This document shows, one piece after another, positions 1 to 64,000 of a DNA stretch of 64,000 nucleotides. The stretch spans positions 96,090 through 160,089 of the forward strand of contig NZ_LMRT01000001.1 of the NCBI RefSeq assembly GCF_001426225.1, read 5' to 3'. The stretch comes from Allobosea sp. Leaf344 (lineage in GTDB: Bacteria > Pseudomonadota > Alphaproteobacteria > Rhizobiales > Beijerinckiaceae). The notes under the pieces were generated by a model. It was not told the origin of the DNA, ran no database searches, and saw nothing but the letters and a program-made list of their open reading frames with translations. Position 1 is the stretch's first letter. Every line of letters begins with the position of its first letter. Both the position numbers and the translations under genes were made by a program.

Positions 1-623
1 CGCTCGTCCCAATAGGGCATGGTGATCGAGATGCCGTTCGACTTGGTGGCCGAGGTGAGCTTGCGGCGCGGCCGCCGCATGGCGAGTTCGAAGGCGTATT
101 TCAGCACGCGATCGACCCCGACGCGGCTCATCACCGTCTCCTGCAGCACGATCTCGCGCTCGGTGCCGGCATACATGCGCCCGCCGACGGAGGAATACTC
201 GCCCTCGGTATTCTCGCGCACCACGAAGAAGTCGATATCGCCGGGCTTGCGGCCGACCAGCGGCCCGGGCACGCCGGGCATCAGCCGGACCGGGCGCAGA
301 TTGACGTATTGGTCGAATTCGCGCCGGAACAACAGCAGCGAGCCCCAGAGCGAGATATGGTCGGGCACCTGATCGGGCATGCCGACGGCGCCGAAGAAGA
401 TCGCGTCATGCCCGCCGATCTGCGCTTTCCAATCGTCGGGCAGCATCTTGCCGTGCCTGGCATAATAGTCGCAGGACGAGAAATCGAAGCTGTCGAGCCG
501 CAGCTCGAAGCCATAGCGCTTCGCGGCGGCCTCCAGCACGCGCAGCCCCTCCGGCATCACCTCCTTGCCGATGCCGTCCCCGGCGATGACGGCGATGCGA
601 TAGACGCGATTGGTCCCGGTCAT
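1..623 (-). CDS. tartrate dehydrogenase / D-malate dehydrogenase family protein, 3' end cut by window
   Basis: NAD-dependent beta-decarboxylating dehydrogenase of the isocitrate/isopropylmalate dehydrogenase superfamily, probably acting on tartrate or D-malate in the cytoplasm. The first 207 residues are present and the C-terminus lies beyond base 1. It starts MTGTNRVYRIAVIAGDGIGK, the Rossmann entry typical of this family. The motifs NLRPVRLMPGVPGPL, VRENTEGEYS and SATKSNGISI follow, matching substrate and cofactor segments of TtuC/DmlA-type enzymes. The ATG at 623 overlaps the stop of the upstream hydrolase by 4 bases (ATGA), so the two genes are probably co-transcribed. Exact substrate cannot be told from sequence alone. 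Confidence 0.88.
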   Translation of the reverse strand, partial: MTGTNRVYRIAVIAGDGIGKEVMPEGLRVLEAAAKRYGFELRLDSFDFSSCDYYARHGKMLPDDWKAQIGGHDAIFFGAVGMPDQVPDHISLWGSLLLFRREFDQYVNLRPVRLMPGVPGPLVGRKPGDIDFFVVRENTEGEYSSVGGRMYAGTEREIVLQETVMSRVGVDRVLKYAFELAMRRPRRKLTSATKSNGISITMPYWDE

Positions 624-1531
624 GATGCTTTTCCAAAGAAGGCGAGGAATTCGGCGGCGACGGCATCCGGCAGTTCCTCGGCGAGATAATGCCCGCCGGG
701 CAGGCTGTGGCCCCTGACATCGTCGGCGCGCAGGCGCCACAGCGCCAGCGGATCGAAGCAGCGGCCGATCACGCCATGCTCGCCCCAGAGCGCCAGCAGC
801 GGCTGCTCCAGCTTGCGGCCGCCATCCTCGTCGTCATGGCGGATGTCGATGGTGGCGGCGGCGCGATAATCCTCGCAGCTGGCGTGGATCGTCGCGTGAT
901 CGGCGAAGCAGCGGAGATAGTCGGCCAGCGCCTCCTTCGAGAAGGGGCTGAGGCCGGCCGAGCCGGAGCCGCATTTCTTGCGCCAATAGGCCTCGGGATC
1001 GGCGCCGATCATCCGCTCGGGGAAGGGCGCGGGCTGGATCAGGAAGAACCAGTGCCAATAGGCCCGGGCGAAGGCATCGCCGGTGCCGGCATACATTTCG
1101 CGGGTCGGCGCGATGTCGAGCGTCGCCAGCCTGGCGACGCGGCCGGGATGGTCGAGCGCCAGGCGATGGCCGACGCGGGCGCCGCGATCATGGGCGCCGA
1201 CGAAGAAGCGCTGATGGCCCAGCGCCGTCATCACTTCGGCCATGTCCTGGGCCATGGCGCGCTTGGAATAGGGCGCGTGCTCGGCATCGGTCGGCGGCTT
1301 CTCGCTGTCGCCATAGCCGCGCAGATCGGCGCAGACCAGGGTGAAGCGCCGGCTCAGCCGGTCGGCGAGCTTGTGCCAGAGCGCATGCGTCTGCGGGTAG
1401 CCGTGGAGCAGCAGCAGCGCCGGGCCCTGCCCGCCCGTCCGCACCCGGATGCGCGCTCCCGACGTCGCGACATCGAGCAGGCGAAAGCCGGGAAACAGCG
1501 TGTCGGTGACGGGCAGGTCGGTCAGCATCAT
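620..1531 (-). CDS. alpha/beta hydrolase of the fluoroacetate dehalogenase type
   Basis: A 303-residue alpha/beta-hydrolase that should cleave a carbon-halogen bond in 2-haloacids. All residues I remember as catalytic in the Rhodopseudomonas fluoroacetate dehalogenase RPA1163 are visible: nucleophile D115 in HDRGAR, carboxylate-binding R116 and R119, acid D139, halide-pocket H160-W161 and Y222, and base H281 in GGHYLAEE. The N-terminal HGYPQTH and DLRGYGDS motifs also fit. It overlaps the downstream tartrate dehydrogenase gene by 4 bases. Alternatives are an epoxide hydrolase or haloalkane dehalogenase, but the HW pair and the two arginines favour haloacid dehalogenation. ATG codons at 1531 and 1528 are both possible starts. 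Confidence 0.82.
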   Translation of the reverse strand: MMLTDLPVTDTLFPGFRLLDVATSGARIRVRTGGQGPALLLLHGYPQTHALWHKLADRLSRRFTLVCADLRGYGDSEKPPTDAEHAPYSKRAMAQDMAEVMTALGHQRFFVGAHDRGARVGHRLALDHPGRVARLATLDIAPTREMYAGTGDAFARAYWHWFFLIQPAPFPERMIGADPEAYWRKKCGSGSAGLSPFSKEALADYLRCFADHATIHASCEDYRAAATIDIRHDDEDGGRKLEQPLLALWGEHGVIGRCFDPLALWRLRADDVRGHSLPGGHYLAEELPDAVAAEFLAFFGKAS

Positions 1532-1655
1532 GAGCCGCGTGTCTTCAGTCTTCTACAAGAGCTGGCGATAGCCCGTCTCCGGCCGGAATGCGCGATCGGA
1601 TTATTACACAATTGTTGATCAATAGCGGGACGCCTCGACCAGGAGTGGGATCCGC

Positions 1656-1683
1656 CCCGGCCGGCCTGTCAGGACCGGCCGGG
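1656..1683 (-). terminator. hairpin downstream of pheT, possible terminator
   Basis: A 9-bp perfect stem CCCGGCCGG/CCGGCCGGG encloses a 10-base loop that can itself pair. It lies about 25 bases past the pheT stop on the minus strand. No T-run follows it, so intrinsic termination is doubtful. The rest of 1532-1707 shows nothing further. Confidence 0.3.
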
Positions 1684-1707
1684 CGCGATCATTCGCCCGC
1701 GGGCGGG

Positions 1708-4131
1708 CTAGCCGCGCAGCGCCGCGCCGTAGCGCCTGGCCATCTCGACGATGATTTTTGCGCCCACGGCCTCGATCTCGGCCTCGGTCAGCGTCCGCTC
1801 CACCGGCTGCAGCGTCACCGCGAGCGCCACAGATTTGCGGCCGGGCTCGACGCCCTGGCCCTCATAGAGGTCGAAGACCGCGACGTCGGAGATCAAGGCG
1901 CGATCGGCGTTCTGCGCCGTCTTCTGCATCTCTCCGGCGGCCACGGCCCGATCGACGATGAAGGCGAAATCGCGCGTGACCGGCTGGAAGCCGGAGAGGG
2001 CGAGCTTGGGCTTGACCTTGGTCGGCCGCGCTTTTGGCAGCGGCAGCGCATCGAGATGGATCTCGAAGGCGACCAGCGGCCCCTTCGCATCCAGCGCCTT
2101 CAACACCTTGGGATGCACCTCGCCGAAGGCGCCGACCACGCCCTTGGGACCGAACTGCAGGGTGGCCGAGCGGCCGGGATGCGCCCAGGCCGGGCCACCC
2201 GCCACGATCTGCAGCCCGCCGACCGGCACGCCGAGCCCGGCCAGGAGCCCCATCACATCGGCCTTGGCGTCCAGCGCATCGACCGGTTTGGCGGCGCCGT
2301 CCCAATGGCGGCCGACGCCTTCGATCCGCGCGCTGCCACGGCGCAGCCCGGTAGCGGCCATCAACTGGCCTGCCGGCTGGTCGCTGGTGAAGATCTGGCC
2401 GACCTCGAACAGGGCGACGTCGCCATGGCCCCGATCGGCGTTGGATTGCGCGGCGGCGATCAGCCCGGGCAGCAGCGAGGGGCGCATATCCGAGAGATCG
2501 GCGGCGATCGGATTGGCCAGAGCGAGCGCGTCGGATCCGCCGCCGAAGAGCTTTGCCGCCTCATGGGCGATGAAGGACCAGGTCACCGCCTCGACCATGC
2601 CGCGGCTGGCGAGCAGGCGCTTGGCCAGGCGCGTACGCTTCTGCAGCACGGTCAGCACCGGCTTGATGACTTCGCCCTTGATGCGCGGCAGCGGGGTCGA
2701 GGCGACGCGATCGAGACCGGCGATCCGCAGGATCTCCTCGACGAGATCGGCCTTGCCGCCGACATCGGCGCGCCAGGAGGGAGGGGTGACGCGCACCCGC
2801 TCGCCCTGCCCCGCGACCGTGAAACCGAGCGCCGTCAGCGCCTGCTCCATCTCGGCCTGCGAGAGCTCCAGCCCCGTCAGGCGCTTCACCTCGGACCAGG
2901 GGAAGTCGATCGGCTCGGCGGCGGCCGGCAGCGCGCCGGCGAAGACCATCTCGGACGCCTCGCCGCCGCAGAGCTCGAGGATCATCGCCGTGGCGAGATC
3001 GAGCCCCGGCTGGCAGAAAGCGGGATCGACGCCGCGTTCGAAGCGGTAGCGCGCATCGGAATTGATGCCCAGCATGCGGCCCGACCGAGCAATGTTCAGC
3101 GGGTCCCAGAGCGCGCTCTCGACCAGCACGTCGACCGTGCCCTCGTCGCAGCCCGAGGCCTCGCCGCCCATGATGCCGGCCAGGGATTCGACGCCATGCG
3201 CATCGGCGATGACGACCTGCTCCTCGCCGAGCCGGTAGGTCTTGCCGTCCAGCGCCAGGATCTCCTCGCCCGGCTGCGCGCGGCGCACCACGAGATCGCC
3301 CCTGACCTTGGCGGCATCGAAGACATGCAGCGGCCGGTTGCGGTCGAAGGTCATGAGATTGGTGATGTCGACCAGCGCGTTGATCGGGCGCAGGCCGATG
3401 GCGCGCAGCCGCGCCTGCAGCCAGTCCGGGGACGGGCCGTTGCGGACGCCGCGCACCAGCCGCAGCGCGAAGGCCGGGCAGAGATGGCGGTCCTGCTCGG
3501 CGAAATCGAGGCTGACGCCGACCGGGCACGGGAAGCTGCCGGCGACCGGCGCCACGGCCGGGGTCTTCAGCCGGCCGAGCCCCGCCGCGGCGAGATCGCG
3601 CGCCACGCCGGCCACGCCCAGCGCATCCGCGCGGTTGGGCGTCACGGCGATCTCGATGACCGCGTCGTCGAGCCCGGCATAGGCGGCATAGGGCTGCCCG
3701 ACCGGCGCATCCTCCGGCAGGTCGATGATGCCGTCATGATCCTCGGAAATCTGCAGCTCGGCGGCCGAGCAGAGCATGCCGTTCGATTCGACGCCGCGGA
3801 TGACGCCCTTGCCCAAAGTGATGTCCTTGCCGGGGATATAGGTGCCCGGCGGCGAGAACACGCTCTTCATCCCGGTGCGGGCATTGGGCGCGCCGCAGAC
3901 GACCTGGACCGGCTCGCCGGCGCCGGTATCGACCAGGCAGACGCGCAGCCGGTCGGCGTTCGGGTGCTGCCTGGCCTCGATCACGGAAGCGATGGTGAAG
4001 GCCTGCAACGCCTTGGCCTTGTTCTCGACCGCCTCGACCTCGAGCCCGACGCGCGTCAGCGCCTCGGCGATGGCGTCGACGGTAGCGGTGGTGTCGAGAT
4101 GCTCTTTGAGCCAGGAAAGCGTGAATTTCAT
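1708..4131 (-). CDS. pheT: phenylalanine--tRNA ligase beta subunit
   Basis: Beta subunit of the cytosolic alpha2-beta2 phenylalanyl-tRNA synthetase, which charges tRNA-Phe. The 807-residue length is normal for the family. The N-terminus [14 protein letters not shown] is typical. It is followed by the EMAP/tRNA-binding domain (about residues 40-150, with [10 protein letters not shown] and QVVCGAPN). Next come the B3/B4 editing region (about 210-385), the B5 domain (about 405-475) and the catalytic-like core. The C-terminal anticodon-binding FDX-ACB domain ([15 protein letters not shown] and onwards) closes the protein. It lies downstream of pheS on the same strand, but a glycosyltransferase gene sits between them, so the usual direct pheS-pheT junction is broken. 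Confidence 0.97.
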
Positions 4132-4331
4132 GATGAGCTGACTAAAACCGGAGCTTGAAGAGGCGAACGCGCAGTGGCGCGCGGCAACCTCAGGGGACGT
4201 CTCGGCAAAACCATCCAGGACGGCTCGCGCCGAAGCTCCTTATGGCAAGAGGCGAGCCCGCGTCAAAGCCGGGGAGCCGGTGGAGCGGGCCCTGCCGCGA
4301 CCGGGCTGCGGCGGCGGCGACGGAAAGCGCG

Positions 4332-5513
4332 CTAGCTACGGCCGTCCCGCGGCAGACCGGCCGCGCCTGCAGGAGCGCCGATCAGCTCATCCGTTCCATC
4401 CGCCCTGATCTTCATCGCATTGCCGCGCCAGCTCACCTCGCCCGCCACGAAGGCATAGGCCCAGATGCCGGGGAAGACGATGTCGCGGACGAGCAGCGCC
4501 AGCGGCATGCGCCAGGACCAGTGCCAGCCGACGCCGCGCGCCAGCATCGCTTCCGCCGCATACCAGGGCAGCAGCACCAGCAGCGGGGCGAGCCAGGGCG
4601 ACAGGCCGAAAGCCGGCAGCGCGAGGGCGCCGAGCAGCAGCGCCGGCAGCGGCCCCGCCAAAATTTCGGGCGCGAAGAACGGCAGGAAGGTCACGCGCCG
4701 CAGCCGCGCCCAGCGGAACTGGCGCTGCACCACCTCCTGCAGGCTGCGCGGGCCGAGCGGCTGCTCGAAGGGCTGGCCGACGAGATGGACATGCCGGCCG
4801 GCCCGCCGCACCAGCTTGGTCGCGGCCGCATCCTCCGCGATCTCCTCGCCGAGAGCCGCGATTCCGCCCTGGGCGTCGAGGAAGGGCTTGTGCCAGAGCA
4901 TCGACTTGCCCTGCGCGAAGCCGAAGCCCAGCGCCTCCCCGGCATATTGCCAGCGCGCCTGGAAGCTGTTGAGGAAGGCGCATTCCAGCTCCGCCCAGAA
5001 GCCCTGCGGCCGCGAGCCGGCGGGAGTCGAGCAGACGAGGCCGGTATCGGGACGCAGCGCCGCCAGCATGCGCTGGATGTAATCCCGCGGCATCAGCACG
5101 TTCGAATCGGCCAGGATCACCCATTCCGTCTGCGCGGCGTCCCAGCCCTTGACGCAATTGTTCAGCTTCGGATTGGCGCTGACCGCGACGTCGCCGGTGA
5201 TCAGCCGGACGCGCTCCGCCCCGAAACGGGCGATCAGCTCCTCCACCAGCGGGACGATCGGATCGGCGGCGTCGGCGACGCAGAAGATCGTGGTGTAGCG
5301 GGGATAGTCGAGCTCCAGCCCCGACAGGGCGGTCTCGCGGCTGAAGGCCTCGATGCCGCGCAGCGGCCGGATGATCGTCACCGGAGGCAGCGGGTCCGGC
5401 AGCGCGTCGCGCCGGTCCGGGCGGCGCAGGCGCCGGAAGGCGATGGCCAGGCAGAGCAGGTTGACCGCGACGATCAGCGTCGCGAGCAGCGCAGCCCAGC
5501 CGGCCCCGCTCAT
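4332..5513 (-). CDS. GT21-type glycosyltransferase (ceramide glucosyltransferase-like)
   Basis: Membrane glycosyltransferase of 393 residues resembling ceramide glucosyltransferases and the HpnI branch of GT21. An N-terminal transmembrane segment (residues 5-26) precedes the catalytic domain. It shows the GT21 signature: a D2-like ADSN (D136), D3 in GEEIAEDAA (D228) and the RQFRW motif at 264-268. Several hydrophobic segments follow after residue 285. The ATG at 5513 overlaps the pheS stop (ATGA), which fixes the start and implies co-transcription. A longer frame reaching 5693 would run far into pheS and is unlikely. The lipid acceptor is unknown; ceramide, diacylglycerol and hopanoid precursors are all possible. 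Confidence 0.85.
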
Positions 5514-6592
5514 GAGGACAGGCCGCCCGTCAGGGTCGGCAGGTCGAGCGGGCGGAAGCCGTAATGCTGCAGCCAGCGCACATCCGCCTCGAAGAAGGGG
5601 CGCAGATCCGGCATGCCGTATTTCAGCATGGCGATGCGGTCGATGCCCATGCCCCAGGCGAAGCCCTGATAGACGTCCGGATCCAGCCCGCAATTGCGCA
5701 GCACATTGGGGTGGACCATGCCGCAGCCCAGGATCTCCAGCCAGTCGTCACCCTCGCCGAACCGGATCTCGCCGCCCTTGCGCGAGCATTGGATGTCGAC
5801 CTCCATCGACGGCTCGGTGAAGGGGAAGAAGGAGGGGCGGAAGCGCATCTTCACATCGTCGATCTCGAAGAAGGATTTGCAGAACTCCTCCAGGATCCAT
5901 TTGAGGTGACCCATATGGGCGCTCTTGTCGATGACCAGCCCCTCGACTTGGTGGAACATCGGCGTGTGGGTCTGGTCGGAATCGTTGCGATAGGTCCGTC
6001 CCGGGCAGATCACGCGGATCGGCGGCTGCTGCGCCAGCATGGTGCGGACCTGCACCGGCGAGGTGTGGGTGCGCAGGAGCTTGCGCTCGCCCTGGCTGTC
6101 GGGCGCGAAGAAGAAGGTGTCGTGCATCTCCCGCGCCGGGTGGCCGACGGGGAAGTTCAGCCTGGTGAAGTTGAGATCGTCGGTCTCGACATCCGGGCCT
6201 TCCGCCACGGCGAAGCCCATATCGCCGAAGATCGCGGTGATCTCGTCGATGACCTGGCTGATCGGGTGGATGCGGCCGCGCGCCTCCGGTCCCTCGCGCA
6301 CGGGCAGCGTCACGTCGATGCGCTCGGACGCCAGGCGCGCCTCGAGCGCCGCCTCGCCCAGCGCCTCCTTCCGGGCGAGCAGAGCCGCCTGGACCCGGTC
6401 GCGCAGCCCGTTGATCAGCGGGCCCTTCTCTTTGCGCTCGTCCGGCGTCATCGCGCCGAGCGTCTTGAGCAGCGCCGAGATCGAACCCGCCTTGCCCAAG
6501 GCGGCGATGCGAATCTGTTCCAGCGCCGCCTCGTCCGCCGCGCTCGCAATATCGTCGAGAAGGCTCACGCCAAGGTTATCGATCTCGCTCAT
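5510..6592 (-). CDS. pheS: phenylalanine--tRNA ligase alpha subunit
   Basis: Catalytic alpha subunit of phenylalanyl-tRNA synthetase, 360 residues. An N-terminal coiled coil (about 1-90) precedes the class II aminoacylation core. Recognisable elements are [19 protein letters not shown], the motif 2 region [19 protein letters not shown] and motif 3 near [14 protein letters not shown]. The start at MSEIDNLG (6592) gives the family's usual length; an in-frame ATG at 6619 adds nine unconserved residues. The 3' end overlaps the GT21 gene by four bases. Confidence 0.96.
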
Positions 6593-6720
6593 AGCCACTC
6601 TGGTCCAGGTTTGGCGCATCTTCTAGGGTGTCCATAGGAGCGACGCTAGAGGCAATCATGGCGGCACATCACGGGGGCGGGGCTGCGAGCGGGATGATCG
6701 GGCGCGTCTGCCATCGGGAT

Positions 6721-7161
6721 ATGACGGGCATGTCACAGTGGCGCATCATCCTCGCGCTTTTCGCGATGCTGCTGGTCTCCCCGGCAACGGCGCAGGCGCA
6801 GAGCGGGCAGCGCGTCACGGTGACGGGCGAGATCAGCGACAGCTGGTGCCTGGTCAGCGGGCTGATGTTCGCGAAGGGCACCGCCCATCATCAATGCGCG
6901 GTCTGGTGCGCGCTCGGCGGCATTCCCGTCAGCATCCGCGACGCGCAGGGCAAGCTCTACCTCATCCTGCGGATCGGCGACGACGACCGCAGCGTCGCCA
7001 ATCCGCGGGTGGCCCGCCTGGCCAGCCATGAGGTGACGGTGGATGGCGAGGTGCTGGAGCGCGACGGCGTCACCTATCTGCTCGTCGACCAGATCGCGGA
7101 CGACAAGGGCGTCATCACCATGACCCATGAAGAATACGGCATCCAGCCGTTCGGGAACTGA
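6721..7161 (+). CDS. small secreted cysteine-motif protein upstream of SCO
   Basis: Unrecognised 146-residue protein with a cleavable signal peptide (hydrophobic residues 8-25 ending ATAQA). The mature part begins with a compact motif: GEISDSWC (C43), then HHQCAVWCALGGIPVSI (H56, H57, C59, C63). This resembles a periplasmic family in which a D-x-x-C is followed by C-x3-C and GG-x-P. The rest is predicted beta-rich and OB-like. The cysteine/histidine cluster suggests metal, heme or disulfide chemistry; I infer this from its place at the head of an operon with a SCO copper chaperone. ATG 6721 was chosen because it leads straight into the signal peptide; ATG 6730 is also possible, and an in-frame ATG at 6628 is less likely. 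Confidence 0.75.
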   Translation: MTGMSQWRIILALFAMLLVSPATAQAQSGQRVTVTGEISDSWCLVSGLMFAKGTAHHQCAVWCALGGIPVSIRDAQGKLYLILRIGDDDRSVANPRVARLASHEVTVDGEVLERDGVTYLLVDQIADDKGVITMTHEEYGIQPFGN

Positions 7162-7165
7162 AGCG

Positions 7166-7684
7166 ATGCGCCTCGCAGTTTCCGCCGCAGCCCTGTCCAC
7201 CGCCCTGCTCGCGGCCGGGCCGGCGCCCGCGGCCGAGCCTTGGGGCATTCCCGGCGAAAAGCCGATGGTGCTGAAGGGCCGCGTGGTCGATGCGATCTGC
7301 CATCTTACCGGGCAGTGCCCGCGCGATTGCGGGGCCGGCCGGCGCCAGCTCGGCATCGCCGTGGCGGGCGGGCCGTTCCGCCTCGTCGCCAAGGGTGCGG
7401 TCGATTTCGCCGGCGCCGTGCCGGATCTGATCGGCTATTGCGGCCGCGAGATCGAGGCCGACGGGCTGCTGATCGAGACGCCGGAGATCGTGCTGTTCTT
7501 CGTCCAGGGCGTGCGGAGCGACGCCAGCGGGCCCTTCGCTCCCGCGGACCGCTTCAAGGCGGAGTGGGAGGCGCGGCATGGCAGGGCCGAGGAATGGTGG
7601 CGCGCCGATCCCGAGGCCAACCGCATCCTCGCCGAGGACGGGCCCTACGGGATCAGGGGCCTGGCGCCGAAGCCGAAGCCATGA
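7166..7684 (+). CDS. second small secreted cysteine-motif protein
   Basis: Unrecognised 172-residue protein with a signal peptide ending around APAAE (residue 24). Its motif LKGRVVDAICHLTG with QCPRDCGAGRRQLGIAV (C45, C51, C55, plus C92) parallels the GEISDSWC...C-x3-C...GIPVSI pattern of the gene just upstream. The two are probably distant paralogues. The C-terminus is charged and Trp/Glu-rich (EWEARHGRAEEWW). It starts 5 bases after the previous stop, and its stop overlaps the SCO start (ATGA). Function is unknown; copper delivery or redox partnership with SCO is an inference from the operon. Confidence 0.75.
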   Translation: MRLAVSAAALSTALLAAGPAPAAEPWGIPGEKPMVLKGRVVDAICHLTGQCPRDCGAGRRQLGIAVAGGPFRLVAKGAVDFAGAVPDLIGYCGREIEADGLLIETPEIVLFFVQGVRSDASGPFAPADRFKAEWEARHGRAEEWWRADPEANRILAEDGPYGIRGLAPKPKP

Positions 7685-8301
7685 GGGCCCTCCTCCACCG
7701 GCGCCGCGTGCTGGCCGGCCTCGCCGCGCTCTGCTGCGCACCGGCCTTAAGCCAGCACCGGCACGAGCCCCGCCTGGCCGCGCCCGATCCGCTGGCGACG
7801 CGGTTCGGCGGTCCCTTCTCGCTGATCGATCATCACGGCCGGCCCGTCGCCGACAGCGGCTTTCGCGGCCGGTTCATGCTGGTCTATTTCGGCTTCACCC
7901 GCTGCACCGACACCTGCCCCGTCGATCTGCCGATCATCGCACAGGCGCTGGACCGGCTCGGCCCGCTGGCGGAGAGCGTGGTGCCGCTGTTCGTCACGGT
8001 CGATCCCGCCCATGACACGCCGGCGGTGCTGGCGCCCTATGTCGCCGCCTTCCATCCGCGCCTGATCGGGCTGACCGGCAGCGAGGCCGAGATCGCGGCC
8101 GTGGCGCGGGCCTATAAGGTCCATCGCCGCAAGCTGACCCTGCCGCATCACGGCGCCGGGCATTATGCGGTCGACCACGGCTCGCTCACCTATCTCATGG
8201 GCAGGGACGGGCTCTTCGTGACCCTGCTCCCGCATAATTCCGGCGCGGGCCGGATGGAGCAGGTGCTGCGGCGCCATCTCGCTCAGGACATCGGACGATG
8301 A
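7681..8301 (+). CDS. SCO1/SenC/PrrC family copper chaperone
   Basis: Membrane-anchored or secreted thioredoxin-fold protein of 206 residues that delivers copper to the CuA centre of cytochrome oxidase and/or reduces its cysteines. The family's copper ligands are present: C75 and C79 in TRCTDTCPVD, and the distal histidine in AVDHGSLTYL (H166). An N-terminal hydrophobic stretch (8-24) acts as signal or anchor. The start overlaps the previous gene by four bases and the stop overlaps the next gene by four, so a single transcript is likely. No cytochrome c oxidase gene lies in this window. Confidence 0.92.
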   Translation: MRALLHRRRVLAGLAALCCAPALSQHRHEPRLAAPDPLATRFGGPFSLIDHHGRPVADSGFRGRFMLVYFGFTRCTDTCPVDLPIIAQALDRLGPLAESVVPLFVTVDPAHDTPAVLAPYVAAFHPRLIGLTGSEAEIAAVARAYKVHRRKLTLPHHGAGHYAVDHGSLTYLMGRDGLFVTLLPHNSGAGRMEQVLRRHLAQDIGR

Positions 8302-9050
8302 TCGACAATCACGACCAGAAGAATTCGGCCTCCTACCGGCTCGCGGCGCTCGACCCCGATTTCATCCTCGGCGATTCCACCCGCGGCGCCCGCTTCATGC
8401 TGGAATACCAGAAGGCCGAGGACCATCTGCGGGCGCGCGGCATCGTCTCGACGATCATCGTCTTCGGCTCGGCCCGCGTTCAGGAGGGGCATCGCTGGTA
8501 CGAGGCGGCGCGCCGCTTCGCCGCCCTCGCCTCGGAGCGCAGCAGGGTGCGCAATGGCGAGGGCGCGCTGAAGCACCATGTCATCGCCACGGGCGGCGGG
8601 CCGGGCATCATGGAGGCGGCCAATCGCGGCGCGACGGAAGCGGGAGCGCTGTCGATCGGCTTCAACATCACCTTGCCGCGGGAGCAGGAGCCGAATGCCT
8701 GGTCGACGCCGGACCTGACCTTCCGCTTCCATTATTTCGCGATGCGCAAGATGCATCTGGCGATGCGGGCGGCGGCGCTCGTCATCTTCCCCGGCGGCTT
8801 CGGCACGCTGGACGAGCTTTTCGAGATCCTGACCCTGACCCAGACGCGCAAGATGCCGCCGGTGCCGATCGTGCTCTATGACAGCGCCTTCTGGCAGGGG
8901 CTGTTGAACCTGGAGACCCTGCTCGAGGCGGGCACCATCGCCCGCTCCGATCTCGACCTCTTCCATTATGCTGATACGCCGGAACAGGCGCTGGCGCTGG
9001 CGCTCGACCGGGCGCCGCCGGAGCCCGCGCCCGGCGCGCCGCAGAGCTGA
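8298..9050 (+). CDS. LOG family protein (cytokinin riboside monophosphate phosphoribohydrolase-like)
   Basis: Rossmann-fold protein of 250 residues in the LOG/TIGR00730 group. Characterised members hydrolyse nucleoside 5'-monophosphates to free base and ribose 5-phosphate. The nucleotide loop ATGGGPGIMEAANRGA and the family signature PGGFGTLDELFE are both intact, with GSAR near residue 60. The first ATG overlaps the SCO stop (ATGA), placing it last in the four-gene plus-strand cassette. A functional link to copper delivery is not evident; it may simply share the promoter. Confidence 0.88.
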   Translation: MIDNHDQKNSASYRLAALDPDFILGDSTRGARFMLEYQKAEDHLRARGIVSTIIVFGSARVQEGHRWYEAARRFAALASERSRVRNGEGALKHHVIATGGGPGIMEAANRGATEAGALSIGFNITLPREQEPNAWSTPDLTFRFHYFAMRKMHLAMRAAALVIFPGGFGTLDELFEILTLTQTRKMPPVPIVLYDSAFWQGLLNLETLLEAGTIARSDLDLFHYADTPEQALALALDRAPPEPAPGAPQS

Positions 9051-9088
9051 GCGGCCTCGCCCGCGCACCCGCAAGGCGCCAAGACGAC

Positions 9089-9115
9089 AAAAAGGCCGGC
9101 ATCGCTGCCGGCCTT
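9089..9115 (-). terminator. intrinsic terminator of rpmI-rplT
   Basis: A perfect 9-bp stem AAGGCCGGC/GCCGGCCTT (9092-9100 and 9107-9115) has a 6-base loop. On the minus strand it is followed by a run of five T. It lies 27 bases past the rplT stop, between the convergent LOG and rplT genes. Confidence 0.8.
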
Positions 9116-9141
9116 GATGATCTCGAGCCTCGAGGCTGCGC

Positions 9142-9519
9142 TCAGGCGGCCTTGGCTTCGCTCTGGGCCAGAGCGGCCTTGACGGTCTCGACCACGGCCG
9201 CGAAGGCGGCGGCATCGTCGATCGCCATGGCCGACAGGGTCTTGCGGTCGAGCTCGAGGCCGGCCTTGTGCAGGCCGTTGATGAACATCGAGTAGACCAG
9301 GCCGTGCTCGCGCACCGCCGCGTTCAGGCGCTGGATCCAGAGCGCGCGGAACGAGCGCTTCCGGTTCTTGCGGTCGCGATAGGCATATTGCATCGAGCGA
9401 TCGACGGCCGCCTTGGCGGCGCGGATCGTATTCTTGCGGCGGCCATAGAAGCCCTTGGCGGCCTTGAGTGTCTTCTTGTGCTTGGCGTGGGACGTTACGC
9501 CCCGTTTCACGCGAGCCAT
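9142..9519 (-). CDS. rplT: 50S ribosomal protein L20
   Basis: Large-subunit assembly protein that binds 23S rRNA domain I. The 125-residue length and the basic N-terminus [16 protein letters not shown] are typical. So are the conserved [11 protein letters not shown] and [17 protein letters not shown] segments. It follows rpmI by 28 bases on the same strand with a GGAG ribosome site, and a strong terminator follows it. In E. coli L20 represses its own operon; I see no obvious leader pseudoknot here but cannot fold the RNA. Confidence 0.97.
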
Positions 9520-9547
9520 GTGATGATCTCCGGAAGGTTAGGGGGCG

Positions 9548-9748
9548 TCAGCCGTTGGGGAGGAAATACTTCTTCACGTTGGCAGCGTCGCCCTCGAACA
9601 GGGTCGCGGTGCCGCGAAGATTGCGGATCTGCTTGTTGGTCCGCTTGATCATCCCGTGACGCTTGCCGGCCTGGGCGTAGAGCACCTTGCCGGTTCCGGT
9701 GATCTTGAAGCGCTTCTTGGCGCTCGACTTGGTCTTGATCTTGGGCAT
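9548..9748 (-). CDS. rpmI: 50S ribosomal protein L35
   Basis: Small basic ribosomal protein of 66 residues, [20 protein letters not shown] at the N-terminus and [13 protein letters not shown] near the C-terminus, fitting L35 along its whole length. A strong GAGGAG ribosome site precedes the ATG. It is first of the rpmI-rplT pair. The 220 bases upstream (9749-9968) carry no gene and probably hold the promoter, since infC is not directly adjacent. Confidence 0.96.
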
Positions 9749-9968
9749 TTCAGCTCCTCATTGGTCGCGGACGCGCGAAATTGCGCCGCTTTCAAATTTG
9801 CTTTTTCAAGAATGGCTCTTGGGGAAGCAAAGATCGATCGCCACGGCAGCCCTTATCAGCCGGGCGATCGAAGGCCGCGCGTATGACAGAATTGTGCGGC
9901 GCTGGCAAGGGTCGGCGTGTTCGCCGGCGAGCCGCCCTGCCCGGCGGCCGGTCGCCGCGTCCGCCGGC

Positions 9969-10700
9969 TCAGATCCCGGCCATGCGGCGCAGCGCCTCGA
10001 AATGCTTCTCCGACTGGTAGACCAGCACCTGCCGCCATTCGCGCGCCGTGGCCTCGATCTCGGCCGCCGGGATCAGCTTGAGCGGCCGCCCCGTCGACAT
10101 CGCCAGCACCTGCTGGCGGCAGGCGCGCTCGAGGAAATACAGATCGTCGAAGGCCACCGCCACCGAGGGCCCGCCGATGGTGACGCCGTGATGGGCGAGA
10201 AAGGTGATGTCGGCTCCGGCATCGCTGCGATTGGCGGCGACGATCGCCTCGCCCTCGCTTTCATCGAGCGCGAGCCCGCCGAAATGCTCGACATAGAGCG
10301 TCCGGCCATGGAAGCGGCAAGCGGTCTGATGGGCCATCTCCAGCCGCCCGCCCTCGACCATGGTCAGCGCCGTGGCATAGGGCATGTGGACATGCAGCAC
10401 GGCGACATGGCGGGGATTGGCCTTGTGGGCGGCGATATGGATGTTGCGGGCGGTGGCTTCGACCTCGCCCTCGCCCTCCAGCACCTGCCCCGCCTCGTCG
10501 ATCAGCAGCAGGTCGGATGGTTTCATCTCCGCCCAGTGCACGCCATAGGGGTTGATCAGGAAACGCGGGCGGCCATCGGCGCCATCCGGAAGCGCCACGG
10601 AAAAATGGTTGCAGATGCCCTCGTTCAGCTCGAATTTCGCGGCGAGGCGCAAGGCGGCCGCGAGATCGCGACGCTGGTTGGTGACGCTGCTCTGGGCCAT
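9969..10700 (-). CDS. class II aldolase/adducin family protein
   Basis: Zinc-dependent aldolase-fold protein of about 243 residues. Visible family elements are NEGICNHFS (phosphate-loop region), the metal ligands in HVHMPYATAL and the third histidine region FLAHHGVTIGG. Relatives include fuculose-phosphate aldolases and many uncharacterised class II aldolase/adducin proteins; the substrate is unknown. I chose ATG 10700 (MAQSS) because a weak AGGA precedes it and because a terminator-like hairpin lies just upstream. ATG 10736 adds 12 residues. The gene is inserted between infC and rpmI, which are usually neighbours. Confidence 0.85.
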   Translation of the reverse strand: MAQSSVTNQRRDLAAALRLAAKFELNEGICNHFSVALPDGADGRPRFLINPYGVHWAEMKPSDLLLIDEAGQVLEGEGEVEATARNIHIAAHKANPRHVAVLHVHMPYATALTMVEGGRLEMAHQTACRFHGRTLYVEHFGGLALDESEGEAIVAANRSDAGADITFLAHHGVTIGGPSVAVAFDDLYFLERACRQQVLAMSTGRPLKLIPAAEIEATAREWRQVLVYQSEKHFEALRRMAGI

Positions 10701-10764
10701 GGCCGGCGATGTCCTGATCTGAAGTGCGAGCGACATCGAAGCATTGGCAGCGCCGACATGACAA

Positions 10765-10785
10765 GGCCCGGCACGAGGCCGGGCC
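10765..10785 (-). terminator. possible terminator downstream of infC
   Basis: An 8-bp stem GGCCCGGC/GCCGGGCC has a 5-base loop, 58 bases past the infC stop. On the minus strand it is followed by TTGTCAT, a weak U-tract. It would separate infC from the aldolase gene. Confidence 0.45.
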
Positions 10786-10842
10786 CAGACCGCTCTCGCA
10801 TTGCCGGCCGCGCGTCGAGGAGGCCGAGACGAGCCGGGCGTC

Positions 10843-11385
10843 CTATTTCGGTGCGAGCACCATCACCATCTGGCGGCCTTCGAGCTGCCAGTCGCTCTCG
10901 ACCTTGGCGATATCGACCAGATCGGCCTTGACCCGCTCCAGCACCTTCACGCCGAGATCCTGGTGGGCCATTTCACGGCCGCGGAAGCGCAGGGTGACCT
11001 TCACCTTGTCGCCTTCCTCGAAGAAGCCGTGCATCGCCTTCATCTTCACTTCGTAATCGTGCTTGTCGATGCCCGGGCGCAGCTTGATCTCCTTGATCTC
11101 GATGGTGCGCTGCTTCTTGCGCGCCTCGGCCGCCTTCTTCTGCTCCAGGAAGCGGAAACGGCCGTAATCGAGGATCTTGCAGACGGGAGGCACAGAATTG
11201 GGGGCGATCTCGACCAGATCGAGACCGGCATCCTCGGCAATCTTCAGGGCCTCGAAGAACGACACGACGCCGCGATTGGCGCCCTGGTCGTCGATGAGCT
11301 GGACGTCACGGACGCCGCGAATGTCACGGTTGGCGCGGGGGCCGTCTTTGGTCGGGGTTGGGGCAGCACGGAACGGGCGACGAAT
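10843..11385 (-). CDS. infC: translation initiation factor IF-3, probable ATT start
   Basis: IF-3 binds the 30S subunit and proofreads start-codon choice. The 180-residue protein shows both domains: N-terminal [20 protein letters not shown] and [15 protein letters not shown], then the C-terminal [17 protein letters not shown]. The best start is the ATT at 11385, giving the usual RRPF-R N-terminus. On the coding strand AGGAG lies 9 bases upstream of it. An in-frame ATG at 11412 and one at 11433 would place that ribosome site inside the gene. ATT/AUU starts are the known basis of IF-3 autoregulation in E. coli. Start choice is inferred; the gene identity is certain. Confidence 0.95.
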
Positions 11386-11389
11386 GGCA

Positions 11390-11396
11390 GTATTCT
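11390..11396 (-). promoter_or_regulatory. ribosome binding site that sets the infC ATT start
   Basis: On the minus strand AGGAGA stands 8-9 bases before ATT-CGT-CGC-CCG. The spacing is ideal for initiation at the ATT and far too late for the upstream ATG codons. Confidence 0.65.
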
Positions 11397-11429
11397 CCTG
11401 TTTCAGGCGCATCTCGCGCCGATGCGCAG

Positions 11430-11458
11430 ACACATTGCATAACGACCGGGGATGTCAA
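11430..11458 (-). promoter_or_regulatory. candidate infC promoter
   Basis: A perfect TTGACA -35 box (11458-11453 on the minus strand) lies about 70 bases upstream of the infC start. The -10 at 17-bp spacing (ATGTGT) is poor, so this is tentative. Confidence 0.3.
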
Positions 11459-11564
11459 TGTGTGCAGCGGCAGAACTTGGTGCAAGAGGCGCCGATCGGC
11501 CGGTTTCCTCAGGGACAGGCCGTAAAGCTCCGTGACCGGCTTCGCTTCCGGCGTCGGGCGCGGC

Positions 11565-12782
11565 TCAGCGTTCCAGCAGCGCGCAATAGACGTCGAGCGT
11601 GTCGGCGACCATCCGGTCCAGCGAGAAATGCTGCTCGACATGCAGGCGGGCGCGTCGGGCAAGCGTGTCGCGCGCCGAAGGGCGCATCGAGAGCGCCTCG
11701 CTCAGGCAGGCGGCGAGCGCGGCCGCATCGCCGGGCGGGACGTGCCAGCCGGTCCGCTCCCCCGGCAGCACCTGCGGCGGCGCCAGCACGGTTTCAGGCA
11801 CGGCCCCGAGATCCGACACGATCACCGGCGCGCCCATCGCCTGGGCCTCGACGGCGACCCGGCCGAAGGCTTCGGGCTCGGTCGAGGGCACCACGACGAC
11901 GGAGGCCGCCAGCAGGGCCGCGGGCATGTCGGTGCAATGGCCGACGCGGCGCACGCGGCCTTCGAGCCCGGCCTTGGCGATCTGCTGGTCGAGCTCGCGG
12001 ACATAGGCGTCGCGGCCCTGATGGTCGCCGGCCAGGATGAAGGCCGTGTCGCCGTCGCCTGCCTCCGCCATCAGCCTTGCGGCCTCGATCAGGACGCGCT
12101 GCCCCTTCCAGCCCGTCAGGCGCCCCGGCAGCAGCACGATGCGCTGATGCGGCTCGACCCCCCAGCCGGTGCGCAAGGCCTGGATTCGCTCGGTCGCCAC
12201 CGCGCCGGGCGCGAAGGAGGCGAAATTGGTGCCGCGATGGACGACGCGGATGCGGTCCGCGGCGAAGCCGTGCTTGGCCCGGATCAGATCGGCCGTGTAA
12301 TGCGAATTGGCGATGACGATGTCGCCGCGCGCCATCACCGAATTATACAGGGTCTTCATCCCCAGCCGGCTGGAATAGGAGCCGTGATAGGTGGTGACGA
12401 AGGGGATCTTCAGGAGCCGCGCCGCGGCCAGCGCCACCCAGGCGGGGGCGCGGGAGCGGGCATGGATCAAGTCCACCCCCTCATGCCGGCAGAGCAGCAC
12501 CAGCTTGCGGATGTTCAGCGCCATGGCGAGCGGGTTCTTGGAGGCGGCCGGAAAGGGCAGCCACAGCCCACCCTTGGCCTGGAGCTCCGCGACCAGCCGG
12601 CCGCCTTCAGAGGCGACCACGGCGCGCGCCCCGGCATCGGTCAGCCCCTTGGCGATGTCGACCGTCGTCCGCTCCGCGCCCCCCGCCTCCAGCTCCGGGA
12701 TGATCTGCAGGATGGTGCGGCCGCTCAGCGGATGGGTCTCGGTGGAGGGCAGCGACAGATGCGCGCCTGGTTGTAAGGACAT
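11565..12782 (-). CDS. GT4-family glycosyltransferase
   Basis: Retaining GT-B glycosyltransferase of 405 residues, probably building a cell-surface polysaccharide or lipid. The N-terminal domain begins with ILQIIPELEAGGAERTTVDI, the classic GAER loop of group 1 transferases. The C-terminal donor domain has GRLTGWKGQ and the EPEAFGRVAVEAQAMGAPVI segment with the E-x7-E motif that holds the nucleotide sugar. I chose ATG 12782 (MSLQPGAH); longer in-frame starts run into the divergent hydrolase gene. It stands alone, divergent from the hydrolase at 12892. The 180 bases toward infC hold only the infC leader. Confidence 0.9.
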   Translation of the reverse strand: MSLQPGAHLSLPSTETHPLSGRTILQIIPELEAGGAERTTVDIAKGLTDAGARAVVASEGGRLVAELQAKGGLWLPFPAASKNPLAMALNIRKLVLLCRHEGVDLIHARSRAPAWVALAAARLLKIPFVTTYHGSYSSRLGMKTLYNSVMARGDIVIANSHYTADLIRAKHGFAADRIRVVHRGTNFASFAPGAVATERIQALRTGWGVEPHQRIVLLPGRLTGWKGQRVLIEAARLMAEAGDGDTAFILAGDHQGRDAYVRELDQQIAKAGLEGRVRRVGHCTDMPAALLAASVVVVPSTEPEAFGRVAVEAQAMGAPVIVSDLGAVPETVLAPPQVLPGERTGWHVPPGDAAALAACLSEALSMRPSARDTLARRARLHVEQHFSLDRMVADTLDVYCALLER

Positions 12783-12891
12783 GCTCACCGTTTCAAGACA
12801 GCTCCGGGCGTGGCGCGATATGACCACACGCGCTCCCCAGCCGCAGCCTATAATCGCCCATTCCCGGGGATTCGTCACAGGAGATTTCGAT

Positions 12892-13668
12892 TTGGACCGC
12901 CCGATTCCCGAATGGCTCGAAGTCGGCCACGGCCCGAGGAGGCGCCGCCTGGCCTTCATCAGCCAGCCCGGCACTCCGCCGCCCGTGGTCTGGCTCGGCG
13001 GTTTCCGCTCCGACATGCGCGCCACCAAGGCGGAGGCGATCGCGGCCTGGGCGCAGCGCGACGGCCGCGCCTTCCTGCGCTTCGACTATGCCGGCCATGG
13101 CGAATCCGAAGGGAGTTTCGCCGATTTCACCCTGTCGGACTGGCTCGAGGATGCGCTGGCGGTGATCGCATCGCAGTGCAAAGGGCCGCCGGTGCTGGTC
13201 GGCTCGTCGATGGGCGGCTGGATCGCGCTATTGGCGGCGCGCCGGCTGCTCGGCACGGCTCAGGCGCCGGTCGGGATGGTGCTCATCGCACCGGCGGTCG
13301 ATTTCTCTGAGGAGCTGATGTGGGCGCAGATGCCGGAGGCGGTGCGCGAGATCATCCTGCGTGACGGCGTCTGGCAGCGGCCCTCCGCCTATGCGCCGGA
13401 ACCGACACCGATCACCAGGGCCCTGATCGAGGACGGGCGCAGCCATCTCCTGTTCGGCGGCGAGATCAGGACCGGCTGCCCCGTGCATATCCTGCAGGGG
13501 ATGGCCGATCCGGACGTGCCCTGGCCGCAGGCGGTCAAGCTGGTCGAGCATCTCAGCGCCGACCCCGTGGTCCTGACGCTGGTGAAGGATGGCGATCACC
13601 GGCTGTCCGGCCCCGACGATCGCGCCAGGCTGACGACGGCAGTCGCGGAGATCGCGACCGCCCGTTGA
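12892..13668 (+). CDS. alpha/beta hydrolase, probable TTG start
   Basis: Serine hydrolase of about 258 residues. Visible are the oxyanion region VWLGGFRSDM, the strand FDYAGHGESEG, the nucleophile elbow GSSMGGWIAL and a late histidine in KDGDHRLSG, a full Ser-Asp-His arrangement. It resembles small carboxylesterases or palmitoyl-thioesterase-like proteins; the substrate is unknown. The TTG at 12892 has AGGAG 8 bases upstream and gives LDRPIPEWLE as N-terminus. An in-frame ATG at 12820 adds 24 residues with no ribosome site. It diverges from the GT4 gene and converges on DUF1150. Confidence 0.83.
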   Translation: MDRPIPEWLEVGHGPRRRRLAFISQPGTPPPVVWLGGFRSDMRATKAEAIAAWAQRDGRAFLRFDYAGHGESEGSFADFTLSDWLEDALAVIASQCKGPPVLVGSSMGGWIALLAARRLLGTAQAPVGMVLIAPAVDFSEELMWAQMPEAVREIILRDGVWQRPSAYAPEPTPITRALIEDGRSHLLFGGEIRTGCPVHILQGMADPDVPWPQAVKLVEHLSADPVVLTLVKDGDHRLSGPDDRARLTTAVAEIATAR

Positions 13669-13674
13669 CCCGGA

Positions 13675-13938
13675 TCAGTGGACGCTGACCATCCGCAGAT
13701 CGTGCTCCCAGGCATTGGCCGTCGCGGCGTCGCGCGAATCGGTGACCAGGATCGGCGCGCCATCGGCCGAGAGCAGCGCGAAGAGCTGCAGGCCGGGCTG
13801 GATCTGGGGCGCCTGCGGGAAGATCCGCACCAGCTCCTCCGAGGTCATCGGCTTGAGATAGGCGACCTCGCCCGTCCCGAGTGCCGCGAATTCGGCCTGG
13901 GTCAGCGGGGTGGTCTGTACGGTGGTGTCTTCGTTCAT
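13675..13938 (-). CDS. DUF1150 family protein
   Basis: An 87-residue protein of the alphaproteobacterial DUF1150 family (YLKPMTSEELVRIFPQAP, then LFALLSADGAPILVTDSR and NAWEHDL). Function is unknown. A strong AAAGGAGG ribosome site precedes the ATG. It lies 96 bases downstream of hsp20 on the same strand, the neighbourhood in which this family is usually found, so a role in stress physiology is a guess from context. Confidence 0.85.
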   Translation of the reverse strand: MNEDTTVQTTPLTQAEFAALGTGEVAYLKPMTSEELVRIFPQAPQIQPGLQLFALLSADGAPILVTDSRDAATANAWEHDLRMVSVH

Positions 13939-14034
13939 CGCGCCCTCCTTTGAGCAGTGCGAATAGCGGCTGAGATTACAGGACCAGAGATGAACAGATG
14001 CGAAAACCGCGCCGCATGCTCACCGAGCCGTTGA

Positions 14035-14463
14035 TCAATCGCGGCTCACGATATCGATACGCCGGACGAGACGTTCCGGTTCCGGCCTGACCAGATCGAT
14101 CGCCAGCAGGCCGTTGGACAGATCGGCGCCCATCACCTGCATGCCGTCGGCCAGCAGGAAGCTGCGCTGGAACTGGCGCGCCGCGATGCCGCGGTGCAGG
14201 AACTGCCGGCTCTTATCCTCGAGCTGGCGCCCGCGGATGGTGAGCTGGTTCTCCTCCAGCGTGATTTCCAGCTGGTCACGGGAGAAGCCGGCGACCGCGA
14301 GGGTGATCCGCAACCGGTCCGGCTCTTCCTCGCAGCGTGGCAAGCGCTCGATATTATAGGGCGGGTAGCCTTCGCTGCCGCCTTTGGTGACCCGGTCCAG
14401 CGCCCGCTCGATATCATCGAAACCGAGCAGGAACGGGTGCGACAGGCTCGAGGTACGCGTCAT
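14035..14463 (-). CDS. Hsp20 family small heat shock protein
   Basis: Holdase chaperone of 142 residues with a central alpha-crystallin domain (about 35-125). It has the IbpA-like N-terminus TSSLSHPFLLGFDDIERALD, YPPYNIER and the domain core ITLAVAGFSRDQLEITLEEN, and the GIAARQFQRSF segment near the domain end. The C-terminal I-x-I anchor is weak (RRIDIVSRD). ATG 14463 is preceded by a G-rich site and starts exactly at the conserved N-terminus; a longer frame to 14706 would cover part of the tRNA-His gene. I looked for a ROSE-type RNA thermometer in the leader and did not see one. Confidence 0.93.
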   Translation of the reverse strand: MTRTSSLSHPFLLGFDDIERALDRVTKGGSEGYPPYNIERLPRCEEEPDRLRITLAVAGFSRDQLEITLEENQLTIRGRQLEDKSRQFLHRGIAARQFQRSFLLADGMQVMGADLSNGLLAIDLVRPEPERLVRRIDIVSRD

Positions 14464-14663
14464 CCAGAAAGCCCCCGAAAGGCGCCTCCAACTCGTCCGG
14501 AGCCCGCGCTCGCAGCGCTCCGCCGGTACAGGGCGAACCCCTGTGCCTGAACGAGATATGGCGAAGTCGGCAGCCTGGTTCAAGAGCGGGCGGCGCGACG
14601 CGGCATCATGTCCGAATGCGCCGCCGCGGCAGGGAACGGGCGGGGTTTGTCCGGATGATCCGG

Positions 14664-14740
14664 TGGTACAGCCACCCCGGCTTGAACGGGGGACCTCTAG
14701 ATCCACAATCTAGCGCTCTAACCAACTGAGCTATGGCTGC
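14664..14740 (-). tRNA. tRNA-His (GTG anticodon), CCA encoded
   Basis: A complete 77-base cloverleaf including encoded CCA. The acceptor GCAGCCA pairs with TGGCTGT, the D-arm is GCTCAGTTGGTTAGAGC, the anticodon stem CTAGA/TCTAG holds TTGTGGA (anticodon GTG), and the T-arm is CCCCG-TTCAAGC-CGGGG. The discriminator is A73 and the first pair is G1:U72. A genomic G precedes position 1 but cannot pair with A73, so the usual G-1:C73 signature is absent. This fits the alphaproteobacterial type of tRNA-His. Confidence 0.95.
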
Positions 14741-14876
14741 CCGCACCCGGCGCTTGGCGATCGGTCGCTTTCGCGTGATCGGCGGCGGCGCGGAACCTAG
14801 TGCCGTCTCCTCACGAATGCAACCGTCGAATTTCGCCCGCGCGCCGAGCGGTGGCGCGCAGGCGGCAGGCCGGAGC

Positions 14877-15998
14877 TCAGCCCTGGCGGAAGGAGCCGGC
14901 TGCGATGCTGGCGATCTCCTTGAGATAGGCGGCGTTGGCGTCATAGCCGCGGCGAACGGCCTTGGCCTGGAGGGCCACGGCGTCGGCGGCGCTGCTGGTG
15001 CGCGCCAGCGCCTCGGCATCGCTCAACGTCGCCTTCAGCTCCTCGCAGGCATGGTCGAGCATCCGGGTCTGCAGCGCGCCGAAGGTCTTTGCCAGAGCGA
15101 GCGTCTGCGTCATCAGGGCATTGGCCGTGATGTCGGCGAAGGCGGGCGGCCTGGGCAGCGCGCTGGCCATGGCGGCCAGGGTCACCGGCGCGGAGGCGGG
15201 CCGCAGCGGAGTCGGCGCGGCGGCGGCGATCGCGGAAACGGCCGGCGCGAGAGGCGCCGGGGCCGCCACGGGGGTCATGAGCACGACGCGCTCGGGCGAC
15301 GCCGCCGGCTTGGTGATGGCGGCGGTGGCGGCGACGGGTTTCGACGCCAGCGGCTTCGCAGCGAGCGGCTTCGAGGCGACGGGCTTCGACGCGACGGGCT
15401 TGGACGCCAGCGGCTTGGACGCGACGGGCTTGGATGCGACCGGCTTGGCGGCGGCGGGCTTCGCGGCAACGGGCTTGGCGGCAGCGGGCTTGGACGCGGC
15501 CGGCTTGGCGGCAGCGGGCTTCGTCGGTTCAGACTTGGACGCTTCAGACTTGGCCGCAGCGGGCTTGGCTGCGGGCTGAGCGGCCGGCTGAGCGGGCGCC
15601 GGCTTGGCCGCAGGTTGCGGGCTTCTGGCCGCAGCGGCAGACTCGGCCGGCTTGGCCTCGGCTTTCACGCCCTCGGTCTTGGCCGCCTCGGTCTTGCCCG
15701 CATCGGTCTTGGCCGCATCGGGCTTGCCCGCATTGGACTTGCCGGGATCGACCTTGGCCGCCTCGGGCTTGGCCGCTTCGACCTTGGCCGTCGCCGCTTC
15801 GACCTTGGCCGCTTCGACCCTGGCGACCGGGGTGTCGAGCTCGTCCGCCTTGGCCGGATCGGGCTTGGCGGGTGCGGCCGCGGCCGCCGCTTGCGCCTCC
15901 GCCGGCCTGGCGGTCGCGGTGCTGCCGGACAGGGCCTTGACGGGCGAGAGGCTGACCGGCGCCTTGGCGCTGGTCCGGGTCGGGGCTGGCTTGGCCAT
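14877..15998 (-). CDS. phasin-like protein with long Lys/Ala/Pro-rich region
   Basis: A 373-residue protein in two parts. Residues about 20-235 are low complexity, rich in Ala, Lys and Pro, with many 4-5-residue repeats of the type KPVAS/KPAAA, like histone H1 or PhaF tails. Residues about 270-373 form a helical phasin-like domain (MTQTLALAKTFGALQTRMLD, then EELKATLSDAEALA). Phasins coat polyhydroxyalkanoate granules; a basic repeat tail in Pseudomonas PhaF binds DNA. Here the basic part is N-terminal, the reverse order. AAGGAG lies 6 bases before ATG 15998. A second phasin gene lies 130 bases upstream on the same strand. Confidence 0.85.
   Translation of the reverse strand: MAKPAPTRTSAKAPVSLSPVKALSGSTATARPAEAQAAAAAAPAKPDPAKADELDTPVARVEAAKVEAATAKVEAAKPEAAKVDPGKSNAGKPDAAKTDAGKTEAAKTEGVKAEAKPAESAAAARSPQPAAKPAPAQPAAQPAAKPAAAKSEASKSEPTKPAAAKPAASKPAAAKPVAAKPAAAKPVASKPVASKPLASKPVASKPVASKPLAAKPLASKPVAATAAITKPAASPERVVLMTPVAAPAPLAPAVSAIAAAAPTPLRPASAPVTLAAMASALPRPPAFADITANALMTQTLALAKTFGALQTRMLDHACEELKATLSDAEALARTSSAADAVALQAKAVRRGYDANAAYLKEIASIAAGSFRQG
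15300..15620 (-). repeat. coding repeats of K-P-x-A-x units
   Basis: The DNA consists of degenerate 12-15-bp tandem units encoding KPVAS, KPLAS, KPAAA and similar. They lie inside the phasin-like gene, keep the reading frame and are protein repeats, not an array with spacers. Confidence 0.8.
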
Positions 15999-16127
15999 CC
16001 AAGTCTCCTTGATCGGTGGAACAGCTTGCTGCGGTGGAACTCTGTGCATGGTCTCGAGGCGAGCGCCGGGCATGGGCCCGGCGCAGGATCCTGAACGGCC
16101 GCCGTTCGAATCGGCGGCGGACGGGCG

Positions 16128-16523
16128 TTACTTGACGCGGGTCGCCTTGACGGTGTCCTCGGCGGCCTTTGTGGCCGTCTCCTGGGCGGCGGAGCCCATA
16201 TCCTTGAGCTGCGTCTGCAGGGCCGCCATCTGCGCCCTGAGATAATCCGCCTGATACCGCATCACCTCGGTCAGGTCCTTCGCGCGCACCAGCTTCTGCG
16301 CGAGGTCGAAGGCCGCCGCGATGTTGCTCTCGGCATAACCCATCGCCTTGCGGGTCACGTCCTGGGCGCTCACGCGCGCCGTTTCGGCCGAGCCCTGGGC
16401 GGTGTCGACGGCCTTCTGGGCCGCGCCGATGAATCCGTCGAAAGCCTTGCGCGCCTGCTCGACGCTCTTCTCCGCGAATTCCCGCATTTCGGTCGGAACT
16501 TCATAAGGCAGCTTGCCATTCAT
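16128..16523 (-). CDS. phasin family protein
   Basis: An all-helical 131-residue protein with the classic phasin pattern: PTEMREFAEKSVEQARKAFD, GFIGAAQKAVD, then SAQDVTRKAMGYAESNIAAA and FDLAQKLVRAKDLTEVM. The C-terminal coiled helix is YLRAQMAALQTQLKDMG. Phasins bind the surface of polyhydroxybutyrate granules and control their size. GGAGG precedes ATG 16523. It is probably co-transcribed with the Lys/Ala/Pro phasin-like gene downstream, and diverges from the histidine kinase. Confidence 0.92.
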   Translation of the reverse strand: MNGKLPYEVPTEMREFAEKSVEQARKAFDGFIGAAQKAVDTAQGSAETARVSAQDVTRKAMGYAESNIAAAFDLAQKLVRAKDLTEVMRYQADYLRAQMAALQTQLKDMGSAAQETATKAAEDTVKATRVK

Positions 16524-16709
16524 CGAACAATCCTCCGGTTGGTGACGCCGAACCCACGGTCATTGTGCGCTGCAATATCATTGCTGCGCCGCACTTGCAA
16601 GATTTCGCCAGCCCCTGCCGACGCATCGCCGCCCGCGCGTTAACGCTGTTTCGACGAGACGTTGGACAGGCCGGTTGTGTTCCATGGATTTGCGCGTCGT
16701 CCGGGTCTA

Positions 16710-16724
16710 TTAAGTATTTGTTAG
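16710..16724 (+). promoter_or_regulatory. CtrA-like box upstream of the histidine kinase
   Basis: TTAA-GTATTTG-TTAG matches the CtrA consensus TTAA-N7-TTAA at 7 of 8 positions and ends 14 bases before ATG 16739. Another TTAA lies near 16639. A CtrA site this close to the start could act as repressor or as a near-start promoter element. Confidence 0.5.
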
Positions 16725-16738
16725 GCATAATCGCCGGG

Positions 16739-19729
16739 ATGGACAGGGCAGGCATGAACGAGGCCGGACAGCACGGGACGCAATGGCGCGAGGCGGTGGC
16801 GCAGGACGCCGCGCTGGCGGCGTTCGCGTCGGATGGCGCCCTGCTGGTGTGGGATGCCGAGGGCGATCGCGTCGCCTATGGCAATGCCGGCGCCAGGGCC
16901 CTGCTCGGCCCGCAGCTCGATGCGGAGCGGATGCCCCTCGCCACGCGCCGGCGGCTATCGGCCCTGGCGCAGGGGCTCGCCCCGCGCGACGGGCTGCGTC
17001 TCGAGCGGCTGCGGCTGACCGCCGGCTTCGCCGCGAGCCTGATGACATGCGGCTGCAAGCTGCTCTCGCAGGATCCGCGCCCGATACTCGCGCTCGGCAT
17101 TCCCGCGGCGGAGCTGGCCCGCGCCGGCGTCGCGGTGCCGGAAGAGCCGGCGCCCGGCCCCGCCGCCGCGCCCGTCACGCAGGAGGCGCCGGCGGAGGGA
17201 TCCTCACCCGCCGCGGCGGAACCCGCGCCCCCGCTCGCCCGGGCGGCGACGCTGCGCTTTCTCTGGACCAGCGGTCCGGCCGGAGAGATTTCCAGCCTGT
17301 CGCCCAATATGGCCACCCTCGTCGGCGCCGAGGCGGCCGCGACGCTCGTCGGCAGCAACTGGTCGTCCCTGCTCGGAACGATGGTGATCGACCGCGATGG
17401 CGGGCTCGCCGAGCGGCTCGCGACGCCCGCGACCTGGAGCGGCCATCAGGTCCTCTGGCGCAGCGAAAGCCCCGCCGAAGGCGTGAGGGTCGATCTCTCC
17501 GCCGTGCCGGTGCTCGACGCCGGCCGCGCCTTCAACGGCTTCCGCGGCTTCGGCCTCGCCCGCCTGAACGAGCGCGAGCCCTTCCCCGTGGCGGAGGCGC
17601 CGGCCGATTCGCAGCCGACGGAGCTCTTGGACGCTGCAGAGACGGCCGCAGAAAGCCCCGCCGCCGAACCTCAGCCGGACGAGGCGGAGCCGGTCGAGCA
17701 GGAGGCCGCTACGGCCGAGGCGGCAGCCGCCGTGACCGAGGAGCTTGAACCGGCCCCGGCCGAGACGGAGGAGCCGCGTTCCACTGAGGCCGACCATGTC
17801 GATGCCCCGGCCGAACCGGCGGGCGAGAGTGCCGGACCGGATCCCGAGGAAGCCACCGAGATCGGCACGGCCGAGATGGAGGAGGCAGCGGCTCCGGCGG
17901 GCGATGCGCCGCCCGCCCCGCCGGCCGAGGCTGCGGCGCCCGGCAATATCTTTCCGCTGCGCAACGGCCATCTGACTACTGTGCGCCCGGTGCTCGAGCC
18001 GTCGAAGGCCCATCTCAGCACCGCCGAACGCAATGCCTTCCGCGAGATCGCCAAGGCGCTCGGCGCCCGGATCGCGGGCGAGGACGAGCCCGGCCCGCGC
18101 CTGCCGCCCGTCGCCCCGCTGCAGATGAAGGAGGAGGCGTCTGCGCCGGCGCAGGAGACCAGCGCGAGCGCCCCGACCCGGCAACGCCTTCCCAATTCCC
18201 ATGCCGAACTGCTCGACCGGCTGCCGATCGCGGTGCTGGTGAACCGCAACGAGGAGGCGCTCTACGCCAACCGGACCCTGCTCGACCTGCTGGATTATGC
18301 CGATCTCGACGATCTCGCGGCCGGCGGCGGCGTCAGCCGGCTGATCAAGGGCGCGCAGCGCACCGATGGCGGCCCGATGATCCTGATCGACCGGCTGGGG
18401 CATCTCGTCAGCGTCGACGCCGTCCTGTCCAGCGTGTCCTGGCTGGGCGAGCCGGCGACGATGATGGCCTTCCGCCATCCCGATGGCGGCGGAGAGGTGA
18501 CGATCCGCAGCGCCGAGGAGGTCGAGGCCGAGGAGCTGGCGGCGGAGTTCGAAGCCGAGGAGGCGGAATCCGCGGCCCGGGTCGCGGCCCTGCGGCTCGA
18601 CGTCGATTCGCGGGATTCGCGGATCGACGAGCTGGTCGCCATGCTCGACACCGCCACCGACGGCGTCGTCACCGTCGACGAGCGCGGCCGCATGCTCTCG
18701 CTCAACAAGACGGCGGAAGCGCTGTTCGGCTATGACCAGCGCGAAGTGACCGGGGAGCTGTTCACGCTGCTGTTCGCCGCCGAAAGCCATGCGCCGGCGC
18801 TGGATTATCTCGAAGGGCTGAAGGGCGGCGGCGTCGCCTCGGTGATGAATGACGGCCGCGAGGTGATCGGCCGGGTGCGGCAGGGCGGCAAGATCCCGCT
18901 GTTCATGACGATGGGCCGGATCGCGGAAGCGCCGGAGCGGCGCTATTGCGCCGTGCTGCGCGACATCACCGCCTGGAAGAAGACCGAGGGCGAGCTCGTC
19001 GAGGCGAGGCGCGCCGCCGAGAAAGCGAGCGCCCAGAAATCAGACGTGCTGGCCAAGATCAGCCACGAGATCCGCACGCCGCTCAACGCCATCATCGGCT
19101 TCGCCGAGGTGATGGCGGAGGAGCGTTTCGGGCCGATCGCCAATGAGCGCTACAAGGAGTATCTGCGCGACATCCACCAATCCGGCGGCTATGTCATCAG
19201 CCTGGTCAACGACCTGCTCGACCTCGCCAAGATCGAGGCCGGCAAGCTGGATCTCGACTTCGTCAGCGTCAATCTCAACGAGATCGCGCTCTCGACCGTG
19301 GCGCTGCTGCAGCCGGAGGCGAATCGCGGCCGGGTCGTGCTGCGCTCCGGCCTTTCGCCGAAGTTGCCGCCGGTGGTCGCCGATCAGCGCTCCATCAGGC
19401 AGATCGTGATCAACCTGCTCTCCAACGCCGTGAAATTCACCGATGCGGGCGGGCAGGTCATCGTCTCCACCGCGCTCGGCGACCAGGGCGAGGCGATCCT
19501 GCGGGTGCGCGATACCGGCATCGGCATGGATGACAACGAGCTGAAGCTGGCGCTGGAACCGTTCCGCCAGGTGCCGACGACACGCCGCGCCGGGGGCACG
19601 GGGCTCGGCCTGCCGCTGACCAAGGCGCTGGTCGAGGCCAACCGCGCCGCGATGTCGATCACCAGCGTCAAGAAGGAAGGCACGCTGGTCGAGATCACCT
19701 TCCCGCCGCAAAGGGTGCTGGCGGGCTGA
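16739..19729 (+). CDS. multi-PAS sensor histidine kinase, PdhS/PleC/DivJ-like
   Basis: A 996-residue kinase. The N-terminal part (about 1-280) carries two divergent PAS-like segments. A disordered Ala/Glu/Pro stretch (about 285-430) follows. PAS domains lie near 485-590 (LPIAVLVNRNEEALYANRTL) and 625-745 (DGVVTVDERGRMLSLNKTAE). HisKA has KISHEIRTPLNAIIGFAEVM with phospho-acceptor H776. HATPase_c shows the N-box INLLSNAVKFTDAGG, G1 DTGIGM and GGTGLGLPL. No receiver domain and no transmembrane segment are seen, so it is likely cytoplasmic. The HisKA sequence resembles Brucella PdhS and Caulobacter PleC/DivJ, which act on DivK. Starts at 16739 and 16754 are both possible. Confidence 0.88.
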   Translation: MDRAGMNEAGQHGTQWREAVAQDAALAAFASDGALLVWDAEGDRVAYGNAGARALLGPQLDAERMPLATRRRLSALAQGLAPRDGLRLERLRLTAGFAASLMTCGCKLLSQDPRPILALGIPAAELARAGVAVPEEPAPGPAAAPVTQEAPAEGSSPAAAEPAPPLARAATLRFLWTSGPAGEISSLSPNMATLVGAEAAATLVGSNWSSLLGTMVIDRDGGLAERLATPATWSGHQVLWRSESPAEGVRVDLSAVPVLDAGRAFNGFRGFGLARLNEREPFPVAEAPADSQPTELLDAAETAAESPAAEPQPDEAEPVEQEAATAEAAAAVTEELEPAPAETEEPRSTEADHVDAPAEPAGESAGPDPEEATEIGTAEMEEAAAPAGDAPPAPPAEAAAPGNIFPLRNGHLTTVRPVLEPSKAHLSTAERNAFREIAKALGARIAGEDEPGPRLPPVAPLQMKEEASAPAQETSASAPTRQRLPNSHAELLDRLPIAVLVNRNEEALYANRTLLDLLDYADLDDLAAGGGVSRLIKGAQRTDGGPMILIDRLGHLVSVDAVLSSVSWLGEPATMMAFRHPDGGGEVTIRSAEEVEAEELAAEFEAEEAESAARVAALRLDVDSRDSRIDELVAMLDTATDGVVTVDERGRMLSLNKTAEALFGYDQREVTGELFTLLFAAESHAPALDYLEGLKGGGVASVMNDGREVIGRVRQGGKIPLFMTMGRIAEAPERRYCAVLRDITAWKKTEGELVEARRAAEKASAQKSDVLAKISHEIRTPLNAIIGFAEVMAEERFGPIANERYKEYLRDIHQSGGYVISLVNDLLDLAKIEAGKLDLDFVSVNLNEIALSTVALLQPEANRGRVVLRSGLSPKLPPVVADQRSIRQIVINLLSNAVKFTDAGGQVIVSTALGDQGEAILRVRDTGIGMDDNELKLALEPFRQVPTTRRAGGTGLGLPLTKALVEANRAAMSITSVKKEGTLVEITFPPQRVLAG

Positions 19730-19778
19730 GCCTGCCGATGCGCCCGGCCCCCTAGGCTGGCGGGACCGGGCGGCGTCG

Positions 19779-20141
19779 TCAGGTCGAGCGGCAGCGGCCG
19801 GTCTTGGTGTTTTCCTTGTCGCCATCATCATAGGCGATCGAGACCGAGGCGCCGCTCAGCGCGGTGATCCGGCCCGGATACCATTTGCCGGCGTTCTTGA
19901 AGTTGCACTCGACCTTGCTGCCGATCTTCCAGTCATAGGGGCGCACGCTGCTGACGTAGAGTGTCTCGCGGTCGCCGTCATCATAGGCGATGACGAGCTT
20001 GTCCCCGGAGACGCTCTGGATCACGCCAGGAAACCAATGGGCGCCGTTCTTCCATTTCGCGAGAACCCAATCGCCGGCGGTCTGCGCCTGCGCGCCGCCG
20101 ATGCCGGCCGCGAGAAATCCGATGATCCAAAGCGTCTTCAT
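19779..20141 (-). CDS. secreted protein with two Tudor/SH3-like repeats
   Basis: A 120-residue protein: signal peptide (MKTLWIIGFLAAGIGGAQAQ) followed by two homologous copies of about 47 residues. Copy one reads DWVLAKWKNGAHWFPGVIQS with LVIAYDDGDRETL. Copy two reads VECNFKNAGKWYPGRITALS with VSIAYDDGDKENT. The pattern W/Y-x-PG-x-I...I-x-YDDGD is that of Tudor/agenet-like beta barrels, which in eukaryotes bind methylated residues. An envelope role is likely but the ligand is unknown. The end is cysteine-containing (GRCRST). Monocistronic, convergent with the kinase. Confidence 0.8.
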   Translation of the reverse strand: MKTLWIIGFLAAGIGGAQAQTAGDWVLAKWKNGAHWFPGVIQSVSGDKLVIAYDDGDRETLYVSSVRPYDWKIGSKVECNFKNAGKWYPGRITALSGASVSIAYDDGDKENTKTGRCRST

Positions 20142-20257
20142 ATGCCGTCCCCGTTGCTGCCTCCGCATGAACGCTCGGGCGGGATCGCCAATGGCACGGA
20201 TCGGGGCCGCCCGCCAGAGCGGTGGGCCTGGGATCCGCAGCGGTCGCTTTGCCGTCT

Positions 20258-20563
20258 TCAGGAGAGGTCGCGGCTCTCGCGCGGGTTCAGGCTGAAGGCG
20301 CGGGCGCGGCAGGTATGCACCAGGGCCGCGTCGGCATCGATGATGCGCAGCGAAACCATGCGCCGGATCGACCACAGGAAGGTGCTCTTGGTGTCCGCCA
20401 CACAGAGGCAGGTTTCCGAGCGCGTCAGCGGATCCAGCTCGCCCTGCCGCTCCATGCACCATTGCACCGCCTGGGCGAATTTCGGCGGCGTCTCCGCGGA
20501 GAGAGCCAGAGCAGCGGTGAGCAGGAGAAAGCAGCCGAGGAACGACAGCAGCACGATCTTCAT
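20258..20563 (-). CDS. small secreted cysteine-containing protein, unknown
   Basis: Unrecognised 101-residue protein with a signal peptide (MKIVLLSFLGCFLLLTAALA, cleavage near SAE). The mature part has four cysteines (QWCMERQG, ETCLCVAD, HTCRARA), suggesting disulfides or a small metal or heme site, though no CXXCH is present. ATG 20563 is chosen because it opens the signal peptide; GGAG lies about 10 bases upstream. It precedes the Tudor-like gene on the same strand by 117 bases, so the two may form one unit. Confidence 0.65.
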   Translation of the reverse strand: MKIVLLSFLGCFLLLTAALALSAETPPKFAQAVQWCMERQGELDPLTRSETCLCVADTKSTFLWSIRRMVSLRIIDADAALVHTCRARAFSLNPRESRDLS

Positions 20564-20726
20564 CGCAAAAGGCTCCGCAAGCACGGCAACCTTGGCGAGC
20601 AGTTATTGCCAATCGGTGAAAAAAGGAGCGTCTCGGAGCCGGCTCACCATCCCTGGTTCACGCTCCGGCGGGGCGGCCGCCCGGCCGGGTCTCCGCCCCC
20701 GCTAAAAGCGCCTCCCTCCTGCTGTT

Positions 20727-20775
20727 CAGGAGACGAAAATTCTCCTGCACCGGCACCGACTCTCCTATAAGAGTC
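20727..20775 (+). promoter_or_regulatory. two palindromes upstream of the glutathione transferase gene
   Basis: CAGGAGA-N7-TCTCCTG (20727-20747) and GACTCT-N6-AGAGTC (20758-20775) are perfect inverted repeats in the 196-base space before the transferase start. They look like operator sites; the second could also fold as an RNA hairpin. No regulator gene is adjacent. Confidence 0.45.
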
Positions 20776-20808
20776 AACTCCCCGTTCATTCCTGAAGGCC
20801 TCGTGCTC

Positions 20809-21471
20809 ATGTCCCTGACGATCTATGGCTGCTATCGCTCGCGCGCCTCGCGCAATATCTGGCTCGCCAACGAGCTCGGGCTCGCCTTCACCCATGTGCC
20901 GGTCATCCAGGTCTATCGCCTGCCCGACCCCAACGCCGCCGACGCGCCGATGCACACGCAGAGTCCGGAGTTCCTGGCGGTGAACCCGAACGGGCAGATC
21001 CCGAGCCTCGACGATGATGGATTCGTCCTGAACGAATCGCTGGCGATCAACCTCTATCTCGCCCGCAAGCAGGGCGGCCCGCTGGCGCCGCGCGACGTGA
21101 AGGAAGAGGGCCTGGCTATTCAGTGGTCGCTCTGGGCCGCCACCGCGGTCGAGAGCCATGCGCTGAACCTGCTCTACCACCTCGCCGCCTACCCGCCGGA
21201 GAAGCGCGATCCGGCGCTGGTCGAGGCCGCGATGGCGGCGCTGCCGAAGCCCTTCGCGGTGCTGGACCAGGCGCTGGCGCAGGGTGGCGGCTACGTCATG
21301 GGCGGGCGCTTCACCGTCGTCGACATCAATGTCGCGGAGATCATCCGCTACGCCAAGCCCGCCTCCTCCCTGTTCGAGGGCGCGCCGCATGTGAAGGCCT
21401 GGCTCGATGCCTGCCACCAGCGCCCGGCCTTCCAGGCCATGTGGCAGGCGCGCGAGGCGGAGCCCGCCTGA
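20809..21471 (+). CDS. glutathione S-transferase family protein
   Basis: A 220-residue two-domain transferase. The N-terminal thioredoxin-like domain shows IYGCYRSRASRNIWLANELG and the conserved NPNGQIPSLDDDGFVLNESLAI (glutathione-binding P and ES). The helical C-terminal domain ends with GGRFTVVDINVAEIIRYA, the usual D-x-N segment. The catalytic residue could be Ser17/Ser20 or Cys near the N-terminus. ATG 20809 leads directly into the first strand; a GTG two codons earlier is possible. The upstream palindromes suggest regulated expression. Confidence 0.9.
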   Translation: MSLTIYGCYRSRASRNIWLANELGLAFTHVPVIQVYRLPDPNAADAPMHTQSPEFLAVNPNGQIPSLDDDGFVLNESLAINLYLARKQGGPLAPRDVKEEGLAIQWSLWAATAVESHALNLLYHLAAYPPEKRDPALVEAAMAALPKPFAVLDQALAQGGGYVMGGRFTVVDINVAEIIRYAKPASSLFEGAPHVKAWLDACHQRPAFQAMWQAREAEPA

Positions 21472-21539
21472 GCAGGAAGCGGGTGGGCCTGCGCGCCTGC
21501 GGGCCGCAGACGCTCTCCAGCGACAGGGAGCGGATCGGC

Positions 21540-22481
21540 GTGGCGACAGCGGCTGGAGACGAGGCGGCGGCGCGGCAGGAGCAGCCGCGGATGGGGCGGC
21601 GCGAATGGCTGCTGCTTTTGCTGCTGTCGCTGCTCTGGGGCGGGTCGTTCCTGTTCGCCAAGGTCGCGGTGATGGAATGGCCGCCGATCGCCGTGGTGCT
21701 GGCCCGCACCAGCCTCGCCGCCGCGCTGCTCGCGGCCGCGACCTGGCTGAGCGGCGTCTCGCTGGCGGCCGGCCTGCCGCTATGGCGCGCCTTCTTCGTG
21801 ATGGGATTGCTGAACAATCTCATCCCGTTCGGGCTGATCTTCTGGGGGCAGACCCAGATCGGGGCCGGGCTCGCCGCGATCCTCAACGCGACCACGCCGG
21901 TCTTCGGCGTGCTCGTCGCCCATGTCTTCGGGCGCGACGAGCGGGCGACGCCGGCCAAGCTCGCCGGTGTCGCAGCCGGCCTGGCCGGGGTCGCCATCCT
22001 GATCGGGCCGGAGGCGCTGGCGGGGCTCGGCCTTCAGCTGTGGCCGGAGCTCGCCTGCCTGGGCGCCGCCCTCTCCTATGGCTTCTCCAGCCTGTATGGC
22101 CGGCGCTTCAGCGGGCTGCCGCCACTGGTGACCGCGACCGGCCAGCTATCGGCCACGAGCCTCATGGCGCTCCCCCTGCTGCTGCTGCTGGCGCCGCCCT
22201 GGACCCTGCCGCTGCCCTCGACCGGCGCGCTGGCGGCGATGCTGGCGCTGGCGACCGTGTCGACCGCCGTCGCCTATGTCATCTTCTTCGAGATCATGCG
22301 GAAGGCGGGCGGGGGCAACGCGATCCTGGTGACGTTTCTGGTGCCGGTGAGCGCGGTGCTGCTCGGCATTCTGGTGCTCGGCGAAGCGCTGGCGCCGCGC
22401 CATCTCGCGGGGCTGCTCGTCATCCTGCTCGGGCTGGCGCTGATCGACGGGCGGCTGCTGGCGCGGCTGACGCGCCGCTGA
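21540..22481 (+). CDS. EamA/DMT family exporter
   Basis: Inner-membrane transporter of the drug/metabolite superfamily, about 313 residues with ten hydrophobic helices in two EamA repeats. Repeat one starts WLLLLLLSLLWGGSFLFAK, repeat two near LGAALSYGFSSLYGRRF. It ends PRHLAGLLVILLGLALIDGR. The substrate cannot be predicted. GTG 21540 has AGGGAG nearby; ATG 21591, exactly before the first helix, is an equally good start and gives 296 residues. It follows the transferase gene by 68 bases. Confidence 0.87.
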   Translation: MATAAGDEAAARQEQPRMGRREWLLLLLLSLLWGGSFLFAKVAVMEWPPIAVVLARTSLAAALLAAATWLSGVSLAAGLPLWRAFFVMGLLNNLIPFGLIFWGQTQIGAGLAAILNATTPVFGVLVAHVFGRDERATPAKLAGVAAGLAGVAILIGPEALAGLGLQLWPELACLGAALSYGFSSLYGRRFSGLPPLVTATGQLSATSLMALPLLLLLAPPWTLPLPSTGALAAMLALATVSTAVAYVIFFEIMRKAGGGNAILVTFLVPVSAVLLGILVLGEALAPRHLAGLLVILLGLALIDGRLLARLTRR

Positions 22482-22629
22482 GCCCCCGCAGCCGCTCAGC
22501 GCGCGGCCGCCATGGCCGGCCTTCGCCGCGATCTCGGCGGCAGAGCTTTATTGTCAAAAGATTATGAATTGCTCTAGGGTCGATTTTGGGGCCAGAACCG
22601 CTAGAGGCATCCTCGATGCGCCTGGAAGA

Positions 22630-22646
22630 TATCGAATAAAACGATA
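22630..22646 (+). promoter_or_regulatory. LysR-type operator candidate
   Basis: TATCG-N7-CGATA is a 17-bp palindrome containing the T-N11-A and ATC-N9-GAT core typical of LysR-family sites. It ends 24 bases before the LysR start, fitting autoregulation of the regulator and the transporter genes behind it. Confidence 0.5.
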
Positions 22647-22670
22647 CGCCAGAGGGGAGAGACGTACCAG

Positions 22671-23660
22671 ATGTACATCAGGCACCTGCGATGTTTCATC
22701 GCGGTGGCCGAGGAGCTGCACTTCGGCCGCGCCGCCGAACGTCTCGGCCTCGCGCCGCCTGCATTGTCACGCCAGATCGGCGCGCTGGAGGGCGAGCTGG
22801 GCGTCGCGCTCCTGACCCGCACGACGCGCCAGGTCTCGCTGACCCGGGCCGGGCTGATCATGCTGGAAGAGGCCAAGGGCATCCTGGTCAAGATCGACCA
22901 TGCCGCGCGGCTGGTGCGGGAAGCGTCCTTGTCGTCGGGGCGGGTGCTGCGCATCGGCGCGATCGACGCCGCCTCCTCCAGTTTCGTGCCGGAAGCGCTG
23001 GCGACCTTCCGCGAGCGCCATCCCGATATCGAGATCAAATTCGTCGAGGCGATGACCGCGCCGCTGGTCCAGATGCTGGAGGCCGGCAAGCTCGACCTCG
23101 CGCTGACCCGCCCGCCGCGCAAGCCGACCGATTGCGCCTTCGAGATCCTGCGGGTGGAGCGGCCGATCGTCGTGCTCAACGAGACGCACCGGCTCGCCCG
23201 CAAGGAGGCGCTGACCATGCTCGATCTGGTGGGCGAGCCCTTCGTCGTGCCCTCCAAGCGCATCCGTCCCTTCGCCTATGATCTGGTCATGGCCTATTTC
23301 GAGAGCGTCGGCGCCGTGCCGAAGGTCACGATCGAAGCCACCGAGAAGCCGGCCATGATGTCCGCCGTGGCGGCGGGGCTCGGCATGGCGCTGGCGCCGG
23401 ATTGGGTGTCGCGGCTGAGCTTTCCCGGCGTCACCATGCGGCGCCTGCGCGGCGCCCTGCTCGATCCGCCGCCGGCGGGCGCGCTGCTCGGCGTCGCCTG
23501 GCGGCCGCAGCAGAAGCTGGCCGCGCGCGACACCTTCCTCGAAATCCTGCGCGACAGCGTGACCCTGCTCGACGAAAGCCAGACCCTGCCTTACGTCCCT
23601 GCGCCCACCATTCAACGACCAATGCGCGCGATGCGTGCGCACGCCGGAGGAGCCCTATGA
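22671..23660 (+). CDS. LysR family transcriptional regulator
   Basis: A 329-residue regulator. The winged helix is at residues 1-60 (HLRCFIAVAEELHFGRAAER, ALSRQIGALEGELGVALL). The periplasmic-binding-like effector domain is about 90-300 (LRIGAIDAASSSFVPEALATF and VAAGLGMALAPDWV). The C-terminal tail after 300 is longer than usual. Its stop overlaps the tctB start by four bases (ATGA), so it is transcribed with the TTT transporter and probably controls it. The effector is likely the transported carboxylate. Confidence 0.92.
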   Translation: MYIRHLRCFIAVAEELHFGRAAERLGLAPPALSRQIGALEGELGVALLTRTTRQVSLTRAGLIMLEEAKGILVKIDHAARLVREASLSSGRVLRIGAIDAASSSFVPEALATFRERHPDIEIKFVEAMTAPLVQMLEAGKLDLALTRPPRKPTDCAFEILRVERPIVVLNETHRLARKEALTMLDLVGEPFVVPSKRIRPFAYDLVMAYFESVGAVPKVTIEATEKPAMMSAVAAGLGMALAPDWVSRLSFPGVTMRRLRGALLDPPPAGALLGVAWRPQQKLAARDTFLEILRDSVTLLDESQTLPYVPAPTIQRPMRAMRAHAGGAL

Positions 23661-24175
23661 GTTTGAACCCAGCCGAGCGGTCGCGTGGCATGCGCATAAA
23701 ATCGACCCAGGATTTCGCAGCCGGCCTTTTCATGATCGCGCTCGCCGGGCTCGCCTTCTATCTGGCCCGCGACCTGTCGGCCGGGACGCTGCGCCAGATC
23801 GGCCCCGGCATGCTGCCGAAATCCTTCGCCGCGATCTGCGGCGGGCTCGGGCTCCTGCTCTGCCTGTCCTCGCTGCGCTACGAGGGCGAGCGCCTGGCGG
23901 GCTGGTCGTGGCGCGGTGTGCTGTTCGTCCTGGGCGGGGCGGTGCTCTTCGCCCTGACCATTCGCGGCTTCGAGATCGGCCCGCTGCGCGTGCCGCCGCT
24001 CGGCATGGCCGTATCGGGGCCGATCGTGGTGATCGTCGCCGGGCTCGCCGCGGATGACCGCAACGTCAAGCAGCTGGTGATCTTCGCGGCCGCGATGACG
24101 CTGTTCTGCGCCCTCCTGTTCAAATACGCGCTGGGTCTGCCGATCCCGCTGGCGCCCTGGCTGCTGGGAATCTGA
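23657..24175 (+). CDS. tripartite tricarboxylate transporter TctB family protein
   Basis: Small membrane subunit, 172 residues with four hydrophobic segments. The opening STQDFAAGLFMIALAGLAFY and IGPGMLPKSFAAICGGLGLL are characteristic of TctB. It pairs with the large TctA permease encoded four bases downstream. The start overlaps the LysR stop; ATG 23690 (MRIKST) is a possible alternative, since the first ten residues are not clearly conserved. Confidence 0.9.
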   Translation: MSLNPAERSRGMRIKSTQDFAAGLFMIALAGLAFYLARDLSAGTLRQIGPGMLPKSFAAICGGLGLLLCLSSLRYEGERLAGWSWRGVLFVLGGAVLFALTIRGFEIGPLRVPPLGMAVSGPIVVIVAGLAADDRNVKQLVIFAAAMTLFCALLFKYALGLPIPLAPWLLGI

Positions 24176-24179
24176 GCTC

Positions 24180-25679
24180 ATGGATATGTTCTCCAATCTG
24201 GCGCTCGGTTTCAGCGTCGCCTTCTCCCTGCAGAACATCGCGCTGTGCTTCGTCGGCTGCCTCGTCGGCACGCTGATCGGCGTGCTGCCCGGCGTCGGGC
24301 CGATCGCCACCATCGCGATGCTGCTGCCGATCACCTTCGGGCTCGATCCGGTGGGCGCGCTGATCATGCTCGCCGGCATCTATTACGGCGCGCAATATGG
24401 CGGCTCCACCACCGCCATCCTGGTCAACATCCCGGGAGAGGCGACGGCGGTCGTCACCGCGCTGGACGGGCATGAGATGGCCAAGCAGGGCCGCGCCGGC
24501 ATCGCGCTCGGCACGGCGGCGCTCGGCTCCTTCTTCGCCGGCTGCGTCGCCACGCTGATCATCGCCGCGCTCGGCGCGCCGCTCACCAAGATGGCGCTGC
24601 TGTTCGGCCCGGCCGAATATTTCTCGCTGATGGTGATGGGGCTCTGCTTCGCCGTGGTGCTGGCGCGCGGCTCGATCCTCAAGGCCTTCTGCATGATCAT
24701 GCTGGGCCTGCTGCTCTCGACCGTCGGCACCGATCTCGAGACCGGGCAGGAGCGCATGACCTTCGGCTTCCCGCCGCTGGCCGACGGCATCGACTTCGCC
24801 GTGCTGGCGATGGGCGTGTTCGGCTTCGCCGAGGTGCTGCGCAACCTGGAAAACAAGGAGGCGCGCGACGTGGTGCGCTCCAAGATCGGCCGCCTGCTGC
24901 CGAACTGGGACGACATCAAGCAATCGGCCATGCCGGTGCTGCGCGGAACGATGATCGGCGGGACGCTGGGCATCCTGCCCGGCAATGGCGCGGTGCTCGG
25001 CCCCTTCGCCAGCTACACCGTGGAGAAGAAGATCGCCAAGGATCCCTCGCGCTTCGGCAAGGGCGCGATCGAGGGCGTGGCGGGGCCGGAATCGGCCAAT
25101 AACGCCGGCGCTCAGACGGCCTTCATCCCGCTTCTCACGCTGGGCATTCCGCCGAATGCGGTGATGGCGCTGATGGTGGGCGCGATGACGATCCACGGCA
25201 TCATCCCCGGCCCGCAGGTCATGACCAAGAACCCCGATCTGTTCTGGGGCATGATCGCCTCGATGTGGATCGGCAATCTGATGCTGCTGATCATCAACCT
25301 GCCGCTGGTCGGGCTCTGGGTGAAGCTGCTGCAGGTGCCCTATCGCCTGATGTTCCCGGCGATCCTGATCTTCTGCTGCATCGGCATCTATTCCGTGAAC
25401 AACCAGCCGATGGACGTGGCCTTCACGGCGATGTTCGGCCTGTTCGGCTATCTCCTGATCAAGCTCGGTTTCGAGCCGGCGCCGATGCTGCTCGGCTTCG
25501 TCCTCGGGCGGCTGATGGAGGAGAAGCTGCGTCAGGCGCTGATCATCTCGCGCGGCTCGTTCATGACCTTCCTCGAGCGGCCGATCTCGGCGGGGCTGCT
25601 GCTGGTCGCCGTGATTGTGCTGGTCATCGCGCTGTTGCCGTCGATGTCGAAGAAGCGCGACGAAGTGTTTACCGAGTGA
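24180..25679 (+). CDS. tripartite tricarboxylate transporter permease TctA
   Basis: Large permease, 499 residues with about eleven to twelve membrane helices. Two conserved loops of the family are seen: GVLPGVGPIATIAMLLPITF (about 38-57) and the paired IYYGAQYGGSTTAILVNIPG (about 67-86). A second copy of the pattern occurs at MIGGTLGILPGNGAVLGPFA. It moves a carboxylate with sodium or proton coupling, fed by the periplasmic TctC protein. Co-transcribed with tctB and tctC. Confidence 0.95.
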   Translation: MDMFSNLALGFSVAFSLQNIALCFVGCLVGTLIGVLPGVGPIATIAMLLPITFGLDPVGALIMLAGIYYGAQYGGSTTAILVNIPGEATAVVTALDGHEMAKQGRAGIALGTAALGSFFAGCVATLIIAALGAPLTKMALLFGPAEYFSLMVMGLCFAVVLARGSILKAFCMIMLGLLLSTVGTDLETGQERMTFGFPPLADGIDFAVLAMGVFGFAEVLRNLENKEARDVVRSKIGRLLPNWDDIKQSAMPVLRGTMIGGTLGILPGNGAVLGPFASYTVEKKIAKDPSRFGKGAIEGVAGPESANNAGAQTAFIPLLTLGIPPNAVMALMVGAMTIHGIIPGPQVMTKNPDLFWGMIASMWIGNLMLLIINLPLVGLWVKLLQVPYRLMFPAILIFCCIGIYSVNNQPMDVAFTAMFGLFGYLLIKLGFEPAPMLLGFVLGRLMEEKLRQALIISRGSFMTFLERPISAGLLLVAVIVLVIALLPSMSKKRDEVFTE

Positions 25680-25741
25680 CGCTTGCTTCTCGGGCAAGCG
25701 ACACCAGTTCTGAGAGCGAACACGAAAAGGGAGGTATTTTG

Positions 25742-26716
25742 ATGAAGAGTTTCGCGAAAATCGGCCTTGTCGCCGCGGCCGCGCTGGCCCTGTCCGGCGC
25801 AGCCCAGGCCCAGGCCTATCCGGACCGGCCGATCACGATGATCGTGCCCTTCGCGGCCGGCGGCCCCACCGACATCATCGCGCGCATCGTCGGCGACCAT
25901 ATGTCGAAGACGCTGGGCAAGCAGGTGGTGATCGAGAACGTCGCCGGAGCGGGCGGCACCACCGGCATCACCCGGGCCCTGACGGCCACCCCCGATGGCT
26001 ACACCATCGCCATGGGCCATCTCGGCACCTTCTCGGCCGCACCCGCGACCTATCCCAACCTGAAATACGATCCGCTCAACGGCATGCAGCCGATCGGCCT
26101 CGCCGGCGGGACGCCGATCCTGGTCGTCGCCCGCAAGACGCTCGAGCAGGCCGATCTGAAGTCCTTCGTCGCGGCGGTGAAGGCCAACCCCGACAAGTTC
26201 AACGAGGCGCATGCCGGCCTCGGCTCGGTGTCCTGGACGACCTGCACCCTGCTCAAGGGCCAGCTCGGCGTGCCGAAGCTCAACGCCGTCGCCTATCGCG
26301 GCACCGGTCCGGCGCTGAACGATCTGGTCTCCGGCCAGGTCGACTTCATGTGCGACCAGATCGTCTCCGTCGCCGAGCAGATCAAGGCCGGCACGATCCG
26401 CGCCTATGCGATCGCCTCGGCCGAGCGCTCGCCGGCGCTGCCCGATGTCCCGACCACCAAGGAAGCCGGGCTGCCGGAATACCAGATCGAGGCCTGGAAC
26501 GGCATCGCCGCGCCGAAGGGCACGCCGAAGGAGGCGGTCGACAAGCTGGTCGACGCGCTGAACAAGGCGCTGAACGACGAGGGCACGAAAAAGCGCCTGC
26601 TCGATCTCGGCGCCGTGATCCCCACGGTCGAGGAGCGCACGCCGGCCGGTTTCGCCGCGGTGATCAAGCGCGATGCCGACAAGCTGAGCCCGATCCTCGC
26701 GGCCGCGCCGCGCTGA
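25742..26716 (+). CDS. tripartite tricarboxylate transporter substrate-binding protein (TctC/BUG)
   Basis: Periplasmic solute receptor of 324 residues with signal peptide MKSFAKIGLVAAAALALSGA. BUG-family markers: YPDRPITMIVPFAAGGPTDI near the mature N-terminus, GGTTGITRALTATPDGYTI, and the late VSGQVDFMCDQIVS and AYAIASAERSPALPDVPT. The bound ligand is unknown; BUG proteins take citrate, other carboxylates or aromatic acids. GGGAGG lies 7 bases before the ATG. The gene order LysR-B-A-C differs from the usual C-B-A. Confidence 0.94.
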   Translation: MKSFAKIGLVAAAALALSGAAQAQAYPDRPITMIVPFAAGGPTDIIARIVGDHMSKTLGKQVVIENVAGAGGTTGITRALTATPDGYTIAMGHLGTFSAAPATYPNLKYDPLNGMQPIGLAGGTPILVVARKTLEQADLKSFVAAVKANPDKFNEAHAGLGSVSWTTCTLLKGQLGVPKLNAVAYRGTGPALNDLVSGQVDFMCDQIVSVAEQIKAGTIRAYAIASAERSPALPDVPTTKEAGLPEYQIEAWNGIAAPKGTPKEAVDKLVDALNKALNDEGTKKRLLDLGAVIPTVEERTPAGFAAVIKRDADKLSPILAAAPR

Positions 26717-26741
26717 GCCGGCCCGGCAGAAACAGCTGCAG

Positions 26742-26768
26742 CGGCGGGTCCCCGGACCCGCCGTTTTT
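26742..26768 (+). terminator. intrinsic terminator of the TTT operon
   Basis: A 9-10-bp stem CGGCGGGTCC/GGACCCGCCG is followed directly by TTTTT, 25 bases past the tctC stop. Confidence 0.85.
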
Positions 26769-26952
26769 CGTTGCGGGGACATGTGGCCGGCGGACAACTC
26801 GCTCCGGCCGCTTCGCTCACCGACCAACTCCCTGAAAAGACTGGCGCTTCCGCAGACCATTGTACGTTCGAAACAGATTGTGATCAGGGCCGCGGAACAT
26901 GAATCGGTCGGCCCCGTTGTCTCCGCGACAGTTCCTCAGGAAGGAGACCACC

Positions 26953-27369
26953 ATGTTCAAGAAACTCGCTCTCGCCGCCGTCATCGCCGCCATTCCGGCC
27001 ACGGCGTTCGCTCAGAACCCGCAGGGCGCCCAGGGCGGCGCGGCCAGCGGCCTCGCCACCGGCGCCATCGGCGGCGCAGTCGTCGGCGGCCCGGTCGGTG
27101 CTGTGGTCGGCGGTGTCGGCGGAGCGGTCGTCGGCGCGATCATCGGCGACAACACCCCGCGCTTCCAGCAGTACGTCGTGCAGCAGAACGTCCCGTCCTA
27201 CACCTATGCCGAGCCGGTGGCTGTCGGCACGGTGCTGCCGTCGGATGGCGTCGTCTATCGTCAGGTTCCCGCCGAATACGGCGCGACCCAGTATCGCTAC
27301 ACCGTCGTGAACAACCGCACGGTCCTGGTCGATCCCGGCACCCGCCGCGTGGTCCAGGTCATCGAGTGA
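26953..27369 (+). CDS. DUF1236 domain protein, secreted
   Basis: A 138-residue secreted protein: signal peptide MFKKLALAAVIAAIPATAFA, a glycine-zipper-like stretch (GAIGGAVVGGPVGAVVGGVG), then a C-terminal DUF1236-type module (VGTVLPSDGVVYRQVP, YRYTVVNNRTVLVDPGTRRV). Glycine zippers insert into or associate with membranes. Function is unknown; the family is widespread in Hyphomicrobiales envelopes. AAGGAG is 6 bases upstream of the ATG. Confidence 0.85.
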   Translation: MFKKLALAAVIAAIPATAFAQNPQGAQGGAASGLATGAIGGAVVGGPVGAVVGGVGGAVVGAIIGDNTPRFQQYVVQQNVPSYTYAEPVAVGTVLPSDGVVYRQVPAEYGATQYRYTVVNNRTVLVDPGTRRVVQVIE

Positions 27370-27413
27370 TCTGAAGGCGATCCGCGCCGGCGACGTCGAC
27401 GGCCAGGATCAGA

Positions 27414-27445
27414 AGGCCCGCTCCCGAAACGGAGCGGGCCTTTTT
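27414..27445 (+). terminator. intrinsic terminator after the DUF1236 gene
   Basis: An 11-bp stem AGGCCCGCTCC/GGAGCGGGCCT has a 6-base loop and then TTTT. It lies between convergent DUF1236 and upp and may act weakly on the minus strand too. Confidence 0.88.
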
Positions 27446-27454
27446 ATTGGGCGC

Positions 27455-28096
27455 TCAGCGGGTGCCGAACATCCGGTCGCCGGCATCGCCGAGGCCCGGC
27501 ACGATATAGCCGTGGTCATTCAGGCATTCGTCGATGGCCGCGGTCCAGATCCGCACGTCGGGATGGGCGCCGCGCAGCCTCGCGATACCCTCCGGCGCCG
27601 CCAGCAGGCAGACGAAGCGCAGATCCTTGGCGCCGCGCTCCTTCAGCCGGTCCACCGCCGCGACCGCGGAATTGGCCGTCGCCAGCATCGGGTCCATCAC
27701 CACCACCATGCGCTCGGCGATGTCGGACGGTGCCTTGAAGTAGTATTCGACCGCCTGCAGCGTCTGCGGGTCGCGGTAGAGGCCGATATGGGCGACGCGG
27801 GCGGCCGGGACCAATTGCAGCATGCCGTCGAGAAATCCGACGCCGGCGCGCAGGATCGGCGCGAACACCAGTTTCTTCCCGGAGATGATCGGCTGCTGCG
27901 TCAGCATCAGCGGCGTCTCGACCTCGATCATCTCGATCGGCAGGTCGCGCGTCACCTCATAGCAGAGCAGGGTGCCGATCTCGTTGAGCAGCTCCCGGAA
28001 ACCCTTGGTGGACCGGTCCTTCTGGCGCATCAGCGTCAGCTTGTGGCGGACCAGGGGATGGTCGACGACGGTGACGCCGTCCTGCTGGGTGGTCAT
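27455..28096 (-). CDS. upp: uracil phosphoribosyltransferase
   Basis: Converts uracil and PRPP to UMP, 213 residues. Typical UPRT elements: [20 protein letters not shown] near the start, [20 protein letters not shown], the PRPP loop [20 protein letters not shown] and the C-terminal uracil site [23 protein letters not shown] 28096 has AGAGG 6 bases upstream; the adjacent ATG 28099 is too close to it. It is third in the Urc1-Urc4-Upp operon, so it likely feeds the URC uracil breakdown route (UPRT is Urc6 in yeast) as well as salvage. Confidence 0.96.
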
Positions 28097-28140
28097 CATG
28101 TTCCTCTCATCCCCTCGCCTTCACCGGCCGGCGTGCCGGC

Positions 28141-29358
28141 TCAGAATACCGTACCATCGCTGATGATCGTCAGCGGCGGCCCGCCGCCCGCCCGCATCTG
28201 CGCCGCGATGCGGCGGCCGGCGGCCCAGGTGCCGCCCTCCAGCACCTTGGCGAGGGGCAGCTCCTCGCGGCTGCGGCCGAGCCGCTCGCGGACGATCCGG
28301 CCGATCTCGTCGAGCAGGGCGACGGTCAGAGCGCGCCATTCGACCACGATGGTGGAGCCCGCCTCATGCGCGCGCTGGGCATCGGCCGGGTCCTTCAGAA
28401 GCAGCACGCCGCAATCCAGCAGCAGCCCGCCATTGCGATATTCCGGCAGGCCGGTGAGCTCGTCGATCTCGACCACCGAGACACCGGCCCATTGCAGCGG
28501 CTCGATCAGCGAATAGGTCAGCCATTGCGAGAGCTTGTGGAAGGGCACGAGCCCGGCGGCCGGGGTGCCGGGCGCGATCAGATGGTGGCGCCAGGTATCG
28601 CCGAGATGGACCCCGCCCGGCATCATCCGTGATGGCCAGATGCCGCCCAGCGTCGCCAGCACCTCGCCCAGAAGGTGGCTGGCGCGGATGGTGCCGGTCT
28701 CCGCCACCTGACGGAAGCGGTCGAAGAGATCGCCCGGGCGGGTCATTCCCTGCCTTTCGAGCTCCTCGCCGAGGCGGTTCAGCAGGGCGGCCCGCCCGTC
28801 CAGTGCCAAAAGCGGGTTGCCGGCATGCGCCTGGAAGCCGAGCGCCAGCGTCTGGGTGTCGAGCCGTCGCAGCGCCTTGGCGTCGACCCGGTAGGGGTCG
28901 GACGAGTCGGAGGAGAACAGCCCCGCCGCGAACATGTCGAGCGAGGCCAACGCCAGTCCCTCCGAACGGCCGATCGTGCGGCCGCTGACCTTGTCTTGAT
29001 AGCGCCATTCCGAGCCGGCGCCGGCGTCGAGCAGCACGCTGACGATCGCGAGGTCATAGGCGGCGCGGCCGCGCGCATCGGCATCGGCGAAGCCGGCCTT
29101 CGCCGCGAGCGCCTGCCAGCGATCCTGGCCATCGACGACGAAATGGCGCCAGCGGGCGTGAAAGGGAATGTCGAGATCGGGATAGTTCTGGCGGATCGTC
29201 TCCAGCACGTAATCGGCGCAAGGTTCGAGCCGGTCGAGATCGACCGTGAAATGCAGGAGCTGGCCCGCCAGGGCCAGGCGCAGCATCTCCTGGGCCCGTT
29301 CGCGCACGGCGGACGGCTTCAGCAGCGGGCGGAAATCCTCCGGATTGCGGTGAGGCAT
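28141..29358 (-). CDS. URC4/Urg3 family protein (DUF1688)
   Basis: A 405-residue protein of the DUF1688 family, known in fungi as Urc4/Urg3 and required for uracil catabolism by the URC pathway; its reaction is not established to my knowledge. Recognisable segments are FRPLLKPSAVRERAQEMLRL, FHARWRHFVVDGQDRWQAL, LLDAGAGSEWRYQDKVSGR and GVHLGDTWRHHLIAPGTPAA. It starts 10 bases after the Urc1 stop and ends 44 bases before upp. Lack of any signal peptide indicates a cytoplasmic enzyme. Confidence 0.9.
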   Translation of the reverse strand: MPHRNPEDFRPLLKPSAVRERAQEMLRLALAGQLLHFTVDLDRLEPCADYVLETIRQNYPDLDIPFHARWRHFVVDGQDRWQALAAKAGFADADARGRAAYDLAIVSVLLDAGAGSEWRYQDKVSGRTIGRSEGLALASLDMFAAGLFSSDSSDPYRVDAKALRRLDTQTLALGFQAHAGNPLLALDGRAALLNRLGEELERQGMTRPGDLFDRFRQVAETGTIRASHLLGEVLATLGGIWPSRMMPGGVHLGDTWRHHLIAPGTPAAGLVPFHKLSQWLTYSLIEPLQWAGVSVVEIDELTGLPEYRNGGLLLDCGVLLLKDPADAQRAHEAGSTIVVEWRALTVALLDEIGRIVRERLGRSREELPLAKVLEGGTWAAGRRIAAQMRAGGGPPLTIISDGTVF

Positions 29359-29368
29359 CGACCGGCCC

Positions 29369-30631
29369 TCAGAACCTGTCGAGATCGCGACCGATGGTCG
29401 CCTTCAGCGCATTGTCGCCGGGCGCCCCGTCCGGCGAGTAATAGCCGGCGGCCTTCTTCGCCTCGATCTCGACCGAGGCGTCCGGCGGGATCAGCTCCGG
29501 CGGAATCGCGACCCTTTCGCCGATCTCGATGCCGCTATCGACCATCGCATCGTATTTCATGTTCGACATCGACATCAGCCGGTCGATCCGGGTGACGCCG
29601 AGCCAATGCAGCACATCGGGCATGAGCTGCTGGAAGCGGGCATCCTGCACGCCGGCCACGCATTCCGTGCGCTCGAAATAGGTCGCCGCGGAATCGCCGC
29701 CCTCCTGGCGCTTGCGCGCGTTGTAGACGAGGAACTTCGTCACCTCGCCGAGCGCCCGCCCCTCCTTGCGATTGTAGACGATGATGCCGACGCCGCCGCT
29801 CTGCGCCTCCTTCACCGCCTCCTCGATGCCGTGCACGAGATAGGGCCGGCAGGTGCATATGTCGGAGCCGAAGACGTCCGAACCATTGCATTCGTCATGG
29901 ACGCGGCAGGCGACGCGGCGCCTGGGATCGGTGATCGCCTCGATCTCGCCGATGATGTAGCAGGTGATCGAGCCGATCGGCGGCAGGAAGACGCCGAGAT
30001 CGGGCCGCGTCACCAGCTCCGGATACATGCCACCGGTCTGCTCGAACAAGGTCCGCCGCAACTCCTGCTCGCTGGTCCCGAAACGCTCGGCGATCCCCGG
30101 CAGATGCCAGACAGGGTCGATCGCGATCTTGGTGACGCTGATATCGCCGGAGGGGTGCAGGATGCCGCCATCCGATGCCAGCCGGTGGCCGGCCATGGCG
30201 GCCAGGATCTCCGGCAGGTTCAGCCGCGCCTTGGTGATCGCGATGCTCGGGCGGATATCGATGCCCTCGCCGATCAGCCCGCCGAAATCCTGGGCGACGC
30301 GGTGGCCGAACGGGTCGAGCGAGACGATCCGGCCGGGTTGAAACCATTGCGGCTGCGGCAGGATCTCCGCCGTCGGATGAGTGTTGTGCAGGTCGGGACG
30401 CTGCGAGGGGTTCATCGCTCGGGCCGAGATCGCGAGCGCCCGATAGATCGAATAGGAGCCGCCATGCGCGCCGATGACGTTGCGATCGGCGGGGTTGGTG
30501 GTGGAGGCGATGATCGGCCCGCGCTCATGCGGTGTCGCCGCGCCCCAGCGGATCGGAAAGCGCGTGGCGGCGCTGCCCGGCTCGGGATGCGAGGTGAGGC
30601 GGATATGAGTCGTGCGGTTCGGCGCGTTCAT
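29369..30631 (-). CDS. GTP cyclohydrolase II-like protein of the Urc1/Urg1 type
   Basis: A 420-residue protein. The C-terminal half is a GTP cyclohydrolase II domain with the zinc cysteines in VHDECNGSDVFGSDICTC. It also has YNRKEGRALGEVTKFLVY in place of the RibA arginine-EGRGIGL loop. The N-terminal extension (about 1-180) is absent in RibA and typical of Urc1 proteins. Changes in the catalytic loop (GRALGE for GRGIGL) argue for a substrate other than GTP; in the URC pathway a uracil ribonucleotide is the expected one. ATG 30631 has AGGGCG upstream. First gene of the operon with urc4 and upp. Confidence 0.9.
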   Translation of the reverse strand: MNAPNRTTHIRLTSHPEPGSAATRFPIRWGAATPHERGPIIASTTNPADRNVIGAHGGSYSIYRALAISARAMNPSQRPDLHNTHPTAEILPQPQWFQPGRIVSLDPFGHRVAQDFGGLIGEGIDIRPSIAITKARLNLPEILAAMAGHRLASDGGILHPSGDISVTKIAIDPVWHLPGIAERFGTSEQELRRTLFEQTGGMYPELVTRPDLGVFLPPIGSITCYIIGEIEAITDPRRRVACRVHDECNGSDVFGSDICTCRPYLVHGIEEAVKEAQSGGVGIIVYNRKEGRALGEVTKFLVYNARKRQEGGDSAATYFERTECVAGVQDARFQQLMPDVLHWLGVTRIDRLMSMSNMKYDAMVDSGIEIGERVAIPPELIPPDASVEIEAKKAAGYYSPDGAPGDNALKATIGRDLDRF

Positions 30632-30656
30632 AGCGGTTTCGCCCTGAAAACAGGAA

Positions 30657-30687
30657 AGGGCCCCCGACGCGTTGCGTCCGGGGCCCT
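30657..30687 (-). terminator. leader hairpin before Urc1: terminator or attenuator
   Basis: A 14-bp stem with one mismatch (AGGGCCCC...GACGC arms, 3-base loop) is followed on the minus strand by TTTCCTGTTTT. It ends 25 bases before the Urc1 start. It may end the small upstream gene or attenuate the URC operon. Confidence 0.55.
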
Positions 30688-30777
30688 CTGGACCACATGA
30701 ATTGTGCATCAGCGAAGCCGCAGCGTCAATCGTGGCTCAGCGCGGCTTCAGAATGAGCGCCCGAGCGGGCGTCCTGC

Positions 30778-30939
30778 TCAGAACACGGCGAGATAGCGCA
30801 GCAGGGAAATGATGCCGATGACGATGACGATGATCTGGACGATGTTCTTGATCTGGCTGTCGAGCGGCAGCATGCGCACGAGATAGAGCACGAGGCCGAT
30901 GACCAGGACGGTGATCAGAAGCGAAATGAGAATGGACAT
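30778..30939 (-). CDS. tiny membrane protein, Thivi_2564-like
   Basis: A 53-residue protein, almost entirely two hydrophobic helices around a short polar turn. The N-terminal helix is SILISLLITVLVIGLVLYLV. The turn MLPLDSQIK follows, then a helix rich in I/V/L ending SLLRYLAVF. This matches the small membrane proteins called Thivi_2564 family. AAGG stands 7 bases before the ATG. Function is unknown. It lies upstream of the URC operon on the same strand, separated by the hairpin at 30657-30687. Confidence 0.75.
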   Translation of the reverse strand: MSILISLLITVLVIGLVLYLVRMLPLDSQIKNIVQIIVIVIGIISLLRYLAVF

Positions 30940-31132
30940 GAAATAACCTTCGATCTTCGGCCGAAAGCCGGCCCCCCGGCGCGGGAGCCGCGACGTATTC
31001 GCTGCACCTCGGCGCCGCTGACAGAACGTCGCAGCTGCGAAATAGGTTCCCTTGGGGCGGGGCGGGCGGCGCGCGCCTCCCGCCCGCCGGCGCCTGCCCT
31101 CGCGCCTGTCCGCGCCGCTCCTCGCCGAGGGT

Positions 31133-33376
31133 TCAGCCGGCGATGCGGCCGAAATCGGCGACGGCGCGGGTCGCCTCGCGCAGCTGGTTCAGCAGCTTCA
31201 GCCGGTTGACCCGCAGCGCCGGATCGGGGTCATTGACCATGACCGCCTCGAAGAAGGCGTCCACCGCCGGGCGCAGCTCGGCCAGCGCCGCCATGGCGCC
31301 TTCGAAATCCTCGCCGGCCACACAGGCCTGCGCCTTCGGCGTCGCCTGGGCCAGCGCCACCGCCAGGCCCTTTTCCTCGATCAGCCCGGCGGCGGCGATG
31401 AGCTGGAGATCGGCGGCGCCGGAAAAGGCGCCTTCGCCATCCTTCTTCTCCTCGGCCCGCAGGATGTTGGCGGCGCGCTTGTAGCCGGCGAGCAGGCTCT
31501 TGCCGTCTTCGGTCTCGAGGAAGCGGCCGAGCGCGGCGACGCGGCGCGTGATCAGCAGCAGATCGTCGGAGGCCTGCATCCCCTCGCCCAGCACCGCATC
31601 GACCAGATCATGCCGGGCGCCCTGATCGCGCAGCATCACCTTCAGCCGGTCGTGGAAGAAGGAGAGGAGGTCGCCCGTCAGCGGCGCCGCTTCCCCGGTG
31701 CCGGTCGCCACGCCATTCGCGGAGAGAGCCGCAGCGAGCGTGCCGGACAAGGCCAGCCGCACCCGGTTCTCCACCACCAGCCGGATCACGCCGAGGGCCG
31801 CCCGCCGCAGCGCATAGGGGTCCTTGCTGCCCGTCGGCTTCTCGTCGATCGCCCAGAAACCGACCAGCGTGTCGATTTTGTCGGCCAGCGCCACCGCCAC
31901 CGCGACCGGATCGCTCGGCACCCGGTCGGAGGGGCCGAGCGGCTTGTAATGCTCCTCGATCGCGGCGCAGACGCTGGGATGTTCGCCCTGCAGCTCGGCA
32001 TAGTTGCGGCCCATCAGGCCCTGGAGCTCGGGGAATTCGCCGACCATCTCGGTCGGCAGATCGGCCTTGGCGAGCTTCGCCGCGCGTTCGGCCAGCTCCG
32101 GATCGGCCCCGACGACCGGAGCGAGATCGCGCGCCAGCGCCGCGATGCGCCGCACCCGCTCGCCCTGCGTTCCCAGTTTCGCGTGGAAGACCACGCCGAG
32201 CCGGTCCAGCTTGGCCATGCGCTGGTCGAGCGGCTTCTTGAGATCGAGCCCGAGCCGGTCCGCGCTCGGCTGGAGAGTCTCCAGATCCGGCAGGCTGCCC
32301 TTGTCGGTCGCGAAGAAATAGGCCGCGTCGGAGAGGCGGGCGCGCACCACGCGCTCATTGCCGGCGATGATCGCCGCCCCGCCATCGCTCGCCATCAGGT
32401 TCGAGGTCAGCAGGAAGCGGTTGGACAGAGGGGCAGTCGGCAGCGGGGAGTCGGCAGTCGACGCCTCACCCGACTGCCGATCGCCCATGGCCGACTGCCT
32501 CAGGACGAAGCATTTCTGGTTCGCCCGGATCGTGGCGCGGATCGCCTCGCCGGGGATGGCGAGGAAACGCTCCTCGAAGGCGCCCATCAGCACCACCGGC
32601 CATTCGACCAGCCCCGCCACCTCCTCCAGCAGCGCCTCGTCCTCGACCAGTTCGAGACCCTGGGCGAAGGCGAGATTGCGTGCATCGGCCAGGATGATCT
32701 CCTTGCGGCGGTCGGCATCCAGCACCACCCTGGCCCGTTCCAGCGACGCGACATAATCGTCGAAGCGCCGCACGGTGATCGCGCCCGGCGCGTGGAAGCG
32801 ATGGCCATAGGTGACGTTGCCGGAGACGATGCCGTCGACCTCGAACGGCACCACCTCGGGCTCCTCGGTCTCGGCGCCGAAGGTGCAGAGGATCGCATGC
32901 AGCGGGCGGACCCAGCGCAGGCTGGCGCCGGCGGCCGAGGCCCTGCCCCAGCGCATCGATTTCGGCCAGGGGAAGCTGCGGATCACCGCGGGCACGATCT
33001 CGGCGATCGCCGCGACCGTCTCCTGCCCCGGCTTCTCGACGATGGCGACGTAGGTATCGCCCTTCTTGGGGTCGCTGACGATGGTCGCCTGGTCCAGCGA
33101 TGAAAGCCCGGCCGCCTTCAGGAAGCCCTGGATCGCGGCGTCGGGCGCGCCGACCCGGGGGCCCTTGCGCTCCTCGCGGATATCGCGGCCGCGCACCGGG
33201 AGCCCCGCGACATGCAGGGCGAGCCGCCGCGGCGTGGCGAAGGCCTTGGCGCCCTCATAGAGCAGGCCACGCTCGACCAGCGCGTCGGTGACGAGCTTTT
33301 TCAGATCATCGGCCGCCTTGCGCTGCATGCGGGCGGGAATCTCTTCGGAGAAGAGTTCGAGAAGCAGATCGGGCAT
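31133..33376 (-). CDS. glyS: glycine--tRNA ligase beta subunit, with palindromic insertion
   Basis: Beta subunit of the bacterial alpha2-beta2 glycyl-tRNA synthetase, 747 residues. Family marks: [20 protein letters not shown] at the start, [27 protein letters not shown], then [16 protein letters not shown]. The C-terminal helical anticodon-binding-like domain ends in [19 protein letters not shown]. Between [10 protein letters not shown] and LSNRFLL lie about 24 extra residues (about 293-316). They are encoded by a 72-bp palindromic repeat element, inserted in frame in a surface region. The start ATG shares one base with the glyQ stop (TGATG), so translation is coupled. Confidence 0.96.
32430..32501. 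repeat. inverted array of 7-bp units inside glyS
   Basis: Four units GGCAGTC, GGCAGCG, GGGAGTC, GGCAGTC (32432-32459), a 12-base spacer, then four units GACTGCC, GATCGCC, CATGGCC, GACTGCC (32472-32499). The arms are inverted copies, matching at 24 of 31 positions when extended. Total span is 72 bp, exactly 24 codons, so glyS stays open. Confidence 0.85.
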
Positions 33377-34293
33377 CAGTTGAATCCCCCGCCCGCCGTC
33401 CTGAGCCAGGCGGCGCCGCAGGCCTTGGCGAGATCCCTGACGCGCAGGATGTAGCTCTGGCGCTCGGTGACGGAGATCACCCCGCGCGCATCGAGCAGGT
33501 TGAACATGTGGCTGGCCTTGATGCACTGGTCATAGGCGGGCAGAGCCAGCCTGTGACGCGGATCGTTCGACCCCGCTTCCGCCTCGCCCGCCGCCAGCAG
33601 CGCCTGGCATTCGCGCTCCGCATCGGTGAAATGGCGGAACAGCATCTCGGTATCGGCATGTTCGAAATTATGGCGCGAGAACTCCTGCTCGGCCTGCAGG
33701 AAGACGTCGCCATAGGAGATGCGGTCTTCGCCCTCACCCCCGTTGAAATTGAGGTCGTAGACGTTCTCGACGCCCTGGACATACATCGCCAGCCGCTCGA
33801 GCCCATAGGTCAGCTCGCCCGCGACCGGGGCGCATTCGACGCCGGCCACCTGCTGGAAATAGGTGAACTGGCTGACCTCCATGCCGTCGCACCAGCATTC
33901 CCAGCCGAGCCCCCAGGCGCCGAGCGTCGGGCTTTCCCAATCATCCTCGACGAAGCGCACGTCGTGCAGCGCCAGATCGACGCCGATCGCCTGCAGCGAA
34001 TCCAGATAGAGCTGCTGCAGATCCGGCGGGGACGGCTTCAGGATGACCTGGAACTGGTAGTAATGCTGCAGCCGGTTCGGGTTCTCGCCGTAGCGCCCGT
34101 CCTTGGGCCGGCGCGAGGGCTGGACATAGGCCGCCTTCCAGGGCCGCGGACCCAGCGCCCGCAGCGTGGTGGCGGGGTGGAAGGTGCCGGCGCCGACCTC
34201 CATGTCGTAGGGCTGCAGCACGACGCAGCCGCGCTCGGCCCAGAAGCGCTGCAAGGTGAGGAGCAGCCCCTGGAATGACCGGGTCGGATCCAT
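33376..34293 (-). CDS. glyQ: glycine--tRNA ligase alpha subunit
   Basis: Class II catalytic alpha subunit, 305 residues from [10 protein letters not shown]. Highly conserved segments are [56 protein letters not shown] and [19 protein letters not shown]. The family is about 300 residues long, which favours the start at 34293. Longer forms (GTG near 34338, ATG 34389) are possible and no candidate has a clear ribosome site. Coupled to glyS by a one-base overlap. Confidence 0.95.
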
Positions 34294-34554
34294 CGCCGCG
34301 GTCAGGCCGGTCGCGGGATGGGGAGCAGGATTTGCCACTGGTGTCGGGCCTTTGCGCTTCGGAGATCGGGCGTGATTAGGGGGTGCCATGCGGCCCGGTC
34401 AAGCGCGACGCGCGCCCGGAGCCGCCCCGGAACCGCCGCCAGACAGGTTTCGTTCATTTGTGCAGGCGTAGTTTTCAGCCAACCGCGCGATCCGCGGCGT
34501 TCGGGGGCGAGCGCTCGACGCGGAGAGGCGGTCCGTTCATCAGGAGACCCCGAC

Positions 34555-34839
34555 ATGCCGTCATCCCGTATCGTCGCCACGCTCTTCGGCGCGTTCACGC
34601 TCGCCGGAGCCGCTCTCGGCAGCGCCCCTGCCAGCGCCGCGCCGGTCGCGCCCATGCCGCTGCAGATGGAGCAGAGCGGCGGCCTGGTCGAGCAGGTGCA
34701 ATATTACGGCCCCCGCCGCTATTACGGCCCGCGCCGCTATTATGGCCGCCCGGTCTATCGCCCGCGCTGCTATTTCGTCGATCGCCGCGTCTGGAACGGC
34801 TATCGCTGGGTGATCCGCCCGGTGCGCGTCTGCCGCTGA
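34555..34839 (+). CDS. small secreted Tyr/Arg-rich protein
   Basis: Unrecognised 94-residue secreted protein: signal peptide to about residue 30 (SAPASAAP), linker GGLVEQVQYYG, repeats RRYYGPRRYYG, then a folded-looking tail with two cysteines (PRCYFVDRRVWNGYRWVIRP). Similar small basic proteins are common in Hyphomicrobiales. AGGAG is 8 bases upstream. It is paralogous to the next gene in signal peptide and GLVEQ-QY motif. Confidence 0.75.
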   Translation: MPSSRIVATLFGAFTLAGAALGSAPASAAPVAPMPLQMEQSGGLVEQVQYYGPRRYYGPRRYYGRPVYRPRCYFVDRRVWNGYRWVIRPVRVCR

Positions 34840-34976
34840 GCGGCAGCGCGGCCGGCCAGGATGAAAGATGGCTGAACGGCGCGGACCAGCTCCGTTCAGC
34901 TTTAATCCGCCATACTCCCGTTCGAATTCTGACGCATGACCGCGACGCGGTCGACGCCACAAGGAGGACCCGGTTC

Positions 34977-35276
34977 ATGTTCCGCAACATCGTTCTGAGC
35001 CTGTCGACGGCTGCCGGCCTGGCGCTGGCCGCCGCCCCCGCCACGGCCGCACCGGTCGGTGCCGGCGCTCCCGCCGTCGAGGCCCCCGCCGGGCTCGTCG
35101 AGCAGGCGCAGTTCTATTACGGCCCGCCGCCGCGCTTCTATGGGCCGCCGCCCCGCTTCTACGGGCCGCGCCCCTATTACGGCCCGCGTCGCTATTACGG
35201 GCCGCCGCGCTTCTACGGGCCGCCGCGCTATTATCGCCCGCGTCCCTATTACGGGCCGCGCCCCTATTACTGGTGA
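34977..35276 (+). CDS. small secreted YGP-repeat protein
   Basis: A 99-residue secreted protein with a signal peptide (APATAAPVG) and the segment APAGLVEQAQFYYGP. About ten short repeats follow, of the form (R)(F/Y)YGP(P)(P/R), to the C-terminus. No cysteines, strongly basic and aromatic. AAGGAGG precedes ATG 34977. It has its own ribosome site and looks like a duplicate of the preceding gene that lost the cysteine tail. Its last 10 bases overlap the convergent trmN6 gene. Confidence 0.72.
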   Translation: MFRNIVLSLSTAAGLALAAAPATAAPVGAGAPAVEAPAGLVEQAQFYYGPPPRFYGPPPRFYGPRPYYGPRRYYGPPRFYGPPRYYRPRPYYGPRPYYW

Positions 35277-36046
35277 GCCAGGCGCAGATAGCCGCGATGC
35301 AGGGCTTCGTTCTCCTCCGAGCGCCCGCCCGCCGCATCATGGAGCATGAAGGCCGGCAGGATCGCTGCCGGCCTTCTGCTGTTCAGGACGGCGCCGACGA
35401 GGATGCGGATCGCCGGCTCGCCGGGATGGGCGTGCACCGGCCGCAGCGTGACGCCGCCGAACCCGGTCGCCAGCCCCGCCAGCACCATGGGCAGCGCATC
35501 GGCCCGGTGGATCAGCGCCAGGCTGCCGCCGGGCCGCAGCGCGCGGCGGGCGACGCGGAACCAGCCGGCCAGATCAGGCTCCGCGACATGGGCCGCGCGC
35601 CGGTTCGGCACGGGCGAGGCGCGGGTCTCGCCAGGCGCATAGAAGGGCGGGTTCATCGCGACGCAGGCGAAGCCGCCGCCGGTGAGGCCGGAGGCGGCGA
35701 GCTGCGCCGGCCGGGCATGGAGATCGGCGGCGATCACGCTCACCCGATCGGCCCAGCCATTGGCCGCGGCATTGCGATGCGCCAGCGCCGCGAGATCGGG
35801 ATCGCGCTCCAGCAGGGTCACGCGCAGCCTCGGCTGCAGCAGGGCGGCAGCGAGCCCGACGGTGCCGACGCCGGCGCCGAGATCCAGCAGCGGCCCCTCC
35901 CCCAGCTCCGGCAGGCTGGCCGCGAGCAGAATCGCGTCGGTTCCGGCCCGATGGCCCTTCTTGGGCTGGGACAGGACGAGCCTGCCGTCGAGCAGGCGAT
36001 CCTTGCCGATCTCGCCCAAGGCGCTACCGGCCGGATACTCACTCAT
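35267..36046 (-). CDS. tRNA1(Val) (adenine(37)-N6)-methyltransferase-like protein
   Basis: SAM-dependent methyltransferase of 259 residues. SAM motif I is LLDLGAGVGTVGLAAAL, followed by LLERDPDLAALAHRNAAANG, and the catalytic NPPFYAPG marks an N6-adenine methyltransferase of the TrmN6/YfiC group. The opening LLDGRLVLSQPKKGHRAGTD is typical. Its start overlaps the DUF2007 gene by 8 bases, a common pairing in this order. Confidence 0.88.
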   Translation of the reverse strand: MSEYPAGSALGEIGKDRLLDGRLVLSQPKKGHRAGTDAILLAASLPELGEGPLLDLGAGVGTVGLAAALLQPRLRVTLLERDPDLAALAHRNAAANGWADRVSVIAADLHARPAQLAASGLTGGGFACVAMNPPFYAPGETRASPVPNRRAAHVAEPDLAGWFRVARRALRPGGSLALIHRADALPMVLAGLATGFGGVTLRPVHAHPGEPAIRILVGAVLNSRRPAAILPAFMLHDAAGGRSEENEALHRGYLRLAHQ

Positions 36047-36263
36047 CGCGCAATTCGGCGCCGAATCCGGCTTCCCTCAGCAGAGCTCGGGCGCGCATGC
36101 GGTCCGCCTCGCGCACCAGCAGGCGGCGCGGAAACGCCCCGATCATGCCCTCCAGCGCGCTGATATGCTGGTCGGCGATGAGACAACCGACATTGGCCGA
36201 GGCCAGCAGTGCCTCGATGGCGCCGAGCAGGACGATGTCGTTGGTGCGGACGAGTTCATGCAT
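36039..36263 (-). CDS. DUF2007 domain protein
   Basis: A 74-residue protein, MHELVRTNDIVLLGAIEALL then SANVGCLIADQHIS and RRLLVREADRMRARALL, fitting the DUF2007 (putative signal-transducing, PII-like fold) family. ATG 36263 gives the complete domain; longer reading frames extend into the promoter of the opposite gene. Translationally coupled to trmN6 by an 8-base overlap. Function unknown. Confidence 0.85.
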   Translation of the reverse strand: MHELVRTNDIVLLGAIEALLASANVGCLIADQHISALEGMIGAFPRRLLVREADRMRARALLREAGFGAELRDE

Positions 36264-36443
36264 GGCGCCATGGAGCGGCAAGAGCGCATCCGACGCAAGC
36301 GGACAGTCCCGATTTCCCCGCCCATGCGGCGTCAGGTGACGTTTGCGGGGGCTGGCCACCCATGCGACGATTGTGGCAAGGCTGTTCGCCGTGACATGGC
36401 CGGCATGCGGCCGCAAAACGTCACAGGCCGCTGGAGTGATGGA

Positions 36444-37460
36444 ATGGGCGTCGTCGTGCCTTTCGAGGAGAAGGAAACCGGTCAGGCGCGGATCGAGCCG
36501 CTGGTCGGGCTGACCGGCGCCGATATGGAGCGGGTCAACGCCATGATCCTGTCCCGGACCGGCTCCGAAGTGGCGATGATCCCGGAGGTCGCCAACCATC
36601 TGATCTCCTCGGGCGGCAAGCGGCTGCGGCCGATGCTGACCCTGGCGACGGCGACCCTCTGCGACTATCACGGCGACGGCCATGTCAAACTGGCGGCCTC
36701 GGTCGAGTTCATGCACACGGCGACGCTGCTGCATGACGATGTCGTGGACGAGAGCGACATGCGCCGCGGCAAGCTGGCGGCCCGCATGCTCTGGGGCAAC
36801 GAGGCCAGCGTGCTGGTCGGGGATTTCCTGCTCGGCCAGGCCTTTCGCATGATGGTCGAGGTCGGTTCGCTGCGCGCGCTCGACATCCTGTCCACGGCGG
36901 CCACCGTGATCGCCGAGGGCGAGGTGATGCAGCTCGCCTTCGCTAAGAATACCGAAACCACGGAGGACGAGTATCTCTCCGTGATCCGCGGCAAGACGGC
37001 CGAGCTCTTCGCAGCCGCCTGCGAGGTCGGGCCGGTGATCGCCAATTCCTCGAAAGCCCATGCCGCGGCCTGCCGCAGCTATGGCCTCAATCTCGGCATC
37101 GCCTTCCAGCTGATCGACGATGCGCTGGATTATGGCGGGGTCGATTCGAAGCTCGGCAAGAATACCGGCGATGATTTCCGCGAGGGCAAGATCACTTTGC
37201 CGGTGGTGCTGTCCTTCCGCCGCGGCAGCGAGGCGGAGCGCGCTTTCTGGCGCCGGACGCTGCAGGATGGCGAGATCGAGGACGGGGATTTCGAGGAGGC
37301 ACGCGTCATCATGCGCCGGCACAAGGCGCTGGACGACACGATCGAGCGGGCGGAGCATTACGCCAAGATGGCCAAGGATGCGCTGGGACTGTTCCCCGCC
37401 TCGGCGATGAAGGACGCGCTGAACGAAGCGGTCGATTTCTGCGTGGCGCGGGCGCACTGA
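36444..37460 (+). CDS. polyprenyl diphosphate synthase
   Basis: Trans-prenyltransferase of 338 residues making the ubiquinone side chain (octaprenyl or decaprenyl in alphaproteobacteria). The first aspartate-rich motif is HDDVVDESDMRRG, the second FQLIDDALDYGGV; also GGKRLRPMLTLATA and GEVMQLAFAKN. Chain-length determining residues near the first motif cannot be interpreted with certainty. GGAG lies 7-8 bases before ATG 36444; in-frame upstream codons lack a site. It is divergent from the DUF2007-trmN6 pair. Confidence 0.94.
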   Translation: MGVVVPFEEKETGQARIEPLVGLTGADMERVNAMILSRTGSEVAMIPEVANHLISSGGKRLRPMLTLATATLCDYHGDGHVKLAASVEFMHTATLLHDDVVDESDMRRGKLAARMLWGNEASVLVGDFLLGQAFRMMVEVGSLRALDILSTAATVIAEGEVMQLAFAKNTETTEDEYLSVIRGKTAELFAAACEVGPVIANSSKAHAAACRSYGLNLGIAFQLIDDALDYGGVDSKLGKNTGDDFREGKITLPVVLSFRRGSEAERAFWRRTLQDGEIEDGDFEEARVIMRRHKALDDTIERAEHYAKMAKDALGLFPASAMKDALNEAVDFCVARAH

Positions 37461-37613
37461 GCCGGAAGCGGCCAGCTTCGCGCAGCGGGCCGAGCGCGAT
37501 CCTCGTTCCGGCCGGAAAAATTCCCGCCGCCATGTCGGGCGCCGCGGCTGCCGCGCGTCTTCAGGGAGCGGCCGGGGGAGACTGGACCGGCCGGCCATGC
37601 GAGGGACGAAGCC

Positions 37614-38108
37614 ATGACGCCATCTGCGAACGCCACCCCCAAGAACACGATCTGCCTCTGGTATGACGGCGAGGCCGAAGCCGCGGCGCAGTTCTATGCC
37701 GCGACCTTTCCCGACAGCGCCGTCCGCGCCGTCCATCGCGCGCCCGCGGATTTTCCATCCGGCAAGGCCGGCGATGTGCTGACCGTCGAATTCACCGTTC
37801 TCGGCATCCCCTGCCTCGGGCTGAACGGCGGGCCGATGTTCAAGCACAGCGAGGCCTTCTCCTTCCAGATCGCCACCGATGATCAGGCGGAGACCGACCG
37901 CTATTGGGACGCGATCATCGGCAATGGCGGCGCCGCCAGCGCCTGCGGCTGGTGCCGGGACCGCTGGGGCCTGTCATGGCAGATCACGCCGCGCACGCTC
38001 ACCGAGGCGCTGGCCGCCGGCGGTGACGAGGCCAAGCGCGCCTTCCTGGCGATGATGACGATGACGAAGATCGACGTGGCGGCCATCGAGGCCGCCCGCC
38101 GCGGCTGA
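37614..38108 (+). CDS. VOC family protein (PhnB/3-dmu-9_3-mt type)
   Basis: A 164-residue glyoxalase-fold protein: TICLWYDGEAEAAAQFYAAT, VEFTVLGIPCLGLNGGPMFK, then YWDAIIGNGGAASACGWCRD and WGLSWQITPR. These are the marks of the PhnB-like subfamily. The metal-binding residues of true glyoxalases are mostly absent, so enzymatic activity is uncertain. GAGGGA stands upstream of the ATG. Convergent with ispE, whose stop is 6 bases away. Confidence 0.88.
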   Translation: MTPSANATPKNTICLWYDGEAEAAAQFYAATFPDSAVRAVHRAPADFPSGKAGDVLTVEFTVLGIPCLGLNGGPMFKHSEAFSFQIATDDQAETDRYWDAIIGNGGAASACGWCRDRWGLSWQITPRTLTEALAAGGDEAKRAFLAMMTMTKIDVAAIEAARRG

Positions 38109-38114
38109 GGACCC

Positions 38115-39026
38115 TCAGCGCAGCAGCGTCGGCTTGATCCACCAATCCGGCCGGAGGCTCTTCAGGGCGCGCCCGGCCGCGGCGCTGGCCCGGCAATCGT
38201 CGAAGAGCGCGAAACAGGTGGCGCCCGACCCCGACATGCGGGCGAGCCGGCATTCCGGCAGCGCGCGCAGCTGCGACAGCACGCTGGCGATGACCGGCGC
38301 GACCCGCATCGCCGGCGCTTCGAGCGCGTTGCCGCTGTCGGCCAGCCGCCGCAGCAGCTCCGCAGCTGTCGGCGCCTCGGCCGCAGCCGATGCCGCGGCG
38401 GCGTGGCCCAGGCCAGCCGGTCCAGCCTCCACGGCTTGGCCGGGTTGCAGACCCAGCGCGCGGAACACGGCGGCGGTCTCGACCGGGACGTGCGGATTGA
38501 CCAGAAGCGCGAAGAGCGGCGGGAGGCGCAAGGGCGGTCCGAGCCGCTCGCCGATGCCGGCCATCAGCCGTGCGCGGGAGGCGAGGCAGACCGAGACATC
38601 GGCGCCGATTGCGGCTGCGACGCGCAGCAGGGCCGGATCGTCCGAAGCGATGGCGTTGGCCCGCGCCAGCAGGCGCAGCGCGGCTGCGGCGTCGGCGGAC
38701 CCGCCGCCGATGCCGGATGCGACCGGCAGCCGCTTGACCAAGTGGAACGCGCCCCAGCGCAGCGGACCCGTCTCCGCCGCCAGCGCCAGCGCCGCGCGCA
38801 GCACGAGATTGTCGCGGCCGGGAGCGAGACCCGCGGCCTCCGGGCCGTCGATCGTCAGGGATAGGTGCTGTTCCGGCACCAGCGTCAACAGATCGCCCGT
38901 CGCCGCGAAGGCGACGAGGCTGTGCAGCTCGTGATAGCCGTCGGCGCGCCGGCCCAGGACGTCGAGAGTCAGATTGACCTTGGCGCGGGCGCGGGTCGCC
39001 AGCGCCGCGCCGGGATCAGCCGCCAT
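38115..39026 (-). CDS. ispE: 4-diphosphocytidyl-2-C-methyl-D-erythritol kinase
   Basis: GHMP kinase of the MEP isoprenoid pathway, 303 residues. N-terminal ARAKVNLTLDVLGRRADGYH is the classic IspE opening. The ATP loop PVASGIGGGSADAAAAL and the C-terminal MSGSGATCFALFDD are intact. The ATG overlaps the end of the upstream TPR gene by 11 bases, so it is co-transcribed. The unusually Ala-rich segment (GHAAAASAAAEAPTAAE) sits in a loop. Confidence 0.95.
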   Translation of the reverse strand: MAADPGAALATRARAKVNLTLDVLGRRADGYHELHSLVAFAATGDLLTLVPEQHLSLTIDGPEAAGLAPGRDNLVLRAALALAAETGPLRWGAFHLVKRLPVASGIGGGSADAAAALRLLARANAIASDDPALLRVAAAIGADVSVCLASRARLMAGIGERLGPPLRLPPLFALLVNPHVPVETAAVFRALGLQPGQAVEAGPAGLGHAAAASAAAEAPTAAELLRRLADSGNALEAPAMRVAPVIASVLSQLRALPECRLARMSGSGATCFALFDDCRASAAAGRALKSLRPDWWIKPTLLR

Positions 39027-40797
39027 CCTTATGGGGCTCGGGCGGCTTCGGCTCGATCGCGTTGGCGGAGGGCGGCTCGTCGAGGCCGCGCTCGATCTTG
39101 CGCTTGATCTTCTCGAGATCCTCGGGCTCAGGCCCGAGATCGCGGGCGTAGTTCCACTGGAACCCGGCCTCAAGCTTGCGCCCGACCCGCCAATAGACAT
39201 CGCCGAGATGGTCGTTGATCACGGGGTCCGAGGGGCGCAGCTCCATCGCCCGCTCGAGCTCGCGCAGCGCGTCGTCATAGCGGCCGAGGCGGTAATAGGC
39301 CCAGCCCAGCGAATCCGTGATGTAGCCGTCGCGCGGGCGCAGCTCGACCGCGCGGCGCAGCATTGCGAGCCCCTCTTCCAGCTTCAGATTCTGGTCGACC
39401 AGGGAGTAGCCGAGATAGTTCAGCACCAAAGCGCGCTCGCGGCCGAGCGGCTCCGGCATCAGCTCCAGCGCCTTGCGCAGATCCGCCTCGGCCTCCGTCC
39501 AGCGCTTGGTGCGCTCCCGCGCGATGCCGCGGAAATAGAACAGGTCCCAATTGGCGCGGCCGGGCGAGGCGAGCTTGGCGATCGCCTTGTCGTAGCTCGC
39601 CGCCGCTTCCGCGAACATCTTGCGCGAGCGGTAGACATTGCCGAGCGCCGAGAGCGCGTCGACATCCTCGGGCCGGTCGGCGATGACCTTCTCCAGATGC
39701 TTCACGGCTTCGGCGGAGCGGCCCAGCGTCTCCAGAGCGAGGCCGGCCTGGATCTCGGCATTGGCGCGCAGCGGCGAGCCGGCCGGCATGGTCTCGTAGA
39801 CCGCGACCGCATCCTCGGGCTGCTTGGCCCGCTCCAGAATGTCGCCGAGCGTCAGGACGGCGAGGTCATGGCTCGGGTCGAGATAGAGCGCCATGCGCAG
39901 ATAAAGCAGCGCGGCGGCCTCGTCGCCCTGGCGGTTGCCGGCGCTGGCGAGGCCATAGAGCACCTCGGCCGCGCCCTGCTGGGCATTGGCGACGGGGCGC
40001 GGGATCGGCGCCTTTTCGGCGACGCGGCTCAGCCCGTCGCGAATGATCGGATGGTTCGGCAACAGCCGGTCGAAGGCGTTGTAGGTCTCGGCCGCGGCCT
40101 CCCATTCGCCGCTGCGCGCCTGGAAGCGCGCCCAGAGATCGACGAGGCGCAGCGTCGTCTTCTCCGATTCATAGGCGCCCTTCAGCCTGGCCCGCGCATC
40201 GGCCTTGCGGCCGCCGAGATCGAGGATCAGCCCGGCATGATAGTCGCGGAAGAGATTGTAGGAGGGCTCGCCCTTCAGCCGGTCGAGCATCTCCATGGCG
40301 CGGTTGGTCTGGCCCGCGCCGGCATAGGCCCAGGCGGAGAGCAGCGTCGCGGTGATGTCGGCGGCCCGGCCGCGGCCGCCGCGCTGCAGATGGTTGCGGG
40401 CGGTCTGGTAGCTCTTCTGCTTGATCGCGCGGATGCCGATCGCGAGCTGCGCCAGCCCGTTGCTGGGGTCGCGCTGCACGAGCTTGTCGGCGGCGCGGAA
40501 GGCATCGTTCATCGCGCCATCGGCGAGGAAGGCGACGAAGCCGCGCTCCAGCAGGTCGTTGTTCTGCGGGTCGCCCTTGATCGCCTCGCGCAGATAGACG
40601 GAGGCCGCGCCGAGATCGCGCGAGGCGCCGGCGACGATGGCCGCGAGATAATTGCCCTCGAGGCTGTCGGCGGGCTCGATCTGCTCCTGAGCGCGCGTCG
40701 CTGCCGCGCTCTGGGCGGCGGCGCCGGCCTGGAGCGAAAGCAGGAGCGCAACGGCGATCGCCGTGCTGCGACCACGGCCCTGTGTTGCAAACGTCAC
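39016..40797 (-). CDS. secreted TPR-repeat protein, probable GTG start
   Basis: A 593-residue protein with signal peptide (AIAVALLLSLQAGAAAQ) and many tetratricopeptide repeats across residues 50-560. Examples are ALSALGNVYRSRKMFAEAAA, LGWAYYRLGRYDDALRELER and LGDVYWRVGRKLEAGFQWNY. It should be a periplasmic scaffold; similar proteins precede ispE in many alphaproteobacteria. GTG 40797 has AAGGAG 9 bases upstream and begins just before the signal peptide; an ATG at 40872 adds 25 unlikely residues. The tail is Pro/Glu/Lys rich. Confidence 0.88.
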   Translation of the reverse strand: MTFATQGRGRSTAIAVALLLSLQAGAAAQSAAATRAQEQIEPADSLEGNYLAAIVAGASRDLGAASVYLREAIKGDPQNNDLLERGFVAFLADGAMNDAFRAADKLVQRDPSNGLAQLAIGIRAIKQKSYQTARNHLQRGGRGRAADITATLLSAWAYAGAGQTNRAMEMLDRLKGEPSYNLFRDYHAGLILDLGGRKADARARLKGAYESEKTTLRLVDLWARFQARSGEWEAAAETYNAFDRLLPNHPIIRDGLSRVAEKAPIPRPVANAQQGAAEVLYGLASAGNRQGDEAAALLYLRMALYLDPSHDLAVLTLGDILERAKQPEDAVAVYETMPAGSPLRANAEIQAGLALETLGRSAEAVKHLEKVIADRPEDVDALSALGNVYRSRKMFAEAAASYDKAIAKLASPGRANWDLFYFRGIARERTKRWTEAEADLRKALELMPEPLGRERALVLNYLGYSLVDQNLKLEEGLAMLRRAVELRPRDGYITDSLGWAYYRLGRYDDALRELERAMELRPSDPVINDHLGDVYWRVGRKLEAGFQWNYARDLGPEPEDLEKIKRKIERGLDEPPSANAIEPKPPEPHKDGG

Positions 40798-41009
40798 GCT
40801 GCCATTCTCCTTCGGCACATCGCCCGGGCCCCTGAGGCCCTCTTCCGCGACGCAGCCGGAACCGATTTTCACTAGGCCGGCAAGATGGCGGTTTCCGGGC
40901 GCACGGGCAAGGCGTTGTCCGGCCGCGACGGTCCAAAGAGCGGGCAGTGCGGCGTTTTTCGGCCGCGCCGGCAGCGATGCGGCGCGGCTCGTCTCGCGCC
41001 CCGGCGGGG

Positions 41010-41051
41010 AAAAGCCCGCGGCGGCGCCCGAATCGGGCCCGCCGCGGGCTT
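41010..41051 (-). terminator. intrinsic terminator of the ETF-QO gene
   Basis: A 13-bp perfect stem AAGCCCGCGGCGG/CCGCCGCGGGCTT is followed by a short U-run on the minus strand, 5 bases past the ETF-QO stop. The rest of 40798-41009 holds no gene and likely the TPR promoter. Confidence 0.75.
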
Positions 41052-41055
41052 CGGA

Positions 41056-42735
41056 TCACATGTTCGAATAGCCCGGGCCGCCGCCGCCCTCCGGCACCGT
41101 CCAGGTGATGTTCTGCGAGGGGTCCTTGATGTCGCAGGTCTTGCAGTGGACGCAGTTCTGCGCGTTGATCACGAAGCGCGGCTCGGTCCTGGCCTCTGCA
41201 TCCCTGTAGACCACCTCATAGACGCCCGCCGGGCAATAGAGCCGCGCCGGCTCGCCCCAGATCGGCAAATTGCGCTCGATCGGGATGGACGGGTCGGTGA
41301 GCTTGAGATGCGCCGGCTGGTCCTCCTCGTGATTGGTCGAGGAGAGGAAGACCGAGGAGAGCTTGTCGAAGCTCAGCTTGCCGTCCGGCTTGGGATAGGT
41401 GATCGGCGTGACCTCGCTGAGCGGCTTCAGCGTGGCGTAATCCGGCTTGCCATGCGCCATGGTGCCGAAGGGCGACCAGCCGAAGAGCTGGTTCAGCCAC
41501 ATATCCATTCCGCCTAGCGTGATGCCCAGCATGGTGCCGAATTTGGACCAGAGCGGCTTGACGTTGCGCACCGGCTTCAGATCGGCGCCGATGGCGCTGT
41601 CGCGCCAGCTCGTCTCGATCTCGACGACCTCGTCATGGGCACGGCCGGCGGCCAGCGCGGGCACCAGCTTCTCCGCCGCCAGCATGCCGGAATGGATGGC
41701 GTTGTGGCTGCCCTTGATGCGCGGCACGTTGACGAAGCCGGCCGCGCATCCGATCAGCGCGCCGCCTGGGAAGGTCAGCTTCGGCACGGATTGCCAGCCG
41801 CCCTCGGTGATCGCGCGCGAGCCGTAGGAGAGCCGCTTGCCGCCCTCGAAGACGTCGCGGATCATCGGATGCGTCTTGAAGCGCTGGAACTCGTCGAAGG
41901 GCGACAGCGTCGGGTTCTCGTAGTTGAGATGCACGACGAAGCCGACCGAGACCAGGTGATCGTCGAAATGATAGAGGAAGGAGCCACCGCCGGTCTTGCC
42001 GTCGAGCGGCCAGCCGAAGGAGTGCTGGACCAGCCCCTTGCGGAACTTCTCCGGCTTGACCTGCCAGATTTCCTTCAGGCCGATGCCGTATTTCTGCGGC
42101 TCGCGGCCCTCGTCCAGCGCGAAACGGCGGATCGCGATCTTGGCGAGCGAGCCGCGAACGCCCTCGGCCAGCAGGGTATAGCGCCCGCGCAGCTCCATTC
42201 CGCGGGTATAGCGCTCGCTGACCTCGCCGTTTTTGGCGATGCCCATGTCGCCGGTGGCGACGCCGAGAACCGCGCCCTGCTCGTCGAAGAGCAGTTCGGC
42301 GGCGGCGAAGCCCGGATAGATCTCGACGCCCAGCGCCTCGGCCTGCGCCGCCATGTAGCGCGTCACCAGACCCAGCGAGCCGACGAAATTCCCGTGATTG
42401 TTCATCAGCTTCGGCATGCCGAAATTGGGCAGGCGGATGCCGTTGGGCTCGGTCAGGAAGTAGAAGACGTCCTCCGACACCTCCGTCGTCAGCGGCCGCG
42501 CCTCGTCCTCGCGCCAGCCCGGCAGCAGGGCGTCGAGCCCGCCGGGATCGATGACCGCGCCGGAGAGGATATGGGCGCCGACCTCCGCGCCCTTCTCCAG
42601 CACCACCACCGAGAGCGTCTCGTCGAGCTGCTTCAGCCGGATCGCCGCAGCGAGCCCCGCAGGACCGGCGCCGACGATGACGACGTCGTAATCCATGCTT
42701 TCGCGCGGGGCGCTCTGCGCTTCTTCGAGATTCAT
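41056..42735 (-). CDS. electron transfer flavoprotein-ubiquinone oxidoreductase
   Basis: Inner-membrane-associated flavo-iron-sulfur enzyme of 559 residues passing electrons from ETF to ubiquinone. FAD motif DVVIVGAGPAGLAAAIRLKQ is near the N-terminus. The ubiquinone/membrane segment lies around GEVGAHILSG-type motifs. The C-terminal [4Fe-4S] cluster has CVHCKTCDIKDPSQNITW. GGAGG lies 7 bases before ATG 42735; a frame upstream to 42774 is not needed. The 257 bases to the divergent glycosylase gene hold both promoters. Confidence 0.96.
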   Translation of the reverse strand: MNLEEAQSAPRESMDYDVVIVGAGPAGLAAAIRLKQLDETLSVVVLEKGAEVGAHILSGAVIDPGGLDALLPGWREDEARPLTTEVSEDVFYFLTEPNGIRLPNFGMPKLMNNHGNFVGSLGLVTRYMAAQAEALGVEIYPGFAAAELLFDEQGAVLGVATGDMGIAKNGEVSERYTRGMELRGRYTLLAEGVRGSLAKIAIRRFALDEGREPQKYGIGLKEIWQVKPEKFRKGLVQHSFGWPLDGKTGGGSFLYHFDDHLVSVGFVVHLNYENPTLSPFDEFQRFKTHPMIRDVFEGGKRLSYGSRAITEGGWQSVPKLTFPGGALIGCAAGFVNVPRIKGSHNAIHSGMLAAEKLVPALAAGRAHDEVVEIETSWRDSAIGADLKPVRNVKPLWSKFGTMLGITLGGMDMWLNQLFGWSPFGTMAHGKPDYATLKPLSEVTPITYPKPDGKLSFDKLSSVFLSSTNHEEDQPAHLKLTDPSIPIERNLPIWGEPARLYCPAGVYEVVYRDAEARTEPRFVINAQNCVHCKTCDIKDPSQNITWTVPEGGGGPGYSNM

Positions 42736-42992
42736 GTCCTGCCTCCGAACAGCCTGCGACGCCAGCCTTGCCAATCAGTTTATATATGAACTATCTCGAT
42801 CCTGCCAAGCCGAAGGGCGGTCCGGCCCATCCCGCACGCCCTGTTTCGACGCGCTCGGGTCGGGTTTCCGGCCGGTCTCCGCTGCCGGATGGCTGGGCCT
42901 GCAATCTGGAACCTCTCTATTGAAGCAGACGTTCCATTTTGCAACCGCATCGGGCTCGCGGAACCGTCCCGGCGCGTGATAGGGATCGCGGC

Positions 42993-43814
42993 ATGATCTC
43001 CATGGCCGCGCCCAGCGCTCACGAGCTTGTCGCCTGGTACGCCGAAATGGGCGTGACCGAGGCGCTCGACGAAACGCCGCACAATCACTTCTCCACTCCC
43101 GCACCGGCGCAGCCGGAGGCGCAGCGCGCGCGAGCCCCGGCGAGGCAGCAGGGCGCCGGCCCCGCGCCGGCCGCCCGGCCGATCGCGGCGGCGGCGACGG
43201 CGCCGGATGATGCTGCGCTCAGCGCCCGCGCCCTGGCCCAGGCGGCTTCGACGCTCGAGGAGCTGCGCGCCGCGCTGGCGCAGTTCGAAGGCTGCGCGCT
43301 CAAGGTCACCGCCAAATCGCTGGTGTTCTCGGACGGGAACCCGGCCGGCCGCGTCATGCTGGTCGGCGAAGCGCCGGGTGCCGACGAGGATCGGCAAGGC
43401 CTGCCCTTCGTCGGCCGATCGGGCCAGCTGCTCGACAGGATGCTGGCCTCGATCGGGCTGACGCGGCAGGAGCATGTCTATGTCGCCAATCTCCTGCCGT
43501 GGCGGCCGCCGGGCAACCGGACGCCGACGCCGCAGGAGGTGGCGATCTGCCTGCCCTTCATCCAGCGCCAGATCGAACTCGCCGATCCCGACCTGCTGGT
43601 CTGCGTCGGCGGGCCCTCGGCGCAGGGGCTGCTCGGCCTGACCGGCATCCTCGCCTCGCGCGGGAAATGGGTGGATTACGACACGGGCCGGCGCCGCATC
43701 CGCGCTCTGGCGATGCTGCACCCGGCCTATCTCCTGCGCCAGCCGGTGCAGAAGCGCCTGGCCTGGCGCGATCTGCGGGCCCTGCGCGCCGCGCTCGACG
43801 CGCAGCAGGGCTAG
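42993..43814 (+). CDS. uracil-DNA glycosylase, family 4-like
   Basis: DNA repair glycosylase of about 273 residues. The catalytic domain (from about 85) has [20 protein letters not shown] and HPAYLLRQP, the two motifs that bind and flip uracil. Family 4 enzymes hold a 4Fe-4S cluster on four cysteines. Here the aligned positions read F98, C101, W170 and C186, so two ligands appear lost and the cluster may be absent. The Ala/Pro-rich N-terminal 80 residues are typical of alphaproteobacterial members. ATG 42993 or 43002 could start the protein. Confidence 0.9.
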
Positions 43815-43981
43815 GCGGCGCGGATTTTCCCGTTGCGACACCATGGACCGGTGAGGCAGGCTGGCTCGGCGCTATGCTCCGGCGAAGCGGCCTACGCCGC
43901 TCGCCGGGTCCCGCCGGGTCGTTGGAGGGGGCCCGGGCGAGCGCCGAGACTTCGCCACGCACGGACCGCCGGAGACCTGTG

Positions 43982-45412
43982 ATGACGATCGACGCCTTCC
44001 TGCTCTCGCGGATCCAGTTCGCCTTCACGATCTCCTTCCACATCGTGTTTCCGGCCTTCACCATCGGGCTCTCGGCCTATATCGCGACGCTGCTCGGTCT
44101 CTGGCTGAAGACGGAAAACCCGAAATACCATGTGCTGGCGCGGTTCTGGACGAAGATCTTCGCCGTCTCCTTCGCCATGGGCGTGGTCTCGGGCATCGTG
44201 CTCTCCTACCAGTTCGGGACGAATTGGAGCCGGTTCTCCGTCGCGGTCGGCAATGTGCTGGGGCCGCTGATCGGCTATGAGGTGCTCACCGCCTTCTTCC
44301 TGGAAGCCTCCTTCCTCGGCGTGATGCTGTTCGGCTGGAAGCGGGTGCCCGCCTGGCTGCATTTCCTCTCCGCCGTCATCGTCGCCGGCGGCACGGCGCT
44401 CTCCGGCTTCTGGATCCTCTCCGCCAACAGCTGGATGCAGTTCCCGGCCGGGCACGAGGTGCGCGACGGCATCGCCTACCCGCTCGACTGGATGCAGATC
44501 ATCTTCAACCCGACCTTCCCGCTGCGCTACATGCACATGATGACGGCGGCCTATCTCACCACCGCCTTCGTGGTGCTGGCGACGGGCGCGCGCCATCTGC
44601 TGGCCGGCCACCGCACCGAATCCGCGCGGACCATGGTGCGCATGGCGATCCTGATGATCGCGATCACCGCCCCGGCCCAGGCCGTGATCGGCCACCGCCA
44701 TGGCGAGGACACGGCGAAATACCAGCCGGCCAAGCTCGCGGCGATCGAGGCGCATTGGGATTCGTCGAAGCCCGCGCCGCTGGTGCTGTTCGCCTGGCCG
44801 GACGAGGAGAAGGGCGTCAACCGCTTCGAAATCGCCATTCCCGGCCTCGCCAGCCTGGTCACCCATGGCAGCATGGACGCGCTGTTCCCCAGCCTGAACG
44901 ATTTCGCCGTCGCCGACCGGCCGCCGGTCAAGATCCCGTTCTTCGGCTTCAGGATCATGGTCGGCATCGGCTTCTTCATGATCGCCTTCGGCTGGCTCGG
45001 CGCCTATCTCTGGTGGAAGGGCCGCGTCTTCGAGGAGCGGCGCTGGCTCTTCGTCGCGCAATACACCTGGCCGCTGGGCTTCATGGCGATCCTCGCCGGA
45101 TGGTTCGTCACCGAGGTCGGACGCCAGCCCTGGATCGCCACGGGCGTACTGCGCTCGAAGGATGCGATCTCGCCGATCACCACCGCCCAGGTCGCGATCT
45201 CGCTGGCCCTGTTCGTCTGCGTCTATTGCGTGGTGTTCTCGGCCGGCATCCTGCTGATCAACCGCCTGATCGACAAGGGACCGGATGCGATCACGACGCA
45301 GGACCCGCCGGAGCAGCCGTCGCAGCGGCCGCTCAAGGCGGCGCAGGCGCCGGCCTCCGACCTGTTCGGCGACGGACATCCCGGCGACGACAAGATCCAG
45401 CCCGCGACCTGA
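43982..45412 (+). CDS. cydA: cytochrome bd-type ubiquinol oxidase subunit I (CIO type)
   Basis: Heme-binding subunit of a cytochrome bd/cyanide-insensitive oxidase, 476 residues with about nine helices. The N-terminal heme ligand region FTISFHIVFPAF (H20) and RYMHMMTAAYLTTAF are clear, as is GWFVTEVGRQPWIATGVLR. The protein is shorter than E. coli CydA, so the quinol loop is of the short type seen in CioA. Oxidises ubiquinol at low oxygen. Followed 11 bases later by cydB. Confidence 0.93.
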   Translation: MTIDAFLLSRIQFAFTISFHIVFPAFTIGLSAYIATLLGLWLKTENPKYHVLARFWTKIFAVSFAMGVVSGIVLSYQFGTNWSRFSVAVGNVLGPLIGYEVLTAFFLEASFLGVMLFGWKRVPAWLHFLSAVIVAGGTALSGFWILSANSWMQFPAGHEVRDGIAYPLDWMQIIFNPTFPLRYMHMMTAAYLTTAFVVLATGARHLLAGHRTESARTMVRMAILMIAITAPAQAVIGHRHGEDTAKYQPAKLAAIEAHWDSSKPAPLVLFAWPDEEKGVNRFEIAIPGLASLVTHGSMDALFPSLNDFAVADRPPVKIPFFGFRIMVGIGFFMIAFGWLGAYLWWKGRVFEERRWLFVAQYTWPLGFMAILAGWFVTEVGRQPWIATGVLRSKDAISPITTAQVAISLALFVCVYCVVFSAGILLINRLIDKGPDAITTQDPPEQPSQRPLKAAQAPASDLFGDGHPGDDKIQPAT

Positions 45413-45423
45413 GGACATACGCC

Positions 45424-46428
45424 ATGGAATGGTACCTCCCGGTGATCTGGGCCGGCCTGATCGGCACCGCGGTCATTCTCTATGTCGTGCTGGACGGGTT
45501 CGATCTCGGCATCGCCATCCTCTTCCCGACCACCAAGGACGAGGGCGAGCGCGACCAGATGATGAACTCGGTCGCCCCCTTCTGGGACGGCAACGAGACC
45601 TGGCTGGTGCTCGGCGGGGGCGGGCTCTGGGTCGCCTTCCCCACCGCCTACGCGATCATCATGCCGGCCTTCTATCTGCCGGTGACGCTGATGCTGCTGG
45701 CGCTGATCTTCCGGGGCGTCGCCTTCGAGTTCCGCTGGGTCGCCAAGCCACGCCACGCGGTCTGGGACCTCGCCTTCTGGCTCGGCTCGACCCTGGCCGC
45801 CTTCTCGCAGGGGCTGATCCTGGGCGGGTTGATCCAGGGCATCACGGTGGTCGACCGGCAATTCGCCGGCGGGCCGTTCGACTGGCTGACGCCGTTCACG
45901 CTGATGTGCGGGCTCGGCGTGGTGCTGGGCTATGCGCTGCTGGGCGCGACCTGGCTGGTCTACAAGACCGAGGGGCCGGTGGCCGAGCGGGCGAGGACCC
46001 AGGCGAAATCGCTGCTGCTCGGGCTGATGTTCTTCGCCGCCGTGGTGTCGCTATGGACGCCGTTCGAGCATGAGCGCATTGCCGCGCGCTGGTTCACGCT
46101 GCGCAACCTCGCCTTCCTCTGGCCGTTCCCGCTGCTGACCGCCTTCTGCGGCTTCATGGTCTGGAAGCGGCTGCACGGCCGGCATGAATTCACCCCATTC
46201 GCCTTCACGATCGCGATCTTCGTGCTCTGCTTCCTCGGGCTGGCGATCTCGAATTTTCCGTATCTGGTGCCGCCGAGCCTGACGATCTGGGACGTCGCGG
46301 CGGCGCCCTCCTCGCAGATCTTCGTGGCGCTGGGGGTGATCTTCCTGCTGCCGATGATCCTGTTCTACACCGCCTTCGTCTACTGGACCTTCCGCGGCAA
46401 GGTGAAGGCCGATAGCGGCTATCACTGA
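45424..46428 (+). CDS. cydB: cytochrome bd-type ubiquinol oxidase subunit II
   Basis: Structural subunit of 334 residues with eight to nine helices: LPVIWAGLIGTAVILYVVLD, FDLGIAILFP, SVAPFWDGNETWLVLGGGGL, and FAFTIAIFVLCFLGLAISNF. These segments mark CydB/CioB. Partner of cydA just upstream. No small CydX-like gene follows. A strong terminator at 46453-46490 ends the two-gene operon. No cydDC assembly genes occur nearby, as often in CIO systems. Confidence 0.94.
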   Translation: MEWYLPVIWAGLIGTAVILYVVLDGFDLGIAILFPTTKDEGERDQMMNSVAPFWDGNETWLVLGGGGLWVAFPTAYAIIMPAFYLPVTLMLLALIFRGVAFEFRWVAKPRHAVWDLAFWLGSTLAAFSQGLILGGLIQGITVVDRQFAGGPFDWLTPFTLMCGLGVVLGYALLGATWLVYKTEGPVAERARTQAKSLLLGLMFFAAVVSLWTPFEHERIAARWFTLRNLAFLWPFPLLTAFCGFMVWKRLHGRHEFTPFAFTIAIFVLCFLGLAISNFPYLVPPSLTIWDVAAAPSSQIFVALGVIFLLPMILFYTAFVYWTFRGKVKADSGYH

Positions 46429-46452
46429 GGGCAGGTGCAGCCGTCTCTCCGG

Positions 46453-46490
46453 CGCGATGCGGGCCGCCCCCGGCCGGCGCGCGATTTTTT
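46453..46490 (+). terminator. intrinsic terminator of cydAB
   Basis: A GC-rich interrupted stem (CGCG, then TGC, then GGCCG paired with CGGCC, GCG, CGCG) with a CCCC loop is followed by TTTTTT, 25 bases past the cydB stop. Confidence 0.8.
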
Positions 46491-46572
46491 GCAATGGGCC
46501 CTGCCCCCTTCGGCTTGAGTTCCGCGTTGGGCTCGCAGAGATTGCGACGCTACGGATTCAGGAAGGCCGGCC

Positions 46573-47460
46573 ATGAAGTGGGATGATTATCGCCAGTCCG
46601 AATATCTGGAGGACCGGCGCGGCGGCGGAGGCGAATTCGCCGGCCTGCCCGGCGGGCGCGGCGGGCTGGGGATCGGGACGATGGTGGTGCTCGGCCTCGT
46701 GGGCTGGGCGCTCGGCATCGATCCGCGCCTGCTGATCGGCGGGGCCGAGCTGATCGGCGGCATCGGTGGGCGCAGCCCGCCGACGCAGGAGACACGGCGC
46801 TCCTCCGGGCCGCCCCAGGACGAGATGGGCCGCTTCGTCTCGGCCGTGCTGGCGCAAAACGAGGATATCTGGTCGAAGGTTCTGCCGCAGCAGGCCAACC
46901 GGCGCTACGAGCCGCCGCGCCTCGTGCTGTTCTCCGGCGTCGACCGCTCCGGCTGCGGCACCGCCCAGGCGGCGATGGGCCCGTTCTACTGCCCGCCCGA
47001 CAAGCGCGTCTATCTCGACCTCTCCTTCTTCCAGGAGATGCAGCGCAAGCTCGGCGGCGGCGGCGATTTCGCCTATGCCTATGTCATCGGCCACGAGGTG
47101 GGGCACCATATCCAGAACCTGATCGGCATCCTGCCGAAGGCGAACCAGCTGCGCGAGCGCTCCTCGCCGCGGGAGGCCAACGCCATTTCGGTCCGCGTCG
47201 AGCTGCAGGCCGATTGCTTCGCCGGCGTCTGGGCTCACAACATCCAGGCGATGGGACGCATCGAGACGGGCGATGTCGAGGAGGCGATGCGGACCGCCGC
47301 CGCCATCGGCGACGACATGCTGCAGAAGGCGTCACGCGGGCAGGTGGTGCCGGATTCCTTCACCCATGGCTCCTCCGCCCAGCGCACCCGCTGGTTCAAC
47401 ACCGGCTTCCGCACCGGTTCGATGCAGAGCTGCGACACTTTCAAGCCGAGCCAGGTCTGA
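46573..47460 (+). CDS. neutral zinc metallopeptidase, YpfJ-like
   Basis: A 295-residue membrane-anchored protein: Gly-rich N-terminus, one hydrophobic segment (TMVVLGLVGWALGI), then a peptidase domain with GHEVGHHIQNL (HExxH zinc site) and ELQADCFAGVWAH, the third-ligand region. The family is predicted to be a neutral zinc peptidase (KPN_02809/YpfJ); physiological substrates are not known. Two cysteines in the middle (GCGTAQAAMGPFYC) may form a disulfide. Convergent with the small GT2-like gene. Confidence 0.9.
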   Translation: MKWDDYRQSEYLEDRRGGGGEFAGLPGGRGGLGIGTMVVLGLVGWALGIDPRLLIGGAELIGGIGGRSPPTQETRRSSGPPQDEMGRFVSAVLAQNEDIWSKVLPQQANRRYEPPRLVLFSGVDRSGCGTAQAAMGPFYCPPDKRVYLDLSFFQEMQRKLGGGGDFAYAYVIGHEVGHHIQNLIGILPKANQLRERSSPREANAISVRVELQADCFAGVWAHNIQAMGRIETGDVEEAMRTAAAIGDDMLQKASRGQVVPDSFTHGSSAQRTRWFNTGFRTGSMQSCDTFKPSQV

Positions 47461-47475
47461 GTCTGGCGCGCGCGC

Positions 47476-47961
47476 TCAGAGCTCCCGCTCCCTGCGGCAG
47501 TCGAGCCGCCGCGGGCCGGTTTCGAGCGTGCCGGCCCGCGCCTGGCGCCTCGGCAGCACCAGCCCGGCCGCGAGCTGGCGGCCCTGCAGCAGCAGGGCGG
47601 CGCGCTCCCGCAGGGACCCCAGCAGGTCGCGCCGCGCGATCAGGGCCGGCCGCTCCGGCGCCAGCATGAGGTGGCGCTCGACAGCCTGGGCCCAATGCGC
47701 CTGAGGCACGTCGCCGGCATCGAGCAGGATGAGCCAGTCGCCCCGCGCCTGCTCCGCGCCCAGCTGCCAGGCCTCCCGCCCCGCGGCGACGAGATGGACC
47801 GCGCCGGTGGCGTCGGCCAGCCGCTCGCTCTCGGGATCCGGGCTGGCCGCCACCACGACGGCATGGCCGAGAAAACCTTCGGCGACCGCTGGAATCAGCA
47901 CGGAAAACGTCGCCGCCAGGGCGCTGGCCGAGTGGTTGGAGCGGATGATGGCGGCGAGCAT
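47476..47961 (-). CDS. short GT2-like glycosyltransferase remnant or domain
   Basis: A 161-residue protein resembling the N-terminal nucleotide-sugar half of family 2 glycosyltransferases: GHAVVVAASPDPESERLADA and GDWLILLDAGDVPQAHWAQ, where LLDAGD sits at the usual DxD place. The acceptor half (another 100 or so residues) is missing. The C-terminus is Arg-rich. It may be a stand-alone variant known in Hyphomicrobiales or a truncated gene; I cannot tell. ATG 47961 and GTG 47964 are adjacent starts. Confidence 0.7.
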   Translation of the reverse strand: MLAAIIRSNHSASALAATFSVLIPAVAEGFLGHAVVVAASPDPESERLADATGAVHLVAAGREAWQLGAEQARGDWLILLDAGDVPQAHWAQAVERHLMLAPERPALIARRDLLGSLRERAALLLQGRQLAAGLVLPRRQARAGTLETGPRRLDCRREREL

Positions 47962-48081
47962 CACTGGTTTCTATGCCGCAGCGCAACATGCCGCAATGCC
48001 GGCTCTTGCGTTCCGTTCTCTTTATGTTCACATTGATTGCGCTGACTGCGCCGATTCATCGCCTCCAGGACGATCCACGTC

Positions 48082-49272
48082 ATGCACCAGGCCCGACCCT
48101 CATCGCGCGCCGTCCCGGCGCAGCCCCTGCGACGGAGCGACCCGCTGCCGGCTTCCGTCTCCGCTCGCATCGCGCCGGCCGATCCGCTCGCCTATGCCGG
48201 CAACCGGATCGATGCGGAGCGCCGGCGCGGGCGCGGGGCGACGATCAATCCCGGCGGCCGCTACGAGAGCGAGCAGCGGATCAGCGAAGACGATGGCTGG
48301 GGATCGCTCGGCGAGCTGCCGGCCTTCAAGACGGAGGTCGCGGTCGAGAAGCCGCGCACCATCATCACCCGCAACGATTCGCCCGACATCTCCTTCGACC
48401 GGTCGATCAACCCCTATCGCGGCTGCGAGCATGGCTGCGTCTATTGTTTTGCCAGGCCGAGCCACGCCTATCTCGGCCTATCGCCGGGCCTCGATTTCGA
48501 GACCAAGCTGACCGCCAAGCCCGATGCCGCGCTGCTTCTCGAAAAGGAGCTCTCGGCCGCCTCCTACCAGCCGCGGACCATCGCGATCGGCACCAACACC
48601 GACGCCTACCAGCCGATCGAGAAGAAGCTGAGGATCATGCGCTCGCTGCTCGAGGTGCTGTCGCGCTTCAACCACCCGGTCGGCATCGTCACGAAATCGG
48701 CGCTGGTCCAGCGCGACATCGACATTCTGGCGCCGATGGCGGCGAAGGGGCTCGCCAAGGTGGCGGTCTCGATCACGACGCTCGACCCGAAGATCGCCCG
48801 CACCATGGAGCCGCGCGCCGCCTCGCCCGCCAAGCGGCTGGAGACGGTGAAGCGCCTGTCGGATGCCGGCATCCCGGTGACGGTGCTGGTGGCGCCGATC
48901 ATCCCGGCGATCAACGAGCACGAGATCGAGCGCATCCTTGACGCCGCCAAGGCCGCCGGGGCGCGCGAAGCGGGCTATGTGCTGCTGCGCCTGCCGCTGG
49001 AGGTGAAGGATCTGGTGCAGGACTGGCTCCTGACCCACCACCCCGACAAGCTGCGCCATGTCGTCTCGCTGATCCGCTCGACGCGGGGCGGCAAGGATTA
49101 CGACGCCGCCTGGGGCCAGAGGCAGGTCGGCTCCGGCCCCTATGCCTGGATGATCGGCCGGCGCTTCGAGATGGCGGCGGAGCGGCTGGGCTTCAACGGC
49201 ACGCGGCTGCGCCTGCGCAACGATCTGTTCGTCAAGCCGGAGAAGGAAAAGGCGCAGCTCAGCCTGTTCTGA
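48082..49272 (+). CDS. PA0069 family radical SAM protein
   Basis: A 396-residue radical SAM enzyme of the group labelled PA0069. The cluster motif is C-x3-C-x2-C in GCEHGCVYCFARPSHAYL; flanking family segments are FDRSINPYRG, AIGTNTDAYQPIEKK and AGYVLLRLPLEVKDL. It is related to spore photoproduct lyase-like proteins (COG1533) but lacks a known substrate. It starts 120 bases from the divergent GT2-like gene. The first 60 residues are poorly conserved, so a later start is possible. Confidence 0.9.
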   Translation: MHQARPSSRAVPAQPLRRSDPLPASVSARIAPADPLAYAGNRIDAERRRGRGATINPGGRYESEQRISEDDGWGSLGELPAFKTEVAVEKPRTIITRNDSPDISFDRSINPYRGCEHGCVYCFARPSHAYLGLSPGLDFETKLTAKPDAALLLEKELSAASYQPRTIAIGTNTDAYQPIEKKLRIMRSLLEVLSRFNHPVGIVTKSALVQRDIDILAPMAAKGLAKVAVSITTLDPKIARTMEPRAASPAKRLETVKRLSDAGIPVTVLVAPIIPAINEHEIERILDAAKAAGAREAGYVLLRLPLEVKDLVQDWLLTHHPDKLRHVVSLIRSTRGGKDYDAAWGQRQVGSGPYAWMIGRRFEMAAERLGFNGTRLRLRNDLFVKPEKEKAQLSLF

Positions 49273-49399
49273 CCCGCAGGCGCTCGTATACGAAAGTGCC
49301 GCCGATCCCCGCCCCGCAGGCCGAGGGCGGCAGGGCGCGGCCCGGCATGCCGGCTTTAGGACTTGAGCGTCACGCCTCACCCACGGCATAAGCCGCCTC

Positions 49400-50026
49400 A
49401 TGTCCGCCAGTTTCAGCCGCGAGCGACGCGCCATCAAATCCGGGCTCTGGCCGCTGGCCGGGATCGACGAGGTCGGCCGCGGGCCGCTCGCCGGGCCGGT
49501 GGTGGCGGCCGCCGTGATTCTCGATCCGAAGCGGATCCCCAAGGGGCTGGCGGATTCCAAGGCCGTTGAGGCGCAGGCGCGCGAAGAGCTGCATGATGTG
49601 ATCTGCGCCCAGGCGCTGGCCGTGTCGGTGGCCAGCGCCACCGCCGCCGAGATCGACCGGATCAATATCCGCCAGGCGACGCTGCTGGCGATGCGGCGCG
49701 CCATCGCCGGGTTGGCGCTGCGGCCGGTGCTGGTGCTGGTCGACGGCAATGACCCGCCGGCCCTGCCCTGCACGGCCGAGACCATCATCAAGGGGGACGC
49801 CACCGTCGCCTCGATCGCCGCCGCCTCGATCGTCGCCAAGGTGGTGCGGGACCGGATGATGGCCAGGCTCGGCGATCGCTTCCCGCATTACGGCTTCGCC
49901 GCCCATGTCGGCTACGCCACGCCGCAGCATCGCGCCGCGTTGCAAGCCCATGGCCCCTGCCCCGAGCACCGCTACTCCTTCGCGCCGGTCAAGGGGCTTT
50001 GGCTGCGGAGTGGGGGAGAGGGTTAG
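49400..50026 (+). CDS. rnhB: ribonuclease HII
   Basis: Removes RNA from RNA-DNA hybrids and misincorporated ribonucleotides. 208 residues with the DEDD metal site: D23-E24 in [16 protein letters not shown], a mid-protein aspartate in [11 protein letters not shown] and the last in [24 protein letters not shown] is the family's substrate-recognition segment. The gene ends just before the heptamer repeat array. Common alphaproteobacterial neighbour of ccrM. Confidence 0.96.
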
Positions 50027-50036
50027 GCGATTTAAG

Positions 50037-50179
50037 GCGAATGGCGAATAGCGAGTGGCGAGTAGCGAGAGGGGCTGGCGAATTGGGGCGCCACTCCCCA
50101 TTCGCCACTCGCCACCCCCCTGCCCATTCGCCATTCGCCATTCACCACTCGCCACTCGCCCTCCCCATTCGCCACTCGC
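50037..50179. repeat. inverted array of 7-bp units between rnhB and ccrM
   Basis: Five tandem units GCGAATG, GCGAATA, GCGAGTG, GCGAGTA, GCGAGAG (50037-50071) and a GCGAATT at 50078 are followed by inverted units. These are CATTCGC, CACTCGC and variants, to 50179, with C-rich spacers. The right half is the reverse complement of the left in unit sequence, so long hairpins can form. No protein-coding function is apparent. Confidence 0.85.
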
Positions 50180-50291
50180 CCCTTCCCCCCTAGGCAAAAA
50201 CTGCAGCCCCAAAACGACACGCATTTTTTCAACTGAGGAAACCGGGCTTTTACCCTGACTGGTCAATATCGCGACTGTTCAAGTTGCGTAA

Positions 50292-51491
<1,200 letters not shown>

Positions 51492-51504
51492 GGCTATCGC
51501 TTCT

Positions 51505-52569
51505 TCAGCCTCGCGGCTCGGGCGTCAGGGCCTCCAGCCCTGCCTCCAGCACTTTCAGCATCAGGCTCGGCAGCGGCTCCTCGCGCAGCCGCCTTACGGG
51601 AGTGAAGCGCATGCCGTCCGGCGGCAGAACGCTCGCCGGCGCTCGGGCGACGAAGATCGTCAGCTCCAGCGGGAAATGCGTGAAGACATGGCGCACCGGC
51701 ACCGGCAGCCGGCGCCACGGAGCGGTCACAGGCGCATCGCCCGACGCAGGATCCGGGTCGTAGCCGGCGCGCCACTCGCTGGTCGGCACCTCGGCCATGC
51801 CACCGAGAAGCCCCTTGCCGGGACGGGTGCGCAGCAGCACGGCTCCATCCGCGCGCAGCAGCACGAAGGCCCCGCCATGGCGGGTAGTCCCGGTCTTCTT
51901 CGCCGCCTTGCGCGGAAAGCTCTCCTGCGTACCCTCCGCCCGCGCGAGACAGGGTCCGCGCCAGGGGCACAGGCCACAGGCGGGGTTTCGCGGCGTGCAG
52001 ATCGTGGCGCCGAGGTCCATCAGGGCCTGGGCGAAGTCGCCCGGCCGCTCCGGCGGCAGCAGCGAAAGCACCCGCTCCCGGACCAGCGACTTGGCGGCGG
52101 GCATCAGCGCCTCGATCGCGAAAAGCCGCGTCATCACGCGCTCGACATTGCCGTCGACCGCCGCCGCCGGCCGGTCGAAGGCGATGGCGGCGACGGCGCC
52201 CGCGGTATAGGCGCCGATCCCCGGCAGGCGCCGCAGCCCCTCCTCCGTCTCGGGGAAGCGGCCGCCATGCTCGGCCACCACGGCCTGCGCGCAGGCATGC
52301 AGGTTGCGGGCGCGCGAGTAGTAGCCGAGCCCGGCCCAGGCGGTCATCACCGCCTCGGAGGGCGCGGCCGCCAGCGCCTCGACGGTCGGGAATCGCGCCA
52401 TGAAGCGCTCGAAATAGGGTTTGACCGCGGCGATCGTGGTCTGCTGCAGCATGATTTCCGAGGCCCAGACCCGATAGGGATCGGCTTTCTCGCCCGGCAG
52501 GGCCCGCCAGGGCAGGACCCGGCGATGGCGGTCATACCAGGCGAGGAGGTCGGCGGCGGCTGGAGGCAT
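51505..52569 (-). CDS. mutY: A/G-specific adenine glycosylase
   Basis: Removes adenine mispaired with 8-oxoguanine; 354 residues. EIMLQQTTIAAVKPYF and the helix-hairpin-helix LPGIGAYTAGAVAAIAF with the catalytic aspartate in AAVDGNVERV are present. The 4Fe-4S loop has the C-x6-C-x2-C-x5-C spacing (CTPRNPACGLCPWRGPC). The NUDIX-like 8-oxoG recognition domain fills about residues 225-350. Start at MPPAAADLLAW fits the family; convergent with ccrM, 13 bases apart. Confidence 0.95.
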   Translation of the reverse strand: MPPAAADLLAWYDRHRRVLPWRALPGEKADPYRVWASEIMLQQTTIAAVKPYFERFMARFPTVEALAAAPSEAVMTAWAGLGYYSRARNLHACAQAVVAEHGGRFPETEEGLRRLPGIGAYTAGAVAAIAFDRPAAAVDGNVERVMTRLFAIEALMPAAKSLVRERVLSLLPPERPGDFAQALMDLGATICTPRNPACGLCPWRGPCLARAEGTQESFPRKAAKKTGTTRHGGAFVLLRADGAVLLRTRPGKGLLGGMAEVPTSEWRAGYDPDPASGDAPVTAPWRRLPVPVRHVFTHFPLELTIFVARAPASVLPPDGMRFTPVRRLREEPLPSLMLKVLEAGLEALTPEPRG

Positions 52570-52714
52570 CAGCGCTATGTAGCGGCAACGCCGGACGCGG
52601 CAAGGCCGGGGCCGCCCGCGCGGCTCCTGCGGCCGGCTCCTCTGGCCGGCGTGGGGGTCGACGCCCCGCTCGCCACGACCTAGGCTGGCCGGCATCTCGA
52701 TCGGGAGCGTTCGC

Positions 52715-53089
52715 ATGGACCAGTTCTCCGGCGGCTGCCAATGCGGCGCCGTTCGCATCGTGGCCTCCGGCCGGCCCAACCGCGTCGGGCTGTGCCATTG
52801 CATGGATTGCCGCAAGCATCATGGCGCGCTGTTCTATGCCGGCGCGATCTTCCCGAAGGAGGCCGTGGAGGTCACCGGCGAGACGCGGGATTATGAGGGC
52901 CGGAATTTCTGCCCGCGCTGCGGCTCCTCCGTCTTCGCGCGCAGCGGCGACGAGGTGGAGGTGCATCTCGGCACGCTCGACGCGCCGGACCAGCTGGTGC
53001 CGAGCTATGAGGGCTGGACGAGCCGGCGCGAGGCCTGGCTGCCGCCTTTCCCCGTGGCGGAACGCTTCGAGCATAATCGCGAGGTCTGA
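52715..53089 (+). CDS. GFA family zinc protein
   Basis: A 124-residue protein of the glutathione-dependent formaldehyde-activating (GFA/CENP-V) family. Zinc ligands: GGCQCGAV, GLCHCMDCRKH and NFCPRCGSS. LGTLDAPDQLVPSYEGW is the usual central segment. True formaldehyde activation is established only for a few members, so the reaction is open. It diverges from mutY. Confidence 0.9.
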   Translation: MDQFSGGCQCGAVRIVASGRPNRVGLCHCMDCRKHHGALFYAGAIFPKEAVEVTGETRDYEGRNFCPRCGSSVFARSGDEVEVHLGTLDAPDQLVPSYEGWTSRREAWLPPFPVAERFEHNREV

Positions 53090-53167
53090 CGCTGGCGGCC
53101 TGGAGCCTCGCGGCATCGGCGGGCCGGCTGCCTTGCGTCGCGGCCCCCGCGAGCCCAGAGTGGCGTC

Positions 53168-53662
53168 ATGCCCGCCAAACCGCTCGCCGACCTGATCGAT
53201 GATTGTCTCGCGCCCGCGCTCGCTGCGCAGGGTTTCGCCGGACGCGCCATCATCTCGCTCTGGCCGGAGATCGTCGGAGAGCGTCTGGCGGCCCGGACGC
53301 GGCCGCTCAAGATCGACTGGCCGCGGCGGCGCCCCGCCCCCGGCGAGGCGTCCGACCCCGCGACCCTGGTGGTGCGGGTCGAGGGCGCCTTCGCGCTCGA
53401 CATGCAGCAGCTGGCGCCGCTGGTGATGGAGCGGGTCAACGCCCATCTCGGCTGGCGCGCCGTCGGCAAGATCGTGCTCAAGCAGGGCCCTGTCGAGGCA
53501 CCGGCCGCGAAGCCGGCGCCGCCGCAGCCCGATGCCGCCCTCGTCGCCGAAGTGGCGAAACAGGTCGAGATCATCGCGGATCCCGGGCTGCGGGCGGCCT
53601 TCGAGCGGCTCGGCCACTCCATCGCCCTGCGCCGGAGCGGGACCGCCGACACGGCTTCGTGA
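53168..53662 (+). CDS. DUF721/DciA family protein
   Basis: A 164-residue member of the DUF721 family, of which DciA loads the replicative helicase in bacteria lacking DnaC. N-terminal domain: LADLIDDCLAPALAAQGFAG, ISLWPEIVGERLAARTRPLK, LVVRVEGAFALDMQQLAPLV and ERVNAHLGWRAVGKIVL. A proline/alanine linker and a helical tail follow. It lies between mutY and the DsbA-SMC pair, a gene order I have seen in several Hyphomicrobiales. Confidence 0.86.
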   Translation: MPAKPLADLIDDCLAPALAAQGFAGRAIISLWPEIVGERLAARTRPLKIDWPRRRPAPGEASDPATLVVRVEGAFALDMQQLAPLVMERVNAHLGWRAVGKIVLKQGPVEAPAAKPAPPQPDAALVAEVAKQVEIIADPGLRAAFERLGHSIALRRSGTADTAS

Positions 53663-53750
53663 GCGGGCCCGGCCCGGAGCGAACCGATCTTGCCACATTC
53701 GTCATGGCCACTATGGTCCGGCGCAGACCAAAGCAGTTCAAGGACAGATG

Positions 53751-54377
53751 ATGACCACTTCCAGGCGAGAGCTTCTGACCCTCGTGGCCGGCTTCACGGC
53801 GGCGACGGCATCGGGCATCCGGGGCGCCAGCGCCCAGTCGGGCGAATTGGCGACTGCCGGCCCGCTCGGCGATGTCTGGCTCGGCAAGGACGACGCCAAG
53901 GTCACGATCATCGAATACGCTTCGCTGACCTGCGGCCATTGCGCCACCTTCCACAAGGACACCTGGCCGGCGCTGAAGGCGAAATACATCGACAGCGGCA
54001 AGGTCCGCTTCACCTTGCGCGAATTCCCGCTCGATCCGCTGGCGACGGCGGGATTCATGCTGGCCCGCTGCAACGGCAACGACAAATTCTACCCGATGAC
54101 CGACATGCTGTTCGCGCAGCAGCGCGGCTGGGCCTTTACGGAAAAGCCCGTCGACGCGCTGTCGACCATGGTGAAACAGGCCGGCTACACGCAGGAATCG
54201 TTTGAATCCTGTTTGAAAAGGCAGGATATCTACGATGCCGTCACGCAGGTGAAGGATCGTGGAGCCAAGCTCGGAGTCGACTCGACTCCGACCTTCTTCA
54301 TCAACGGACAGAAGCGCACAGGTGCCCTCAGCATCGCGGAGTTCGACAAGATCCTGGAGCCGCTCCTGGCGGGCTGA
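53751..54377 (+). CDS. DsbA family thiol oxidoreductase with Tat-like signal
   Basis: A 208-residue periplasmic thioredoxin-fold protein. The active site is ASLTCGHCATFHKDTWP (CGHC), and the cis-proline loop is DSTPTFFINGQKRTG. The N-terminus TSRRELLTLVAGFTAATAS resembles a twin-arginine signal (S-R-R-x-L-L). It should introduce or isomerise disulfides; related proteins oxidise lipoproteins in the envelope. ATG 53751 has AAGGA 6 bases upstream; ATG 53748 overlaps it. The smc gene follows after 189 bases. Confidence 0.9.
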   Translation: MTTSRRELLTLVAGFTAATASGIRGASAQSGELATAGPLGDVWLGKDDAKVTIIEYASLTCGHCATFHKDTWPALKAKYIDSGKVRFTLREFPLDPLATAGFMLARCNGNDKFYPMTDMLFAQQRGWAFTEKPVDALSTMVKQAGYTQESFESCLKRQDIYDAVTQVKDRGAKLGVDSTPTFFINGQKRTGALSIAEFDKILEPLLAG

Positions 54378-54566
54378 GACGCCGCGCGGCCGGCCGGTCG
54401 CCGCCCGTATTCCGATAGCGCCCGTCAGGGCCGCCCCGGAACCTGATCCGGCTTGTTCCCGGGCCGCAGCCCTCCTGCCGGACGCCGCCGCGCGGCGCCC
54501 TGGCACGAGCGCGCGCCGTGTCATGCGCCGCGCAGGCGGCCGTCCTGGTCTCGGGGGGCGGCCGTC

Positions 54567-57500
54567 ATGCAGCTGACGCGGCTGAAACTCGCCGGCTTCA
54601 AGACCTTCGTCGAGCCGACCGAATTCCTGATCGAGCCGGGGCTGACCGGCATCGTCGGCCCCAATGGCTGCGGCAAATCCAACCTTGTCGAGGCCCTGCG
54701 CTGGGTAATGGGCGAAAGCTCGTTCAAGAACATGCGCGGCTCCGGCATGGAGGATGTGATTTTCGCCGGCTCCAACGACCGGCCGGGCCGCAATATGGCC
54801 GAGGTGGCGCTGACGCTCGACAATAGCGACCGCAAGGCACCGGCCGCCTTCAACGAGGCCGATGTGCTGGAGGTGACCCGCCGGATCGAGCGCGAGGAGG
54901 GGTCGACCTATCGCGTCAACGGCAAGGAGGTGCGCGCCCGCGACGTGCAGCTGCTCTTCGCCGATGCCGCGACCGGCGCCCGCTCGCCGGCGCTGGTCCG
55001 TCAGGGGCAGATCAGCGAGATCATCTCGGCGCGGCCGCAATCGCGAAGGCGCATCCTGGAGGATGCCGCGGGGATCGCCGGGCTGCACAGCCGCCGCCAC
55101 GAGGCCGAGCTCAGGCTCAGGGGCGCGGAAGAGAATTTGACCCGGCTGGAGGATGTGCTGGGCGCGATCGACGCCCAGCTCGAGGCCCTGCAGCGGCAGG
55201 CGCGCCAGGCGGCGCGCTATCGCAGCCTGGCGGCCGATATCCGCCGGGCGGAGGCGACGCTCGCGCTGATCGCGCGGCACGAGGCGCGGCTGCAGGAGGC
55301 GCAGGCCGAGCAGGAGCTCGAGGCGGCGGCGAGGCTGGTGGCCGAGCGGACCGGCGTGCAGGCGGCCTCCGCGCGGGACCAGGCGGTGGCGGCGCATCGG
55401 CTTCCCGCGCTGCGCGAGGCGGAGGCCGCCGCGGCGGCCGGGCTGGTGCGGCTGCGGCGCGGGCTGGACGAGCTCGAGGCGGAGAACAGGCGGGCGACGC
55501 TGCGGGCCGAGGAGCTGCGGCGCCGGCTCGTCGAGCTGCAGGCCGATCTGGCGCGGCAGGAGAGCGTGGCGGGGGATGCGGCGGCGAGCCTCGCCCGGCT
55601 CGCGGCGGAAGATGCGACGCTGGCGCAGGACGGCGCGGCCGTCGGCCATGTGCAGGAGGCGGCGAAGACGGCGCAGGCCGGGGCGGAGGCCGCGCTCGCC
55701 GCCGCCGAAGCCGCGCATGCCGCCGCGCAGGCCGCGCTCGCCGAGCTCGGCGCGCGGCGGGCCGGGCTGGAGCGCAGCGCGCGGGAGGCGAAGGACCGTC
55801 TCGCCCGGGCCATGGCGGAGGGCGAGCGGCTGGAGCGCGACAGGGCGGCGCTTGAGGCGAGCGCCGCGACGGTGCCGCTGGAGCCGCTGCGGCAGGCGCT
55901 GGCGGAGGCGTCGGCTGCCATGGCCGCGGCCGATACCGCCGCGGCGCAGGCGCGCTCGGGGCTCGCCGCGGCCCGCGACGGCGAAACCCAGGCGCGCGCC
56001 CCGCTGGCGGAGGCCGAGCGCAAGGCCCAGGGGCTGGAGACGGAGATCCGCACCTTGCGGAAGCTTTTGGCCCCGGCGGCGGGGGATCGCTTCCCGGCGG
56101 TGATCGAGGCGATCATCGTGGCCAAGGGCTATGAGGTCGCGCTCGGTGCGGCGCTGGGCGATGATCTCGACGCCGCGCTCGATCCGGCCGCCCCGACGCA
56201 TTGGCAGGATACCGGCACGGGCGCCGACGACCCGACGCTGCCTGAGGGCGTGGCGTCCCTGGCCGCCGAGATCAGCGGGCCGGCGGCGCTGAGGCGGCGC
56301 CTGGCGCAGATCGGCATCGTCGCCCGCGAGGATGGGCCGCGCCTGCGCGCTTTGCTGCGGCCCGGCCAGCGCCTGGTCTCGCGCCAGGGCGACGTCTGGC
56401 GCTGGGACGGCTTCACCGGCGCGGCGGAGGCGCCCTCCCCCGCCGCGCGCCGGCTCGCCGAGAAGAACCGGCTCGGCGAGCTCACCGCCGCCGCGCAGGC
56501 GGCGAGCGCGGCGGTGGCCGCGGCCAGATCCGGGCTCGACGCCGCGAGCGGGGCGGTCCGGACGGCCGCTCAGGCGGAAGCCGCGGCGATCGAATCCGCC
56601 CGCCAGGCGAGGCGGCAGCTCGACCAGGCCCGCGACCAGATGGTGGCGGCGGAACGGCGCGAGGCGGAGCGCGCCGCGCGCCAGGCCGCGCTGGAGGATG
56701 GGCTGGCGCGCAGCCGCCGCATCGTCGCCGAAGCCAGGGCCGAATGGCAGGCGCAGGAGGAGGCTCTCGCCGCCTGTCCGCCGGCCGCTTCGCTCGAAAC
56801 CGCGCTGCTCGAGGCGCGGGCCGCGCTCGGCGAGCGCCGCGCCGCCGCCGCCGATGCCAGGGCGGCGGTGCAGACCCTCGCGCGGGAAGGCGATCTGCGC
56901 GCGCGGCGCCGGGCGGCGATCCGCGAGGACGTCGCGGCCTGGACGGCGCGGGCCGCCACGGGAAGCCAGGCCGCCGAGGAGACGCGGCGCCGCATCGCGG
57001 CGGTGAGCGAGGAGCTCACGACCCTGCAGGCGGCACCGGACGATTTTCTGGTGGAGCGGCACCGGCTCGTCGCCGAGATCGAGAGGGCCGAGGCGCTCCG
57101 CCGGGAGGCTGGCGACGCGCTCGCCGCCGGCGAGACGGCACAGGCCGAGGCCGACCGCGCGGCGCGCTCCGCGCTGGAGGCGCTCGGGCTCGCGCGCGAG
57201 CAGCGGGCCTCGGCCCAGGCGAGGCTCGATGCGGCCCGGCAGAAGAGCGCCGATGTGGGCCGCCAGATTAGCGAGGCCTTCGATGCCGGGCTCGCCGGGC
57301 TGCAGGGGCTGGCGGAGCTGAAGCCGGGCCAGGATCTGCCCGAGCCGGCGGGCGTCGAGCGCCGGCTCCAGGGCCTGCGGGCCGAGCGCGAGCGGCTCGG
57401 CGCCGTCAATCTGCGCGCCGATGACGAGCTCGCCGAGGTGAAGGCGCGGCGCGAGGGGCTGACCGGCGAGCGCGATGATCTGACGGAGGCGATCCGGCGC

Positions 57501-58022
57501 CTGAGGCAGGCGATCGGCGCCTTGAACCGCGAGGGGCGGGAGCGGCTGCTGGCGGCGTTCGAGATCGTCAACGCGCAGTTCCAGCGCCTCTTCGCCGTGC
57601 TGTTCGGCGGCGGCACGGCGGAGCTGAAGCTGGTCGATTCCGAGGATCCGCTGGAGGCGGGGCTCGAGATCTTCGCCCGCCCCCCGGGGAAGAAGCCGCA
57701 GGTGATGACCCTGCTCTCGGGCGGCGAGCAGGCGCTGACCGCGACGGCGCTGATCTTCGCGGTGTTCCTGACCAATCCCTCGCCGATCTGCGTGCTCGAC
57801 GAGGTCGACGCGCCGCTCGACGACGCCAATGTCGAACGCTATTGCGACCTGCTCGACGAGATGGCGCGCACCACCGCGACACGTTTCATCCTCATCACTC
57901 ACAACCCGATCACCATGGCGCGGATGGACCGGCTGTTCGGCGTGACGATGGCGGAGCGCGGGGTGAGCCAGATGGTTTCGGTCGATCTGTCGACGGCGGA
58001 GCGCATCCGGGAGGCCGGTTGA
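54567..58022 (+). CDS. smc: chromosome segregation protein SMC
   Basis: Condensin ATPase of 1151 residues. Walker A is IVGPNGCGKSNLVEALRWVM (about 27-46). Two coiled-coil arms (about 165-500 and 660-1000), very rich in Ala/Glu/Arg, flank a hinge near 510-640 (AGDRFPAVIEAIIVAKGYE). The C-terminal head has the signature LLSGGEQALTATALIFAVF and the Walker B ICVLDEVDAPLDDANVE. MQLTRLKLAGFKTF is the conserved SMC start; the upstream in-frame extension is not conserved. The gene is part of the mutY-dciA-dsbA-smc neighbourhood. Confidence 0.96.
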   Translation: MQLTRLKLAGFKTFVEPTEFLIEPGLTGIVGPNGCGKSNLVEALRWVMGESSFKNMRGSGMEDVIFAGSNDRPGRNMAEVALTLDNSDRKAPAAFNEADVLEVTRRIEREEGSTYRVNGKEVRARDVQLLFADAATGARSPALVRQGQISEIISARPQSRRRILEDAAGIAGLHSRRHEAELRLRGAEENLTRLEDVLGAIDAQLEALQRQARQAARYRSLAADIRRAEATLALIARHEARLQEAQAEQELEAAARLVAERTGVQAASARDQAVAAHRLPALREAEAAAAAGLVRLRRGLDELEAENRRATLRAEELRRRLVELQADLARQESVAGDAAASLARLAAEDATLAQDGAAVGHVQEAAKTAQAGAEAALAAAEAAHAAAQAALAELGARRAGLERSAREAKDRLARAMAEGERLERDRAALEASAATVPLEPLRQALAEASAAMAAADTAAAQARSGLAAARDGETQARAPLAEAERKAQGLETEIRTLRKLLAPAAGDRFPAVIEAIIVAKGYEVALGAALGDDLDAALDPAAPTHWQDTGTGADDPTLPEGVASLAAEISGPAALRRRLAQIGIVAREDGPRLRALLRPGQRLVSRQGDVWRWDGFTGAAEAPSPAARRLAEKNRLGELTAAAQAASAAVAAARSGLDAASGAVRTAAQAEAAAIESARQARRQLDQARDQMVAAERREAERAARQAALEDGLARSRRIVAEARAEWQAQEEALAACPPAASLETALLEARAALGERRAAAADARAAVQTLAREGDLRARRRAAIREDVAAWTARAATGSQAAEETRRRIAAVSEELTTLQAAPDDFLVERHRLVAEIERAEALRREAGDALAAGETAQAEADRAARSALEALGLAREQRASAQARLDAARQKSADVGRQISEAFDAGLAGLQGLAELKPGQDLPEPAGVERRLQGLRAERERLGAVNLRADDELAEVKARREGLTGERDDLTEAIRRLRQAIGALNREGRERLLAAFEIVNAQFQRLFAVLFGGGTAELKLVDSEDPLEAGLEIFARPPGKKPQVMTLLSGGEQALTATALIFAVFLTNPSPICVLDEVDAPLDDANVERYCDLLDEMARTTATRFILITHNPITMARMDRLFGVTMAERGVSQMVSVDLSTAERIREAG

Positions 58023-58155
58023 GCCCCGGTCCGGCGGGCGGCGGACGGGCCGGCACGTTGAAAATCGGCCACAATCGGCGCTGCAATGCGGCAAGAATGT
58101 CGCATCTCGCCTGAATTTGCAATAATTTCAAATAGTTATCTTGCTTCTACCTACC

Positions 58156-58184
58156 TTGACAGGGCGCAGGCCGGGCAATAAAGG
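58156..58184 (+). promoter_or_regulatory. promoter of the F0 operon
   Basis: TTGACA, a 17-base spacer and TAAAGG form a sigma-70-type promoter about 100 bases upstream of atpI. AT-rich DNA around 58095-58145 precedes it. No other feature was found in 58023-58280. Confidence 0.5.
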
Positions 58185-58280
58185 AGGCCCTGCTGACGAC
58201 GGCTCGATGCGCGGGCCCGGTGTGGTGGGACGGCTTTTTGCTCGATCGTGGGCGATCCACGAAGAAGGAGGCCTCGAACC

Positions 58281-58631
58281 ATGTCGGATCCGGACAAAAA
58301 CGCTTCTGATACGGAGTTGCGCGCAAGACTGGACTCGCTGAAGACGTCGCTCGGACGGGCTGAGGCGGGCGACAAGCCGGGCGCAGGTCCGGGCGGAAGA
58401 GACAAGGCGCTGGCTGGCGCGATGTCCTCCGGGTTTCGCGCGGCGACGGATCTGGCAGGCGGCATCATCGCGGGCGCCCTGATCGGGTACCTGGGAGACC
58501 GGTGGCTGGGAACATCCCCGTTCCTGCTGATCACCTTCCTGGTGATCGGGACCATCGCCGGTTTTCGCTCCGTCTATAAGCTCGGTTCGCGCCCGACCTC
58601 CGGGACCGGTCGCGACACGACCAAGACATGA
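58281..58631 (+). CDS. atpI: ATP synthase accessory protein I, AtpI/AtpZ type
   Basis: A 116-residue protein: hydrophilic N-terminus (MSDPDKNASDTELRARLDSL), then two membrane helices (ATDLAGGIIAGALIGYLGDR and PFLLITFLVIGTIAGFRSVY). It is thought to aid c-ring assembly and magnesium or proton handling. AAGGAGG lies 10 bases before the ATG. First gene of the F0 operon, 42 bases upstream of atpB. In-frame ATG at 58248 is an unlikely start. Confidence 0.9.
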   Translation: MSDPDKNASDTELRARLDSLKTSLGRAEAGDKPGAGPGGRDKALAGAMSSGFRAATDLAGGIIAGALIGYLGDRWLGTSPFLLITFLVIGTIAGFRSVYKLGSRPTSGTGRDTTKT

Positions 58632-58673
58632 CCGATCCAGGCAGCCTCCAGGCTGCACGAAAGGGACTTTGAC

Positions 58674-59438
58674 ATGGCGGCCGGCGGCGGAATCGATCCG
58701 ATCCACCAATTCGAGATCAAGCCACTCATCGGCCTGCGTCCGTTCGGCCTCGACCTGTCCTTCACCAATGCGTCGCTGTTCATGGTCCTGACCGTCGCCG
58801 CGATCACGGCGATCATGGTCTATGGCTCGAGCCAGCGCGCCACGGTCCCCGGCCGGCTGCAATCGCTCGCCGAGATGATCTATGAATTCGTCGCCTCCAC
58901 CGTCACCGGCGTGATGGGCAAGGACGGCATGCGCTTCTTCCCCTTCGTGTTCTCGCTGTTCATGTTCGTGCTGATGGCGAACATGCTGGGGATGATCCCG
59001 GGCTCCTTCACCGTCACCAGCCATATCGTCGTCACCGCGGCCTTCGCCTTCCTGGTGATCGGCGTCGTGCTGGTCTACGGCATCGTCAAGCATGGCAGCC
59101 ATTTCTTCGGCCTGTTCGTGCCGTCCGGCGTTCCCGGCTGGCTCTTGCCCTTCATGGTGCTGATCGAGGCGGTCTCCTTCGTCTCGCGCCCGATCTCGCT
59201 CTCGCTGCGCCTGTTCGGCAACATGCTGGCCGGCCACATCGCGCTGAAGGTGTTCGGCGGCTTCGTCGTCGCCCTGCTTGCCGGGGGCTCGGTCTTCGGC
59301 ATGGTGATCGCGCCGCTGCCGCTGCTGCTCGCCATCGCGCTGACGGCGCTCGAATTCCTCGTCGCCTTCCTGCAGGCCTATGTCTTCGCGATCCTGACCT
59401 GCGTCTATCTCAACGATGCTCTGCACCCCGGCCATTGA
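58674..59438 (+). CDS. atpB: F0 ATP synthase subunit a
   Basis: Stator membrane subunit that holds the proton half-channels, 254 residues, about six helices. The essential arginine region [20 protein letters not shown] is intact, as are [19 protein letters not shown] and [20 protein letters not shown]. Second gene of the F0 operon; the F1 genes are not in this window. Confidence 0.97.
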
Positions 59439-59501
59439 GGCCAAAGCCGAGATCGCGAGAGTTCAACCCACCCCACACGCTTTTCACACCGGAGAAAGAC
59501 C

Positions 59502-59729
59502 ATGGATCCCGTTGCAGCCAAGTATCTCGGCGCTGGCCTCGCCTGTCTCGGAATGGGCCTCGCCGCCATCGGCGTCGGCAGCATTTTCGGCAACTTCCTC
59601 TCGGGCGCGCTGCGCAACCCTTCCGCGGCTGACGGCCAGTTCGGCCGCGCCTTCATCGGCGCCGCGCTCGCCGAAGGTCTGGGCATTTTCTGCTTCGTCG
59701 TCGCGCTCGTCCTGATGTTCGTGCTCTGA
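59502..59729 (+). CDS. atpE: F0 ATP synthase subunit c
   Basis: Ring-forming proteolipid of 75 residues with two helices. The glycine-rich helix 1 ([19 protein letters not shown]) and polar loop [11 protein letters not shown] lead to helix 2 with the proton-carrying glutamate in [17 protein letters not shown]. Sequence agrees with H+-coupled alphaproteobacterial c subunits. No sodium-type ligand pattern (Q/E pair in helix 1) is seen. Confidence 0.97.
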
Positions 59730-59822
59730 GGCACGGATCTCGCGACCTTGACGGCTCGCTCCCGGCGCGGCTCGCGCCGGGAGCCTGATTTTCCTTCGAC
59801 AACCCCGCTGAAAGGCAGCTCC

Positions 59823-60419
59823 ATGCCGCTTCGTTCTGCAACTGTCTTCGGACGCGGATTGGCCGTGACGGCCGCTCTGTTCGTGGCCGGTGCTGCTCAG
59901 GCTGCTCCCCAGCCGGGCGCGAAGGCGGCGTTTCCGCCCTTCGATGCCAGCACGTTCGCGGGCCAGCTGTTCTGGCTGGCGCTGACCTTCGGCCTGCTCT
60001 ACTGGCTGATGTCGACCATCGCGCTGCCGCGCGTCGGCGCCATCCTGGCCGATCGCGCCAGCACCATCGCCCGTGACCTCGACAACGCCGCCGCCATGCA
60101 GGCCAAGGCCGAGGAGACGGCGCAGGCCTATGAGACGGCCTTGACCGAAGCCCGCAAGAACGCCCAGTCGATCGCCCAGGCCGCCCGCGATGCCGGCGCC
60201 AAGGCCTCCGACGAGCGCCGCCGCGTCGTCGAAGCGGATCTTTCCGCCCGGCTCGAACAGGCGGAAGCGCAGATCGCAGCCACGAGGACGGCTGCCATGA
60301 CCAATGTCCGCGATCTCGGCAGCGATGTCGCCATCGCGATCGTCACCAAACTGACCGGGCAGGCGCCGAGCGCGACCGAGGCCAATGCCGCGGTCGACCA
60401 GGCGCTGGCGCGCGGCTGA
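59823..60419 (+). CDS. atpG: F0 ATP synthase subunit b'
   Basis: The divergent second b-type stator subunit found in photosynthetic and many other alphaproteobacteria, 198 residues. A hydrophobic start (about 12-28) and a membrane helix (about 45-65, GQLFWLALTFGLLYWLMSTI) precede a long charged coiled coil (ILADRASTIARDLDNAAAMQ). It forms the peripheral stalk dimer with subunit b. Gene symbol atpG here follows alphaproteobacterial F0 usage, not the F1 gamma gene. atpF follows after 11 bases. Confidence 0.92.
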   Translation: MPLRSATVFGRGLAVTAALFVAGAAQAAPQPGAKAAFPPFDASTFAGQLFWLALTFGLLYWLMSTIALPRVGAILADRASTIARDLDNAAAMQAKAEETAQAYETALTEARKNAQSIAQAARDAGAKASDERRRVVEADLSARLEQAEAQIAATRTAAMTNVRDLGSDVAIAIVTKLTGQAPSATEANAAVDQALARG

Positions 60420-60430
60420 GGAGAGATCAG

Positions 60431-60907
60431 ATGGATACTTTCTGGGTCGGCGTCGCCTTCTTCATCTTCATCGGAATCCTCGTCAAATTCGGCGTGCACA
60501 GGAAGATCCTCGGCGCGCTGGACGCCCGCGGCGAGCTCGTGGCGCAGGAGCTGGCCGAGGCCCGCCGCCTCCGCCAGGATGCGGAGCGGCTGCTGGCCGA
60601 GTACGAGTCCAAGCGCAAGGCCGCCGAGGCCGAGGCCGCCGAGATCGTCGCCAACGCCAATGAGGAGGCCAAGCGCCTCGCCGCCGAGGCCGAGACCAAG
60701 CTCAATGATTTCGTCGCGCGCCGCACCAAATCGGCCGAGGACAAGATCGCCCAGGCCGAGATGCAGGCCGCGGCCGATGTCCGCGCCGCGGCGGCCGAGG
60801 CCGCCACCCGCGCGGCGGAGACGATCCTGCGGACGCAGATGGCCGGACAGGCCGGCGACGCGGCCTTCGCCACGGGGCTGCAGGAGGTCAAGGCCAAGCT
60901 CAACTGA
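60431..60907 (+). CDS. atpF: F0 ATP synthase subunit b
   Basis: Peripheral-stalk subunit of 158 residues: one N-terminal membrane helix (FWVGVAFFIFIGILVKFGVH) then a long Ala/Glu/Lys/Arg coiled coil (ELAEARRLRQDAERLLAEYE). It partners with b' to clamp F1. Last gene of the operon, followed within 25 bases by a perfect terminator. Confidence 0.95.
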   Translation: MDTFWVGVAFFIFIGILVKFGVHRKILGALDARGELVAQELAEARRLRQDAERLLAEYESKRKAAEAEAAEIVANANEEAKRLAAEAETKLNDFVARRTKSAEDKIAQAEMQAAADVRAAAAEAATRAAETILRTQMAGQAGDAAFATGLQEVKAKLN

Positions 60908-60932
60908 GCCTTGGCGTTCGTCTCGACCATTT

Positions 60933-60963
60933 ACGCCGCGATCCCCCGGGATCGCGGCGTTTT
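60933..60963 (+). terminator. intrinsic terminator of the F0 operon
   Basis: A 12-bp perfect stem ACGCCGCGATCC/GGATCGCGGCGT with a 4-base loop runs into TTTT. Confidence 0.9.
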
Positions 60964-60993
60964 CCGTTTCGGGGACCCGAGGAGGCGCGATCG

Positions 60994-61794
60994 ATGGGGT
61001 TGCTGCGTTTCGCCATGGCCGGGCTGGGCCTGGCCATCATCGCCACCGCGCCGTCGCAGGCGATGGACAGGGTCGGCTTCGCCTCGCGCGACGGCACCAT
61101 GCTCAGCGGGCTGCTGGCGAAGCCCGACGGTCCGGGGCCCTTCCCGGCCGTGGTGGCGATGCATGGCTGCTCCGGGCTGTGGACCGGGTCCGGCCGGCTG
61201 AATCCGCGGGAGGCCGACTGGACGCAGCGGCTGGTCGCGGCGGGCTATGCCGTGCTGCTGCCGGACAGCTTCCGGCCGCGCGGGCTGACCGCGCTCTGCA
61301 ACGACCGGGAGCGCAGCCTGACACCGCGCATGCGGGCGCAGGATGCGCTGGGGGCGGCGGATTTCCTGGCCGCCCAGCCCTTCGGCGCCAGGGGCAGGAC
61401 GAGCCTGCTCGGCTGGTCGAATGGCGGCTCGACGGTGCTGCATGTCGCCGGCTCGGCGGCGGCGCCCGCCTTCCGCCGGATCATCGCCTTCTATCCCGGC
61501 TGCCGTGTGATCCTGAAGGCGGGCTGGCGGGCGCAGGTGCCGACCACGATCCTGCACGGCCTCGCCGATGACTGGACCCCGGCGGCGCCCTGCGCCGAGC
61601 TCGCAGCCGCCGGCGGCGCGCGCTTCATCGGCTATCCCGGCGCCTTCCACAATTTCGACCATCCGAACCTGCCGCTGCGCGAGCGCAAGGCGGCCTATTC
61701 GCAGCGGCCGGACGGGCTGGTGACGATCGGCACCGATGCGGGCGCGCGCCAGCAGGCGATGGAAGAGACGCTGGCGATCCTAAGCCGGCCGTGA
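60994..61794 (+). CDS. secreted dienelactone hydrolase family protein
   Basis: A 266-residue alpha/beta hydrolase with a signal peptide (FAMAGLGLAIIATAPSQA). The oxyanion motif is MHGCSGLWTGSGR, the nucleophile elbow LLGWSNGGSTVL and the late histidine in GAFHNFDHPN. The catalytic nucleophile is a serine rather than the cysteine of true dienelactone hydrolases, so it probably cleaves other esters in the periplasm. GAGGAGG stands 9 bases before the ATG. Convergent with the L,D-transpeptidase gene. Confidence 0.88.
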   Translation: MGLLRFAMAGLGLAIIATAPSQAMDRVGFASRDGTMLSGLLAKPDGPGPFPAVVAMHGCSGLWTGSGRLNPREADWTQRLVAAGYAVLLPDSFRPRGLTALCNDRERSLTPRMRAQDALGAADFLAAQPFGARGRTSLLGWSNGGSTVLHVAGSAAAPAFRRIIAFYPGCRVILKAGWRAQVPTTILHGLADDWTPAAPCAELAAAGGARFIGYPGAFHNFDHPNLPLRERKAAYSQRPDGLVTIGTDAGARQQAMEETLAILSRP

Positions 61795-61799
61795 CCGGA

Positions 61800-63092
61800 T
61801 CAGTTGCTCGCGGTCTTGGCGGGGAGCGGCGCCGCCGGCGCAGCGGTGCCGGGCGCGACCGGGATCGATAGCGGCCGAGCCGGCGGCTGCGTGATCGCGG
61901 CGCGTGCCTTCGGCTTGCGGGCGACGATGGTGGATGTGACGATGCCCTGGGGGGTGTCGAGCTCGTAGATGTCGTCGCGGAACTGTGCCAGCCCGTCGGC
62001 GCCCTGCCAGCCGGTGAGATAGACCCAGGCGACGGGCACGGCCTTCTTCAGCGCGATGTTCTTGCGCTCGCCCTTGGCGATCTCCGCCTCGATCGCCGGC
62101 ACGGTCCATTCGGTGCCTTCGAGCAGCCAGGCCGCGAGGTCCCGCACACCCTCGACCCGGGCACAACCCGAGGAGTTGAAGCGGACATCGTTGCGGAACA
62201 GGTTCTTCTTCGGCGTGTCGTGCAGATAGACGGCCTCGGAATTCGGCATGTCGATCTTGAGCTGGCCGAGCGCGTTGAGCGGGCCGGGATCCTGCCGCAC
62301 GGTGAAGTAAGGCGCGTTCAGCGAAGTCCAGTTCACCGTGGCCGGATCGATCTCCTTGTTCTCGGCGCCGAGCAACTTCATGTTCGACTTGGCGACGAAA
62401 TCCGGCTCCTTGCGCATTTTCGGGATGATGTCGGCCTTCACGATCGAGGTCGGCACCGTCCAATAGGGGTTGAGATTGACCGAGGTGATGCTGGCCTGCA
62501 GCACGGGGGACGGACGGTCGGGCCGGCCGACCACTGCGAGGTGGCGACGCTGGACGATGCCGTTCTCGACCGCCTCGACGCTGGCGCCGGGGATGTTGAC
62601 GACGACATAGCGCCCGGTGAAGGTGAAGCCGTTGCTCTTCAGCCTCTCCAAGGTCGCGGTCAGCTGGTTGAGCCGGATCTCGACCGGGACGTTCAGCGCC
62701 TTCAGCGTCAGCCGCCCGACCGTGCCGAGATCGGAAAGCCCGTGCCGGAGCTGGAAGCGCTTGACGGCGGCGATGACGGCGGCGTCGTAGACATCGCCCG
62801 GCATGGCCTCGGGCGGCAGGTCGCCGCTGGCGAGCAGGCGCTGCTTCAGCAGCACGACATCCGGCCCCTGCGCATCGGGCTTCAGGGCGGTGACGCTGGC
62901 GGGGACACGCGGCCAGCCGCCGCGGCTGGCGATGTCCTCATGGGCGATCAGCGCGTCCAGGGTCCGGTCATAGGTGTTGGGCCCGTAGCTCGGCTCATTG
63001 GCCCGCGCCGCGGAGGCTCCCAGCGCCAAAGCGAACAAAGCTGCGCCCGCGACGGTGGCGATGGCGGATGCGCGGGCTCGGTGGACGGACAT
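61800..63092 (-). CDS. L,D-transpeptidase (YkuD) with peptidoglycan-binding domain
   Basis: Periplasmic enzyme of 430 residues forming 3-3 peptidoglycan cross-links or anchoring lipoproteins. Signal peptide to about residue 31; a PG_binding_1 domain (about 70-130, VYDAAVIAAVKRFQLRHGLS); YkuD domain with HDTPKKNLFRNDVRFNSSGC, catalytic C310 and GCARVEGVRDLA. The region before YkuD resembles the YcbB/LdtD type. The C-terminal tail is Pro/Ala rich. GGAAG lies upstream of ATG 63092; an in-frame ATG at 63122 is less likely. Confidence 0.92.
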   Translation of the reverse strand: MSVHRARASAIATVAGAALFALALGASAARANEPSYGPNTYDRTLDALIAHEDIASRGGWPRVPASVTALKPDAQGPDVVLLKQRLLASGDLPPEAMPGDVYDAAVIAAVKRFQLRHGLSDLGTVGRLTLKALNVPVEIRLNQLTATLERLKSNGFTFTGRYVVVNIPGASVEAVENGIVQRRHLAVVGRPDRPSPVLQASITSVNLNPYWTVPTSIVKADIIPKMRKEPDFVAKSNMKLLGAENKEIDPATVNWTSLNAPYFTVRQDPGPLNALGQLKIDMPNSEAVYLHDTPKKNLFRNDVRFNSSGCARVEGVRDLAAWLLEGTEWTVPAIEAEIAKGERKNIALKKAVPVAWVYLTGWQGADGLAQFRDDIYELDTPQGIVTSTIVARKPKARAAITQPPARPLSIPVAPGTAAPAAPLPAKTASN

Positions 63093-63286
63093 GACGACTT
63101 CCAGGGGATGCGAATGGCGCATATCCCCAGCATCCGCCCGACATGGTCAAGGAAGGCTTAAGAGGCGGCGCAATCTGCGACAGCCCATGTCAGCAGCGAA
63201 ACGGAGCATCCACGCGGCCGCGATCGACCGCCCGGGCCTCGCTTGCGCCCGGAGCGGAGGAGCGAGGCCCGTGGCTTGGTCCGCGC

Positions 63287-64000
63287 CTATTCCGCGGCTT
63301 CGGCGATCGGCTCCGGCTTCACCCATTTCAGCACGGGCTGGCGGGCGGCCCGGGTCTCGTCGAGGCGGCGCAGCGGGGCGTGATGCGGGGCACCGGTGAA
63401 GCGGCTCTTGTCATTGCCCTTCGTCGCCATGGCGAGGTCGCGCAGGGTGGCGATGAAGAGGTCGAGCGAAGCCTTCGATTCCGACTCCGTCGGCTCGACC
63501 AGCATGGCGCCATGCACGACGAGCGGGAAATACACGGTCATCGGGTGATAGCCCTCGTCGATCATCGCCTTGGCGAAATCGAGCGTAGTGACGCCGGTGC
63601 CCTTCAGCCACTCGTCGTCGAACAGCGCCTCATGCATCGAGGGATGGTCCGGGAAGGGCAGCGACATCAGGTCCTGCAGGCCGGCGCGGATGTAGTTGGC
63701 GTTCAGCACGGCATCTTCGGAGGCCTGCTTCATGCCGTCGGCGCCATGGCTGAGCATATAGGTCAGGGCGCGGACATACATGCCCATCTGGCCGTGGAAG
63801 GCGGTGATGCGGCCGAAGGGGGCGTTGCCCTCCGGAGCATCAGCGACATTCTCGACGAGGCGCGGCGCGCCATCCTCGAGATGGATGAAGGGAACCGGCG
63901 CGAAGGGCGCCAGACGCTCCGACAGCACGACCGGGCCGGAACCCGGCCCGCCGCCGCCATGGGGCGTGGAGAAGGTCTTGTGCAGGTTGATGTGCATCGC
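63287..64000 (-). CDS. gcvPB: glycine dehydrogenase (decarboxylating) subunit 2, 5' end cut by window
   Basis: C-terminal part (about 237 residues) of the P2 subunit of the glycine cleavage P protein, which decarboxylates glycine using PLP. The PLP-lysine loop HINLHKTFSTPHGGGGPGSG is at the window edge; FGRITAFHGQMGMYVRALTY, MHEALFDDEWLKGTGVTTLD and EGYHPMTVYFPLVVHGAMLV follow. The frame continues past base 64000, so the true start is outside. The 190 bases before the transpeptidase gene contain no gene. Confidence 0.95.
   Translation of the reverse strand, partial: AMHINLHKTFSTPHGGGGPGSGPVVLSERLAPFAPVPFIHLEDGAPRLVENVADAPEGNAPFGRITAFHGQMGMYVRALTYMLSHGADGMKQASEDAVLNANYIRAGLQDLMSLPFPDHPSMHEALFDDEWLKGTGVTTLDFAKAMIDEGYHPMTVYFPLVVHGAMLVEPTESESKASLDLFIATLRDLAMATKGNDKSRFTGAPHHAPLRRLDETRAARQPVLKWVKPEPIAEAAE

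Follow-up and report, generated by a model that had tools for sequence, protein, structure and literature searches.

The window, that is, the whole stretch of 64,000 nucleotides analysed, contains glyS, the gene for the beta subunit of glycine--tRNA ligase, on the minus strand at 31136-33376 (747 codons; TIGR00211, E 1.1e-214; PDB 7yse chain C, E 6e-101). A complete heptamer palindrome of 68 bp lies within this gene at 32432-32499. Read on the forward strand, its first arm (32432-32459) consists of the units GGCAGTC (32432-32438), GGCAGCG (32439-32445), GGGAGTC (32446-32452) and GGCAGTC (32453-32459); a period-7 array search gives 32432-32460 for the same arm. A 12-base spacer (32460-32471) separates it from the second arm (32472-32499), in which the units are inverted on the same strand: GACTGCC (32472-32478), GATCGCC (32479-32485), CATGGCC (32486-32492) and GACTGCC (32493-32499). 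The predicted hairpin has a folding energy of -50.2 kcal/mol on the sense strand and -53.7 kcal/mol on the antisense strand (fold z -5.2 and -6.6); none of 200 dinucleotide-shuffled sequences reached such a fold on either strand. The glyS reading frame is uninterrupted across the palindrome. Elsewhere in the window, a related inverted array of GGCGART-class heptamers occupies 50034-50180, in the gap between an ORF at 49400-50026 and ccrM (50307-51491; NF050803, E 1.1e-184, 613 bits, below the cut-off of 830).

The insert in the GlyS protein

The initial annotation described four GGCAGTC-like units, a 12-base spacer and four inverted units in frame in glyS, and this is the arrangement found at 32432-32499. 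Its account of an exact 24-codon insertion of 72 bp does not hold. The native turn at this site has six residues (DPATGA or similar), and the genome of the window has 23 residues instead; because the insert takes the place of this turn, the net gain is 17 codons. Tandem GGCAGTC units translate as GSRQSAV and the inverse as DCRLPTA, the same and stop-free in all three frames. Since seven is a multiple of three plus one, GGCAGTC repeats are stop-free in all six frames, and a copy of suitable length is therefore able to enter a gene and be translated. The unit variant GGCAGTA gives TAG in one frame.

An AlphaFold2 model of GlyS (38 aligned sequences, mean pLDDT 90.6) places the insert, residues 294-316, in a loop between strands 290-294 and 317-325, corresponding to 32429-32497 on the minus strand (window coordinates assigned by hand). 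A short helix is predicted at 296-301, and the sole segment with pLDDT under 50 is residues 303-312. Chain C of 7yse, presumably the E. coli enzyme, has a gap opposite the insert, with a shorter stretch at that place. In the structure prediction proposed at the outset, the insert thus lies as a loop of low confidence flanked by two strands, and the view of an in-frame palindromic element in a flexible GlyS loop, belonging to a multi-copy family, is borne out. The loop is probably neutral, and the insert may persist because it is harmless there.

Occupied and empty sites among relatives

We compared the glyS site of this genome (G000; 4,345,447 bases, 15 contigs) with those of its relatives, whose genomes carry the other G numbers, while L numbers denote loci. 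The closest GlyS proteins with a named source come from two Bosea strains (82 and 85% in the best segment). GlyS was located in 67 of 67 genomes of the genus. In 60 of them, a query with the plain turn gives a single, unbroken full-length match of 459-462 bases, with no space for an insert; the turn sequence itself was inspected in about half of these 60. In G167, a run of N lies beside the site and the native TTGNLANRF is visible. Inserts are found at the site in 6/67 genomes, two of the heptamer type (G000 and G008) and four (G010, G019, G162 and G185) of a different, CCCTTCCCCCTTGCGGGGAAGG-like palindrome. The G010 insert starts with GGCAGTCG, perhaps a remnant. The insert is therefore missing from most close relatives, and a loop of the same 24 residues encoded by unrelated codons, the outcome that the initial annotation had set against its own proposal, is not what the 60 insert-free genomes contain. 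Outside the genus, long palindromic inserts stand in the identical GlyS loop of at least three species, Tianweitania populi (L096), Rhizobium tropici (L102) and R. rhizogenes (L119), from 78 loci read among 80 named. The GlyS loop has thus served repeatedly as a landing place.

The heptamer inserts of G000 and G008 have an identical left junction and closely similar right junctions (CTGAGGCAGTCGG ... TGCCCC). In a tree of 44 GlyS proteins, for which the bootstrap had not converged, G008, G001, G187 and G019 form a well-supported clade (100/100) with G000 outside it. Within this clade, G008 carries the heptamer insert, G019 the other kind, and the sites of G001 and G187 are empty. Over 90 bp on each side, the glyS flanks of G008 are nearest to those of G001 (0.96 and 1.0), against 0.88 and 0.86 for G000, and transfer of a glyS segment between G000 and G008 is disfavoured on this basis. 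The two insertions are probably independent, as their flanking sequences suggest, or else the product of a very short conversion. We also considered whether the spacer is the native turn with arms added on both sides. This was rejected: the spacer matches the turn at 7/10 positions in G008 (90 of 5000 shuffles as good) and at 5/10 in G000, no better than shuffles (4484 of 5000 as good), and the two plain turns read at the dnaE2 site described below need no spacer-like part.

Two further variable places were seen in glyS. A second in-frame insertion site is occupied in G004, G006, G008, G010, G015 and G020 (L051, L056, L047, L058, L048 and L057), where several genomes have SPSPLAGEG...PRGE-like inserts and G020 has a heptamer palindrome of the GGCAGTC type. 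After VVENGVRL, a hypervariable stretch ranges from about 10 to 110 residues among proteins of the genus and does not look palindromic on first inspection.

Heptamer elements lie in frame in one more gene, dnaE2, which encodes an error-prone polymerase (NF004225, E 1.5e-206, below the cut-off with a fragment as query). Seven of 30 loci were read, and the element is present at one dnaE2 site in at least four genomes (G000, G008, G019 and G004); G162 and G009 have a plain turn there and G015 another insert. As a separate observation, the dnaE2 matches of many genomes of the genus break at about one place, and this shared break point may make the dnaE2 loop an even stronger insertion hotspot than that of glyS.

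By its arms, the glyS palindrome belongs to a family with copies throughout its genome. Allowing up to one mismatch, GGCAGT dimers give 45 matches in G000 against 6 for the reversed pattern, and together with later matches we grouped them into about 11 elements, so that the genome-wide search for inverted GGCAGTC-type arrays suggested initially does return further copies. A palindrome pattern built on GGCART is present in 16/67 genomes of the genus and in 14/119 of the family (11/43 genera); reversed, it matches none in either set, which indicates that these palindromes are not due to chance. The strict pattern misses the glyS copy of the window itself, as its inner units have drifted. The proposal that the array beside ccrM follows the same unit logic is also supported: an S23 gene from a different genus within the family (L361) has arms of GGCGART units, and at one orthologous position (L258/L271) G001 has a GGCGAGT heptamer palindrome where G008 has GGCAGTC.

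G008 carries 21 elements. We compared 19 of its loci, which together hold 20 elements, with the orthologous sites in G001, all 19 of which were found at 91-99% identity over 180 bases. G001 shares the element at 9 sites and lacks it at 10/19. At L254, G001 has only the first of the two palindromes of G008. By eye, 6 of the 10 element-free sites in G001 hold another palindrome in the slot, REP-like in 4. At L255, within dnaE2, G001 has another palindrome, which leaves the remnant GGCAGTCGAAAG. The presence and absence of copies at orthologous sites suggest that the elements are mobile. In G008, a GGAGTTTCCCA/GGAGTTCCCA direct repeat lies beside the two adjacent heptamer palindromes of L254, a single observation.

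The arm consensus is approximately GGCAGTC, GGCAATN, GGCAGTN and GGCAGTC, with a short spacer before the inverse of this series. Of the left arms of G008, 19/19 have four or more readable units, with seven in L263. The second unit is distinct, with A as its fifth letter in 14/19 of these arms against 5/57 of the other units (p 1e-7), while the number of units varies among some orthologous copies (L253 and L263). Judged from their letters, the arms are likely a defined sequence, usually of four units. The spacers look unrelated among copies of one genome and are common to orthologous copies. Between G008 and G001, differences amount to 15/136 in spacers, 209/5581 in flanks and 15/352 in arms (seven of the nine shared loci, with L254 and L263 left out), and the arms diverge less than the spacers (p 0.010). 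Fast decay of the spacers was rejected as an explanation: the flanks compared include genes, and their difference from the spacers may therefore reflect a plain lack of constraint.

No target-site duplication was detected in the flanks of 27 short copies (3.74 alike against 4.13 when permuted). A unit-free palindrome scan of three sets gave 1, 3 and 2 matches, where each Markov control gave 1, and a unit-free period-7 tandem scan over 464 kb of G000 gave 11 rows against 9 in the control, five of the 11 being the ccrM-side array and three masked runs of N. Such scans miss drifted copies, including that in glyS, and say little. Rfam searches of the window and of L199, L330 and L334 returned one tRNA, with no match on the elements and no rRNA.

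S23 genes between heptamer arms

In the same genome, on contig C13 at about 484089-484528 (L199, 1788-2228), inverted arms of four GGCAGT units surround a 119-aa ORF. The ORF matches PF05635 (23S_rRNA_IVP, E 3e-37) and TIGR02436 (four helix bundle protein), referred to here as S23, and lies in the gap between two genes that we take from their sequences to be nuoC and nuoD. Within the genus, PF05635 is present in exactly 3/67 genomes (G000, G008 and G004). All three genes lie in the nuoC-nuoD gap between inverted GGCAGT arms, and they may derive from one old insertion since they share one site. The three genomes all belong to the palindrome-bearing 16/67 (p 0.012); the other 13 of these 16 have no S23 gene. 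In G001, the nuoC-nuoD gap is empty. No reverse transcriptase was found among the ORFs within about 1.5 kb on each side of the S23 genes of the genus, and the bAvd Pfam model matches the nuo-gap protein weakly (26.4 bits, cut-off 40). A AGGCGAAG repeat, possibly of 8 bases, was seen around the nuo element; it is a single, unproven observation.

The glyS copy has the two inverted period-7 arms of this S23-type element, with the same arm unit as the PF05635-bearing element of its own genome. Between its arms there are 12 bases and no PF05635 gene, and it is for this reason better described as a gene-less derivative than as a full member.

In a sample of the phylum, PF05635 was found in 52/299 genomes, in 48 of them above its cut-off. 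Among 32 S23 loci (3 from the genus), a period-7 array, defined by 80% agreement over three copies, lies to the left in 17 and to the right in 19, and 11 loci have one on each side. Among lags of 4 to 13, none but 7 appeared on both flanks of these 32 loci, and control windows gave 0. Twelve plasmid loci picked from 30 records (11 from cyanobacteria, one from Azospirillum) have the array on the left in 6, on the right in 8 and on both sides in 6, with 0 for other lags on both flanks. Pooling non-duplicate loci of Pseudomonadota and cyanobacteria at 70% agreement, period-7 arrays are present on both sides in 43/55, leaving 12/55 without them at that threshold. In 31/43, the unit on the left and the inverted unit on the right have at least 6 of 7 letters in common (permuted mean 4.25, maximum 11, 500 rounds).

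S23 copies of one genome can differ in unit, as GTGAGTA and GGCAGTA do in G214. Across the 38 loci with at least 5 of 7 letters in agreement between the left and right units, similarity of the unit is correlated with identity of the protein (r 0.508 for all pairs, 0.352 between genera and 0.294 between order-level groups drawn by us; 0 of 2000 permutations each). The correlation is 0.486 after GC correction and 0.358 for 32 representatives. As the permutation ignores the tree, part of it reflects shared descent. With or without that share, the S23 gene is inherited along with its arms. A further expectation failed: same-unit short palindromes were expected in G244, G315, G236 and G214, whose S23 genes lie in GTGAGTA-like arms, and none were found. 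Short GTGART palindromes occur in 1 of 15 genomes (G248), and the S23 gene of that genome has GGCAGTA arms.

Origin of the insert and comparison with known elements

Taken together, these results suggest that the glyS palindrome and the heptamer-framed S23 genes are members of a single mobile-element family about which little is known. We consider it probable that the glyS insert derives, as a version without the gene, from a mobile element that has heptamer arms and encodes S23; the role of S23 in movement is inferred. The arms and the S23 gene would form one mobile unit, and the S23 protein or a partner would recognise the heptamer stem as DNA or RNA. Gene-less copies would be moved in trans, as MITEs are, and those that enter genes would survive only where the frame is kept and a loop is hit. 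At glyS, the element would have taken the place of the six-residue turn, where 23 residues now stand. This reading is favoured by the 60 insert-free glyS sites, the mixture of filled and empty sites in the clade of G008, the dnaE2 site filled in four genomes, the 10 element-free sites in G001 and its empty nuoC-nuoD gap, the many copies in G000 and G008, the distinct second unit of the arms, the loop position in GlyS, the occurrence of S23 genes within palindrome-bearing genomes, the arrays on both sides of most pooled S23 loci, and the joint variation of unit and protein. Against it stand the palindrome-bearing genomes with no S23 gene, the unrelated spacers, in which the copies differ from ordinary copy-and-paste elements, the missing target duplication, the tandem scan close to its control, the S23 loci without arrays on both sides, the single site of the three S23 copies of the genus, the four genomes with GTGAGTA-like S23 arms and no short palindrome of that unit, and the mismatch of short palindromes and S23 arms in G248.

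The palindromes could instead be REP/REPIN-like elements or IS-derived MITEs moved by an ordinary transposase (e.g. RAYT), with S23 a passenger caught between two arms. That several slots hold a REP-like palindrome in G001 and a heptamer one in G008 (by eye) would fit this explanation, as would the few, single-site S23 copies of the genus and the 13/16 palindrome-bearing genomes that do without them. Against it are the period-7 arms of S23 genes in two phyla, with units that differ and vary with the protein, and the lack of a target duplication in the 27 copies, and we regard it as unlikely. Growth in place is less probable again: a short GGCAGTC seed would be extended by slippage, and template switching would then place a copy on the opposite side, leaving a hairpin. 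Unit number and letters do vary between orthologous copies (L253 and L263, the latter with its seven-unit left arm) and the arms remain largely complementary, as such growth would produce, whereas the same heptamer recurs in many genomes and genera, the second unit is distinct and a close relative has element-free sites. The same heptamer with its unit-2 variant at non-orthologous sites of distant genomes, largely as observed, also speaks against it. Of the mobile or slippage-generated element in the initial annotation, the multi-copy palindromic family stands, and slippage alone is not supported, because the second unit of the arm is distinct.

Selection for hairpins offers another account, in which the arrays are kept at 3' ends for termination or as mRNA ends, those in glyS and dnaE2 being there by accident. 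Several copies do lie closely behind a stop codon (by eye), and the arms have changed less than the spacers between G008 and G001. The pattern is nevertheless missing from 51/67 genomes of the genus and in-frame copies in two genes cannot act as terminators, which makes this very improbable. An ordinary, functional GlyS loop is the least credible of all and close to dismissed: one site is filled in two lineages, G000 and G008, but 60/67 genomes have no insert, four others have a different palindrome, and model confidence falls below 50 at 303-312. Returning to the S23-based mobile element, a much broader form of it is possible, and we put it forward tentatively and with some doubt. PF05635/S23 proteins would confer specificity on a class of mobile elements that has no transposase and extends across phyla, each protein lineage reading its own 7-base unit as a stem of about four units, and the 23S rRNA IVS, the Xanthomonas and cyanobacterial arrays, the ccrM array and the GlyS and DnaE2 inserts would all be forms of it.

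Palindromic elements of Rickettsia are in-frame palindromic repeats in protein genes, also found between genes, and copies of one genome are alike over their whole length. We know of no heptamer build and no gene-bearing form among them. The elements described here resemble them in the in-frame inserts in protein genes with other copies elsewhere in the genome, and differ in that their spacers are not alike between copies. The comparison with Rickettsia drawn in the initial annotation, which we made by description, is thus apt for how the elements work and not for membership. With MITEs, the glyS copy has in common the terminal inverted repeats of a gene-bearing element; a target-site duplication was not found, and the gene between the arms is PF05635.

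The armed elements also resemble the IVS in the 23S rRNA of Coxiella, in which palindromic ends surround an S23 gene. In that IVS, terminal inverted repeats form a 28-bp stem, which is the length of four heptamers, and tandem GACAGAT heptamers lie just before the S23 ORF; its mobility had been proposed earlier by others (PMC4990558). In the part of that source on the IVS, heptamers are not presented as a general rule for the family. The Coxiella IVS lies in rRNA and is excised by RNase III, whereas the glyS copy is outside any 23S rRNA gene, gene-less and translated. In Xanthomonas, GGGAATC heptamer arrays have four units in the majority, and inverted pairs number 70 in one genome and 75 in another; heptameric repeats have likewise been described in Nostoc (PMC4692102). 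Their unit is unlike GGCAGTC, they are discussed as quadruplex-forming simple repeats, and neither "S23" nor "four helix" appears in the main text of that paper.

Other repeats differ in build. REP and REPIN sequences with RAYT are short, multi-copy palindromes in bacterial genomes (PMC3733652, PMC3116915), 20-40 bp and tagged, compared with heptamer arms of about 28 bp here; REP-like palindromes share slots with heptamer ones in G001 and G008. Beggiatoaceae have abundant intergenic TAACTGA heptamers (169 sets, one indirect), which are direct repeats in contrast to the inverted arms here (PMC4679880). PF05635 resembles Avd, the accessory protein of diversity-generating retroelements (PMC10053308), whose systems differ from the S23 surroundings in this genus (about 1.5 kb on each side), where no reverse transcriptase ORF is listed.

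S23/IVP proteins go back to about 1993 in the literature (cited in PMC4990558) and have no settled function, and heptamer repeats occur in several phyla with no known cause. A link between the two gives both a testable role, in the binding of the protein to its own stem and the movement of gene-less copies. The glyS and dnaE2 inserts would further represent a route to new protein segments, by which a palindrome without stop codons is added in frame to a loop. The same loop has been entered more than once, and palindromes of other families occupy these slots as well. In the open-licence literature we did not find heptamer arms joined to S23 as a general rule, which is no proof of absence; the word "heptamer" does not occur in the main texts of three papers that name the S23 family, among them PMC3936711 and PMC10053308. 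S23-family genes have been described inside cas loci, with a structure for Xcc0516 of Xanthomonas campestris (PMC3936711), whose genome is one of those with the GGGAATC repeat (PMC4692102). In the cyanobacterial plasmid loci L372, L375 and L379, we likewise observed four-helix-bundle genes at cas loci, two in a cas6-cas4 gap and one in a cas10-cmr3-family gap, and period-7 arrays flank two of the three (L372 and L379).
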